Below, one piece after another: positions 1 to 43,136 of a stretch of DNA of 43,136 nucleotides (positions within the stretch are counted from its first letter, which is position 1; each line of letters begins with the position of its first letter). A program made the position numbers and the translations under genes. The notes below the pieces were generated by a model. That model was not told the origin of the DNA. It saw nothing but the letters and a program-made list of their open reading frames with translations, and did not search any database. Source of the stretch: Pseudomonadota bacterium (lineage in GTDB: Bacteria; Pseudomonadota; Alphaproteobacteria; UBA2136; JAPKEQ01); contig JAYZXF010000002.1 in NCBI GenBank assembly GCA_036141575.1, positions 73,536-116,671 of the forward strand, written 5' to 3'.

Positions 1-1
1 A

Positions 2-715
2 GCGACGAACCTTGCTGGAAATTCAAGTGCTCCACTTCTACTACGTGGCCACGACACTGTACGTACTGTACGTATTGTTGTATTTGGTTCTCAACGTGGT
101 CTTTGTGGTGGCTTTAACACTGGTCTTGCTAAGAAGGCCGTTGAACTTGGTGCTAGCCTTAAAAAGCAAGGCATCACTGTTCAATACGTGACTGTTGGTC
201 GTAAAGTACGTGACCAGATTCGTACGGTTTACCCAGACGACATTTTTGCAAGTCATGATGATCTCATTAGCAAGCAGCCTGAGTACCATGAAGCTGAAGC
301 GTTTGCTTCAACTCTTGTGGACGCGTTTGAGAAGGGCGAGTGCGAAGAAGTTGTTGTGATGTACAACACATTCGTAAGCATGATGAGCCAAGTTCCTACA
401 CCTATGCAGCTTCTGCCATTTAAGGCAGAAGAGGTTGAAGGTGACGTGGGTGCAAGCGCTTCTGTAGAATACGAACCAAGCGAAGATAAGATCCTAAGCG
501 ATCTTGTCCCTCGTAACGTTGCAATGCAAGTCTTCCGTGGCATGCTTGAAACAACAGCGAGTGAGCATGCTTCTCGTATGACTGCAATGGACAGCGCAAC
601 GCGTAACGCAGGCGAAATGATTAATCGTTTAACATTGAATTACAACCGTACTCGTCAGGCTATGATTACGACAGAAATGATCGAAATCGTAAGTGGCGCA
701 GAAGCGGTTAAATAA
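2..715 (+). CDS. atpG: ATP synthase F1 subunit gamma (5' end outside window)
   Basis: The gene is open from the first bases of the window, so its start lies upstream; about 237 residues of the C-terminal part remain. The gamma subunit is the central rotating shaft of F1 and couples proton flow through Fo to ATP synthesis at the inner membrane. The family motif SQRGLCGGFN is present near the start of the visible part, and the C-terminus has the expected helix ending in TTEMIEIVSGAEA, which turns inside the alpha3beta3 ring. It is followed after 28 bases by atpD and then atpC, the standard gene order. The gene call is secure from the motif and the neighbours. Confidence 0.97.
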   Translation, partial: ATNLAGNSSAPLLLRGHDTVRTVRIVVFGSQRGLCGGFNTGLAKKAVELGASLKKQGITVQYVTVGRKVRDQIRTVYPDDIFASHDDLISKQPEYHEAEAFASTLVDAFEKGECEEVVVMYNTFVSMMSQVPTPMQLLPFKAEEVEGDVGASASVEYEPSEDKILSDLVPRNVAMQVFRGMLETTASEHASRMTAMDSATRNAGEMINRLTLNYNRTRQAMITTEMIEIVSGAEAVK

Positions 716-737
716 GATATTTAGAACAAGGAGATAA

Positions 738-2162
<1,425 letters not shown>

Positions 2163-2166
2163 CGGC

Positions 2167-2183
2167 AAGCGGCTTTGCCGCTT
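2167..2183 (+). other. Short hairpin between atpD and atpC
   Basis: AAGCGGC, a TTT loop, then GCCGCTT form a perfect 7 bp stem just after the atpD stop. No T-run follows at once, so it is not an obvious terminator. It could slow 3' exonucleases or lower expression of atpC relative to atpD, since F1 needs three beta subunits per epsilon. That role is inference. Confidence 0.5.
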
Positions 2184-2206
2184 AACTTTAAAGAAAAGGA
2201 CAACCC

Positions 2207-2620
2207 ATGAAATTTGACCTAGTGACTCCGGTAAAACAGCTTGCATCATTTGATGCTGAGCTTGTTGTTGTACCAGGTAGCGAAGGTGAGTTTGGTGTGC
2301 TTGAAAATCACGCACCACTGATTTCAACTTTGAAGCCAGGTAAAATTCATGTCCGCACGAAATCAGGCGAAACACACGACTTTGCAGTGGCTCATGGTTT
2401 TGCAGACGTTGCAGGCGATCACGTAACTGTGCTTGCTGAAGGCGCTCAAGCTAAAGCTGATATTGACTACAAAGCTGTGGAAGCAGAACTGAAGGAAGCT
2501 CGCTCTGAGGTTTCTAAGCTGTACGCCAACAAAGCAGACATGCTTGATATCCAAAATGCAGAAAAGAAACAAGCGATTCTAGAAGCGAAGCTTCTCGTAG
2601 CTGAAAAGCCGCTGATCTAA
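2207..2620 (+). CDS. atpC: ATP synthase F1 subunit epsilon
   Basis: A 137-residue protein beginning MKFDLVTPVKQLASFDAELV and carrying the motif VPGSEGEFGVLENHAPLIS, typical of the N-terminal beta-sandwich of the epsilon subunit. The C-terminal half is helical (EAELKEARSEVSKLYANKAD), as in epsilon subunits that inhibit ATP hydrolysis. It sits in the central stalk next to gamma. The ATG is preceded by AAAGAAAAGGA. It is the last gene of the atp operon here and is followed by a large hairpin that probably ends transcription. Confidence 0.97.
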   Translation: MKFDLVTPVKQLASFDAELVVVPGSEGEFGVLENHAPLISTLKPGKIHVRTKSGETHDFAVAHGFADVAGDHVTVLAEGAQAKADIDYKAVEAELKEARSEVSKLYANKADMLDIQNAEKKQAILEAKLLVAEKPLI

Positions 2621-2740
2621 TTCTGTTTATTTATTACTGCAAATACCTTATTGGTTGCGGTGCTCGGCTCATGTACATTTAAGTACACATCGCCTACGCT
2701 CCTTGCCAATAAGGTATTTTCGTTTTTAACTAAACAGAAT
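2620..2740 (+). repeat. Palindromic element copy A, large nested hairpin after atpC
   Basis: Two perfect stems are nested. The outer stem pairs ATTCTGTTTA (2620-2629) with TAAACAGAAT (2731-2740). The inner 14 bp stem pairs AAATACCTTATTGG (2641-2654) with 2706-2719. The tip carries the shared core GCTCATGTAC, ATTT, AAGTACAC at 2667-2688. The strand after the inner stem runs into TTTTCGTTTTT, so the structure can act as the terminator of the atp operon. The same core occurs near 9951, 20516, 20726 and 35337. Confidence 0.8.
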
Positions 2741-2795
2741 TTCAAGCTGTTTGATATGACTTAATTTTATTTAAAATGACGAATGTATACATTTC

Positions 2796-2824
2796 TTGAC
2801 AGGTTAAAAAGCTCTCTATATGAT
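2796..2824 (+). promoter_or_regulatory. Sigma70-type promoter of rfaE1
   Basis: TTGACA at 2796-2801, a 17-base spacer, and TATGAT at 2819-2824. This is a near-consensus promoter and puts the transcript start near 2831. The ATG at 2820 lies inside the -10 box and therefore cannot be the start codon. Confidence 0.85.
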
Positions 2825-2864
2825 GGCGACACATAAACAAAGTTTAAATAAGAAGGAAGCAGAC

Positions 2865-3833
2865 GTGTTTTCTGTAGATCAAAACCCTTTTAAAGGGCAG
2901 GTTGTTGCGGTACTTGGTGACTTTATGTTGGATGAATTTGTGTTTGGCGCAGCTGAGCGTATTTCTCCTGAAGCGCCTGTGCCTGTTGTAACTGTCAAAG
3001 ACCGTCAACAAACACTTGGTGGTGCAGGAAACGTGGTGTTTAACCTTAAGTCTCTCGGTGTGAACCCTCTGCCAGTTGGTATTCTCGGTATGGATAGTGC
3101 GGCAGAAACTGTGAAAACGATGTGCGGCCAGAATGAGATCTCTCTGGACTCTATGCTTTATACAAACCGTCCAACAACATACAAAATGCGCGTGGTGGCA
3201 GCAGGCCAACATGTGGTGCGTGTGGATGATGAAGTGAAAGAAGGTCTTTCACCACAAGAGCGTGATGCGCTTAAAGAAAAGCTGGGTGAAATTCGTACGC
3301 AGGCTGATGTGATTATTGTTTCTGATTACGGTAAAGGTGTGATTGACCAAGACATGCTTGAGTTTGTGAAAGAGCTTTGGGCTGACGGTTATATTCTTGC
3401 AGATCCTAAGCCACGTCCGGGTATTTCATACGAAGGGCTCTCTTTGATTACGCCAAACCTAAAAGAGTCTTCTGAGCTGACAGGTGAAAAAGCGCCTGAG
3501 ACGGACGCTGAAGCAGAAGTGATGGCAGGTAAGTTACTTGACCAATGTAAACTTCCATCTGTGCTTCTAACACGTGCTGGTGACGGTATGACACTCTTTG
3601 ATGGAGTAACTGTAAAGCACCTTAAGTCATTTGTACGTGAAGTACGTGATGTGTCTGGTGCAGGTGATACGGTTATTGCAACAATGTCTGCAGGTGTTGC
3701 TGCTGGTCTTCAGCTTGCAGAAGCGGCTGAACTTGCCAATGCTGCTGGTGGTGTTGTTGTTTCTAAAATTGGTACAGCTCAAACCACTTGGCCTGAAATT
3801 GTTGAAGAGCTGGAACGAAGCTCTAATCTCTAA
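2865..3833 (+). CDS. rfaE1: D-glycero-beta-D-manno-heptose-7-phosphate kinase (HldE kinase domain only)
   Basis: A PfkB/ribokinase-family sugar kinase of about 322 residues. It phosphorylates heptose 7-phosphate on the path to ADP-heptose for the lipopolysaccharide core. Family marks are GDFMLDEFVFG and RISPEAPVPVV near the N-terminus, LGGAGNVVFNLKSLG, VSDYGKGV, and the ATP and anion-hole motif DVSGAGDTV near the C-terminus. The second, nucleotidyltransferase domain of bifunctional HldE is absent, so a separate HldC is expected elsewhere. I chose GTG 2865 as the start because AAGGAAG lies five bases before it and because the upstream ATG codons fall in the promoter. The gene has its own promoter and terminator. 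Confidence 0.9.
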   Translation: MFSVDQNPFKGQVVAVLGDFMLDEFVFGAAERISPEAPVPVVTVKDRQQTLGGAGNVVFNLKSLGVNPLPVGILGMDSAAETVKTMCGQNEISLDSMLYTNRPTTYKMRVVAAGQHVVRVDDEVKEGLSPQERDALKEKLGEIRTQADVIIVSDYGKGVIDQDMLEFVKELWADGYILADPKPRPGISYEGLSLITPNLKESSELTGEKAPETDAEAEVMAGKLLDQCKLPSVLLTRAGDGMTLFDGVTVKHLKSFVREVRDVSGAGDTVIATMSAGVAAGLQLAEAAELANAAGGVVVSKIGTAQTTWPEIVEELERSSNL

Positions 3834-3835
3834 AC

Positions 3836-3862
3836 AAAAAGCCCCCAAGCGGGGGCTTTTTT
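3836..3862. terminator. Bidirectional intrinsic terminator between rfaE1 and nadE
   Basis: AAAAA, GCCCCC, loop AAGC, GGGGGC, then TTTTTT. The GC-rich 6 bp stem is flanked by A and T runs on the two sides. It can therefore end transcription of rfaE1 on the plus strand and nadE on the minus strand. Confidence 0.93.
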
Positions 3863-5513
3863 ATTGGATTGAAAATCTGTTGGTGAGTGGATAGCGCCTA
3901 TCTACACCGAAGGCCACTTTGCTCAGTTTTGGGCCTGGGGCAGCTTGGTAACGTTTGTACTCATTCATACGAATCAGGCGCAAAACATCTTTCGCCATTT
4001 GTAGATTTACACCTGTCTCCTTTGCAATGGTTTCTGCGCTCCAAATATTTCTCTCAATAGCAAGTTTTAGAATGGCATCGAGTACTGGGTAATCAGGTAG
4101 GCTGTCGCTATCTTTCTGATCAGGAGCCAGTTCAGCGCTTGGCGGTTTGCTGAGAATGTTATCTGGGATAATTTCAGCATCACGGTTAATCCATGCACAC
4201 AGATCAAACACCTCTGTTTTGTAGAGGTCTTTAATTGGGTTATAAGCACCGTTCATATCACCGTACAGCGTACAGTACCCAACAGCCACTTCACTCTTGT
4301 TACCTGTTGTCAGGGCGAGTGTGCTGGCCCTAGCATTAGTAAAGGCCATGACCAGACTACCACGCAATCGGGCTTGTAAGTTTTGCTCTGTGAGGCCTGA
4401 TGGGGCCTGTGAGAAGGTTTCCTGCCACGTGCTATCAAAGGCGTCTTTGAGCTGTTTGATTGGCAGCATGTGTGTATGGATACCCAAATTGGCTGCAAGG
4501 GCGTTTGCATCATCCACACTGTGTGATGTTGAGTAATCACTTGGCATGAGGATACCTGTTACGTTCTCTTTGCCGAGTGCTTCAGAGGCAAGGATGGCAA
4601 CCAGTGCGCTATCCACACCGCCACTAAGGCCTAGCACGGCTTTCGTGAAGCCATTTTTATGGCAGTAATCTCTCAGTCCCATCACTGTAGCATGGTAAAT
4701 ATCTTGCCATTTACTCTCTGGAAGAGGAGAGAGTTTACCTGTGATTTGGTTGCCTTTGAGCTCTAGAAGTTGCTCTTCTTCCACCCATGGGCTGAATTGC
4801 GCTGTTGGTGTATCTATATCAACTGAGCAGGCAAACGAGCGCCCATCAAAAATGTAATCATCTTGTCCGCCAACAAGGTTCAAATAGAGAGCAGGGCAGC
4901 CTGTTTCTTTTACACGCTCTTGCATGAGCTCCACACGGCCTTCATGTTTACCAGAAAAGTATGGTGAACCATTTGGTGAGAGAAGAATATCTGCGCCTTT
5001 GTTTTTTAGTTTTTCACAAACATCGCTATACCAAACATCGCGGCAGATTGGAATACCAATACTCACGCCTTTCCACTCCTGCGGTGTATGTTCTGTATGG
5101 AAAGCAAAGACACGTTTTTCGTCGGCAACACTGTAGTTAAACAGATGCTCTTTACCATGAGTAGAGAGTACTTTACCGCCTGCACAAAATAGGGCGCTGT
5201 TAAAGGTGAGTGGTTTATCAACAAGGCCTGTGGCGTGTGTTTTATGGTTATCGACACGGCGAGGCACTGAAAGGATGAGGGCTGTTTCTGCTGTTGTTGC
5301 AGAAACAAGTTTATCAACCTCAGCATCTAAGGCTCCTAGAAAGTCTTCACTAAAGAGAAGGTCTTGAGGAAGGTACCCTGTGAGAATCATCTCTGGGAAA
5401 ATCACAATATCTGCGCCCAGCTTCACGCCGCGTGCATAAGCGTTAGAAATCTTCAAGGCATTACCTTTAAGGTCACCAACTGTTGGGTTAAGCTGAGCTG
5501 CAAATATTTTCAT
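3861..5513 (-). CDS. nadE: NAD+ synthetase, glutamine-hydrolysing
   Basis: A 550-residue, two-domain enzyme that makes NAD+ from deamido-NAD+ and ATP with ammonia taken from glutamine. The N-terminal nitrilase-type glutaminase domain shows the likely triad Glu41 (IFPEM), Lys121 (HGKEH) and Cys157 (IPICRDVW). The C-terminal synthetase domain has the ATP-pyrophosphatase P-loop LSGGVDSA at about 296-303. Later segments GNKSEVAVGYCTLYGDM and KDLYKTEV are typical of NadE. The length fits the glutamine-dependent form, so the protein does not need free ammonia. It is convergent with rfaE1 and shares its terminator. The upstream site AAAGAA before the ATG is weak. Confidence 0.96.
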   Translation of the reverse strand: MKIFAAQLNPTVGDLKGNALKISNAYARGVKLGADIVIFPEMILTGYLPQDLLFSEDFLGALDAEVDKLVSATTAETALILSVPRRVDNHKTHATGLVDKPLTFNSALFCAGGKVLSTHGKEHLFNYSVADEKRVFAFHTEHTPQEWKGVSIGIPICRDVWYSDVCEKLKNKGADILLSPNGSPYFSGKHEGRVELMQERVKETGCPALYLNLVGGQDDYIFDGRSFACSVDIDTPTAQFSPWVEEEQLLELKGNQITGKLSPLPESKWQDIYHATVMGLRDYCHKNGFTKAVLGLSGGVDSALVAILASEALGKENVTGILMPSDYSTSHSVDDANALAANLGIHTHMLPIKQLKDAFDSTWQETFSQAPSGLTEQNLQARLRGSLVMAFTNARASTLALTTGNKSEVAVGYCTLYGDMNGAYNPIKDLYKTEVFDLCAWINRDAEIIPDNILSKPPSAELAPDQKDSDSLPDYPVLDAILKLAIERNIWSAETIAKETGVNLQMAKDVLRLIRMNEYKRYQAAPGPKLSKVAFGVDRRYPLTNRFSIQ

Positions 5514-5584
5514 TTCTTTACTTTTTTAAATCCTGTGTTTGTATCAGTTTGCATTGGTCCATGTTAAAGGCTTCAACGTGAGCC

Positions 5585-5606
5585 AAAACAAGGCAAGCCT
5601 AGCTTG
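5585..5606 (-). terminator. Weak hairpin after the aminotransferase gene
   Basis: On the minus strand CAAGC, TAG, GCTTG form a 5 bp stem directly after the stop codon, followed by CCTTGTTTTGG. The stem is short and the T-run interrupted, so this is only a possible terminator. Confidence 0.3.
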
Positions 5607-6818
5607 TTAGGCAACCTGACTTTGTTTCAGTTCTTTAAAGAAGCTGACTAGGCGGTCCATACCTTTTTGTAGCTCTGCTTCTGGGCAAGCGTAAGAGATA
5701 CGGAAGCACCCGTCGGCACCAAACTCTTCACCTGGTACAGTGGCCACATGCGCCTCTTCTAGGAGGAGTTTGCAAAGGTCATAACCATTGTTAACAGGTT
5801 TACCTTTGTAGCTTGTGCCCATGTAAACATTGGCATCAGGGAATACGTAAAATGCGCCTGATGGTTTTGGACATGTTAGGCCGCACTCTTCCATGGCGCT
5901 TAGCGCAATATCACGGCGCTTCACAAAGTTATCTTTCACTTCAGTTAGGAAGCTATGGTCACCAGAAAAGACACTTGCCGCAATCTGCTGGCTAATGTTT
6001 GGAATGTTCATGTACGTTTGGCCAACAATCTTTGGCAGAAGTTTGAGAACTTTTTCAGGCCCTGCAATACCACCAATGCGAAGGCCCGGTAGGCCATAGT
6101 TTTTAGAAACAGATTGCATGATGAATAGGCGATTTTTTAGTTCTGGTGCAAAGTGCAGCAGGTGATGGAATTTTTCACCATCGTAAATCAGTTTGTCATA
6201 GATATCATCAGACAGAATCCAGACATGCGGGTGTTTTTTCATTACTTCAGCAAGAGCCTTCACTTGGTCTTCTGTGTACACCATGCCTGTTGGGTTTGAT
6301 GGGTTGTTAAATAGGAAGATCTTTGTCTTTTCTGTAATCGCGGCATCTAGCTGCTCTGGTGTGAGCTTGTAGTGCTGCTCACTACCACATGTAAGAGCTG
6401 TTGGCGTGCCACCACAGAACTTGATCATACCGCGGTAAGATGACCAGTATGGCGCACCGTAAACCACTTCATCACCTTCATCGAGGAGTGCGCGGAATAG
6501 AAGGTACAAAGCTCCTTTACCGCCCATTGTGATGCAGATCTCACTCATATCATAAGAGAAGCCGTCTTCTTTGAGGCGTCCCCTAAAGGCTTCAAGAAGG
6601 GTAGGCTGGCCTTTACTGTTGAGGTACTTAAGGCCGATGTCGCTATCAATCGCGGCCTTACCTGCATCGTAAGCATGTGATGGTGGAGAAAAATTTGGCA
6701 CCCCGATTGAAAGGTTTACCACGTCAATGCCGTCTGCTTTCATGGCCGTGGCAGTGTTGTTAATTTCAACAATTCCACTTGGCTCAAAGCTGTTCATAAG
6801 GTCTGCAAATTCAGGCAT
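5607..6818 (-). CDS. Class I/II pyridoxal-phosphate aminotransferase (aspartate aminotransferase family)
   Basis: A 403-residue fold-type I aminotransferase. Visible residues are Asn175 in NNPSNPTGMVY, Asp204 and Tyr207 in SDDIYDKL, and the Schiff-base lysine Lys239 in SVSKNYGLPGLRIGG with Arg247 close by. The C-terminal FRISYACPE holds the arginine that usually binds the substrate carboxylate. It transfers an amino group between an amino acid and a 2-oxoacid in the cytoplasm. The family is dominated by aspartate aminotransferases, but aromatic or alanine substrates cannot be excluded from sequence. The start is supported by AAGGAGAAAG before the ATG. It is divergent from acnB. Confidence 0.85.
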   Translation of the reverse strand: MPEFADLMNSFEPSGIVEINNTATAMKADGIDVVNLSIGVPNFSPPSHAYDAGKAAIDSDIGLKYLNSKGQPTLLEAFRGRLKEDGFSYDMSEICITMGGKGALYLLFRALLDEGDEVVYGAPYWSSYRGMIKFCGGTPTALTCGSEQHYKLTPEQLDAAITEKTKIFLFNNPSNPTGMVYTEDQVKALAEVMKKHPHVWILSDDIYDKLIYDGEKFHHLLHFAPELKNRLFIMQSVSKNYGLPGLRIGGIAGPEKVLKLLPKIVGQTYMNIPNISQQIAASVFSGDHSFLTEVKDNFVKRRDIALSAMEECGLTCPKPSGAFYVFPDANVYMGTSYKGKPVNNGYDLCKLLLEEAHVATVPGEEFGADGCFRISYACPEAELQKGMDRLVSFFKELKQSQVA

Positions 6819-6912
6819 TTTCTTTCTCCTTTTTGTTATGCGCCATAAGTGTGCGCCTTTTATGAAAAAACCGCAAGGAAACCGATTCGAAAATAAATTA
6901 TTTGAGCGACCT

Positions 6913-6969
6913 GTACTGTTTTACCTTTGTTAAAGTGCCTAAGCACTTAGCGCAAAACCAAAACAGCAC
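6913..6969. repeat. Imperfect hairpin between aminotransferase and acnB, possible diverged copy F
   Basis: GTACTGTTTT (6913-6922) pairs with AAAACAGCAC (6960-6969) with one mismatch, and the tip holds AAGTGC, CTAA, GCACTT. The layout, a variable outer stem with a small palindrome at the tip, is like copies A to E, but the core sequence matches them poorly. The rest of the 300-base divergent spacer holds the acnB promoter and nothing else I recognise. Confidence 0.4.
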
Positions 6970-7030
6970 ATCTCATCTCAAAATCGCAATGCTTTAAAGT
7001 TATTTGCAAATCGGTTTCATGGTGTTCTGC

Positions 7031-7059
7031 TTGGGAAATTGAAAAAAGCAGGATATAAT
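7031..7059 (+). promoter_or_regulatory. Promoter of acnB
   Basis: TTGGGA at 7031-7036, a 17-base spacer, and a perfect TATAAT at 7054-7059. The predicted transcript starts near 7066 and leaves a leader of about 53 bases before the acnB ATG. Confidence 0.7.
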
Positions 7060-7118
7060 GACCGCGAGATTTGAGATCAACGACTTATTCATAAGTCCAA
7101 TAAGAAGCGAGAGAGACG

Positions 7119-9908
7119 ATGAGCCTATATACTGATTATCTAAGCGAAATTGAAACAAGAAAAGGGCAGGGCTTACATCCAAAGCCAATTGATGACGGTG
7201 CGCTTGTGAGTGAGCTCATTGCTCAGATTAAAGATAAAGGTAACGCTTACCGTGAAGACTCTCTCAAGTTTTTCATCTACAACACGCTGCCGGGTACAAC
7301 AAGTGCAGCGGGCGAAAAAGCAAAATTCCTAAAAGAGATTATTCTGGGGAACGAAATACTTCCAGAAATTACGCCTGAATTTGCATTTGAGCTTCTCTCT
7401 CACATGAAAGGTGGCCCTTCTGTAGAGGTGTTGATTGACTTGGCTCTTGGTGATCATGCTGCAACGGCAAAGTCAGCTGCAGAGGTGCTTAAAACACAAG
7501 TCTTTTTATATGATGCAGATACAGAGCGCCTGAATGATGCCTATAAAGCAGGAAATGCCATTGCGCATGAAATTCTTGAAAGCTACGCGAAGGCAGAGTT
7601 CTTTACCAAGCTTCCTGATGTAGATGAGAAAATTGAAGTGGTTACTTACATTGCAGGTGTAGGGGATATTTCAACAGACCTTCTTTCTCCGGGTAACCAA
7701 GCCCACTCACGTGCGGATAGAGAGTTGCATGGTCAGTGCTTCATTTCTGAAAAAGCTCAAAAAGAAATTCAAGAACTTAAAGCGCAACACCCTGATAAGC
7801 GTGTGATGCTGATTGCTGAAAAAGGGACTATGGGTGTTGGTTCTTCTCGTATGTCGGGCGTGAATAATGTCGCCCTTTGGACAGGTAAGCAAGCTAGCCC
7901 ATATGTACCATTTGTAAACATTGCACCAATCGTTGCGGGAACAAATGGTATTTCACCAATCTTCCTTACAACTGTAGGCGTAACAGGCGGTATCGGGATT
8001 GACCTAAAAAACTGGGTGAAGAAAAAAGATGCTGAGGGTAAAACAGTAAAGGATGCTGAAGGCAACGCCGTACTTGAAGAGGCATACTCAGTTAAAACAG
8101 GTACAGTTCTGACCATTAACACAAAGAGCAAGAAGCTCTATGACGGTGATAAAGAGCTTGCTGATATTTCATCTGCTCTCACGCCGCAAAAGGTTGAGTT
8201 TATTAAAGCCGGTGGCTCATACGCAATTGTATTTGGTAAGAAGCTCCAAAGTTTTGCCGCTGAAGCGCTTGGTATTTCGGTTCTGCCTGTTTTTGCCCCT
8301 TCTAAAGAGGTCTCTCATGAAGGCCAAGGCCTCACAGCTGTTGAAAAGATCTTCAACAAAAATGCTGTTGGTGTTGCGAGTGGTAAAATACTGCATGCTG
8401 GCTCGGATATTCGTGTGAAAGTGAACATTGTAGGTTCTCAAGATACAACAGGTCTGATGACCTCTCAGGAACTTGAAGCAATGGCTGCAACGGTGATTTC
8501 TCCAACAGTGGATGGGGCTTACCAATCTGGCTGTCACACAGCATCTGTATGGGACTTTAAAGCTCAAGAAAACACGCCAAGACTGATGAAGTTTATGCAT
8601 AAGTTTGGGCTCATCACTGGTCGTGATCCAAAAGATGTTTACCCTGCAATGACAGACGTGATTCACAAGGTTCTAAACGACATTACAGTTGATGACTGGG
8701 ACGTGATTATTGGTGGTGACTCACACACGCGTATGTCTAAGGGGGTCGCCTTTGGTGCTGACTCTGGAACTGTGGCGCTTGCTCTGGCAACAGGTGAAGC
8801 AACAATGCCAATTCCTGAATCTGTAAAAGTAACCTTTAAAGGTGAGATGAAGCCTTATATGGACTTCCGTGACGTCGTACATGCCACGCAGTCTCAAATG
8901 CTGAAACAATTTGGTGATAACGTCTTCCAAGGTCGTGTGATTGAAGTACACATTGGTACGCTTTTGGCTGACCAAGCATTTACATTTACAGACTGGACAG
9001 CGGAGATGAAAGCTAAGGCGTCTATCTGCATTTCTGAAGATGAAACGCTGATTGGCTCACTTGAAATTGCTAAACACCGCATGCAGATCATGATTGATAA
9101 AGGCATGGATAACGATAAAGGCGTGCTTGCTGGTCTGATTGCAAAAGCAGACAAGCGTATTGCTGAAATCCGTTCTGGTGAAAAACCAGCTCTTACACCT
9201 GATAGCAATGCCAAATACTTTGCTGAGGTGGTGGTTGATCTTGACGAGATTAGAGAGCCAATGATTGCAGACCCTGATGTAAACAACGACGATGTTTCTA
9301 AGCGTTACACGCACGATACGATTCGTCCAATCTCATACTACAAAGGTGAGAAAAAGGTTGATCTTGGATTTGTTGGGTCTTGCATGGTTCACAAAGGAGA
9401 CTTGAAAATCGTGGCCCAGATGCTGAGAAACGTTGAGAAAAAAGAAGGCAAAGTGGAGTTTAAAGCACCGCTTGTTGTGACAGCTCCAACGTACAACATT
9501 ATTGATGAACTGAAAGAAGAAGGCGACTGGGATATTCTCCAAAAGTATGCTGGCTTTGAGTTTGATGATAATGCACCGAAGCAAACAGCGCGTACTGAAT
9601 ATGAGAATATTCTGTACCTTGAGCGCCCTGGCTGTAACCTTTGCATGGGTAACCAAGAGAAAGCTGAAAAAGGGGATACGGTTCTTGCCACATCAACGCG
9701 CCTTTTCCAAGGTCGTGTGGTAGAAGATTCTACTGAGAAGAAAGGTGAATCTCTCCTTGCTTCAACACCTGTTGTAGTACTTTCTGCGATCCTTGGTCGT
9801 ACGCCAAACATTGAAGAGTATGAATCTGCTGTTGAGGGTGTAGACCTGACTAAATTTGCGCCAGCAACACGTGTGAACCCGCGCGACACAATGTCGGTTC
9901 ATTACTAA
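7119..9908 (+). CDS. acnB: Aconitate hydratase B (bifunctional with 2-methylisocitrate dehydratase in the family)
   Basis: A 929-residue enzyme, slightly longer than the usual 860-870. It interconverts citrate and isocitrate in the TCA cycle through a 4Fe-4S cluster. The AcnB domain order is seen: an N-terminal HEAT-like helical domain (residues 1 to about 160), the swivel domain with HGQCFISEKAQ, then the cluster-binding core. Core motifs are SGCHTASVWDF, GGDSHTR and GCNLCMGNQ, the last with two cluster cysteines. STRLFQGR follows near the C-terminus. An insertion at about residues 305-320 (KKKDAEGKTVKDAEGNA) may explain the extra length. The ATG follows GCGAGAGAGA. It is transcribed alone and ends in a palindromic element plus a strong terminator. 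Confidence 0.96.
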   Translation: MSLYTDYLSEIETRKGQGLHPKPIDDGALVSELIAQIKDKGNAYREDSLKFFIYNTLPGTTSAAGEKAKFLKEIILGNEILPEITPEFAFELLSHMKGGPSVEVLIDLALGDHAATAKSAAEVLKTQVFLYDADTERLNDAYKAGNAIAHEILESYAKAEFFTKLPDVDEKIEVVTYIAGVGDISTDLLSPGNQAHSRADRELHGQCFISEKAQKEIQELKAQHPDKRVMLIAEKGTMGVGSSRMSGVNNVALWTGKQASPYVPFVNIAPIVAGTNGISPIFLTTVGVTGGIGIDLKNWVKKKDAEGKTVKDAEGNAVLEEAYSVKTGTVLTINTKSKKLYDGDKELADISSALTPQKVEFIKAGGSYAIVFGKKLQSFAAEALGISVLPVFAPSKEVSHEGQGLTAVEKIFNKNAVGVASGKILHAGSDIRVKVNIVGSQDTTGLMTSQELEAMAATVISPTVDGAYQSGCHTASVWDFKAQENTPRLMKFMHKFGLITGRDPKDVYPAMTDVIHKVLNDITVDDWDVIIGGDSHTRMSKGVAFGADSGTVALALATGEATMPIPESVKVTFKGEMKPYMDFRDVVHATQSQMLKQFGDNVFQGRVIEVHIGTLLADQAFTFTDWTAEMKAKASICISEDETLIGSLEIAKHRMQIMIDKGMDNDKGVLAGLIAKADKRIAEIRSGEKPALTPDSNAKYFAEVVVDLDEIREPMIADPDVNNDDVSKRYTHDTIRPISYYKGEKKVDLGFVGSCMVHKGDLKIVAQMLRNVEKKEGKVEFKAPLVVTAPTYNIIDELKEEGDWDILQKYAGFEFDDNAPKQTARTEYENILYLERPGCNLCMGNQEKAEKGDTVLATSTRLFQGRVVEDSTEKKGESLLASTPVVVLSAILGRTPNIEEYESAVEGVDLTKFAPATRVNPRDTMSVHY

Positions 9909-9944
9909 AGGGAAAATACTTTACAATGGCTGCAAATGTTAGCT

Positions 9945-9983
9945 TGTTATACTTATGTACTACTAAGTACATGACACATAACA
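9945..9983. repeat. Palindromic element copy B after acnB
   Basis: TGTTAT (9945-9950) pairs with ATAACA (9978-9983), and inside it ATGTAC pairs with GTACAT. The 22-base core at 9951-9972 (ACTTATGTAC, TACT, AAGTACAT) aligns with copies A, C, D and E without gaps. A weaker outer stem TACTTTA (9917-9923) with TAAAGTA (10017-10023) may enclose it. It lies before, and separate from, the GC-rich terminator at 10034. Confidence 0.65.
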
Positions 9984-10033
9984 ATCTATTCATTTTCACT
10001 CATCGTGAATGTATTTTAAAGTAATTCGATAAG

Positions 10034-10061
10034 AAAAACCCCCGCAAGTGCGGGGGTTTTT
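10034..10061. terminator. Bidirectional terminator between acnB and the protease gene
   Basis: AAAAACCCCCGC, loop AAGT, GCGGGGGTTTTT. A strong GC stem with A and T runs on the two sides serves both convergent genes. Confidence 0.93.
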
Positions 10062-10068
10062 AGTTCGA

Positions 10069-11583
10069 TTATTTTTCAGCGTAGCGTGGTGTCACCATCA
10101 CAACTTCTGCATGAGGGTTCATATGGCTATGAACTTCAGAAGGCAGGTGACGGACCAGAACAGGAACAGGTTTTCCAATTTGGAGATCCATCATGGCGTT
10201 AAACTCATCAAGGTTATGGATAGCAACCCAGACACCGTTTACTTCAACGGCCTCCACAATGGTGAAGGTGTTGATGCCAGATTCATGGACAGGGCTTCTG
10301 TTTGCGATTTGGTTAATCACAATGCCATTGCCAATATCCCAGCGCTCGGCAATCTCTGCGCGCTCCTCTGGGGTGAGGGCAATGTAACGCTCAGCGCCCA
10401 GGTACTCTTCAAGTACGTTGGCTGCAGGCAGGATGCTTTCCACACCTGTGCTTCCCCAGTAGTAAGTGGGCACAGTGCTGCTATCTTCAATTTGCAAAGA
10501 GGCATTGTCGTAGCTGGGTTCAAGAGTGAACTCCAGTACGTGGCCATGGCGTATAATGCGAAGTGTGATTTCATCACTGGGCAGAGTATTGGCAATTTCA
10601 TAACCAACCATCAGGCTATTTTCAGCATCAAAACCGTTGACGCCAATAATAATATCACCAACGCGCAAGCCTGTAAGGGCTGCCACACCATCACGTTCCA
10701 TTGAGCGAATAACCGCGCCGCGGTTTCCGTTTTCTGCAAACGCACGGAAACTGCCATTGAATGCACCAAGGCGGACCCAGTATTCATAGCTGAGGTCTGC
10801 AAAATTCGCATCAATTGAGCTGATAAAGGTACGTCCAGCGTTTTCACGCATATAGCTATGAGAGGTTTGCAGCATATCCAGAGGCTGGATGAAGCCGAGG
10901 CCAATATTCGCACGGGTTGGCGAGATGATGAACGTGTTCATGCCAATGGCTTTCAGTTCGCCGTCTTGCATCACAAGAGCAATACCGCCAGAGTTACCCG
11001 GGTTCAGTGCAGCGTCTGTTTGGAAGTCACCATACATGCTGGAGAGACCTTGGCGAGGCAAATGCCGACCGTTGTAGCTGAGAACACCTTTTGAAACACT
11101 ACATGCAAAACCAAGCGGGCTACCAATCAGGTAAACCTCTTGTCCTTCGCGCAGAAGGTCCAGGTTGGCGGGCTTGAAGCTCGGCAAACCTGAAAGGCTG
11201 CGGGGAAGTGTCAGACTGGCAAAGTCGCGATTGCTGTCACGCCAAAAATCAGACATAGGAACCTGATATTCTGCACCACTTTGGTTGCACAGTTGATAGC
11301 GCACATAAGTGGCACCTTGTACAACGTGATTGTTGGTCCAGAGGTAGTTTTGGCCTTCCACATTCATAAAGAACGCAGAGCCGCTACCAGTGGCACGAAG
11401 AACGCGGCCGGCTTCATCAACAGGGCTGATGGTGGTAATGGCTGCGGTTTTGCCAATTGCATCTTGTAAGGCATCCAGTTCAGAAGATTCAATTTGCTGA
11501 ATATTTTCAGCAAAGAGCTGTTCCTGCGCAAGGGCAGGGGTGGCAACCAAAGCGGCTGCGCTTAGGGCTAAAGCTTTCCACAT
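10069..11583 (-). CDS. Secreted trypsin-like serine protease with PDZ domains (HtrA/DegP-like)
   Basis: A 504-residue protein with an N-terminal signal peptide (MWKALALSAAALVATPALA, likely cut after ALA at residue 19), so it acts in the periplasm or at the cell surface. The chymotrypsin-fold catalytic triad is visible: His86 (TNNHVVQG), Asp120 (NRDFASL) and Ser198 (NPGNSGG). A PDZ domain follows at about 285-355 (GVAALTGLRVGDIIIGVNG). A second, more diverged PDZ-like region is at about 410-490 (GIVINQIANRSPVHESGI). This matches the HtrA quality-control plan, but the N-terminal half is only moderately similar to DegP, so I give no symbol. It is divergent from metY and convergent with acnB. Confidence 0.85.
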   Translation of the reverse strand: MWKALALSAAALVATPALAQEQLFAENIQQIESSELDALQDAIGKTAAITTISPVDEAGRVLRATGSGSAFFMNVEGQNYLWTNNHVVQGATYVRYQLCNQSGAEYQVPMSDFWRDSNRDFASLTLPRSLSGLPSFKPANLDLLREGQEVYLIGSPLGFACSVSKGVLSYNGRHLPRQGLSSMYGDFQTDAALNPGNSGGIALVMQDGELKAIGMNTFIISPTRANIGLGFIQPLDMLQTSHSYMRENAGRTFISSIDANFADLSYEYWVRLGAFNGSFRAFAENGNRGAVIRSMERDGVAALTGLRVGDIIIGVNGFDAENSLMVGYEIANTLPSDEITLRIIRHGHVLEFTLEPSYDNASLQIEDSSTVPTYYWGSTGVESILPAANVLEEYLGAERYIALTPEERAEIAERWDIGNGIVINQIANRSPVHESGINTFTIVEAVEVNGVWVAIHNLDEFNAMMDLQIGKPVPVLVRHLPSEVHSHMNPHAEVVMVTPRYAEK

Positions 11584-11674
11584 GTGTGTAAACTCCAGAA
11601 AAAGTGAAGAAATAAAGATCGATAAATCTCGCCAAACTTAAAGAAACTTAACATTCTCCGCAAGTGTTTTATGG

Positions 11675-11702
11675 TTTACCAAAGTTTAAAAATCAGTACA
11701 CT
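11675..11702 (+). promoter_or_regulatory. Candidate promoter of metY
   Basis: TTTACC at 11675-11680, a 16-base spacer, and TACACT at 11697-11702. The match to consensus is moderate. The 155-base divergent spacer must also hold the protease promoter, which I cannot place. Confidence 0.45.
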
Positions 11703-11738
11703 ATCTGCATCAATTGAATAGGGAAAAGGATAATAACA

Positions 11739-13028
11739 ATGAAATTTGAAACAAAAGCCATTCATAGCGGACTAAAATGCGACCCAAGTCACGGGAGTGT
11801 TATTACCCCTATTCACCAGACATCAGGGTTTCAATTCCCTTCTACAGAAAGCGCTGCTGACCGCTTCATGCTTGAAGAAATGGGTCAGATTTACACGCGT
11901 GTTGGTAATCCGACAGTTGACCAGTTTGAAGCACGTATGACAGAGCTTGACGGCGGTGTCGGCGCTGTTGCTGTGTCATCTGGTATGACAGCAGCAGCCT
12001 ACACGGTGATGAACATCTGTAAGGCAGGTGATAATTTTGTAACGTCACCAAACCTGTACGGTGGTGTGAGTAACCTGTTTAAAAATATTCTTAAAGACTA
12101 CGGTATTGAAGCACGCTTTGTGGACCACAGCGACCCTGAGAACTTCCGCCGTGCAACAGATGAGAACACACGCCTTTACTGGGGTGAAACTCTTCCAAAC
12201 CCGAAACTGAATGTTTTCCCAATTCATGAAGTCGCTAAAATTGCAAATGAAGTGGGTGTGCCTCTAGCCATTGATAACACATGTGCAACGCCGGCACTTT
12301 GCCGCCCGTTTGAACATGGTGCACACATTGCTGTTTACAGTGCGACAAAATACATTTGCGGCCACGGTACAACAATTGGTGGTATCATTGTAGATAGTGG
12401 TAAGTTTGACTGGGCTAAGCATGCTGATCGTTTCCCTATGATCAGTCGTCCTGACCCGTCACTACACGGTATGAAGTGGATCGAAAAATTTGGCGAAATG
12501 GCTTACATTCTTAAGCTTCGTGCCACAATGATCCGTGACTTTGGTGGTTGCCTTGCACCTATGAATGCATTCCTACTTTCTCAGGGCCTAGAAACACTCT
12601 CTCTGCGTATGGAAAAGCACTGCGCAAATGCAAAAGCAGTCGCTGAATACTTGAGTAACCATCCGAAAGTAAACTTTGTAAACTATCCAACAATTAACGG
12701 TGGCGATACTGAGAAGTGGGCGACTGAACTCATGGGCGGCATGTACGGCCCAATGGTTGGTGTGGACATTAAAGGTGGCACAAAAGCTGGCCAAGATTTT
12801 GTAACAGGCCTTAAGATGTTTTACCACGTGGCCAACATTGGTGATACACGCTCTATGGCGATCCACCCTGCAAGCACAACGCATAGCCAAATCCCTGCGG
12901 AAGACCGCGTAAAAGCAGGTATTACAGACGGGTATGTGCGCCTATGTATCGGTATTGAGCATATTGATGACATTCTGGCTGACCTTGAGCAAACTTTGGA
13001 AAAAATCCAAGTTTCAGAAGCAGCCTAA
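11739..13028 (+). CDS. metY: O-acetylhomoserine sulfhydrylase (O-acetylhomoserine aminocarboxypropyltransferase)
   Basis: A 429-residue Cys/Met-metabolism PLP enzyme. It makes homocysteine directly from O-acetylhomoserine and sulfide, so methionine can be made without cystathionine. The likely PLP lysine is Lys204 in [16 protein letters not shown]. The partner-subunit motif YTRVGNPT is at 52-59 and AIDNTCATP at 177-185. The length, the WGETLPNP motif and the insertion after [12 protein letters not shown] (about 30 residues around [10 protein letters not shown]) are typical of MetY and not of the shorter cystathionine synthases. Methionine gamma-lyase is a related alternative. The ATG follows GGGAAAAGGA. 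A strong terminator follows. Confidence 0.88.
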
Positions 13029-13040
13029 AGCCTCCCAATG

Positions 13041-13069
13041 AAAAAGCGCGGATTTTTCCGCGCTTTTTT
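13041..13069 (+). terminator. Intrinsic terminator of metY
   Basis: AAAAAGCGCGGA, loop TTTT, TCCGCGCT, then TTTTT. A strong stem followed by a T-run directly after metY separates it from the next gene. Confidence 0.93.
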
Positions 13070-13124
13070 GTGTTTGAACCCTTGAATTTTATATTCTTTA
13101 TCACCATACCTTCACACATAACCG

Positions 13125-13147
13125 CTGTGTTGCATCATGCAATGCAG
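13125..13147. promoter_or_regulatory. 23-base inverted repeat upstream of the Trp-rich gene
   Basis: CTG-TG-TTGCAT, C, ATGCAA-TG-CAG is nearly symmetric, with a perfect 13-base centre at 13130-13142. It lies 38 bases before the chosen start codon. It may be an operator for a dimeric repressor or a leader hairpin. No regulator for it is visible. Confidence 0.5.
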
Positions 13148-13184
13148 TTCAACTTTCGTACTTTTTTCTGGAAAGGAGAAACCC

Positions 13185-14741
13185 ATGGGTTTCCTTAAAT
13201 CCGTATGGGGATGGGGCAAATGGACCTTCTGGACCATTGTCAAAACCTTCTTCATCATGTTTTTCGGCAGCTTGTTGCTGTTTGGCATGGCGAACCTGCT
13301 ATACAGTGCCGCGATCAACATCGCAACACTCAGCATCTCTCTCTCACCCTTCGTGATTGACATTAGCCAATGGCAACCCATGCTATGGTTGATGGCAATC
13401 GGCTGGACAACCATCACAGCCATGTGGGTTTACCTGCGTTTCAAGTCACCAGAAGGTTTCTTGATGAATGTGCTGCGGTGGGCAAACTGGATCTTTGTGG
13501 TCTTGGCCATGGTTGCCGTGATTTTCGTTATGTTTGTTGGCCCGTTGCTGGCAACTGGCGAAGTCATGGAGGAAGGAAAAAGCTTTGCTCAGACCATCCT
13601 TAAGTGGGAGTTCTGGCAAGCCACATGGCTCAACGCTGAATGGCGTAACGAGCATGTGTGGAACAACGCGGCTTGGTCTGAACTGGTGTTCAAAACGTTG
13701 GACTACCAGTGGTGGATCAACGATGTTGTGCCATGGATTAACCGTGAAGCTGAGAACTCCGTAACCTGGCTGGATGGTGTAACCGGCGCAAGCATCATTG
13801 CTGGTGTTATTATGCCGATCTTCTGGGGTCTGGTTGCTATGGGTGGCTCTGCACGTGTTGTGCTGGGAATCCTTCTCAAAGCAGCTGGTGCAGGTATCTT
13901 CCAAAAGATCGCCTTTACCTTGGTGTCGCGTCTGCGTGGCCGTCATACTCACGTCCCTGATAAGGATGTGGGAATTCAAGCCAAAATTGCTGTGTTCCAA
14001 AGCTTTCGGAGTGAAGGTGGTGCGCGTGCAAAGTTGGCTGTAAGGCTTCTGAAGTCTTGCGAAGAGCTGTTTACTGCAATTGACCTCATCCCTGATGTGG
14101 AAAAGCGGGACATGGCACGCGCCTATGCTCTACAGCACTTGGCTGGCGCTGATAAGCGCTTGCGCAAGGCAGTTACCAAGCGCACAGTTGTGTTGCGGGA
14201 ACTTACGCTGATGATCGAAGAGTTCGACACGAAAGTGGCGGACTTGGAAGATCAGATTGAGGAGCTTGAAGCTCAGAAGAAAGCAATCAAAGGTGGATTC
14301 TTGGGACTGAAAAAACGTCCTGTGAAGAAACATTTGAAAGCTTTGAAGAAAGAGCTGAAAGATGTGAGCGCAGAATATGATGGCAAGGTCGTTTGGGCCA
14401 ATGCGCTATCACGCAAGAAACCTGTCAACGTACCTGGCAAGTTCCAAGAGCTTTACCCTGCTTACTCTGCACATGAGAAGCGTTATACGCTGCCTCTGGT
14501 TGCAAACATGTGGGGTCTGCTTGAAGATATGGAAGCCGATATGTACTCTGAGTTCGGCATCTGGGTCGACACTCTGGAAGACATGAAGCGCATTGGAATG
14601 CTGACCTACCTGAAGGATCTTGTGTCTCTGGCGCGTGAAGACCGTCAGGAACAAAAGAAGCAAACCAAACTGCTGATGGAGCTGGTAAAAAACTCAGCCC
14701 CAAGCAAGTTGCCAGTAAAGGCAATGCAGCAGCATCGCTAA
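13185..14741 (+). CDS. Unknown Trp-rich membrane protein with C-terminal coiled coil
   Basis: I do not recognise this 518-residue protein. The N-terminal part has about four membrane segments (near residues 14-43, 65-84, 99-123 and 199-231). It is rich in tryptophan, with 20 Trp in the first 200 residues; a cluster of WxxW-like patches lies at 141-184 between segments 3 and 4. The C-terminal 280 residues are soluble and basic, with a predicted coiled coil at about 335-370 (LEDQIEELEAQKKAIKG) and a lysine-rich stretch at 375-392. ATG 13185 is chosen because GAAAGGAG precedes it; an in-frame ATG at 13137 lies in an inverted repeat. Codon use (ACC, CTG, TTG) differs from neighbouring genes (ACA, CTT). 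It stands alone between two terminators. Confidence 0.8.
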   Translation: MGFLKSVWGWGKWTFWTIVKTFFIMFFGSLLLFGMANLLYSAAINIATLSISLSPFVIDISQWQPMLWLMAIGWTTITAMWVYLRFKSPEGFLMNVLRWANWIFVVLAMVAVIFVMFVGPLLATGEVMEEGKSFAQTILKWEFWQATWLNAEWRNEHVWNNAAWSELVFKTLDYQWWINDVVPWINREAENSVTWLDGVTGASIIAGVIMPIFWGLVAMGGSARVVLGILLKAAGAGIFQKIAFTLVSRLRGRHTHVPDKDVGIQAKIAVFQSFRSEGGARAKLAVRLLKSCEELFTAIDLIPDVEKRDMARAYALQHLAGADKRLRKAVTKRTVVLRELTLMIEEFDTKVADLEDQIEELEAQKKAIKGGFLGLKKRPVKKHLKALKKELKDVSAEYDGKVVWANALSRKKPVNVPGKFQELYPAYSAHEKRYTLPLVANMWGLLEDMEADMYSEFGIWVDTLEDMKRIGMLTYLKDLVSLAREDRQEQKKQTKLLMELVKNSAPSKLPVKAMQQHR

Positions 14742-14751
14742 GCGAAAACGC

Positions 14752-14777
14752 AAAAGGCGCCCTACGGGGCGCCTTTT
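14752..14777. terminator. Bidirectional terminator between the Trp-rich gene and the Nmad2-like gene
   Basis: AAAAGGCGCCC, loop TACG, GGGCGCCTTTT. An 11 bp symmetric stem with A and T ends lies between two convergent genes. Confidence 0.92.
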
Positions 14778-14783
14778 CATCGT

Positions 14784-15380
14784 TTAGAGATCTCGTGGAA
14801 GACCATGTACTCCTGTGGGGTAGGTTTCTGTAATCCATGTGTAAAAGGCATTAATCAGCTGCGGGTCATCAATTACCTTATGGCCACGCCTTGCACCTTG
14901 CACAATACGGGTGTCATGGAACTGGTGTGGCAGTTGCGGTGCCTCTGCACCAAAGTACCAAAAGCGATGCCCAACAAGAGTGGCAGGAACGCTATGATTA
15001 CGGCGAATCTTTTCTTCGCGGCCATAGTGTATGCCTTGCTTGTAGGTTTGGTAGCCACCACCAAGGTCCAGCAGGTTGAAGTTATCACCGTACGGATTAT
15101 TGGCATTGGGCCTTTTGGCGTAGAAGCGTGGAATGCCCCAGTAGTTGGCATAGTCAATCTTCTCATCTACAGAGCTTGCGTAGATGAGGCGGTCCATGCC
15201 GTGTTTGCTGGTAGACATGCCCACAAGCCAGTCACGTTCAGGCCTTGCATGTTTGCGAATTTGCGGTTTGCAGACAGAAAGCGTGCAGCTTCCGCCTGTT
15301 ACGTTGGGCGCGAGTCCTGTGTCTGATGCGACGACATAAACCAGCAGGCGTTCAGGTTTGAAGGATGAGTCAAAGTACAT
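14784..15380 (-). CDS. Nmad2-like protein (nucleotide modification associated domain 2)
   Basis: A 198-residue protein. Its N-terminal pattern YVVASDTGLAPNVTGGSCTL, then CKPQIRKHA, DWLVGMST and, further on, YWGIPRFYAKRP, matches what I recall of the Nmad2 family. In that family YVV..D.G.APN, CT...CKP.IR, DW..G and RF..KRP are conserved. Family members are linked by gene context to modified-base metabolism of phage or bacterial DNA; the biochemical role is unknown. The later region has many His and aromatic residues (HSVPATLVGHRFWYFG). The ATG follows GGAGG. The gene is convergent with the Trp-rich membrane gene and shares its terminator; base use in both is unlike the surrounding genes. The family call is from memory of the motif and should be tested by profile search. 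Confidence 0.65.
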   Translation of the reverse strand: MYFDSSFKPERLLVYVVASDTGLAPNVTGGSCTLSVCKPQIRKHARPERDWLVGMSTSKHGMDRLIYASSVDEKIDYANYWGIPRFYAKRPNANNPYGDNFNLLDLGGGYQTYKQGIHYGREEKIRRNHSVPATLVGHRFWYFGAEAPQLPHQFHDTRIVQGARRGHKVIDDPQLINAFYTWITETYPTGVHGLPRDL

Positions 15381-15427
15381 CCAGCCTCCATATGTAAGGG
15401 AAAACGTATAAGATAATGTGTATACGG

Positions 15428-15456
15428 AAACTACAGCCTGAAACGGCCTTTGTCAA
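15428..15456 (-). promoter_or_regulatory. Candidate promoter of the Nmad2-like gene
   Basis: On the minus strand, TTGACA (15456-15451), a 17-base spacer and TAGTTT (15433-15428). The -35 is perfect but the -10 is poor. The predicted leader is about 40 bases. Confidence 0.4.
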
Positions 15457-15470
15457 AGCAGAAATGCAGC

Positions 15471-16211
15471 TTACTTCTGAGCAAGGTAAATGTGAGTGTA
15501 GCTTTTATCGAGGGCTTCAGTGCCTTCTTCAGGGTATGCTAGGAGATAGGTAAGTGCTGTGAGAGCGTCCATTTCTTGCAGGGCAGGGTTACGTGAGAGC
15601 CTGCTTTTGATCTTGCCTGATTTGGTCAGAGACTTTTCAAATGTTGGCAGAGTGGCTGTTTGTGGTTGGCCAAAAACACCAAGTACTTTAAAGCCTGCAC
15701 CTTTAAGAATACTTTCATATTCACCATCTTTAAAAATACGGTCATGGTGGATGTTGGCAGGTTTGCCGTTTTCATCGACTTTCTCAAATTTTTCGCTTGG
15801 TACAGAGCTGAGGAAAAGGCCACCTTGCTTCAGGCTTGCGAATACATCTGAGACCACTGTTTCTGCATCATTAAAGTGTTCCATCACTTCAAAAGCAGTC
15901 ACGCTTGAAAAGGTTTGGCTCAGGTCTGTGAGGCGGTTTTTATCCAGATTAAATGTTTGGGCGTTAACGCCTTTATCTAGAGCAGAAGCAACTGCTGTTT
16001 CATCATAATCTAGGCCAAGGTGGCTTTCTGGAATGTCTTTGAGGATATCTAGTCCGTAACCTGTGGCGCAACCAAGGTCGAGGTGGTGCTCTGTGGCGTT
16101 ATGCTCAACAAGAAGATCTTTCGCCCAAAGGTAGCGGCCGAGGTGTTCGGCTTTTACCCAAAGGTTTTTATCTGCTGTATTTGTTGGGTCAACGTATTCG
16201 AGATTACTCAT
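15471..16211 (-). CDS. SAM-dependent class I methyltransferase
   Basis: A 246-residue protein with a Rossmann-type methyltransferase core. Motif I is HLDLGCATGYGLDIL, the acidic loop is GLDYDET, motif post-I/II is VTAFEVMEHFNDAE, and KQGGLFLSSVPSE follows. It resembles the UbiG and Methyltransf_11 group that act on small molecules, lipids or sugars; the substrate cannot be read from sequence. I use ATG 16211 because its first codons overlap the ftsY stop (ATGAGTAA), an arrangement that favours translational coupling; a longer frame would run deep into ftsY. It is probably the last gene of the minus-strand group that also holds ftsY and the two genes upstream of it. Confidence 0.8.
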   Translation of the reverse strand: MSNLEYVDPTNTADKNLWVKAEHLGRYLWAKDLLVEHNATEHHLDLGCATGYGLDILKDIPESHLGLDYDETAVASALDKGVNAQTFNLDKNRLTDLSQTFSSVTAFEVMEHFNDAETVVSDVFASLKQGGLFLSSVPSEKFEKVDENGKPANIHHDRIFKDGEYESILKGAGFKVLGVFGQPQTATLPTFEKSLTKSGKIKSRLSRNPALQEMDALTALTYLLAYPEEGTEALDKSYTHIYLAQK

Positions 16212-17127
16212 TGATGCCAACCAGTAGGTTACAAAACTCAGTTGCGTCAAATGGCTGCAGGTCTTCTATGCCTTCACCCACACCAATGTAATGGATTGGT
16301 AGGGCATATTTATCAGCAAGACCAATCATCACGCCGCCTTTGGCACTGCTATCGAGCTTAGTCATCACAAGACCTGTAATTTCAGCTGTCTCTTTAAAGG
16401 CATCGACTTGAGAGAATGCGTTTTGCCCAACAGTGGCATCAAGAACAAGAAGGCTTGCATGTGGCGCGCTTTCATCTTGCTTTTTGATAGTGCGGAAAAG
16501 TTTTGCTAGTTGTTCCATCAGGTCATGACGGTTTTGCAGGCGACCTGCTGTATCAATAATTAGAATGTCGTAGCCTTCTGCAATGGCTTTTTCATGGGCT
16601 TTATAAGCAATGGTTGCTGGGTCTACGCCTTCTTTTTCTGGCGTAACAATAGGAACACCTGCACGGTCTGCCCACACTTGAAGCTGGGCTACGGCGCCGG
16701 CTCTAAACGTATCAGCTGCCGCAAGAAGAACTTTCTTCCCTTCCGCTTTGTACTGGCTAGAAAGCTTACCAATTGTCGTTGTTTTACCGCTACCGTTTAC
16801 ACCATTCATAACAAGAACAAATGGCTTTTTATCTGTAATTTCCAGTGCTTCAGCACGTGGCGTTAAAATTTCTGAAAGAGTATCAGCAAGGAGCTTTTTA
16901 AGGGCTTCAGGATCATCCTTTTCAGCGAGGCCTTTAGCTTTTTCTTTGAGGGTTTCAATCACTTTACCTGAGGCTTCAAGGCCGAGGTCTGATTGAATGA
17001 GAATATCTTCAAGGTTTTCTAGAGTTTCAGCATCAAGTTTACCGCCACTAAATACGTCGCCAATAGCGCTGCCAAGGGATGCTGTTGTCTTTTTGAGGCC
17101 TTCTCTCAGGCGCTTAAACCAACTCAT
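16204..17127 (-). CDS. ftsY: Signal recognition particle receptor FtsY
   Basis: A 307-residue SRP-type GTPase that docks ribosome-SRP complexes to the inner membrane for co-translational insertion. The helical N domain covers about residues 1-95. The G domain shows the P-loop GVNGSGKTTT at about 109-118, ADTFRAGA, the G3 motif IDTAGR, TKLDSSAKGG and the closing GVGEGIEDLQPF. The acidic A domain of E. coli FtsY is absent; only a short amphipathic start (MSWFKRLREGLKK) remains, as in many bacteria. The partner Ffh is encoded 2 kb away on the other strand. The downstream methyltransferase start overlaps its stop codon. Confidence 0.98.
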   Translation of the reverse strand: MSWFKRLREGLKKTTASLGSAIGDVFSGGKLDAETLENLEDILIQSDLGLEASGKVIETLKEKAKGLAEKDDPEALKKLLADTLSEILTPRAEALEITDKKPFVLVMNGVNGSGKTTTIGKLSSQYKAEGKKVLLAAADTFRAGAVAQLQVWADRAGVPIVTPEKEGVDPATIAYKAHEKAIAEGYDILIIDTAGRLQNRHDLMEQLAKLFRTIKKQDESAPHASLLVLDATVGQNAFSQVDAFKETAEITGLVMTKLDSSAKGGVMIGLADKYALPIHYIGVGEGIEDLQPFDATEFCNLLVGINE

Positions 17128-17136
17128 AGGAAATCC

Positions 17137-17505
17137 TTAATTGTTTGTCATCATGTAGGCGTTCAGTGTGGTGAGCGTACTCTCGCCATCAGGGGTTTTA
17201 ACCCGAACTGTAATATTTTTCAACTCAGGAAGCGCAGCAGGCGTGACATCTACACTATAAGGAAGCTCATACCCGCCTTGTTTAAATGTGCCACCTGTAC
17301 TGTTGAGCACCAAAGGTTTACCAGCAAGCTTTTCAATGCGCAGCTCATCAAGATAGTTCTGTGCGCTAATGTTTGCTGCAATCTTAGACTTAATATGTGC
17401 ACTGCCACGTGTAAACTGCCCGCTACTTGCCAGAACAGTAGTGAGGCCAATGGCAACAATCACAAATGCAATGAGCACTTCAATAAGCGTGAAGCCTTTG
17501 TTCAT
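17137..17505 (-). CDS. Type IV pilin-like / type II secretion minor pseudopilin (GspI-like)
   Basis: A 122-residue protein beginning with a class III signal, MNKG|FTLIEVLIAFVIVAIGL. Prepilin peptidase would cut between Gly4 and Phe5, with the invariant Glu at mature position 5. The hydrophobic helix and the short beta-rich domain after it fit a GspI/PulI minor pseudopilin. No other gsp or pil gene is in this window, so the partner machinery must lie elsewhere. It ends nine bases before ftsY and follows the TPR protein by six bases, so the four minus-strand genes probably form one operon. Confidence 0.75.
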   Translation of the reverse strand: MNKGFTLIEVLIAFVIVAIGLTTVLASSGQFTRGSAHIKSKIAANISAQNYLDELRIEKLAGKPLVLNSTGGTFKQGGYELPYSVDVTPAALPELKNITVRVKTPDGESTLTTLNAYMMTNN

Positions 17506-17511
17506 AAGAAA

Positions 17512-18687
17512 TTAGCCCTTGTACCAGAAGTCATTACGGGCAAGAGGGTCTACATAGCGCCAGCGGTTTTCAGAGAATGTTGTTCCAGCAGGAAAGACAC
17601 TTTCACGCCAGTCACGCACGAGGCGGTCAACTGTAAAGAGTGAGCCCACCATAATGCCGTGCTTTTCAACAGCTCGGCGTGCATAGAGGCTGTTAACTGG
17701 AGAACCGTTTGCGCGGCTACCATCGACTTTACCAATGCTGTTGCGGTAGAGGTAAAGAGGTAGGTCTTGCACGGTTGTCGCTTCTGAAACTTTAAGCTCA
17801 GATACCCAATCATAGTCAGGGTGGAGTGTTTGCCAGCTTCTCATTGCGTCAATACGCATTTCAAGCAGACCTCTGAGTGCAAGGCTATGTGCTGAGAAAA
17901 TTGTACCCGCGTAGAACGTGAGGCCAATAAGGGCAAAGAACAATGTAAATGACCAAAGTCGGTATTTAAGTGAGTAGAACATTGCTGAAAGGAGGATGAG
18001 GCCAACAATACAGGCTGTGGCTGCGCTGTATTTATCTTTCAGGTAAGCGTGTCCCATGCCTGGAATCGCTGCAAGGCCTGTTGCCATCCAAACATGTTCG
18101 TTCTTTTCAACAGGGTACGCTTTTAAACGTTCAGCGAGTTCAATGCCGCGTGCTGATGGAATAGAAGGCAGGTGTTCAATAATAGCAAGGTCATCACCTT
18201 CAAGAGCGCGGCTCCAAAGGTAATGGTAGTAAGCTTTTTCTGTGTATGGACTATCTACGTGATCAGCAAGAAGGCGCGCACGGAAGACCTTACCACCTTG
18301 TGGCGGGTCGAGTTTGTCCCAAATGCGGCTCATGTAGTAAAGCGCATCAGGAATAAATGGGCTTTTAGGGTATGTTTTACCGAACTCTTCAAAGAAGATG
18401 GCAGAAGATTCCATATCACCGAGTACGTAACTCAGGCGTGCGATGTTGAATCTAGCACGCTCTACATCACCGTCTAGTGTGGCTGTATGTGCAATACGCT
18501 TCCATTCAAGAAGAGCGCTGTTTAGGTCGCCTTCTTTTTCAAGAGACTTAGGAAACGTTGGGTCTGGTAGGACACCAGAGCTAAAGTTTGGTGTTTCCAC
18601 AGGAGCGAGAGACGGGATGCCCTGAGCATTCAGGGTGCTTGTGAGGCACAAAAGTGCGAGTAGAAAAATGTATTTACGCATAAGCAT
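17512..18687 (-). CDS. TPR protein with membrane segments and a cysteine-free YidD-like C-terminal domain
   Basis: A 391-residue protein with an N-terminal signal sequence (residues 1-22). TPR-like helices at about 50-170 (DVERARFNIARLSYVLGDME) look like BamD/YbgF-type outer-membrane assembly repeats. A hydrophobic part at about 205-280 starts with the motif IPGMGHAYLKDKY. The last 75 residues (NSLYARRAVEKHGIMVGSL, then FTVDRLVRDW, RYVDPLARNDFWY) resemble YidD, the membrane-insertion efficiency factor, as found fused to similar domains in other proteobacteria. The cysteines of the usual YidD motif are replaced (GSPVNSLYA). Its place beside ftsY and ffh fits a role in membrane protein insertion. 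The domain match is from recalled patterns. Confidence 0.6.
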   Translation of the reverse strand: MLMRKYIFLLALLCLTSTLNAQGIPSLAPVETPNFSSGVLPDPTFPKSLEKEGDLNSALLEWKRIAHTATLDGDVERARFNIARLSYVLGDMESSAIFFEEFGKTYPKSPFIPDALYYMSRIWDKLDPPQGGKVFRARLLADHVDSPYTEKAYYHYLWSRALEGDDLAIIEHLPSIPSARGIELAERLKAYPVEKNEHVWMATGLAAIPGMGHAYLKDKYSAATACIVGLILLSAMFYSLKYRLWSFTLFFALIGLTFYAGTIFSAHSLALRGLLEMRIDAMRSWQTLHPDYDWVSELKVSEATTVQDLPLYLYRNSIGKVDGSRANGSPVNSLYARRAVEKHGIMVGSLFTVDRLVRDWRESVFPAGTTFSENRWRYVDPLARNDFWYKG

Positions 18688-18774
18688 AGCTTACTTCTTT
18701 TTTTTATGCTGTAAACTAATTTAGAAGTTTTATTGCCAGAGGTTACATACCCTGAACTGCTTTATTTGTATCTT

Positions 18775-19064
18775 GGTGGGGCGCGGCGCTTACGCTTTTT
18801 TGTAGGTCTACGCTCCGCCCCACCGCTCGGCGCCCTTAAGCGCCGGCTCACTTACGCTCGCGAAGTATGAGAAAACATTGAGTTGGTAGCCTGTTAGAGT
18901 GTGTAGCGAAGCGGAGCCAAAACGTTCAGGTGTTTTGAGCGCAAAGGCACAAACTAAGGTAGGCACAGCGTAGCCGTGCCTTTGCAAGATATAGGTAAAG
19001 CAATTATTAGTTGGCAGGATGTTTATGTATAAGGCACAGACATAACCTGCAAGGCACACAAACT
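18775..19064. repeat. Spacer packed with palindromes and short repeats
   Basis: The 435-base spacer before ffh holds at least four separate hairpins. They are GGTGGGGCG with CGCCCCACC (18775-18824); CGGCGC with GCGCCG (18828-18845); a perfect 10 bp stem GCAAAGGCAC with GTGCCTTTGC (18941-18985); and GCAGG..TTATGT with ACATAACCTGC (19014-19050). AGGCACA occurs four times, and CTTACGC, CTACGCTC and their complements recur. No coding frame or known RNA was recognised. It may be a cluster of REP-like elements or an unknown structured RNA. Confidence 0.65.
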
Positions 19065-19122
19065 TTTTGCTCTTAAATCAATTTTCGGATAGGTTCTCCC
19101 CTAGATATGAAAGGAAATATAA

Positions 19123-20484
19123 ATGTTTGACCAGCTTTCAGGCCGCTTACAAAGTGTTTTTGATAAACTCAACAGCCGTGGTTTGCTAACAGAATCTGAC
19201 GTAGATACAGCGATGCGTGAAGTGCGTTTGGCGCTTCTTGAAGCCGATGTGGCGCTCCCTGTCGTTAAACGTCTGATTAACCAAGTGAAAGAAAACGCAG
19301 TTGGTGAAAAGCTTCTGAAATCTGTAAAACCTGGTGAACAGGTGATTAAGCTTGTTCATGATGCCATTGTTGATGTGCTGGGTGAGGGTCGTGCGCTTGA
19401 ACTTACGGGTGGTAAGCCATCTGTGATCGTTATGATGGGTTTGCAAGGTTCTGGTAAAACAACAACAGCTGGTAAAATTGCGAAACGCCTGAAAGAGAAA
19501 GAAGGGAAAAGCGTTTTCCTTGCTTCTCTTGATATTTACCGCCCTGCTGCACGTGAACAGTTGCAAACACTTGCTGAGCGTACAGGTGTGGATAGCCTTT
19601 CTATTGAAGATGAAACGCCAGAACAAATTACAAAACGTGCATTGAAAGAAGCTGGGGCTGGCGGACATGATGTTGTGATTCTTGATACAGCGGGTCGTCT
19701 TGAGCTCGACGATACGCTGATGAGTGAGCTTAAAAACGTGGTTGATATTGCTCAGCCAGCAGAAAAAATTCTTGTAGCAGATGCCTTGAGTGGTCAAGTG
19801 GCTGCTAAGGTGGCTGAAGCTTTCCATGAATCTATTGGCGTAACAGGTATTACCCTTACGCGTATTGATGGTGATGGCCGTGGTGGTGCAGCATTCTCTA
19901 TGCGTGAAGTCACAGGCCAGCCAATCCTCTTCCTTGGTGCGGGTGAAGGCCTGGATGCTCTCGAAGAGTTTGATCCAGATCGTATTGCCAACCGCATTCT
20001 TGGTATGGGTGACGTGGTTGCTCTTGTAGAAAAGATGCAAGACGCTGTCGCGGGTGAAGAAGAAGACATGATGAGTCTTCAAGAAAAGATGTTTAGTGGC
20101 CAGTTTGACCTTAACGATCTGAAAAAGCAGATGAAAATGATGCGCCGCATGGGTTCTATGAAAGGCCTTCTTAAGATGATGCCGGGCGTTGGTAAAATGA
20201 TGAAAGGTCTAGATTCTAGTAAACTAGATGACAAGATTGTAATTCACCAAATGGCGATTATTGATTCGATGACGCCACTTGAGCGCAAAAACCCACAAGT
20301 GATGAATGCACGCCGTCGTGCACGTGTTGCAAAAGGGGCAGGCCTACAAGTGAGTGACGTGAATAAGCTTCTTAAAAACTTTGAGAAGATGCAAAAGATG
20401 ATGAAGCAGATGCAGAAGATGGGTGGCCTAGGTGCCATGATGCAGCAGATGCAAAACGGTGGTGGTAACCCTTTCGGTAAATAG
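19123..20484 (+). CDS. ffh: Signal recognition particle protein Ffh (SRP54)
   Basis: A 453-residue SRP GTPase that binds 4.5S RNA and the signal sequences of nascent membrane proteins. The N domain is at 1 to about 90. The G domain has the P-loop GLQGSGKTTT at 106-115, DIYRPAAREQL, LDTAGRLELDD, TRIDGDGRGGA and LGAGEGLDALEEF. The methionine-rich M domain (about 300-440) binds RNA and signal peptides, with the run MKQMQKMGGLGAMMQQMQ at its end. The ATG follows GAAAGGAAA. The receptor gene ftsY is close by on the opposite strand. A palindromic element that looks like a terminator follows directly. Confidence 0.98.
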   Translation: MFDQLSGRLQSVFDKLNSRGLLTESDVDTAMREVRLALLEADVALPVVKRLINQVKENAVGEKLLKSVKPGEQVIKLVHDAIVDVLGEGRALELTGGKPSVIVMMGLQGSGKTTTAGKIAKRLKEKEGKSVFLASLDIYRPAAREQLQTLAERTGVDSLSIEDETPEQITKRALKEAGAGGHDVVILDTAGRLELDDTLMSELKNVVDIAQPAEKILVADALSGQVAAKVAEAFHESIGVTGITLTRIDGDGRGGAAFSMREVTGQPILFLGAGEGLDALEEFDPDRIANRILGMGDVVALVEKMQDAVAGEEEDMMSLQEKMFSGQFDLNDLKKQMKMMRRMGSMKGLLKMMPGVGKMMKGLDSSKLDDKIVIHQMAIIDSMTPLERKNPQVMNARRRARVAKGAGLQVSDVNKLLKNFEKMQKMMKQMQKMGGLGAMMQQMQNGGGNPFGK

Positions 20485-20490
20485 TTTCTT

Positions 20491-20568
20491 TGGGCGATAA
20501 AAGACATTTTGCGTTGCTTATGTACGTTTCAGTACACTACGCGCCTTAAAATGCCTTTTTTCATCCCA
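20491..20568 (+). repeat. Palindromic element copy C, probable terminator of ffh
   Basis: An imperfect outer stem of about 20 bp pairs TGGGCGATAAAAGACATTTT (20491-20510) with AAAATGCCTTTTTTCATCCCA (ending 20568). The tip holds GCGT..ACGC and the 22-base core GCTTATGTAC, GTTT, CAGTACAC at 20516-20537. The CCTTTTTT tract in the descending strand makes it a likely terminator. Confidence 0.75.
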
Positions 20569-20625
20569 CTTAAATTATTTATTAATATAAGCCTTAAATT
20601 TATTTAATAAATCTTGTTATAGGGC

Positions 20626-20653
20626 TTGAAAACAGCGCTTTTAAACTTACATT
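20626..20653 (+). promoter_or_regulatory. Candidate distal promoter of the rpsP operon
   Basis: TTGAAA at 20626-20631, a 16-base spacer and TACATT at 20648-20653. If it is used, palindromic copy D would lie inside the 5' leader of rpsP and could work as an attenuator. The spacer from 20569 to 20625 is AT-rich and holds nothing else I recognise. Confidence 0.4.
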
Positions 20654-20685
20654 AAAGCCTGTTTGGATATTAGGCTACTCGCTAG

Positions 20686-20783
20686 CCTGTGGCGAAAATG
20701 GTTTGTTATTTAAAACCACAGCGCAGTGTATGTCTTTATACATGAGCAGTGGAAGTTTAAATAACAGGCATTTGCAGGTCAGG
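20686..20783. repeat. Palindromic element copy D, upstream of rpsP
   Basis: A long imperfect hairpin: CCTG (20686-20689) pairs with CAGG at the far end, then TGTTATTTAAA pairs with TTTAAATAACA, then CCAC with GTGG. At the tip, on the minus strand, lies the core GCTCATGTAT, AAAG, ACATACAC (20747-20726). Its flank after the core, TGCGCTGTGG, is close to that of copy E. It is the only copy placed before a gene on the same strand. Confidence 0.75.
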
Positions 20784-20820
20784 GTAGTAGAGTAGGATGC
20801 ACAAAAAATGAGCTTTTTTG

Positions 20821-20849
20821 TTGCAATATTGAAACTGTCGTGGTAAGAC
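20821..20849 (+). promoter_or_regulatory. Candidate proximal promoter of rpsP
   Basis: TTGCAA at 20821-20826, a 17-base spacer and TAAGAC at 20844-20849. The -10 match is poor, so this is tentative. Confidence 0.35.
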
Positions 20850-20901
20850 ACGGCGCACAAGTGTGATTTAAACACCTATTAGTAAATAAGGAAAAGACGT
20901 A

Positions 20902-21327
20902 ATGACTGTAAAAATTCGTATGAGCCGTGGTGGCCGCAAAAAGCAACCTTTCTACTCTATCGTAGTTGCTGATCACCGTATGCCACGTGATGGCCGCTTC
21001 ATTGAGAAGCTAGGTTACTTTGACCCAATGTCAAAAGACAAAACAACTGCACTTAAGTGGGACGCTGAGCGCGTAACACACTGGCTAAACACTGGCGCAC
21101 AGCCATCTAGCCGCGTAACTAAATTTGTACTTGAGCAGAAGCTAGGTTCTGACAAAGTACGTGAAAAACTTCAAAAACGTGTTGACGGTCGTATTAAGGC
21201 TGTTCAAGGCCGTCTAGCTGCTGAAAAGGCTGCTAAAGAAGCTGAAGAAAAAGCTGCTGCTGATGCGGCTGCTGCTGAAGCTGCAGAAGCAGAAGCTCCA
21301 GCTGAAGGCGAGGCAGCTGAAGCCTAA
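20902..21327 (+). CDS. rpsP: 30S ribosomal protein S16
   Basis: A 141-residue protein. The N-terminal 80 residues are the conserved S16 fold (VKIRMSRGGRKKQPFYSIVV, then RDGRFIEKLGYFDPM), which helps 30S assembly. After about residue 105 there is an acidic, alanine-rich tail (AEEKAAADAAAAEAAEAEAP), as seen in many alphaproteobacterial S16 proteins. The ATG follows AAGGAAAAG. It begins the classic rpsP-rimM-trmD group. Confidence 0.98.
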   Translation: MTVKIRMSRGGRKKQPFYSIVVADHRMPRDGRFIEKLGYFDPMSKDKTTALKWDAERVTHWLNTGAQPSSRVTKFVLEQKLGSDKVREKLQKRVDGRIKAVQGRLAAEKAAKEAEEKAAADAAAAEAAEAEAPAEGEAAEA

Positions 21328-21343
21328 ACGTAAAGAGGGCTAT

Positions 21344-21850
21344 GTGCACCTTGGCTTTGTGCTAGGCGCTCATGGCATCCGCGGAGAAATCCGCATTCGT
21401 TCTCTTACGCTAAATCCGCTTGATATTGCGTCTTATGGTGCTCTGGTTGATGAAACTGGAGCACCTTTTTTGCTGTCTTCTGTAAGGGGCAACAAAAAAG
21501 CAGATGTGATTGCTAAAGTGGACGGTGTTGCCGACCGTAATATGGCTGAAACCCTCAGGGGTAAAAATCTATATGTTTCTGAAGATGCTCTTCCTGACCT
21601 TAAAGAAGATGACAATGCTTACTATGCTGAGCTGATTGGTTTTTCTGTTGAGACAGAGTCAGGGGTCAACCTTGGGCAAATTAAAGATATCTTTGATAAC
21701 AACGCACATGGTGTTCTAGACGTGGTGAGCCCGGATGGCGACCTGTTCTGTATTCCACTTGTTGAAGAGATGTTCCTCGGTGTAGAGCGAGACGAGAAGG
21801 TGGCTATTGTTTCTGATAGCGCCAAAGAGTTTCTGGATCTTGCACGATGA
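21344..21850 (+). CDS. rimM: Ribosome maturation factor RimM
   Basis: A 168-residue protein that assists 16S processing and binding of S19 in the 30S head. The N-terminal RimM barrel is marked by LGFVLGAHGIRGEIRI and the PRC-barrel half by YAELIGFSVETESG and IPLVEEMFLGVE. GTG 21344 is chosen as the start: it follows AAAGAGGG and aligns with the usual RimM N-terminus, and the earlier ATG at 21263 would lie inside rpsP. The last bases overlap the trmD start as ATGA, which implies translational coupling. Confidence 0.93.
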   Translation: MHLGFVLGAHGIRGEIRIRSLTLNPLDIASYGALVDETGAPFLLSSVRGNKKADVIAKVDGVADRNMAETLRGKNLYVSEDALPDLKEDDNAYYAELIGFSVETESGVNLGQIKDIFDNNAHGVLDVVSPDGDLFCIPLVEEMFLGVERDEKVAIVSDSAKEFLDLAR

Positions 21851-22533
21851 CTTTCAAAGTAACAGTTGTCACACTCTTTCCTGATATGTTTCCAGGTATG
21901 CTTGGCCAGTCTATTATGGGCCGCGCAATGAAGAGTGATTTATGGGAACTGGATATTGTTGATATTCGCCAGTTTGGTACAGGTAAGCACAAAAGTGTTG
22001 ATGATACGCCATATGGTGGCGGCGCAGGCATGGTTATGCGTGCTGATGTGGTGGCAGAAGCGATTCGTAAAGCGAAAGAAGCCAACCCTACAGCTCCTGT
22101 GATTTACATGAGTGCCGCTGGTGAGAAGTTTACGGCTGCTAAAAGCCATGAGATGGCAAAACTAGATGGTGTGATTCTGCTGTGTGGCCATTATGAAGGT
22201 ATTGACCAACGTGTTCTAGATTCTCTAGTAGACTTTGAGCTTTCAATTGGGGATTATGTTCTCAGTGGTGGTGAAGTGGCTGTGCATGTTGTTGTTGATG
22301 CAGTGCTACGTCACATTCCGGGTGTATTGGGTAACCATGATACGCTGAGCGAAGAGTCATTTGAAAATGGCCTGCTTGAGTACCCGCATTACACACGTCC
22401 TGAGTCATGGGAAGGTAGGGATGTCCCAGAGGTGCTCAGAAGTGGCCACCATGCAAATATTGAGAAATGGCGCAGTGAGCAATCGCTTAAGCGCACGAAA
22501 GAACGTCGCCCTGATCTTCTAAAATCAGATTAA
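21847..22533 (+). CDS. trmD: tRNA (guanine37-N1)-methyltransferase
   Basis: A 228-residue SPOUT-class enzyme that methylates G37 of tRNAs with a G at position 36, which prevents +1 frameshifting. Typical motifs are VTLFPDMFPG, DDTPYGGGAGMVM, LLCGHYEGIDQRV and the trefoil-knot segment IGDYVLSGGE, followed by NHDTLSEESF and YPHYTRPE. It overlaps rimM by four bases. In most proteobacteria rplS follows; here a convergent gene follows at once and its stop codon overlaps that of trmD, with no terminator between them. Confidence 0.97.
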   Translation: MTFKVTVVTLFPDMFPGMLGQSIMGRAMKSDLWELDIVDIRQFGTGKHKSVDDTPYGGGAGMVMRADVVAEAIRKAKEANPTAPVIYMSAAGEKFTAAKSHEMAKLDGVILLCGHYEGIDQRVLDSLVDFELSIGDYVLSGGEVAVHVVVDAVLRHIPGVLGNHDTLSEESFENGLLEYPHYTRPESWEGRDVPEVLRSGHHANIEKWRSEQSLKRTKERRPDLLKSD

Positions 22534-22991
22534 TTCTGGCTATCACCTTTAATTTTACGCACGAGCTCAAAGTTTTTATCTAGAACGTAAGTTTCTGGGT
22601 ACTGGAAAGATTGATAATCTTCGGCCACATCGCCATGCTGATCCCACATGCTGAGAACATTGCCTTGTGCGAGCACGTCCCTGTTTTGCTTATTCAAAAA
22701 GTGCTCTAAAGCCTCTTGCTTCTTATCAAGGGAAACGAGAACCAGAGTACGTGTGTCATCACCCTTAAAATGCTCAAGCAGTTTTGGCATCTCTACCACG
22801 CAAGGTGGGCACCAGCTGGCCCAAAAATGAATCCATGTTTCTTTTTTAGGAAGGTTATAGAGAGTGAGCTCTTCTGTAATGGCAAAGTTAGGGGCAGGTG
22901 GTGTGTTCTTAGGTGCCACTTCAAGAGAACGGGCCCACATAAAGAGGCTACCAACAGCAATACATGTGATGAGGATGAGTTTAAGCTTCAT
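22530..22991 (-). CDS. Membrane-anchored thioredoxin-like protein (TlpA/ResA/CcmG type)
   Basis: A 153-residue protein with an N-terminal signal anchor (LKLILITCIAVGSLFMW) and a thioredoxin-fold domain holding the active site WASWCPPC (Cys61 and Cys64), followed by EMPKLLEHF. The later VDQ-type strand is replaced by YPETYVLDKNFELV, which contains the cis-proline region. Proteins of this type keep the CXXCH heme-binding cysteines of apocytochromes reduced in the periplasm. It is the last gene of the resB-ccsA operon; its ATG overlaps the ccsA stop by 11 bases, which supports the ResA-like role. The ATG 22991 is chosen for this reason. Confidence 0.82.
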   Translation of the reverse strand: MKLKLILITCIAVGSLFMWARSLEVAPKNTPPAPNFAITEELTLYNLPKKETWIHFWASWCPPCVVEMPKLLEHFKGDDTRTLVLVSLDKKQEALEHFLNKQNRDVLAQGNVLSMWDQHGDVAEDYQSFQYPETYVLDKNFELVRKIKGDSQN

Positions 22992-24738
22992 GAGATGTCT
23001 TTCTGTAGTAGAGGTAAGCAAGGAGGCATATTTGCACAGCAACGAAACTAATAAGCCCTACAGCGATTCCTTCGGTAAAGCCATAACTATGCAAACCAAC
23101 CCCAAGCAAGTTTACGCCAAACCATGACAGCGCCACAATAATGGTGGTTGCAGCAAAGCAAACTTGCTGTGCCTTTTTAGAAATCTGAATGCTGTATGGC
23201 AAGTGCAAGCACCATGCGAGCCAAAGCACAAGCAGGAGGGCACCATTTTCTTTCGGGTCCCACCCCCAGAAACGTCCCCAAGATTGATCGGCCCAAACAC
23301 CGCCAAGCAGAGTGCCAACAAGTGTGAAAAACACGGCCCAAACCGCAAGGGTGCGGACACGGACCAGTGTAATGTTATTTGTGAGAAGGGCGCCATGTGC
23401 AGCGAGAGCTGTAAGCAAGCTCACAGCATAACCCGTAGTGATGCAGAGCACATGCACCGTTAACCAGAATTGTGTGTTGAGCACAGCAGTAAGCAGAGGC
23501 ATTGCTGCGCTGGTTTCAGCCATGGCGCTTGCTAAAATAAACAGAAGGAAACTGCTCACAAAAGCGGTGAGTTGAACCTGTTTATTGTTCTGCCAGCCTT
23601 TATAGAGGGCAAAACCAAGGCAGACACATGCGACAAAGAGAATCGACTCAAACAGTGTGCCGACAGGTGGACGGCCTAAAATATACATGCGGGCAAGGAG
23701 TGTGAATGTGAGTAAGCTGGTCATGCCCCAAAGTGCTGTGTGTGAAAGCATGTTTAGAATTGCCCCGCATCTCAGCAAGCTTGCTGTGCTCAGAATAATA
23801 CCAAGAATGCTCAAGGCAATAAGCAAGGTTAAAGGCTTTGCTGCATGGTAGAGAGATTCAGCATGGAGCTTAGGGCTTGTGCCGCCAGCTGCAAGTTTTT
23901 GAATGCTGCTGTTGAGCTTGTTTTGATCCTCTTGTGCGTAAGCTGTAACAGCGTCAGAAAGGGTTTCAAAATACGTGCGGCGTGCGGGTGTTCCTTCAGC
24001 ATTTAAAATACTCTGCCATGGTGAAATCAGGTCACCATTTAGGTCTGGTACGATGCGAAGAGACCTTGAGCTTCGGCCTTGGCCTGCCAGAGAGTCCATG
24101 GCGAAAGAGAGGTAGGCAACTTTTTGTAGATACTGCGGATAGGTAGTAAAGTCAGTCCCATAGGCCGCGACAGCGTCTAGAGCCGTTTGTTTAATATCTG
24201 CGCGGTGGCGCAGGAGGTCTGAAAAGCTCGGAGATGTATTGATATCTCTTGGATGAAAAACTTCTGGAATATCGTTCCATGATAAGTTGGCAAAAGCAAA
24301 GAAAGGGGTAAAGCTTTCAGAAAGGTCGTAGTAGAGGTTCAGGGTTCTTTGAATGTTTTGAATCTCTGTTTTGAGGTCGCCGTCTTCTAGCTGCTCAATG
24401 CGCTCTTTTGCAGCAAGGAAATGAGTAGGAAGCTCCTTGGCGCTATAGAGATTATTTGCACGTGCTTCTAAACCTAGGAAGGATACAGCTTCAGCATTTG
24501 TAATGGAGATTGCAGGCATATTGAGAGAGCTTTCCGGAGAAAAGATGGTTTCAAAGAGCCAATCTGAAGCATGGGGAACAACAATGTTATGTTCTTCTGT
24601 TAAGAGTCCTGCAAATGTTTTGAGGTGTAAGGTGCGCCCTTCATGAACGACAGGAATATATTTCCATGCAGTTGGAACCTCTAGGCTCCATGCGCTGCTA
24701 GAAAAGAATAGGAAGCATATAAGAAGAAGGCGCATCAT
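22981..24738 (-). CDS. ccsA: Cytochrome c biogenesis protein CcsA/ResC (System II heme handling)
   Basis: A 585-residue protein. The C-terminal half has many membrane helices and the heme-binding WWD signature (SWGRFWGWDPKENGA, about residues 486-500), with flanking histidines in TVHVLCITTGYA and GVGLHSYGF. It carries heme across the inner membrane and attaches it to apocytochrome c together with ResB. The N-terminal 270 residues form an extra periplasmic domain after a signal sequence (KYIPVVHEGRTLHLKTFAG), like that of CcsBA-type proteins in other phyla. Its start overlaps the resB stop as ATGA. System II is unusual in alphaproteobacteria, which mostly use CcmABCDEFGHI. Confidence 0.88.
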   Translation of the reverse strand: MMRLLLICFLFFSSSAWSLEVPTAWKYIPVVHEGRTLHLKTFAGLLTEEHNIVVPHASDWLFETIFSPESSLNMPAISITNAEAVSFLGLEARANNLYSAKELPTHFLAAKERIEQLEDGDLKTEIQNIQRTLNLYYDLSESFTPFFAFANLSWNDIPEVFHPRDINTSPSFSDLLRHRADIKQTALDAVAAYGTDFTTYPQYLQKVAYLSFAMDSLAGQGRSSRSLRIVPDLNGDLISPWQSILNAEGTPARRTYFETLSDAVTAYAQEDQNKLNSSIQKLAAGGTSPKLHAESLYHAAKPLTLLIALSILGIILSTASLLRCGAILNMLSHTALWGMTSLLTFTLLARMYILGRPPVGTLFESILFVACVCLGFALYKGWQNNKQVQLTAFVSSFLLFILASAMAETSAAMPLLTAVLNTQFWLTVHVLCITTGYAVSLLTALAAHGALLTNNITLVRVRTLAVWAVFFTLVGTLLGGVWADQSWGRFWGWDPKENGALLLVLWLAWCLHLPYSIQISKKAQQVCFAATTIIVALSWFGVNLLGVGLHSYGFTEGIAVGLISFVAVQICLLAYLYYRKTSHEA

Positions 24739-25790
24739 TTACGACGTCTCCCTTTTTGGAGGGCATGTGCAAGCAGACCAAAAGCGATGAGACCTGTCGC
24801 AACATATGGGGCTTCTTTAAGTGGGTTATGCACCACTGCAAGGACTGAAACAGGGGTATCTGAACTGCTGTTAATCACTGAAGATTGGTAGAGCGTGTAA
24901 TCGCCAACAGAAAGAGGACTGTTCATTTCAATTGCAGTGCGTTTGTCGCCATCATGATTCATAACAGTAACATCAGACATGTATGCTTTGGCCATGTCTG
25001 TGCCGCTGTAATTTGTCTTTTTAAACTGATTGAGTGTGACACTAAATGGCAAGTTGGTTTGCGTTTTGTTAAGTGTAAAGAAGGCTGTTTCTGTGCTGGC
25101 AGGAATTGGCGCTGCATCAATGAGTGTGAAGCCAGATGCTGCTCCATTTTCAGAAACAATAAAGCTGAGGCCTGATAGGTTTTCTTCTGCTTTGAGCTCT
25201 AACGTTTTTGGAGAAAGCTGCATGTTAGCGCCCATGCCAAGGAAGGGAACAGGCCCCTCTTTACGGGCTGAGATTTTACAGTTTTTGCAGTGTTCAACAA
25301 TCTGAACTTCAAAGGGCCAGTTTGTATCTTGTAGGCGTGTCGCCTCTGTTAGAGTGTCATGGTTAAATGTCCATGTTTCTCCGTTATGTTCAACAATGAA
25401 TTCCTTTTCAAAATAGCTGGTGAGGGTATCGACAGTTTCACCAACTTTAAAAGATATATAACCTTCTGTACTCCACACAGGTGTGAAGATCATGCTGAGA
25501 ACAAGACCAATAACACCCACATGCATAAACATCAGACCATATGTTTTTTTCTGCCAGTTTTGTGTGATGCTAAAAAGGGTTAAATTGAGAAGAAGGAGAA
25601 CAGCAAGGGTGAGAAAACCTGGAAGAGGAATGCCATGCATCCAGAGTGTCCAGCTGTAGAAATAGTTTTCTGTGGCTTCATGTAGCCCCATGTATTTTTG
25701 AGCCAGCGTACCAAGGACTAAATACACCATAAAGCATGGTGCAAGAATAGTGAAAAACTTGGCGCTTTTTAGGAATGCAAAAACCTTCAT
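24735..25790 (-). CDS. resB: Cytochrome c biogenesis protein ResB/CcsB
   Basis: A 351-residue protein with three N-terminal membrane segments (about 10-30, 55-75, 85-105), a large periplasmic domain and a final membrane segment (about 325-343), the ResB topology. Family marks are LVLGTLAQ, HVGVIGLVLSM, and the ending SVLAVVHNPLKEAPYVATGL. The periplasmic part has a Cys pair in EHCKNCKIS. It forms the System II synthase with CcsA. The -10-like TACATT ends six bases before the ATG and no ribosome-binding site is visible, so the transcript is predicted to be leaderless. An FNR box lies about 41 bases upstream. Confidence 0.85.
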   Translation of the reverse strand: MKVFAFLKSAKFFTILAPCFMVYLVLGTLAQKYMGLHEATENYFYSWTLWMHGIPLPGFLTLAVLLLLNLTLFSITQNWQKKTYGLMFMHVGVIGLVLSMIFTPVWSTEGYISFKVGETVDTLTSYFEKEFIVEHNGETWTFNHDTLTEATRLQDTNWPFEVQIVEHCKNCKISARKEGPVPFLGMGANMQLSPKTLELKAEENLSGLSFIVSENGAASGFTLIDAAPIPASTETAFFTLNKTQTNLPFSVTLNQFKKTNYSGTDMAKAYMSDVTVMNHDGDKRTAIEMNSPLSVGDYTLYQSSVINSSSDTPVSVLAVVHNPLKEAPYVATGLIAFGLLAHALQKGRRRK

Positions 25791-25823
25791 GATGCTAATG
25801 TAACAATATTTTTTTCCTTTGGC

Positions 25824-25837
25824 TTGATGAAAATCAA
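25824..25837. promoter_or_regulatory. FNR-type box between resB and the 118-residue gene
   Basis: TTGAT, GAAA, ATCAA is a perfect match to the FNR/Anr consensus. Its centre is 40.5 bases from the resB ATG on one side and 42.5 bases from the ATG of the small gene on the other. One activator dimer could therefore serve both divergent promoters in the class II position. Confidence 0.85.
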
Positions 25838-25872
25838 GTCATGCCTCTAAGGGGCTGGTTAGTATAGTTTGC

Positions 25873-26229
25873 ATGGCTTATGACTCAACCGTATATGAAC
25901 TCTTAAAAACCTACGCTTCTGTAGGGACGGTTTCTCTTGAAAAGCACCGGCATGAATTTCCGTACCAGCAAATTTTTGATGCAGTAGAAGCAAGAAATCC
26001 TAAGCGTTGCGCACGTATTTGGCTGAAGGGAGAAGAAGCGGTGTCACCGTGGTGTGTTTGCTATAAAGAAGGTGTGCTTGATATTTGCGAGATGGCCTTT
26101 AGGAAAAGTGAAGCCATCTGGAATGTGGAAAAGAGTCATTTGGAAAATATTCAAAACAACCCAGAAAAATTTCAAGAAAATTTAACGCTGCTTGATATGA
26201 GCTGGCTCACAGGCTCTCAGGCGTATTAG
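25873..26229 (+). CDS. Unknown 118-residue protein, probably FNR-controlled
   Basis: I do not recognise this protein. It has no signal peptide or membrane segment. It contains four cysteines (46, 61, 63, 72), three of them in WCVCYKEGVLDIC, and two close histidines (25, 27), so metal or cofactor binding is possible. The ATG has no ribosome-binding site; TATAGT ends four bases before it, which suggests a leaderless message. It shares the FNR box with resB and ends against the regulator gene, with stop codons overlapping as TTAG. Its place inside the respiratory cluster suggests a role in low-oxygen metabolism, but that is inference. Confidence 0.75.
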   Translation: MAYDSTVYELLKTYASVGTVSLEKHRHEFPYQQIFDAVEARNPKRCARIWLKGEEAVSPWCVCYKEGVLDICEMAFRKSEAIWNVEKSHLENIQNNPEKFQENLTLLDMSWLTGSQAY

Positions 26230-26951
26230 TCTCCGCAAGGGAAGATGGTTGAACACGCGCTGCAGCAGAATTCTGCAAGTTTATCTACATTGGTGATGGT
26301 AATATGGCTCCCTTTCACTTCAAGGTCAGCTTCTTTTTTGAGTTTTCCAAGTGCGCGTGAAAATGTTTCTGGCTGCATGCCAAGGCGAGAAGAGACAAGC
26401 GTCTTATCGTAAGGCAGGTTAATGTCCTGTGGGTCTTTGCTATCTGGGTGAGGCAATAGTTTTAGCAGGAAGCAACCAATGCGCTGTGGCGCATTTTGTA
26501 ATGTGCGGTGCTCGAGCTCCATGTCTTGTTGAGTGCGGTATTTTGACATGGTTTTAAGCATCGCCATGGCCATTTTAGGGTTGTCCTCAATTTCATCTTT
26601 AAGGAGCTGTAGAGGAAGCTTAATGAGCTGAGCGGTTTCAACAGCCTCTGCGCTATAAGGGTAAGCCATGTTTTCAAACAAAGCATTTTCACCAAAGGTA
26701 TGCCCTGCTGTGAGAACATCAATAACAGCTTGGTTGCCATCAATAGATTCACGGAACAGTTTAACCCAGCCATGTAGCACAATATAAAAGCTTTCAGCTT
26801 TATCTTCACGTAGGAAGAACATGTGGTTTTTATGGACTTGGATGGTTTGGGCTTGCTTGTAGAGCTTTTTTAGAAAATCAGGACTACCATGCTTTGTAAG
26901 CATGTTGGTTTCGATACTGTGTTCGATGGCGTGTCCTGCCAATGTTGTCAC
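26226..26951 (-). CDS. CRP/FNR-family transcription regulator with C-terminal cysteine cluster
   Basis: A 241-residue protein. The cyclic-nucleotide-binding fold covers about residues 25-145 (GWVKLFRESIDG, AGHTFGENALF), then a dimer helix and a winged helix-turn-helix. The recognition helix QPETFSRAL has Glu195, Ser198 and Arg199, the E-xx-SR pattern of FNR proteins that read TTGAY-N4-RTCAA. The N-terminal cysteines that bind the FNR iron-sulfur cluster are missing. Instead, Cys229, Cys230, Cys233 and Cys239 lie in the last 13 residues, a possible metal or cluster site. It starts with GTG after AAAGGG. It is divergent from the cbb3 operon and shares a spacer with an FNR box. Confidence 0.85.
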   Translation of the reverse strand: MTTLAGHAIEHSIETNMLTKHGSPDFLKKLYKQAQTIQVHKNHMFFLREDKAESFYIVLHGWVKLFRESIDGNQAVIDVLTAGHTFGENALFENMAYPYSAEAVETAQLIKLPLQLLKDEIEDNPKMAMAMLKTMSKYRTQQDMELEHRTLQNAPQRIGCFLLKLLPHPDSKDPQDINLPYDKTLVSSRLGMQPETFSRALGKLKKEADLEVKGSHITITNVDKLAEFCCSACSTIFPCGD

Positions 26952-26997
26952 GTTAATAACACCCTTTAAATCTCTTGTGTGTAAATGTACCTAAATT

Positions 26998-27011
26998 TTG
27001 ACAAAAGTCAA
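26998..27011. promoter_or_regulatory. FNR-type box upstream of the cbb3 operon
   Basis: TTGAC, AAAA, GTCAA is a perfect palindrome of the FNR/Dnr type. CATAAT at 27035-27040 is the matching -10, which puts the transcript start near 27046 and the box centre near -41.5, the class II position. The regulator gene on the other strand may also be affected by this box. Confidence 0.85.
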
Positions 27012-27063
27012 AGAGAGGAAAACGTCTTCGCGCGCATAATGCGTGCGTGAAAGGACAAAGGAC

Positions 27064-27798
27064 GTGACCCTTTTAGAAACAGTACTGACACAAATTATGG
27101 GATGTTTTCATAACATTCCCCTCTCTTATGGCCTGATTTCTGGGCTTTTTGTCATTGGTCTTGCAGGGAGCATTGGGCACTGCACGCTGATGTGTGGGCC
27201 GTTTGTGATGTCACAAGCTGGCAAATTTGAAAAAGCGTCAGGCGCACTTCTTATTCCATACCACTTGGGTCGTGTAACCACATACATGTTTATTGCGGCT
27301 GTGTTTTACGGTGTGGTGAGTATGGCCTCTGTGCTTGTGCCGCTAAAAGTGTTTATCGTGGCGCCACTTCTCATGATGTCGGGTCTACTCTTTTTGCTTT
27401 CAGCCTTTCCAAAACTTATGGTGGCTTTCCCTTGGGCAGCCTTTTTAAGCCGAGGTGTGCAGGCTGTTATGCCACAAGGCTTTGCGCAATCTATGGGTGA
27501 AAAACCAAACATGCTTAAGCTTTACATTTACGGTGTTATGCTTGGGTTTATTCCTTGCGGAATGGTATTTGCGGCGGTTATGGCTGCTGCAACAACAGAT
27601 AGTTTTACACATAGCATGCTTGCTATGTTTGCATTTGGGATGGGCACAATGCCAGCCCTTATGCTTGTTGCGCTCGGTGCTGGTAAGGTGAGCAAACTCT
27701 CACCAAAAGCAGCCCGCGTAATGAAACAAACTGCTTATACATGGACAGGCCTCTGGCTGATCCTGATGAGCGGTAAGATGATCCTAAGCTTTGCTTAG
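27064..27798 (+). CDS. TauE/SafE or DsbD_2-like membrane protein of the cbb3 cluster
   Basis: A 244-residue protein with about six membrane segments. The motif [12 protein letters not shown] at the first helices and [10 protein letters not shown] in the second half are typical of the DsbD_2 (UreH-like) domain found beside ccoNOQP and ccoGHIS in many proteobacteria. Such proteins are thought to take part in copper or thiol-redox supply for oxidase assembly; the function is not settled. GTG 27064 is chosen because AAGGA lies eight bases before it and because the earlier GTG at 27043 precedes the predicted transcript start. It is the first gene of the FNR-controlled cbb3 operon, 23 bases before ccoN. 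Confidence 0.78.
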
Positions 27799-27821
27799 AA
27801 AATGTGAATAAGGATAAAAGA

Positions 27822-29288
27822 ATGAACGCACAAACTCATCCAGACTACAATATGGATTTGGTGAAGCTCTTTACTCTTGCAACATGCTTTTGGGCTGTTG
27901 TGGGGATGCTGGTCGGCGTGGTGATCGCTCTGCAGCTTGCTTTTCCAATTCTTAACATTGAACCTTACCTAACCTTTGGTCGCCTCCGTCCGATTCATAC
28001 ATCGGGTGTAGTATTTGCCTTTGGTGGTAACGCTCTATTTGCAACCAGCTACTACATTGTCCAGCGAACCTGTCGTGTGAGACTATGGAGTGATAAGCTG
28101 TCGTTCTTCACGTTCTGGGGCTACCAGCTCTTTATTGTGATGGCTGCTTTTGGTTACCTTACTGGGGTAACGCAAGCAAAGGAATACGCGGAACCTGAGT
28201 GGTACGCTGACCTGTGGTTGACAATTGTTTGGGTGGCTTACTTGCTTGTCTTTATGATGACAATCATCAAGCGTAAAGAGCCTCATCTTTATGTGGCGAA
28301 CTGGTTCTTCCTTGCGTTTATTATTACGGTGGCTGTGCTTCACCTTGGTAACAACATTAGTATTCCTGTGGATATTCGCGGTCTGAAAAGTTACAGCGTA
28401 CCAAGCGGTGTACAGAGTGCGATGATTCAGTGGTGGTACGGTCATAACGCGGTTGGGTTCTTCCTAACAGCTGGTTTCCTCGGTATGATGTACTACTTCA
28501 TTCCAAAGCGTGCGGAGCGTCCTGTGTACTCATACAGACTCTCTATCGTGCACTTTTGGTCTCTTATTTTTATCTACATTTGGGCAGGTCCACACCACCT
28601 GCATTACACTGCTCTACCAGACTGGGCACAAACACTCGGGATGACATTCTCTGTGATGCTTTGGATGCCAAGTTGGGGTGGTATGATTAACGGTATGATG
28701 ACCCTTTCTGGAGCTTGGGATAAGCTTCGTAAAGACCCGGTTCTTCAGTTTATGATCGTGTCGTTGGCGTTCTACGGTATGAGCACATTTGAAGGGCCGC
28801 TTCTGTCTGTACGTGTTGTGAACGCATTGTCTCACTACACAGACTGGACTGTTGGTCACGTACACTCTGGTGCCCTAGGTTGGAACGGCTTTATTAGCTT
28901 TGGTGCTCTATACATGCTTGTACCACTGCTATGGAACCGTAAAGAAATGTACTCACTGAAACTGGTGAGTGTGCACCTATGGCTTGGTACGTTTGGTATC
29001 GTACTTTACATTGCAGCGATGTGGGTGTCTGGTATCATGCAAGGCCTTATGTGGCGCTCTTACGATGAAATGGGCTTCCTCACATACTCATTTGTTGAGA
29101 CCGTTGTTGCGATGCATCCATTCTATGTTATCCGCGCGCTTGGTGGTCTACTGTTCCTCGTTGGTGCTCTGATCATGTGCTACAACATCTACCGTACAAT
29201 TAAAGGTGATGTGCGTGCCGGAGAAGTGGACAAAGAAGGTAACCCACGTGAAGCGATGCTGAACGGCAAAGTGCTGGCAGCAGCGTAA
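27822..29288 (+). CDS. ccoN: Cytochrome c oxidase cbb3-type, subunit I
   Basis: A 488-residue catalytic subunit with about 12 membrane helices, which reduces oxygen at a heme b3-CuB centre with high affinity. Visible heme and copper ligands include His59 (RPIHTSG), the histidines of [21 protein letters not shown], and [15 protein letters not shown] 27822 is chosen because AAGGA lies seven bases before it; the in-frame GTG at 27804 has no such site. It is followed by ccoO after 14 bases with AAGGAGG in between. Confidence 0.97.
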
Positions 29289-29302
29289 GGAGGACATAAA
29301 AA

Positions 29303-30046
29303 ATGAGCTTAATGAAAAAACACGAAACGTTAGAAAAAAACTCAGTCCTTCTGTTGATCTTTATCATCGTGGCAGTACTGATTGGTGGCATCGTGGAAAT
29401 TATTCCACTATTCAGAAAAGAAACAGTGATTGAGCCAGTAGAGGGGATGCGTCCTTACACGCCTCTTGAGCTAGCGGGTTACAACATCTACCTGCGTGAG
29501 GGGTGCTATAACTGTCACTCTCAGCACATTCGTCCACTGCGTGATGAAGTGACACGTTACGGCCACTACTCACTGGCAGCAGAGAGCATGTACGACCACC
29601 CATTCCAGTGGGGAAGTAAGCGTACTGGCCCTGACCTTGCCCGTGTTGGCGGTAAGTACTCTGATGAGTGGCATGTGGCGCACATGATCAAGCCAACAAG
29701 TGTTGTGCCTGAGTCCATCATGCCGTCATACAGCTTCCTCATGAAGCGTGCAGCAAAAATCTCTGACCTAGATAAGCACCTCAAAGCGCTGAGCCGCATT
29801 GGTGTGCCTTACACAGAAGAGATGATTGTAAACGCTGAAAAGGATGCGATTGCACAAGCAACAGGTGAAGAGCGTATGGATATTTCTGGTCTGGTTGCGC
29901 GTTACGGTGAAAAAGTAAACGCACGCGACTTTGACGGCCAAGAACATACGGTGACAGAAATGGATGCTCTTGTGGCTTACCTACAAGTACTAGGTACGAT
30001 GGTGGACTTCAAAGCAGCTAAAAACCTACACATGATTGAGGAGTAA
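29303..30046 (+). CDS. ccoO: Cytochrome c oxidase cbb3-type, subunit II (monoheme cytochrome c)
   Basis: A 247-residue protein with an N-terminal membrane anchor (about 14-34) and one heme c site, CYNCH at Cys68-His72, in the family motif [13 protein letters not shown]. The further motifs [14 protein letters not shown] and MPSYSFL, with the likely axial Met, are typical. It passes electrons from CcoP to CcoN in the periplasm. The heme must be attached by a c-type maturation system, here probably the ResB/CcsA pair. Confidence 0.97.
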
Positions 30047-30052
30047 GAGAGC

Positions 30053-30211
30053 ATGGACTTTCTAACTGAAAACGCAACAATTATAGGGCTGGTCTTTTTC
30101 TTCGGCTTCTTTTGCGGATTGATTGTGTGGGTGTTCCTACCTGGAAGCTCTAAGCGATTTAAAACCTATAGTGAAATTCCACTCAAGGAGAACGGTGATG
30201 ACAAAAAATAA
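30053..30211 (+). CDS. ccoQ: cbb3-type oxidase small subunit CcoQ
   Basis: A 52-residue protein, MDFLTENATIIGLVFFFGFF and onward, with a single membrane helix at about 10-30 and a short polar tail (FKTYSEIPL). The size, the topology and the place between ccoO and ccoP identify it. CcoQ stabilises the oxidase complex. It starts six bases after ccoO and overlaps the ccoP start by 14 bases. Confidence 0.85.
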   Translation: MDFLTENATIIGLVFFFGFFCGLIVWVFLPGSSKRFKTYSEIPLKENGDDKK

Positions 30212-31094
30212 AACTCAGCCGAAAAAAGTAAATAACAAAAAAGATGTCGATCAGGTATCTGGCATTGAAACAACGGGCCACGAGTGGGACGGCCTGAAAG
30301 AACTGAACAACCCTCTTCCTCGCTGGTGGCTATGGGTGTGGTTCGCAACCATTGTATGGTCACTGTTTTACTTTGTGGCGTACCCTGCATGGCCAACGCT
30401 ATCAGGTGCGACAGAAGGAACATCTGGCTATACGCAGTATAAAGAGCTAAAAGCATCTCAAAACGAAATTGAGAAGCGCCAAGCGGTGTACCTTGAGCGT
30501 TTTGAAAACGCATCATTTGAAGAGATTCTTGCAGATGAAGCGCTTTACAAGTTTGCTTCTGCGGGTGGACGTACAGCCTTTATGGATAACTGTGCAACGT
30601 GCCATGGTACAGGTGCAGCAGGTGCAGAAGGCTATCCAAACCTTCAGGATGATGACTGGATTTGGGGGGGGACGATTGAAGATATCTACACAACTCTCAA
30701 GCATGGTATTCGTTGGGATGAAGACGAAGATACACGTGTAAGCATGATGCCTGCATATGGTAAAGATGGTGTTCTGACACGTGATGAAATCAAGAGTGTT
30801 GTAAAGTATGTGATGTCACTTTCTGATAAGAGCATTCACGCTGATGAAGCGGGCATGACGATCTTTATGGAAAATTGTGCAGCTTGCCATGGTGAAGATG
30901 GGAAAGGGATCCCTGAAATGGGGGCGCCGAACCTTGCCGATGCGATCTGGCTTTACGGTGGTGACAAGCACAGCATTTATGAAACTGTGTATTATGCACG
31001 TGCGGGTGTGATGCCAGCTTGGCAGCATCGCCTCGATGAAAACACACTCCGTCAGATTAGTGTGTACGTGCACGAACTTGGTGGTGGTGAGTAA
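30198..31094 (+). CDS. ccoP: Cytochrome c oxidase cbb3-type, subunit III (diheme cytochrome c)
   Basis: A 298-residue subunit with the CcoP N-terminal motif GHEWDGLKELNNPLPRWW, a membrane helix at about 43-62 and two cytochrome c domains. The heme sites are CATCH (Cys132-His136) and CAACH (Cys227-His231), with the Met-containing motifs SMMPAYG and GVMPAWQHR supplying axial ligands. It takes electrons from the bc1 complex or soluble cytochromes. ATG 30198 follows AAGGAG and overlaps the end of ccoQ; longer upstream frames do not match the family. Confidence 0.96.
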   Translation: MTKNKTQPKKVNNKKDVDQVSGIETTGHEWDGLKELNNPLPRWWLWVWFATIVWSLFYFVAYPAWPTLSGATEGTSGYTQYKELKASQNEIEKRQAVYLERFENASFEEILADEALYKFASAGGRTAFMDNCATCHGTGAAGAEGYPNLQDDDWIWGGTIEDIYTTLKHGIRWDEDEDTRVSMMPAYGKDGVLTRDEIKSVVKYVMSLSDKSIHADEAGMTIFMENCAACHGEDGKGIPEMGAPNLADAIWLYGGDKHSIYETVYYARAGVMPAWQHRLDENTLRQISVYVHELGGGE

Positions 31095-31109
31095 GAAAGT
31101 ACATCCTAA

Positions 31110-32525
31110 ATGAGCGTTGATAATCAAATTCAGTTCTTTGAAAAACAAGAACGCATTTACCCAAAACGTGTGACGGGTAAATTTAGGAACCTGAAATGGA
31201 TCATTATGATTATCACGCTGGGGATTTATTATCTCACGCCGTTTATTCGCTGGGATCGGGGGCCAAATGCCCCTGATCAAGCGGTTCTGATTGACCTTGA
31301 GCGCGCCCGTGCTTATTGGTTCTGGATTGAGATCTGGCCTCAAGAAGTTTATATCCTTACAGGGATTTTGATTCTAGCAGCTATTGCGCTGTTCTTTGTG
31401 ACGAGCTTGTTTGGTCGTGTGTGGTGTGGGTACTTTTGTTTTCAAACCGTATGGACAGACTTGTTTGTTTGGGTAGAGCGTATTGTGCAGGGTGACCGTG
31501 TGAAGCGTAAGAGACTTCGTGAAGGGCCTTGGACATTTGAAAAGACGTATAAGCTTGCGATTACGCATCTTATCTGGCTCGCTATTGCTTGGTGGACTGC
31601 AGGTTCATTTGTACTCTACTTTAATGACGCCCCAACACTGGTGATGAGCTTCTTTAAATTTGATGTCTCACCAACAGTACTTGGCTTTATGTTTGGACTC
31701 ACATTCTCGACTTACCTCATGGCTGGTTTTGCCCGTGAGCAGGTGTGTACGTTTATGTGCCCATATGCGCGATTCCAATCTGCAATGTTTGATAAAGATA
31801 CGCTGATTATTGCCTACGATGAAACCCGCGGTGAGGAGCGTGGCAAGCATAAAAAAGGTGATACATGGGAAGGGCGTGGTCATTGTGTAGATTGCACCGC
31901 TTGCGTACAAGTTTGCCCAATGGGTATTGATATTCGTGACGGTTTACAGATGGAATGTATTGCGTGTGGCTTATGTGTAGATGCTTGTAACAACATTATG
32001 GATAAGCTTGATCTCCCGCAGGGGCTGATTCGTTACGATACAGAAAATCGTATGGATGAACTGCGTGTCGGTAAAGAGCCTAGCAAGCTGCATATCATGC
32101 GTCCTCGTACAATTTATTACACATGTATTCTTACTGTAGTAGGAAGTTTAATGCTTCTTGCTTTACTGAGCCGTGCACCACTTGATATGTCGGTTCTGCA
32201 TGATAGAAATCCACTGTTTGTAAAACTCTCTGATGGCAGTTTCAGAAACGGCTACGATGTGAAGATTCTCAATAAAACCCATGAAGATAAAACATATGCA
32301 CTGACGGTTCATGGGATTGAGGGCGCTGAAGTGATTGTGAAATCTGCCGGTGATGTAAAAGCTGAGAAACTATTTGTGCCAGCTGACTCAGTTGGCAGCT
32401 ATCATATCCTGATTAAAGCAGATGTGGATGCTGGGCCAAGACGTCCTGTAACATTAAAACTTGAAGATTATGCAAGTGACATTGAAGATAGCTATGAGAG
32501 TATCTTCGTAACACAGAGAGACTAA
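31110..32525 (+). CDS. ccoG: cbb3 oxidase assembly iron-sulfur protein CcoG (FixG/RdxA)
   Basis: A 471-residue membrane protein with two 4Fe-4S motifs, CVDCTACVQVCPMGID and CIACGLCVDACN. It also has the membrane Cys motif RVWCGYFCFQ and a later CTFMCPYARFQ. The C-terminal 110 residues form an Ig-like periplasmic domain (NKTHEDKTYALTVHGI). CcoG is thought to reduce Cu(II) for the copper centre of cbb3 oxidase. It is the first gene of the ccoGHIS assembly set and follows ccoP after 15 bases. Confidence 0.96.
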   Translation: MSVDNQIQFFEKQERIYPKRVTGKFRNLKWIIMIITLGIYYLTPFIRWDRGPNAPDQAVLIDLERARAYWFWIEIWPQEVYILTGILILAAIALFFVTSLFGRVWCGYFCFQTVWTDLFVWVERIVQGDRVKRKRLREGPWTFEKTYKLAITHLIWLAIAWWTAGSFVLYFNDAPTLVMSFFKFDVSPTVLGFMFGLTFSTYLMAGFAREQVCTFMCPYARFQSAMFDKDTLIIAYDETRGEERGKHKKGDTWEGRGHCVDCTACVQVCPMGIDIRDGLQMECIACGLCVDACNNIMDKLDLPQGLIRYDTENRMDELRVGKEPSKLHIMRPRTIYYTCILTVVGSLMLLALLSRAPLDMSVLHDRNPLFVKLSDGSFRNGYDVKILNKTHEDKTYALTVHGIEGAEVIVKSAGDVKAEKLFVPADSVGSYHILIKADVDAGPRRPVTLKLEDYASDIEDSYESIFVTQRD

Positions 32526-32529
32526 ATTT

Positions 32530-33012
32530 ATGACCAAACAGCGCACACAAAAAGAAGAATCAAAACGCATGGGGCGCATTGTCCTGTTTAGCTTGATTGC
32601 GTTTTTTGCAACATTTGCCAGTGTAGATGCTTTGTTTATTTATCTTGCGGCGGGGTCACACCGTGGTGTGGTGACAGAAAATGCGTATGAGAAAGGCCTC
32701 GCTTTTAATGAAACACTGAAAAAAGCTGCAGAAGATGCAAAAGAGTCTCCAGTAGATCGCATCAGTTATGAAGGTGGTAAACTTAACATCCACCTGAAGG
32801 ACGAAGAAGATTTTCGTTCTGTGGTTGCGCACTTGAAGCATCCTGTGCAAGATGGTCAGGATATGCGCCTAAACTTGCAAGCTGTAAGTGAGCGCACATA
32901 CGTATCAACAGAGCTTTTGCCAAAAGGTAACTGGCATATGATTTTGGAACTGACATGGAACAACGAAGCACAGACAACGTATCACCTGAACGAGGAACTC
33001 TCTCTTCACTAG
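32530..33012 (+). CDS. ccoH: cbb3 oxidase assembly protein CcoH (FixH)
   Basis: A 160-residue protein with one membrane helix (about 16-40) and a periplasmic domain ending in GNWHMILELTW, the FixH family mark. NAYEKGLAFNETL is also typical of FixH. It is needed for stable assembly of the oxidase. It starts four bases after ccoG and its last 58 bases overlap the start of ccoI in another frame. Confidence 0.88.
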   Translation: MTKQRTQKEESKRMGRIVLFSLIAFFATFASVDALFIYLAAGSHRGVVTENAYEKGLAFNETLKKAAEDAKESPVDRISYEGGKLNIHLKDEEDFRSVVAHLKHPVQDGQDMRLNLQAVSERTYVSTELLPKGNWHMILELTWNNEAQTTYHLNEELSLH

Positions 33013-35120
33013 AAGGGTACGCAGCGCTTGCTGGGAGCGACGCATCAGGGACACACTCTCTCAAAGTTTATGTTGAAGGCATCCACTGTGTTGGATGTAT
33101 TTCGACGGTGGAATCTGCTGTGCTGGCACTGGATGAAAAGGCAGAAGCAAGGCTCAATGTCACTACATCTATTCTAAATCTCAAATGGCAAGGTGACCTC
33201 AGCTTTGCGGAAGAGGCCGTGCAGGCCCTTGAAGCAGAGGGGTACAGAATTCGTCCGGTTATTCAAGAGAATGAAAATAAAGAGCTCAAGTTCCTAATCC
33301 TTTGCATGGGTGTGGCAGGGTTTGCCATGGGGAATGTCATGCTCATCTCAGTTGGCTTATGGATTACAGATGCGGAAACCATGGGTGAATCTATGCGTAC
33401 ATTCCTGCATTGGGTGAGTGCGCTGATTGCGGTACCAACACTGCTGTTTTCAGGCCGTCCATTTTATCAGAGTGCGTGGAGTGCTATATCCCATGGACGT
33501 ACCAATATGGATATCCCGATTACAGTTGGTCTTGTGCTGACGGTTGCTATGAGTTTCTTTGAAACACTGACGCATGGAGAGCATGTGTATTTTGATAGTG
33601 CGGTTATGCTGATGTTCTTCCTGCTTGTTGGCCGTGTACTCGATATGAAAACGAAATCTTCTGCCAGCGAAAGTGCGAGAAGTTTGCAAGGTCTGCTCGA
33701 TGGCTTTGCGCGTGTTTTGGAGAAAGGCAAAGTGAAATCAGTGCCACTTACTCAGGTGGAAAAAGGCGCCACTGTACGCGTGCCTATGGGAGAGCGTTTC
33801 CCGTTGGATGGTGAGCTCCTATGTGATGCTATGCAAGTCGATACCTCTGTGGTGACAGGGGAGAGCTTGCCACAACTCTTTAAGGCTGGTGAAAAGGTTT
33901 ATGGTGGGATGCTAAACCTTGGTGATAGCGTGACATACAAAATTAGTCATGCCCATGATGAAGGGGTGCTTCATCATATGGCGGAACTGGTTTCAAGTAG
34001 CTCGACGGTGCGCTCTCGTTATACGCGCCTCGCAGATAAGGTCTCTCGTGCTTATACGCCCGTTGTTCACTTTTTAGCTCTGCTTGCTTTTGTATTTTGG
34101 ATGGGTGTTGGTGCTATTTGGCAGGACGCTCTTCTCATTGGTGTAACAGTTCTGATTATTACGTGCCCATGTGCTCTTGGTTTAAGTGTTCCTGTGGTGC
34201 ATGTGCGTGCTATTGGGCGACTCATGAAGAAAGGAATCTTCATGAAGCAGGGGGATGCGCTTGAGCGTCTTTCACATGTTGATACGATCCTGTTTGATAA
34301 GACAGGGACGCTGACTATGCCAACGCTTCACACAGAGCTTTCTGATGGTGTTTTGAGCATGCTTGCCTCGGTGGCTTCTCATTCGCGTCATCCGCTTTCA
34401 AATGCCGTTGTACGTGCCTTTAGTGGTGATGTATTAGAGGTGGAGAGTGTAAGTGAAACCGCAGGGCAAGGTGTTGAGGGCCGAGTGAATGGCACGGCCG
34501 TTAAACTTGGTCAAGCCGGTTTTGTTGGTTCGGTGGCACCAGCCTCAGGTATGTGGGCTAAGGTTGGGGATGATGTGCCGTTCCAATTAAAGTTTAGTGA
34601 AGGGTTGCTCCCTGATGTGAAAGAGCAGGTTGAAGCCCTGAAAGAGAAAGGTTACAAGCTTGCTCTTGTAACTGGAGACGGTGTGGAACCAGCAGAAAAG
34701 GTTGCGGGAGAGCTGGGTCTTGATGATGTGCATAGCCAACAAACGCCAACAGATAAAGTAGACGTACTGAAGCGTTATCAGGAAGAGGGGGCGCACGTGC
34801 TTATGGTGGGTGATGGGTTAAATGATGCCGCAATTTTGAGCCATGCCCATGCCTCACTTGCACCAGCAACAGCAAGTGATCTGGCACGTACCCAGGCAGA
34901 TGGCGTGTATGTATCAGAAGGCATTGCTGCTGTTTCAGAAACATTGCGTATTGCGGGTGGTTCACAAAAGTTGATTCGTCAAAATATAGGCCTCTCTATT
35001 GTTTATAATGTGGTTGCTGTGCCTATAGCTTTTGCAGGATTTATTACACCACTTATTGCAGCACTTTCTATGTCGGCATCTTCTTTAGTTGTGACACTGA
35101 ATGCACTTAGGTTAAGGTAA
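32955..35120 (+). CDS. ccoI: Copper-exporting P-type ATPase CcoI (FixI)
   Basis: A 721-residue P1B-type ATPase that moves copper out of the cytoplasm for cbb3 assembly. The N-terminal heavy-metal domain has GIHCVGC (Cys45, Cys48). The membrane copper motif is CPC in ITCPCALGLSVP. The phosphorylation motif is DKTGTLTMPTL, the nucleotide-binding SRHPLS lies after it, and the hinge motif is MVGDGLNDAA. The actuator domain shows VVTGES. ATG 32955 is the only plausible start before the metal domain, although it lies inside ccoH with a weak ribosome-binding site. This points to translational coupling. Confidence 0.95.
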   Translation: MEQRSTDNVSPERGTLSSLEGYAALAGSDASGTHSLKVYVEGIHCVGCISTVESAVLALDEKAEARLNVTTSILNLKWQGDLSFAEEAVQALEAEGYRIRPVIQENENKELKFLILCMGVAGFAMGNVMLISVGLWITDAETMGESMRTFLHWVSALIAVPTLLFSGRPFYQSAWSAISHGRTNMDIPITVGLVLTVAMSFFETLTHGEHVYFDSAVMLMFFLLVGRVLDMKTKSSASESARSLQGLLDGFARVLEKGKVKSVPLTQVEKGATVRVPMGERFPLDGELLCDAMQVDTSVVTGESLPQLFKAGEKVYGGMLNLGDSVTYKISHAHDEGVLHHMAELVSSSSTVRSRYTRLADKVSRAYTPVVHFLALLAFVFWMGVGAIWQDALLIGVTVLIITCPCALGLSVPVVHVRAIGRLMKKGIFMKQGDALERLSHVDTILFDKTGTLTMPTLHTELSDGVLSMLASVASHSRHPLSNAVVRAFSGDVLEVESVSETAGQGVEGRVNGTAVKLGQAGFVGSVAPASGMWAKVGDDVPFQLKFSEGLLPDVKEQVEALKEKGYKLALVTGDGVEPAEKVAGELGLDDVHSQQTPTDKVDVLKRYQEEGAHVLMVGDGLNDAAILSHAHASLAPATASDLARTQADGVYVSEGIAAVSETLRIAGGSQKLIRQNIGLSIVYNVVAVPIAFAGFITPLIAALSMSASSLVVTLNALRLR

Positions 35121-35124
35121 GGTT

Positions 35125-35286
35125 ATGGACGTTTTATTGTATTTGATTCCGATTGCACTTCTGTTGGGCTTTATTGCTCTACTTGCATTTTCATGGGCAT
35201 TGAAAAGCGGCCAGTATGATGACCTTGATGGTGCGTCTCAGCGCATTCTTTTAGATGATGATGTAGAAGAAAATCAAAACAAATAA
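35125..35286 (+). CDS. ccoS: cbb3 oxidase assembly protein CcoS
   Basis: A 53-residue protein with one membrane helix followed by the family motif FSWALKSGQYDDLDG and the short acidic tail DDDVEENQNK. CcoS is needed for cofactor insertion into cbb3 oxidase. It starts four bases after ccoI and ends the cco operon; a palindromic element follows. Confidence 0.93.
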   Translation: MDVLLYLIPIALLLGFIALLAFSWALKSGQYDDLDGASQRILLDDDVEENQNK

Positions 35287-35305
35287 TTTCGCATCACAGC
35301 CATCG

Positions 35306-35383
35306 AAAATTGTGTTTTAGCGAGAACCGCAGTGCAGTGTACTTATGGGTACATGAGCAGGGGATCGCAGGCAAAAGCAATTT
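35306..35383. repeat. Palindromic element copy E between ccoS and hemN
   Basis: On the minus strand the core is GCTCATGTAC, CCAT, AAGTACAC (35358-35337), followed by TGCACTGCGG. An imperfect outer stem pairs AAAATTGTGTTTTAGCGAG (from 35306) with CGCAGGCAAAAGCAATTT (ending 35383). It lies between two convergent genes and may end both transcripts. The flank after the core is close to that of copy D. Confidence 0.72.
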
Positions 35384-35404
35384 GCAGAACTGTAAAGTAG
35401 AAAT

Positions 35405-36736
35405 TTAAATAGCTTTCGAGTGTTTCTCTTCTGGTGATGGCGCTAGATACGCATCAAATGCGCTGGCCACAACACGGGCCCATAAGTAACCATCTTTTAG
35501 AATACAGAGCGTACGTGTCATGCTATCCCATTCCAGAATATCGCCACCAAGCTTATTCATAATGGCTTCTTTTTCTGCTTCATAAGCTTCAGGAATGTAA
35601 GACTCAAAATTGCACATAAGCGCTTCAATGATATCGCTACGGGCATGGTCGTCTGCACCTGTTGGACAGTACTTCACAGCAGTAGGTTCAACAGAGCCAA
35701 CAGTGTTTTTATAGAGGCCTATGTTGGGTTGGTTTTGCATGAAGCCCTGTGGGTATTTTGAAATCGATGAAGCGCCAAATCCAATGAGAGTATCAGCCAC
35801 GTCTGTGGTGTAGCCTTGGAAGTTTCGTTTAAGTGTACCGGCGTTGAGAGCCTTAACCATTTCATCTTCAGGTTTTGCGTAGTGGTCAATCCCGACAGCG
35901 GTGTAGCCACGCTCCATGAGTGTGTCACGACCTGTGTTCATTAGGATCATGCGGGCTTCTGTATCAGGGAGTGATTCTTCTGGAATCAGGCGCATATGTT
36001 TTTTCATCCAAGGCACATGAGCATACCCAAAGAAGGCAATGCGGCTTGGGCTTAAATCCGCCAGCGTGTTCATGGTGTCTTGAATGGTTTTTGCTGTTTG
36101 ATGTGGGAAGCCATACATCACATCAAAGTTAATATCGGTGATGCCATGCGCTCTCAGCATGCGGCAGGCATCTTGTGTTTTTTGCAATGTTTGCGGACGA
36201 CCAACAGCTTCCATAATGTGGTCATGGATGTCTTGCACACCGAGGCTTGCACGATTAACGCCTTTTTCTGCGTAAGATTTAATCTTCTCTTCCGTTAAGG
36301 TGCGAGGGTCCATTTCAATGGCAATCTCAGCATTGTCGAGGAAGGTGAAAGCGGCTTTGAGCGCATCCATGATGCGCTCAAACTCGGTTGGCTCTAGTAG
36401 GGTTGGAGACCCTCCACCAAAATGAATATGGCTCACAGTGCGCTTCGTGTTTAGGCGCAGTGCCGTTTGTTCAATTTCTGAAATAAGAGCAGAGACATAA
36501 CCTTCAATAGGTTCATACTTCTTTGTGATTTTTGTGTGGCAACCACAGTACCAGCACATCTCTGCACAGAATGGAATATGGAGATAAAGAGAAATAGGCT
36601 GTGTGTCATCCAGCTTGCTTTGCCATGTTTCAAGGAGGCCTTGCTTATCGATGGCTTTAAAGTGCGGCGCCGTAGGGTAACTCGTGTAACGAGGCAACCT
36701 TTGTGTGAGTAAATCTAATGTCTCTTTTGTCATCAT
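35405..36736 (-). CDS. hemN: Oxygen-independent coproporphyrinogen III oxidase
   Basis: A 443-residue radical SAM enzyme that converts coproporphyrinogen III to protoporphyrinogen IX without oxygen. The cluster motif is CAEMCWYCGC (Cys57, Cys61, Cys64, with Cys66 next to it). Other marks are RYTSYPTAPHF at the N-terminus, HFGGGSPTLL, EMDPRT and GVQDIHDHI. The length and the N-terminus fit true HemN rather than HemW. It supplies heme for cbb3 oxidase at low oxygen. An FNR box lies 41.5 bases upstream of the ATG and TATATT ends six bases before it, so the message is predicted to be leaderless. Confidence 0.94.
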   Translation of the reverse strand: MMTKETLDLLTQRLPRYTSYPTAPHFKAIDKQGLLETWQSKLDDTQPISLYLHIPFCAEMCWYCGCHTKITKKYEPIEGYVSALISEIEQTALRLNTKRTVSHIHFGGGSPTLLEPTEFERIMDALKAAFTFLDNAEIAIEMDPRTLTEEKIKSYAEKGVNRASLGVQDIHDHIMEAVGRPQTLQKTQDACRMLRAHGITDINFDVMYGFPHQTAKTIQDTMNTLADLSPSRIAFFGYAHVPWMKKHMRLIPEESLPDTEARMILMNTGRDTLMERGYTAVGIDHYAKPEDEMVKALNAGTLKRNFQGYTTDVADTLIGFGASSISKYPQGFMQNQPNIGLYKNTVGSVEPTAVKYCPTGADDHARSDIIEALMCNFESYIPEAYEAEKEAIMNKLGGDILEWDSMTRTLCILKDGYLWARVVASAFDAYLAPSPEEKHSKAI

Positions 36737-36742
36737 AAGGGC

Positions 36743-36748
36743 AATATA
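36743..36748 (-). promoter_or_regulatory. -10 element of hemN
   Basis: TATATT on the minus strand, then six bases, then ATG. With normal spacing the transcript begins at the A of the start codon. Confidence 0.6.
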
Positions 36749-36770
36749 TCAGGTGTTTGAGGGAGGGGAT

Positions 36771-36784
36771 TTGACAGATATCAA
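36771..36784. promoter_or_regulatory. FNR-type box upstream of hemN
   Basis: TTGAC, AGAT, ATCAA matches TTGAY-N4-RTCAA. It is centred exactly 41.5 bases upstream of the hemN ATG, the class II activating position if the message is leaderless. Confidence 0.85.
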
Positions 36785-36804
36785 TTGTATAAAAATTTAA
36801 ATGC

Positions 36805-36833
36805 TTGATGCAGGGTATGAAAACCTGTATAAA
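36805..36833 (+). promoter_or_regulatory. Promoter of purB
   Basis: TTGATG at 36805-36810, a 17-base spacer and TATAAA at 36828-36833. The spacer holds CAGG and CCTG as a small inverted repeat. Transcription would start near 36840. Confidence 0.65.
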
Positions 36834-36868
36834 ATTATAAACGGATGAACAAGGCAGAAAGGATTGCC

Positions 36869-38194
36869 ATGATAAGCCGTTACGCACTTCCTGAAATGAC
36901 CGCTCTTTGGTCTCTTTCTCACAAATACAAAACGTGGTTAAAAGTAGAACAAGCTGTTGCAACTGCACAGGCTGATTTGGGTTTGATTCCAGAAACAGAT
37001 GCAAAAGCTATTAGCGCACACAGTGCCATTAACCCTGAACGTATTGAGGAAATTGAAGCGGAAGTTCGTCATGACTTTATTGCTTTCACAACACATATTT
37101 CAGAACAGTTGGGTGATGCAGGGAAGTCTCTACACTACGGTCTAACATCATCAGATGTCATTGATAGTGCGCTGAGTCTCACATTGAGAGAAGCGCTGCT
37201 TCATATTGCTAGCGATTTAGATACGCTTATTTCTACGTTGATGAGCCGTGCAGAAGAATTTAAAACCACTCTGTGTATGGGCAGAAGCCACGGTGTGCAT
37301 GGTGAGCCAACAACATTTGGTTTGAAGCTTCTAGGCTTTGCCAGTGAGTTTGCCCGTCACAAAGAGCGTGCTATGCAAGCTTATGACACGGTAAGCGTTT
37401 GTACGTTCTCCGGTGCAATGGGTACGGCTGCGCATATGCCATTAGACGTTGAAGCAAAAGCTGCAAAAGCTTTGGGCCTTACTGCTGAACCTGTGGCCAC
37501 ACAAATTATTCCAAGAGACCGTCACGCAGAAGTGGCCTCTGTGCTGGCTCTTGTTGCTGGTGGGGTTGAGCGTCTTTCAACAGAGATTCGTCACTTGCAA
37601 AGAAGCGAAGTGAGAGAAGTTGAAGAAGGGTTCGCCAAAGGGCAAAAAGGCTCGTCTGCGATGCCGCATAAGAAAAACCCAATCCTCAGTGAAAACCTTT
37701 CTGGTCTTGCCCGTATGGTGAGAAGCTACGCTGTGCCAATGATGGAAAGCGCCTGCCTGTGGCACGAAAGAGATATGAGCCATTCAAGCGTTGAGCGTTT
37801 TGTGTGGCCAGATGCCTTTTGTACGCTTGATTTTGCTCTGATGCGTTTAAACGGTGTGATGGAGAACTTGGTTGTTCATCCAGAGCATATGCAAAAGAAC
37901 GTAGAGCTACTTGGCGGTTTGCATAATGCACAATCTGTGATGCTGATGCTGGCGCAGGAAAAAGGCATGAGCCGTGAGGATGCGTATAGAGCGGTCCAAG
38001 CCCATGCGATGTCTGTGTGGAACTCTGGCGGTACGCTTAAAGAGAAGCTACTTGCAGATACAGATCTTAATCTCACTGAAAAAGATTTAGAACCATGCTT
38101 TGATGATACAAAGCATAGCCGTCATGTGGAGGCGTTGTTTGAAAGAACAAAAGCCGCCATCGGCATCTCTAATAGGAGTTCTGCTTGTGCCTAA
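36869..38194 (+). CDS. purB: Adenylosuccinate lyase
   Basis: A 441-residue enzyme of the fumarase/aspartase superfamily. It cleaves SAICAR and adenylosuccinate, releasing fumarate, in purine synthesis. The signature SSAMPHKKNP is present, as are the catalytic segments TSSDVIDSAL and GRSHGVHGEPTTFG. ATG 36869 is chosen because AAAGGA lies six bases before it and because the protein then starts MISRYALPEM, the family N-terminus. The ATG at 36845 lies only five bases after the predicted transcript start and has no binding site. purA follows, so the two AMP-branch enzymes are adjacent. Confidence 0.96.
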   Translation: MISRYALPEMTALWSLSHKYKTWLKVEQAVATAQADLGLIPETDAKAISAHSAINPERIEEIEAEVRHDFIAFTTHISEQLGDAGKSLHYGLTSSDVIDSALSLTLREALLHIASDLDTLISTLMSRAEEFKTTLCMGRSHGVHGEPTTFGLKLLGFASEFARHKERAMQAYDTVSVCTFSGAMGTAAHMPLDVEAKAAKALGLTAEPVATQIIPRDRHAEVASVLALVAGGVERLSTEIRHLQRSEVREVEEGFAKGQKGSSAMPHKKNPILSENLSGLARMVRSYAVPMMESACLWHERDMSHSSVERFVWPDAFCTLDFALMRLNGVMENLVVHPEHMQKNVELLGGLHNAQSVMLMLAQEKGMSREDAYRAVQAHAMSVWNSGGTLKEKLLADTDLNLTEKDLEPCFDDTKHSRHVEALFERTKAAIGISNRSSACA

Positions 38195-38275
38195 GGTGTT
38201 CAACAACATCAAAGATCAAGGGACACAAACATTTTCTAGAACCATAAACCAACCAAACGTAGAAGGAGAAGCGCT

Positions 38276-39568
38276 ATGAGCGTTCGTGCTGTTGTGGGTA
38301 TTAACTGGGGTGATGAAGGAAAGGGGCGTATGATTGATCTGTTTGCGGAAACCGCAGATGCTGTTGTGCGTTACCAAGGTGGTAACAATGCCGGCCATAC
38401 TGTGGTGAACCCGCTTGGGGAGTTTAAACTTCACCTTATTCCATCAGGTATCTTTAACCCGAAGACACTCAATATTCTTGGGCCAGGTACAGTCATTAAC
38501 CTTGAAGCGCTTGTGGCTGAAATGCAGGAACTGAAAGAGGCGAATATTCCACTAGATAACCTGCGTATTAGTGAGCGTGCCATGATTGTTCTGCCTTACC
38601 AGCAGTGGGAAGACGTATGGGAAGAGGAGCGTTTAGGTAAAAAAGCCTATGGCTCAACACGCCAAGGGATTGCCCCTGCTTATGGAGACCGTTACTTGAA
38701 AAAAGGTCTGCTTATGGGTGAGCTGAGAGATATGGATTCTTTGAGAAAAAGGCTCTCTCACATTCTTGAGTGGAAAAACGTGATGGCTGAAGGCGTGTAC
38801 GGTAAAAAGAATGCGGTAGATGTAGAAGACATGATGACATGGCTTGAAAAGTGGAGCGCACCGCTTATGCCTCATGTAACAGATACAAACACACTGCTAG
38901 ATGGCATGGCGGCAGAAGGCAAAACCATTCTGTTTGAAGCTCAGCTTGGGGCGCTGCGTGATATCTATTACGGCATTTACCCAATGACAACGTCATCAAG
39001 CACACTGGCTGCCCATGCACCAATTGGGGGCGGGTTGCTGGGGCATCCTATCACTGAAACCGTTGGGGTGATGAAAGCCTTCTCTACATGTGTAGGGGCA
39101 GGGCCATTTGTGACAGAGTGGTTTGGTGAAGAAGCCGATGCCTTCCGTGTGAAATCTGGTGAGTTTGGAGCAACAACAGGTCGTCCGAGACGTATTGGCC
39201 CATTTGACGCCGTTGCCAGCCGTTACGGATGTAAAATCCAAGGGGCAACCTCTCTTGCACTGACAAAGCTTGATAACCTGAGTGGGGAAAAAGAGCTGAA
39301 AATTTGTACGGCCTATATGGTGAACGGCAAAGAGACAGAGCAGTTCCCAATGGGGGCAGAGCTAGACGTGGCGACACCCGTGTATGAAACCATGCAAGGG
39401 TGGAGCGAAGATGTCAGCACGATGCGTACATGGGACGAGCTACCAAAGGCGGCTCAGGACTATGTTCTGCGTATTGAAGAACTGATGGGCGTCAGCATTG
39501 ATTACGTGAGTGTTGGCCCAGAGCGTGACGCTCTGATTACCAGACAGGGAACACAGATGGCGGCGTAA
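38276..39568 (+). CDS. purA: Adenylosuccinate synthetase
   Basis: A 430-residue GTP-dependent enzyme that joins IMP and aspartate to form adenylosuccinate. The P-loop is GDEGKGR at 12-18, then NNAGHTVV, LIPSGI and GATTGRPRRIG, which are family marks. The start is INWGDEGKGR and the IMP-loop region is YGSTRQGIAPAYGDRY. These are closer to the PurA form I associate with Firmicutes than to the proteobacterial form (QWGDEGKGK, GTTGRGIGPAYEDK). The ATG follows AGAAGGAGAAG. The 81-base gap to purB shows no clear terminator, so both may be in one transcript. Confidence 0.96.
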   Translation: MSVRAVVGINWGDEGKGRMIDLFAETADAVVRYQGGNNAGHTVVNPLGEFKLHLIPSGIFNPKTLNILGPGTVINLEALVAEMQELKEANIPLDNLRISERAMIVLPYQQWEDVWEEERLGKKAYGSTRQGIAPAYGDRYLKKGLLMGELRDMDSLRKRLSHILEWKNVMAEGVYGKKNAVDVEDMMTWLEKWSAPLMPHVTDTNTLLDGMAAEGKTILFEAQLGALRDIYYGIYPMTTSSSTLAAHAPIGGGLLGHPITETVGVMKAFSTCVGAGPFVTEWFGEEADAFRVKSGEFGATTGRPRRIGPFDAVASRYGCKIQGATSLALTKLDNLSGEKELKICTAYMVNGKETEQFPMGAELDVATPVYETMQGWSEDVSTMRTWDELPKAAQDYVLRIEELMGVSIDYVSVGPERDALITRQGTQMAA

Positions 39569-39583
39569 GGCATCTGTCTATTG

Positions 39584-39613
39584 AAGAGAAGGGGGCTGCG
39601 GCCTCCTTTTCTT
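39584..39613 (+). terminator. Terminator of purA
   Basis: AAGAGAAGGGGGC, loop TGCG, GCCTCCTTTTCTT form a 13 bp stem with two G-T pairs and a T-rich right arm, shortly after the purA stop. Confidence 0.75.
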
Positions 39614-39618
39614 ATCTC

Positions 39619-39646
39619 TTGTAAATTCAGAGGAATGCGCTATATA
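39619..39646 (+). promoter_or_regulatory. Candidate promoter of the 2H-like gene
   Basis: TTGTAA at 39619-39624, a 16-base spacer and TATATA at 39641-39646. It lies directly after the purA terminator and about 40 bases before the chosen start codon. Confidence 0.5.
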
Positions 39647-39689
39647 TAGGGTATTCTAAACTTAAACGTTTCCCCAAATGGAGAAGAGC

Positions 39690-40145
39690 ATGGCTCAAAA
39701 TAATGGAATCTTGTGGGCTGTGCCGACAGAGCTGTTCCCTGCCTCCTGCCGTTTGCATGGAGGAAATATCAAAGAGCGCTGTCACCACATTACCCTAGGT
39801 ATGGGGCCCTTAACCCCACTGTGGGAACGCGCCCTTGGTATGGAATTTGTTGCCCAGATTGTGGAAGACACATGGTCTGATAGCATTGGCGTGCAAGCTT
39901 ATGAGGTGAAAGTGCCGGATCGCATTTTGCGTTTTGTGAAACGCACCAGTGAAGTACAGCAGCTTGGAAATCCGCCTTTGCACCTGACCTTGTTTACCAA
40001 GGAAGGTGTTGGCGCATTTAAAAGTAATGTGATGCTTGCTGGGCGCCACAATAGGGCGCTTGCGCCTCTTAGAATTCTCAGCATGCGTGTGGCATACTGC
40101 CCTGAATCTGAAATGGACAATCAACCGTCCTTCAGGCAGGTTTAA
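39690..40145 (+). CDS. Unknown protein with two HxTL motifs (2H phosphoesterase-like)
   Basis: A 151-residue protein. Two motifs, His33-Ile-Thr-Leu (HHITLGMG) and His98-Leu-Thr-Leu (PPLHLTLF), lie 65 residues apart. This is the hallmark of the 2H phosphoesterase superfamily (LigT, CPDase, RNA-repair enzymes), which acts on 2',3'-cyclic or 2'-5' nucleotide phosphates. No other family mark was recognised, so the substrate is unknown and the assignment rests on the two motifs and the size. ATG 39690 follows GGAG with six-base spacing; an ATG at 39678 overlaps that site. The gene stands alone between the purA terminator and a strong terminator of its own. Confidence 0.55.
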   Translation: MAQNNGILWAVPTELFPASCRLHGGNIKERCHHITLGMGPLTPLWERALGMEFVAQIVEDTWSDSIGVQAYEVKVPDRILRFVKRTSEVQQLGNPPLHLTLFTKEGVGAFKSNVMLAGRHNRALAPLRILSMRVAYCPESEMDNQPSFRQV

Positions 40146-40154
40146 ACGATCAAG

Positions 40155-40180
40155 AAAAGGAGGCAAAAGCCTCCTTTTTT
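40155..40180 (+). terminator. Intrinsic terminator of the 2H-like gene
   Basis: AAAAGGAGGC, loop AAAA, GCCTCCTTTTTT: a perfect 10 bp stem with a T-run. Confidence 0.95.
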
Positions 40181-40212
40181 ATGTTAGGTTGCCTGTATTG
40201 AGAGGTAGTAAC

Positions 40213-40629
40213 ATGTTATTAGAATCTATTTATGTTTTGATGAAGACAAAATTGGAAGGCTCAGAAAGCGTAATAGTATTTGTGTTTTTAGTGCTGCTGT
40301 GTATAGGCATTTTAGGTTCATTTTTTCGTGTTAGGGTGAGGCATGATAAACGGATGGCTGTTGTGAGAGCTTCTGGCAAAAAGTTCAAAGATATGAATAT
40401 CCCTTTTAAGATTTTTATTAAAATCTTCTCAATAGCAAATACTGCAATTTGTTTGGTAATAATGTTTGATATGTCTTTTGAGTATGGGAGACGAAATGTG
40501 CCTGTAGGAATGATAATGGTTTTTTTAGTGTTTTTAATGCCATTACTATTTTGTATTTGTTTAACGCATATATTAGATACTATTGCTACTTACCAGCTTT
40601 CAAAACGGCAACAACGTAAGAAACAGTAG
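40213..40629 (+). CDS. Unknown small membrane protein (AT-rich)
   Basis: I do not recognise this 138-residue protein. It has about three membrane segments (near 20-38, 72-92 and 101-122) and a very basic C-terminus (SKRQQRKKQ). ATG 40213 is chosen because AGAGGTAG precedes it and because an upstream in-frame ATG lies inside the previous gene and the terminator. The base composition is more AT-rich than that of its neighbours, with many TTT, TTA and ATA codons, so it may have arrived by transfer. It lies between two conserved blocks, purA and cmk-rpsA. Confidence 0.65.
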   Translation: MLLESIYVLMKTKLEGSESVIVFVFLVLLCIGILGSFFRVRVRHDKRMAVVRASGKKFKDMNIPFKIFIKIFSIANTAICLVIMFDMSFEYGRRNVPVGMIMVFLVFLMPLLFCICLTHILDTIATYQLSKRQQRKKQ

Positions 40630-40661
40630 TTAAAAATGCTTTTCTCACGTATGCTAGCCGC

Positions 40662-41180
40662 ATGGATGATGTGAACGCATTTCTAAATTGGTATCTCTCG
40701 CCGTTTTCACGGGTGGGACGTAAAGTCTTCAATATGAGTATTTCTCTCGCTTTGTTGCCGTTTTTGTTTATGAGCTTTTATGGTGCCATGGATATGGCGG
40801 ATAAGCTCGCGAGCTCTATGAGTAGTAACCCAATGGGGCTAATGGATATGTTACAGGGTATGAGTGCTGAAGATGCGCCGTTTCCATGGGATAAGTTTTT
40901 AAAGAGTGTGGTGTTTACCCTTCTGGTACCTCTGTTTATGATGCGTGCCAGAGACGCGGTTTACCCAGAGTGGATGGCCTATGTAATTGGGGCCCACGCC
41001 GCACTTGGTATTGTGGCCCTACTCAGCGGCGTTTCATTTGGTATTATAAGCGCGCTTCTGGGGCTTGCTTTCTTTGTGATAACCACGTTACTCTGCTTTA
41101 CACCGACACGTTTTAAAAGTCTCGCCGAGAGAGAGGCAGAACGTCTCGCACAAGAACAAAAGGACACAGGACAGGTATGA
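40662..41180 (+). CDS. Membrane protein of unknown function, coupled to cmk
   Basis: A 172-residue protein with about four membrane segments (near 25-45, 85-95, 105-120, 123-145) and a charged C-terminal tail (LAEREAERLAQEQKD). The start, NWYLSPFSRVGRKVFN, is weakly like DUF805 proteins (a loop with Gly-Arg before the first helix), but I would not assign it. TATGCT ends six bases before the ATG and no ribosome-binding site is seen, so the transcript may be leaderless. Its stop overlaps the cmk start as ATGA, so the two genes are probably translated together. Confidence 0.75.
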   Translation: MDDVNAFLNWYLSPFSRVGRKVFNMSISLALLPFLFMSFYGAMDMADKLASSMSSNPMGLMDMLQGMSAEDAPFPWDKFLKSVVFTLLVPLFMMRARDAVYPEWMAYVIGAHAALGIVALLSGVSFGIISALLGLAFFVITTLLCFTPTRFKSLAEREAERLAQEQKDTGQV

Positions 41181-41872
41181 TTGTTTCAATTGATGGCCTA
41201 GCAGGCACAGGAAAAGGAACTCTTGCAAAAGAACTTGCGAGGCTCTACCGCATGAAATACCTCGATACGGGCACGCTATACCGTACTGTGGCGCATCTTG
41301 TGCTTGAAAATAAGCTAGACCCTTACCATGAGCCTGACTGTGTGCGTATGGCTGAGCAGGGCATGGAAGCGTTTGACTTTAAGCATATTGGTAACAATGA
41401 GTTTGCAACCTTCATTAACGATGAGAACGTGAGCCGTGATATTCGTCGTCCAGCGGTGAATGAGATTGTTGCGATGATTGCGGACTACCCAACGGTGCGT
41501 GCGGCGCTTAAAATGTTTCAGGTAAGCTTTGCAGAGCTTTGGAGTGAGCGCATTGGTGTGATTATGGATGGCCGTGATATTGGCTCAGTGATTTGCCCAC
41601 ATGCAGAGGTGAAGCTGTGCCTTGATGCCAGCCCTAAAGTGCGCGCAGAGCGCAGGCAAAAGGAACTGGCGAGTAAAGGTTTTGATGAAACCCTTGAAAA
41701 TTGCCTTGCGGAGGTCCATAAACGTGACAGTGTAGATGAGTCTAGAATCAAGGCTTTACTTGACATGGACGACAAAGTGGTCTATATCGACACCAGTGAT
41801 ATGAATGTAGCGGAGGTGCTTAATGCAGCCATCGATGCAATCGGTCACGATAAGTTAAAGGTTGCCATCTAG
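41177..41872 (+). CDS. cmk: Cytidylate kinase
   Basis: A 231-residue P-loop kinase that phosphorylates CMP and dCMP. The motifs are GLAGTGKGT at 7-15, YLDTGTLYRTVA, VSRDIRRPAVNE, VIMDGRDIGSVICP and KVRAERRQKEL. The N-terminus starts directly with the P-loop strand IVSIDG. It overlaps the preceding membrane gene by four bases. It is followed by rpsA, an order conserved in proteobacteria. Confidence 0.95.
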   Translation: MIVSIDGLAGTGKGTLAKELARLYRMKYLDTGTLYRTVAHLVLENKLDPYHEPDCVRMAEQGMEAFDFKHIGNNEFATFINDENVSRDIRRPAVNEIVAMIADYPTVRAALKMFQVSFAELWSERIGVIMDGRDIGSVICPHAEVKLCLDASPKVRAERRQKELASKGFDETLENCLAEVHKRDSVDESRIKALLDMDDKVVYIDTSDMNVAEVLNAAIDAIGHDKLKVAI

Positions 41873-41910
41873 GGAAACATTCGGGAACGCCGACCTGAAT
41901 TTCTAAGTTT

Positions 41911-41940
41911 GCCGGTACCTTACAAAAGTAAATATTCGGC
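41911..41940 (+). other. Leader hairpin before rpsA
   Basis: GCCG (41911-41914) pairs with CGGC (41937-41940), and inside it TTAC, AAAA, GTAA form a second stem. It ends 19 bases before the rpsA ATG, which has only a weak GAAAAG as ribosome-binding site. In E. coli the rpsA leader lacks a strong binding site, is folded into hairpins and is used for autoregulation by S1. A similar role here is inference. Confidence 0.45.
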
Positions 41941-41959
41941 ATTTGAAAAGTAAAATCAT

Positions 41960-43136
41960 ATGATTAAACTTGCAGATCCAGCGTCTCTTGGTGTTTCACC
42001 AGACATGCTGAAAACAGCGCTATCTGAAAGCTTTGAAGATCTTCTAGCGGGTAGCCTCTCTCTTGACGGTAACATCGAAAAAACTGTTGTTAAAGGTATC
42101 GTAACTGCGATCGAAAACGACGTTGCGATTGTTGACGTAGGTATGAAGGCTGAAGGCCGCATTCCTCTAAGAGAATTCGTAAGCCACGAATCTGGCGAAG
42201 TTGAACTTGCTGTTGGCGACAGTGTTGACGTATTCGTTGACAACCTAGACGACAACAACGGTGAAGCGCGTCTTTCTCGTGAAAAAGCTCGTCGTGAAGA
42301 AGTTATGGACACTCTAGAAACTGCGTTCAAAGCGAACGAAAAAGTTAAGGGTGTTATCTTTGGTAAGGTTAAAGGTGGTTTCATGGTAGACGTTTCTGGC
42401 GTTCTAGCATTCCTACCAGGTTCACAAATGGACGCACGTCCAATCCGTGACGTAACACCTTACATGTACACACCACAAGAGCTTATGATCCTTAAACTAG
42501 ACCGTCAGAAGGGTAACCTTATCGTTTCTCGTCGTGCTGTTATGGATGAAACTCGTGGTGAAGCACGTGACGAACTCCTTGAAGATATGTCTGAAGGTAA
42601 GCAGCTTGAAGGTGTTGTTAAGAACATCACTGACTACGGTGCGTTTATCGATCTTGGTGGCGTAGATGGACTTCTACACATCACTGATATCGCTTGGCAC
42701 CGCATTAACCACCCATCAGAAGTTCTTTCTGTTGGCCAAGTGGTTAAAGTACAAGTTGTACGTTTCGACGAGAAGACGAAGCGCGTATCTCTAGGTATGA
42801 AACAGATGAACAACGATCCATGGACAGAAGTTGATGGCAGCTACCCAATCGGTACTGTTGTTAAAGGTCGTATCACAAACATCACTGATTACGGTGCGTT
42901 TGTTGAGCTTGCTCCAGGTATCGAAGGTCTTATCCACGTAAGTGAAATGAGCTGGACACGTAAAAACGTACACCCAGGCAAACTTGTTTCAACTTCTGAG
43001 GAAGTGGACGTTATGGTACTTGAAATCGACCACGAGAAGCGTCGTATTTCTCTAGGTCTGAAGCAATGCCAAGACAACCCATGGAAAGTGTACACAGAGA
43101 AGAACCCAGAGGGTACAGAAGTTGAAGGTACTGTTC
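41960..43136 (+). CDS. rpsA: 30S ribosomal protein S1 (3' end outside window)
   Basis: The first 392 residues are present and the gene runs off the end of the window. S1 binds mRNA and unfolds it on the 30S subunit. Four S1 OB-fold repeats can be counted in the visible part: about 42-105 (VKGIVTAIENDVAIVDVG), 125-190 (VKGVIFGKVKGGFMVDV), 213-280 (LEGVVKNITDYGAFIDLG) and 298-365 (VKGRITNITDYGAFVELA). The start of a fifth, after WKVYTEKNPEGTEV, lies at the edge. The N-terminal LLAGSLSL region resembles the ribosome-binding domain of other proteobacterial S1 proteins. Confidence 0.98.
   Translation, partial: MIKLADPASLGVSPDMLKTALSESFEDLLAGSLSLDGNIEKTVVKGIVTAIENDVAIVDVGMKAEGRIPLREFVSHESGEVELAVGDSVDVFVDNLDDNNGEARLSREKARREEVMDTLETAFKANEKVKGVIFGKVKGGFMVDVSGVLAFLPGSQMDARPIRDVTPYMYTPQELMILKLDRQKGNLIVSRRAVMDETRGEARDELLEDMSEGKQLEGVVKNITDYGAFIDLGGVDGLLHITDIAWHRINHPSEVLSVGQVVKVQVVRFDEKTKRVSLGMKQMNNDPWTEVDGSYPIGTVVKGRITNITDYGAFVELAPGIEGLIHVSEMSWTRKNVHPGKLVSTSEEVDVMVLEIDHEKRRISLGLKQCQDNPWKVYTEKNPEGTEVEGTV

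Follow-up and report, generated by a model that had tools for sequence, protein, structure and literature searches.

Can a single activator site set the start of both genes that diverge from it? The question is raised by a 43,136-nucleotide stretch of an alphaproteobacterial genome, analyzed here as a whole (the window), in which the initial annotation had placed an FNR box centred at 25830.5 between resB and a small gene, 40.5 and 42.5 nt, respectively, from their ATGs. Re-reading of the coordinates confirmed both distances, the start codons being at 25790 on the minus strand and at 25873 on the plus strand. The elements concerned are as follows.

25824..25837, no strand assigned: FNR-type palindrome TTGATGAAAATCAA, centre 25830.5, common to both promoters.
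25797..25802, minus strand: predicted -10 element of resB, TACATT, with its first base 28.5 nt from the box centre and 6 nt before the ATG.
24735..25790, minus strand: resB (cytochrome c biogenesis system II; Pfam ResB, PF05140), predicted leaderless.
22981..24738, minus strand: ccsA-like cytochrome c assembly gene (Pfam PF01578), overlapping resB.
22530..23042, minus strand: thioredoxin-like (resA-type) gene (Pfam AhpC-TSA/Redoxin), downstream.
25860..25868, plus strand: predicted -10 element of the small gene, read from the sequence as TAGTAT (25860-25865) or TATAGT (25863-25868).
25873..26229, plus strand: small gene of 118 aa, coding by its codon score and representing a new protein family, predicted leaderless.
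26226..26951, minus strand: Crp/Fnr-family regulator gene (PF13545 and PF00027), the presumed reader of the box.

The box has zero mismatches to the palindrome TTGAT-N4-ATCAA, which makes it an FNR/FixK-type site. The 1.85-Mb genome (G000) holds four copies of the perfect TTGATNNNNATCAA, three of which lie within coding sequence, leaving the copy at 25824-25837 as the sole perfect FNR-type palindrome outside genes; the other perfect boxes were rejected as targets because of their position inside coding sequence. There are ten matches to TTGAYNNNNRTCAA, and those found ahead of plausible low-oxygen genes (25824, 26998, and 36771) are all in the window. Elsewhere in the genome, a box-like TTGATTCGTGTCAA is located between two genes, one of which resembles a phage lysozyme or endolysin (L084:11597-11610; G000:C17:71597); it probably occurs there by chance. 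No upstream alternative start (ATG, GTG, or TTG) is present in the frame of resB or of the small gene.

Among E. coli FNR-activated promoters with known starts, 19 of 23 have their site at -41.5 ± 4 (PMC3688515). When this rule is applied to the box, the transcription starts are predicted at or beside both ATGs because of the distances of the two start codons from its centre. From these sequence features, we consider it likely that a single operator is used in class II fashion in both directions and that both predicted mRNAs are leaderless, beginning at or within one base of the ATG. The initial annotation had proposed that one activator dimer occupies the class II position for both genes, and the comparative tests described below support that proposal.

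From this geometry we infer binding, activation, transcript starts, and leaderless translation as follows. At low oxygen, the Crp/Fnr-type regulator encoded beside the box would bind it as a dimer and recruit RNA polymerase to a -10 element about 29 nt from the centre on either side. Both transcripts would then begin no more than one base from their ATG and lack a leader. On one side, this would express the apparent resB-ccsA-thioredoxin-like operon, of which resB is the first gene, for cytochrome c maturation needed by the adjacent cbb3 oxidase. On the other side, it would yield the 118-aa protein, the gene of which is read toward the regulator gene and meets it at its 3′ end. The two promoters would probably compete, as each polymerase would place its alpha-CTD over the promoter region of the other, and the site would thus divide activation between two genes. 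Small-gene transcription that reaches the regulator gene at its 3′ end might also provide feedback, through the protein or through antisense transcription. The predicted output, i.e., cytochrome c maturation for the cbb3 oxidase, low-oxygen heme synthesis, and the small protein, fits the physiology.

Part of this arrangement has precedents. Divergent promoters activated by CRP from one site, in leadered constructs or genes, have reportedly been described by the Busby laboratory, and the box in the window likewise combines one activator site with two divergent promoters. It also resembles E. coli class II FNR and CRP promoters, in which TTGATNNNNATCAA is found near -41.5 with a -10 element and a single site is typical (PMC3688515). 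Those promoters are normally leadered, however, whereas here the position of the activator would by itself dictate a start at the ATG, and the site faces two ways.

As the initial annotation had noted, -10-like hexamers precede both ATGs. In the small gene, TAGTAT starts 29.5 nt from the box centre, the canonical distance, and ends 7 nt before the ATG, and TATAGT ends 4 nt before it, so that its -10 element is ambiguous. Distances from the -10 element to the box centre are thus 28.5 nt for resB, in this genome and in the sister species, 29.5 nt for hemN, and 29.5 or 32.5 nt for the small gene, close to the ~29.5 nt of class II promoters, with hexamers that match at 4 to 5 of 6 bases. These matches are weak (4/6 for resB, 3 to 4/6 in several relatives) and little above background. 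The same annotation had reported that neither gene has a ribosome-binding site. This held for resB, with an anti-Shine-Dalgarno (SD) pairing of +1.0 kcal/mol, i.e., none, as for hemN (+0.6 kcal/mol). For the small gene, the sole candidate is an AAGGGG that ends 18 nt upstream of the ATG and accounts for a score of -6.2 kcal/mol; that motif lies outside the SD range. All these genes start with ATG and have no SD sequence in range, as leaderless genes do, and each element in the initial annotation was thus confirmed. Across genomes, anti-SD pairing is mostly absent from the leaderless-type arms, most of which score between -1.2 and +1.0 kcal/mol, in comparison with -4.2 to -6.4 kcal/mol for the leadered arms OFTM11 hemN, M2405 small, and G113 small; the membrane-protein arm of G391 scores -4.6 kcal/mol despite its leaderless-type spacing. 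Leaderless candidates make up 4 of the 35 unambiguous starts of the genome that have no SD, too few for a genome-wide rate.

Leaderless mRNAs are common in Alphaproteobacteria, with 375 in Caulobacter, or 9.6% of coding sequences (PMC4117421), and 171 in S. meliloti (PMC3616915), which makes it credible that such mRNAs are translated here. The mRNAs predicted in the window would share with them an AUG at the 5′ end and the lack of an SD. The main texts of those two reports do not mention FixK, whereas here the predicted leaderless starts are tied to the spacing of one regulator.

Conservation of the resB arm was analyzed in G001 (MAG ANT-120), the sole other genome of the genus, which we used as a sister species. 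Its ResB is 71% identical to that of the window. All 14 letters of the box are identical, including the four middle bases, and the distance of 40.5 nt is kept: the box-to-ATG length of 33 nt is the same, with 23 of 33 spacer bases matching, and the predicted -10 element TAAAGT is at the same place as TACATT in the window. The start of resB is also conserved in L022. Other members of the order were rejected as support for the site, as their resB genes have no such box.

Two further FNR-type boxes of the window allow a comparison with this layout.

36771..36784, no strand assigned: third FNR-type box (TTGATATCTGTCAA on the minus strand), upstream of hemN.
36743..36748, minus strand: predicted -10 element of hemN, TATATT, 29.5 nt from the box centre and 6 nt before the ATG.
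35405..36736, minus strand: hemN (oxygen-independent coproporphyrinogen III oxidase; NCBIfam TIGR00538), predicted leaderless.
26998..27011, no strand assigned: second FNR-type box TTGACAAAAGTCAA, between the regulator gene and the DsbD_2-like and cbb3 oxidase genes.

Between the box centre and the hemN ATG there are 41.5 nt in the window, compared with 42.5 nt in G001. On the cbb3 side, the predicted -10 element CATAAT (27035-27040) is 30.5 nt from the centre, and the GTG start at 27064 is preceded by the SD AAAGGA in a normal short leader of 17 nt; the distance from box to start is 59.5 nt in both species. One presumed regulator therefore has both leaderless-type and leadered targets, each kind conserved. 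The cbb3-side promoter (26998-27064) provides a built-in contrast to the leaderless-type targets.

The spacing of hemN was then surveyed in 79 other alphaproteobacterial contigs, with boxes sought up to 250 nt upstream. The hemN query alignment contained three proteins first found by the promoter pattern (L113-L115); the scan itself used protein motifs only. Thirty-nine of the 79 loci have a box within 250 nt. In 17 of these 39, the box centre is 40.5 to 43.5 nt from an in-frame ATG, with a peak of eight at 41.5 nt; none is at 32 to 40 nt, and most of the remainder are spread from 46 nt outward. The 17 genes come from Paracoccus, Aliiroseovarius, Maritimibacter, Chelatococcus, Cohaesibacter, Kordiimonas, and several Rhodospirillales, among others. 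Cultured species with this hemN spacing include Paracoccus rhizosphaerae (L205), Chelatococcus albus (L193), and an Aliiroseovarius (L234).

This distribution bears on whether the transcripts might carry ordinary leaders, with starts farther upstream, SD-independent translation, and ATG distances that merely reflect compact intergenic regions. The normal SD leader that the same regulator's cbb3-side promoter has in both species would agree with such an explanation. However, a class II activator at this box would lose contact if the start lay far from ~41 nt off its centre (position rule in PMC3688515), and nothing else evidently accounts for the peak at 41.5 nt among hemN genes, which makes ordinary leaders improbable.

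For the leaderless spacing at large, we searched 386 genomes of the class with a DNA pattern consisting of the box, TAnnnT, and an ATG, which gave 146 matches versus 96 for a control with the ATG shifted 8 nt further, a modest, 1.5-fold excess in which matches within a genus are not independent. This control replaced a backward-read one, dropped as unfair since reading backward destroys the box. The quality of the open reading frames at 30 loci was uninformative as a statistic, with five good cases for the pattern and four for the shifted control, but it brought hemN to light.

What reads the box? G000 and G001 each encode only one HTH_Crp_2 protein, which in G000 is the regulator beside the box. 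Its recognition helix, PETFSR, contains the E-x-x-S-R pattern of FNR-type readers. Its N-terminal region contains no cysteines, unlike canonical FNR and FnrN proteins with their N-terminal cluster and internal cysteine, and thus the name FNR is apt for the box but would be premature for the protein. The regulator scores far below the NCBIfam cut-off for Fnr, and its closest matches in the PDB are the Crp/Fnr-family protein 3fx3 and DNR. Its C-terminus, CCSACSTIFPC, has a Cx2-Cx5-C spacing conserved in relatives. In E. coli FNR, this spacing is found at the N-terminus. C-terminal Cx2-Cx5-C ends are also present in the Crp/Fnr regulators of L241, L245, L251, L260, L274, L275, L164, and L178, with motifs of relatives such as CNFCSISEEC, CGHCSVTHDC, and CAACSSEFPC, as if the FNR cluster motif had been moved to the opposite end of the protein. 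Bacillus Fnr holds the cysteines of its [4Fe-4S] cluster at the C-terminus, in a Cx2-Cx4-C spacing that differs from that of the regulator and with an Asp as the fourth ligand (PMC3520743). From these motifs, the regulator may plausibly sense oxygen; as it has no N-terminal FNR cysteines, it may instead be a nitric-oxide or redox sensor.

With a regulator devoid of the N-terminal cysteine cluster, the box might conceivably be a repressor or dual site at which the bound protein blocks one or both genes. We regard this as very improbable: the position of the box is an activating one on both sides, and in other Alphaproteobacteria the targets of FNR/FixK include hemN, cco, and heme-lyase operons (PMC4999443). 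The FnrN/FixK regulon that includes these targets uses the same box, but the word "leader" does not appear in its description (PMC4999443), and the regulator of the window is not FnrN and not evidently FixK.

The small gene is coding: it has relatives, and its codon score of 0.195 exceeds the 99th percentile of spurious open reading frames (0.152). No family in Pfam, NCBIfam, or PHROG matches the protein. The first searches were empty, but the gene was rejected as a species-specific orphan after a search across the class detected a relative in G241, from a different family of organisms (E = 2.6e-5 class-wide; 1e-9 in pairwise BLASTP), and a neighbourhood scan found four more, in G391, L164, L178, and G113. 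The relatives' loci are L274:5558-5923, L275:6373-6750, L164, L178, and L279 (G113). The family, of ~120 aa, has the motifs RFPF/Y and NPxxYxxNPAxlxWxWM. A single-sequence structure model was unusable (pLDDT 52); a three-sequence model is fairly confident (pLDDT 81.8). With that model, a PDB search gave no significant match, the best being UbiJ-SCP2 (E = 0.09, TM 0.37), and we therefore claim no function.

For the small-gene arm, no close relative has promoter DNA fit for alignment. An FNR-type box is upstream of the gene in all six members, i.e., the window and five of five relatives. In three of the five relatives (G241, G391, and L178), 41.5 nt separate the ATG from the box centre; in L164 and L279, the small gene starts farther out, at 68.5 and 62.5 nt, respectively, and is preceded by an SD, and thus the spacing is not universal in the family. 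These observations argue against the box serving only resB, as a class II, leaderless promoter, with the small gene using its own promoter or read-through and the 42.5 nt being coincidental. By our estimate (4 positions in ~150 nt), such spacing would arise by chance in ~3% of cases, and TAnnnT occurs 5 to 8 nt before only 4 of the 87 unambiguous starts of the genome. A resB-only site is compatible with the ambiguous -10 element of the small gene and with the sister species, which lacks the small gene and retains the box 40.5 nt ahead of resB; it appears unlikely, although slightly less so than ordinary leaders.

In five of the six family members, the small gene converges on an fnr-like gene that encodes a C-terminal Cx2-Cx5-C; in G113, the product of the convergent fnr-like gene lacks that motif. 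In the window, G241, and L178, the two genes share 4 nt at their stop codons. Different genes lie across the box, namely resB in the window, hemN in L164 and L178, and the gene of a small membrane protein in G241 and G391, and therefore the synteny-conserved unit consists of the regulator, the small gene, and the box. The small membrane protein, with a FWAWIAYQTVKGTLTT motif and no Pfam match, is a leaderless-type partner at L274:6005-6163 (plus strand) and L275:6834-6977 (plus strand).

Class II FNR control and leaderless mRNA are each already known. Their conserved coupling at one site that faces both ways seems to be undescribed: our searches for leaderless FNR promoters and leaderless hemN yielded nothing relevant in a literature that included few subscription journals, and coverage is incomplete to that extent. 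If the reading of two leaderless class II promoters is true, the position of the activator does two jobs, the timing of the gene and the choice of leaderless translation; oxygen sensing would be coupled to the mode of translation in defined genes, for hemN and cytochrome maturation, across a bacterial class, and leaderless genes would be predictable from the binding site alone. One site with two class II promoters would also offer a clean natural test of promoter competition. In addition, the analysis brought out a protein family outside Pfam, NCBIfam, and PHROGs that is tied to a putative oxygen regulator.

The geometry itself recurs with other gene pairs. Both arms are of the leaderless type across one box in G241 (40.5 and 41.5 nt) and G391 (42.5 and 41.5 nt). 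The double leaderless-type geometry is also found for hemN/DUF1989 pairs in L114 and L115, for a hemN/xylose-isomerase-like pair across one box in L224 (which also has an alternative ATG at 49.5 nt), and for hemerythrin-like and DsbD_2-like genes at L117:693-2102, where the ATGs are 40.5 and 41.5 nt from the centre of one FNR-type box. In the hemN/DUF1989 pair of L113, which likewise shares one box, the DUF1989 ATG is at 37.5 nt. G254 and G043 were rejected as further symmetric pairs, as their box is within a reading frame and occurs by chance. The presence of double geometry in unrelated gene pairs shows that symmetric placement is a recurring layout. More tentatively, the Crp/Fnr site with two leaderless promoters might be a recurrent alphaproteobacterial module in which the position of the activator alone sets both starts, and which here would drive a small protein convergently locked to, and feeding back on, a regulator with a C-terminal Fe-S motif; we hold this extended version to be possible rather than probable.

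Two fnr-like genes have their own ATG 40.5 nt from a box (L274:4804-4851 and L281:6378-6412), an arrangement suggestive of leaderless-type autoregulation.
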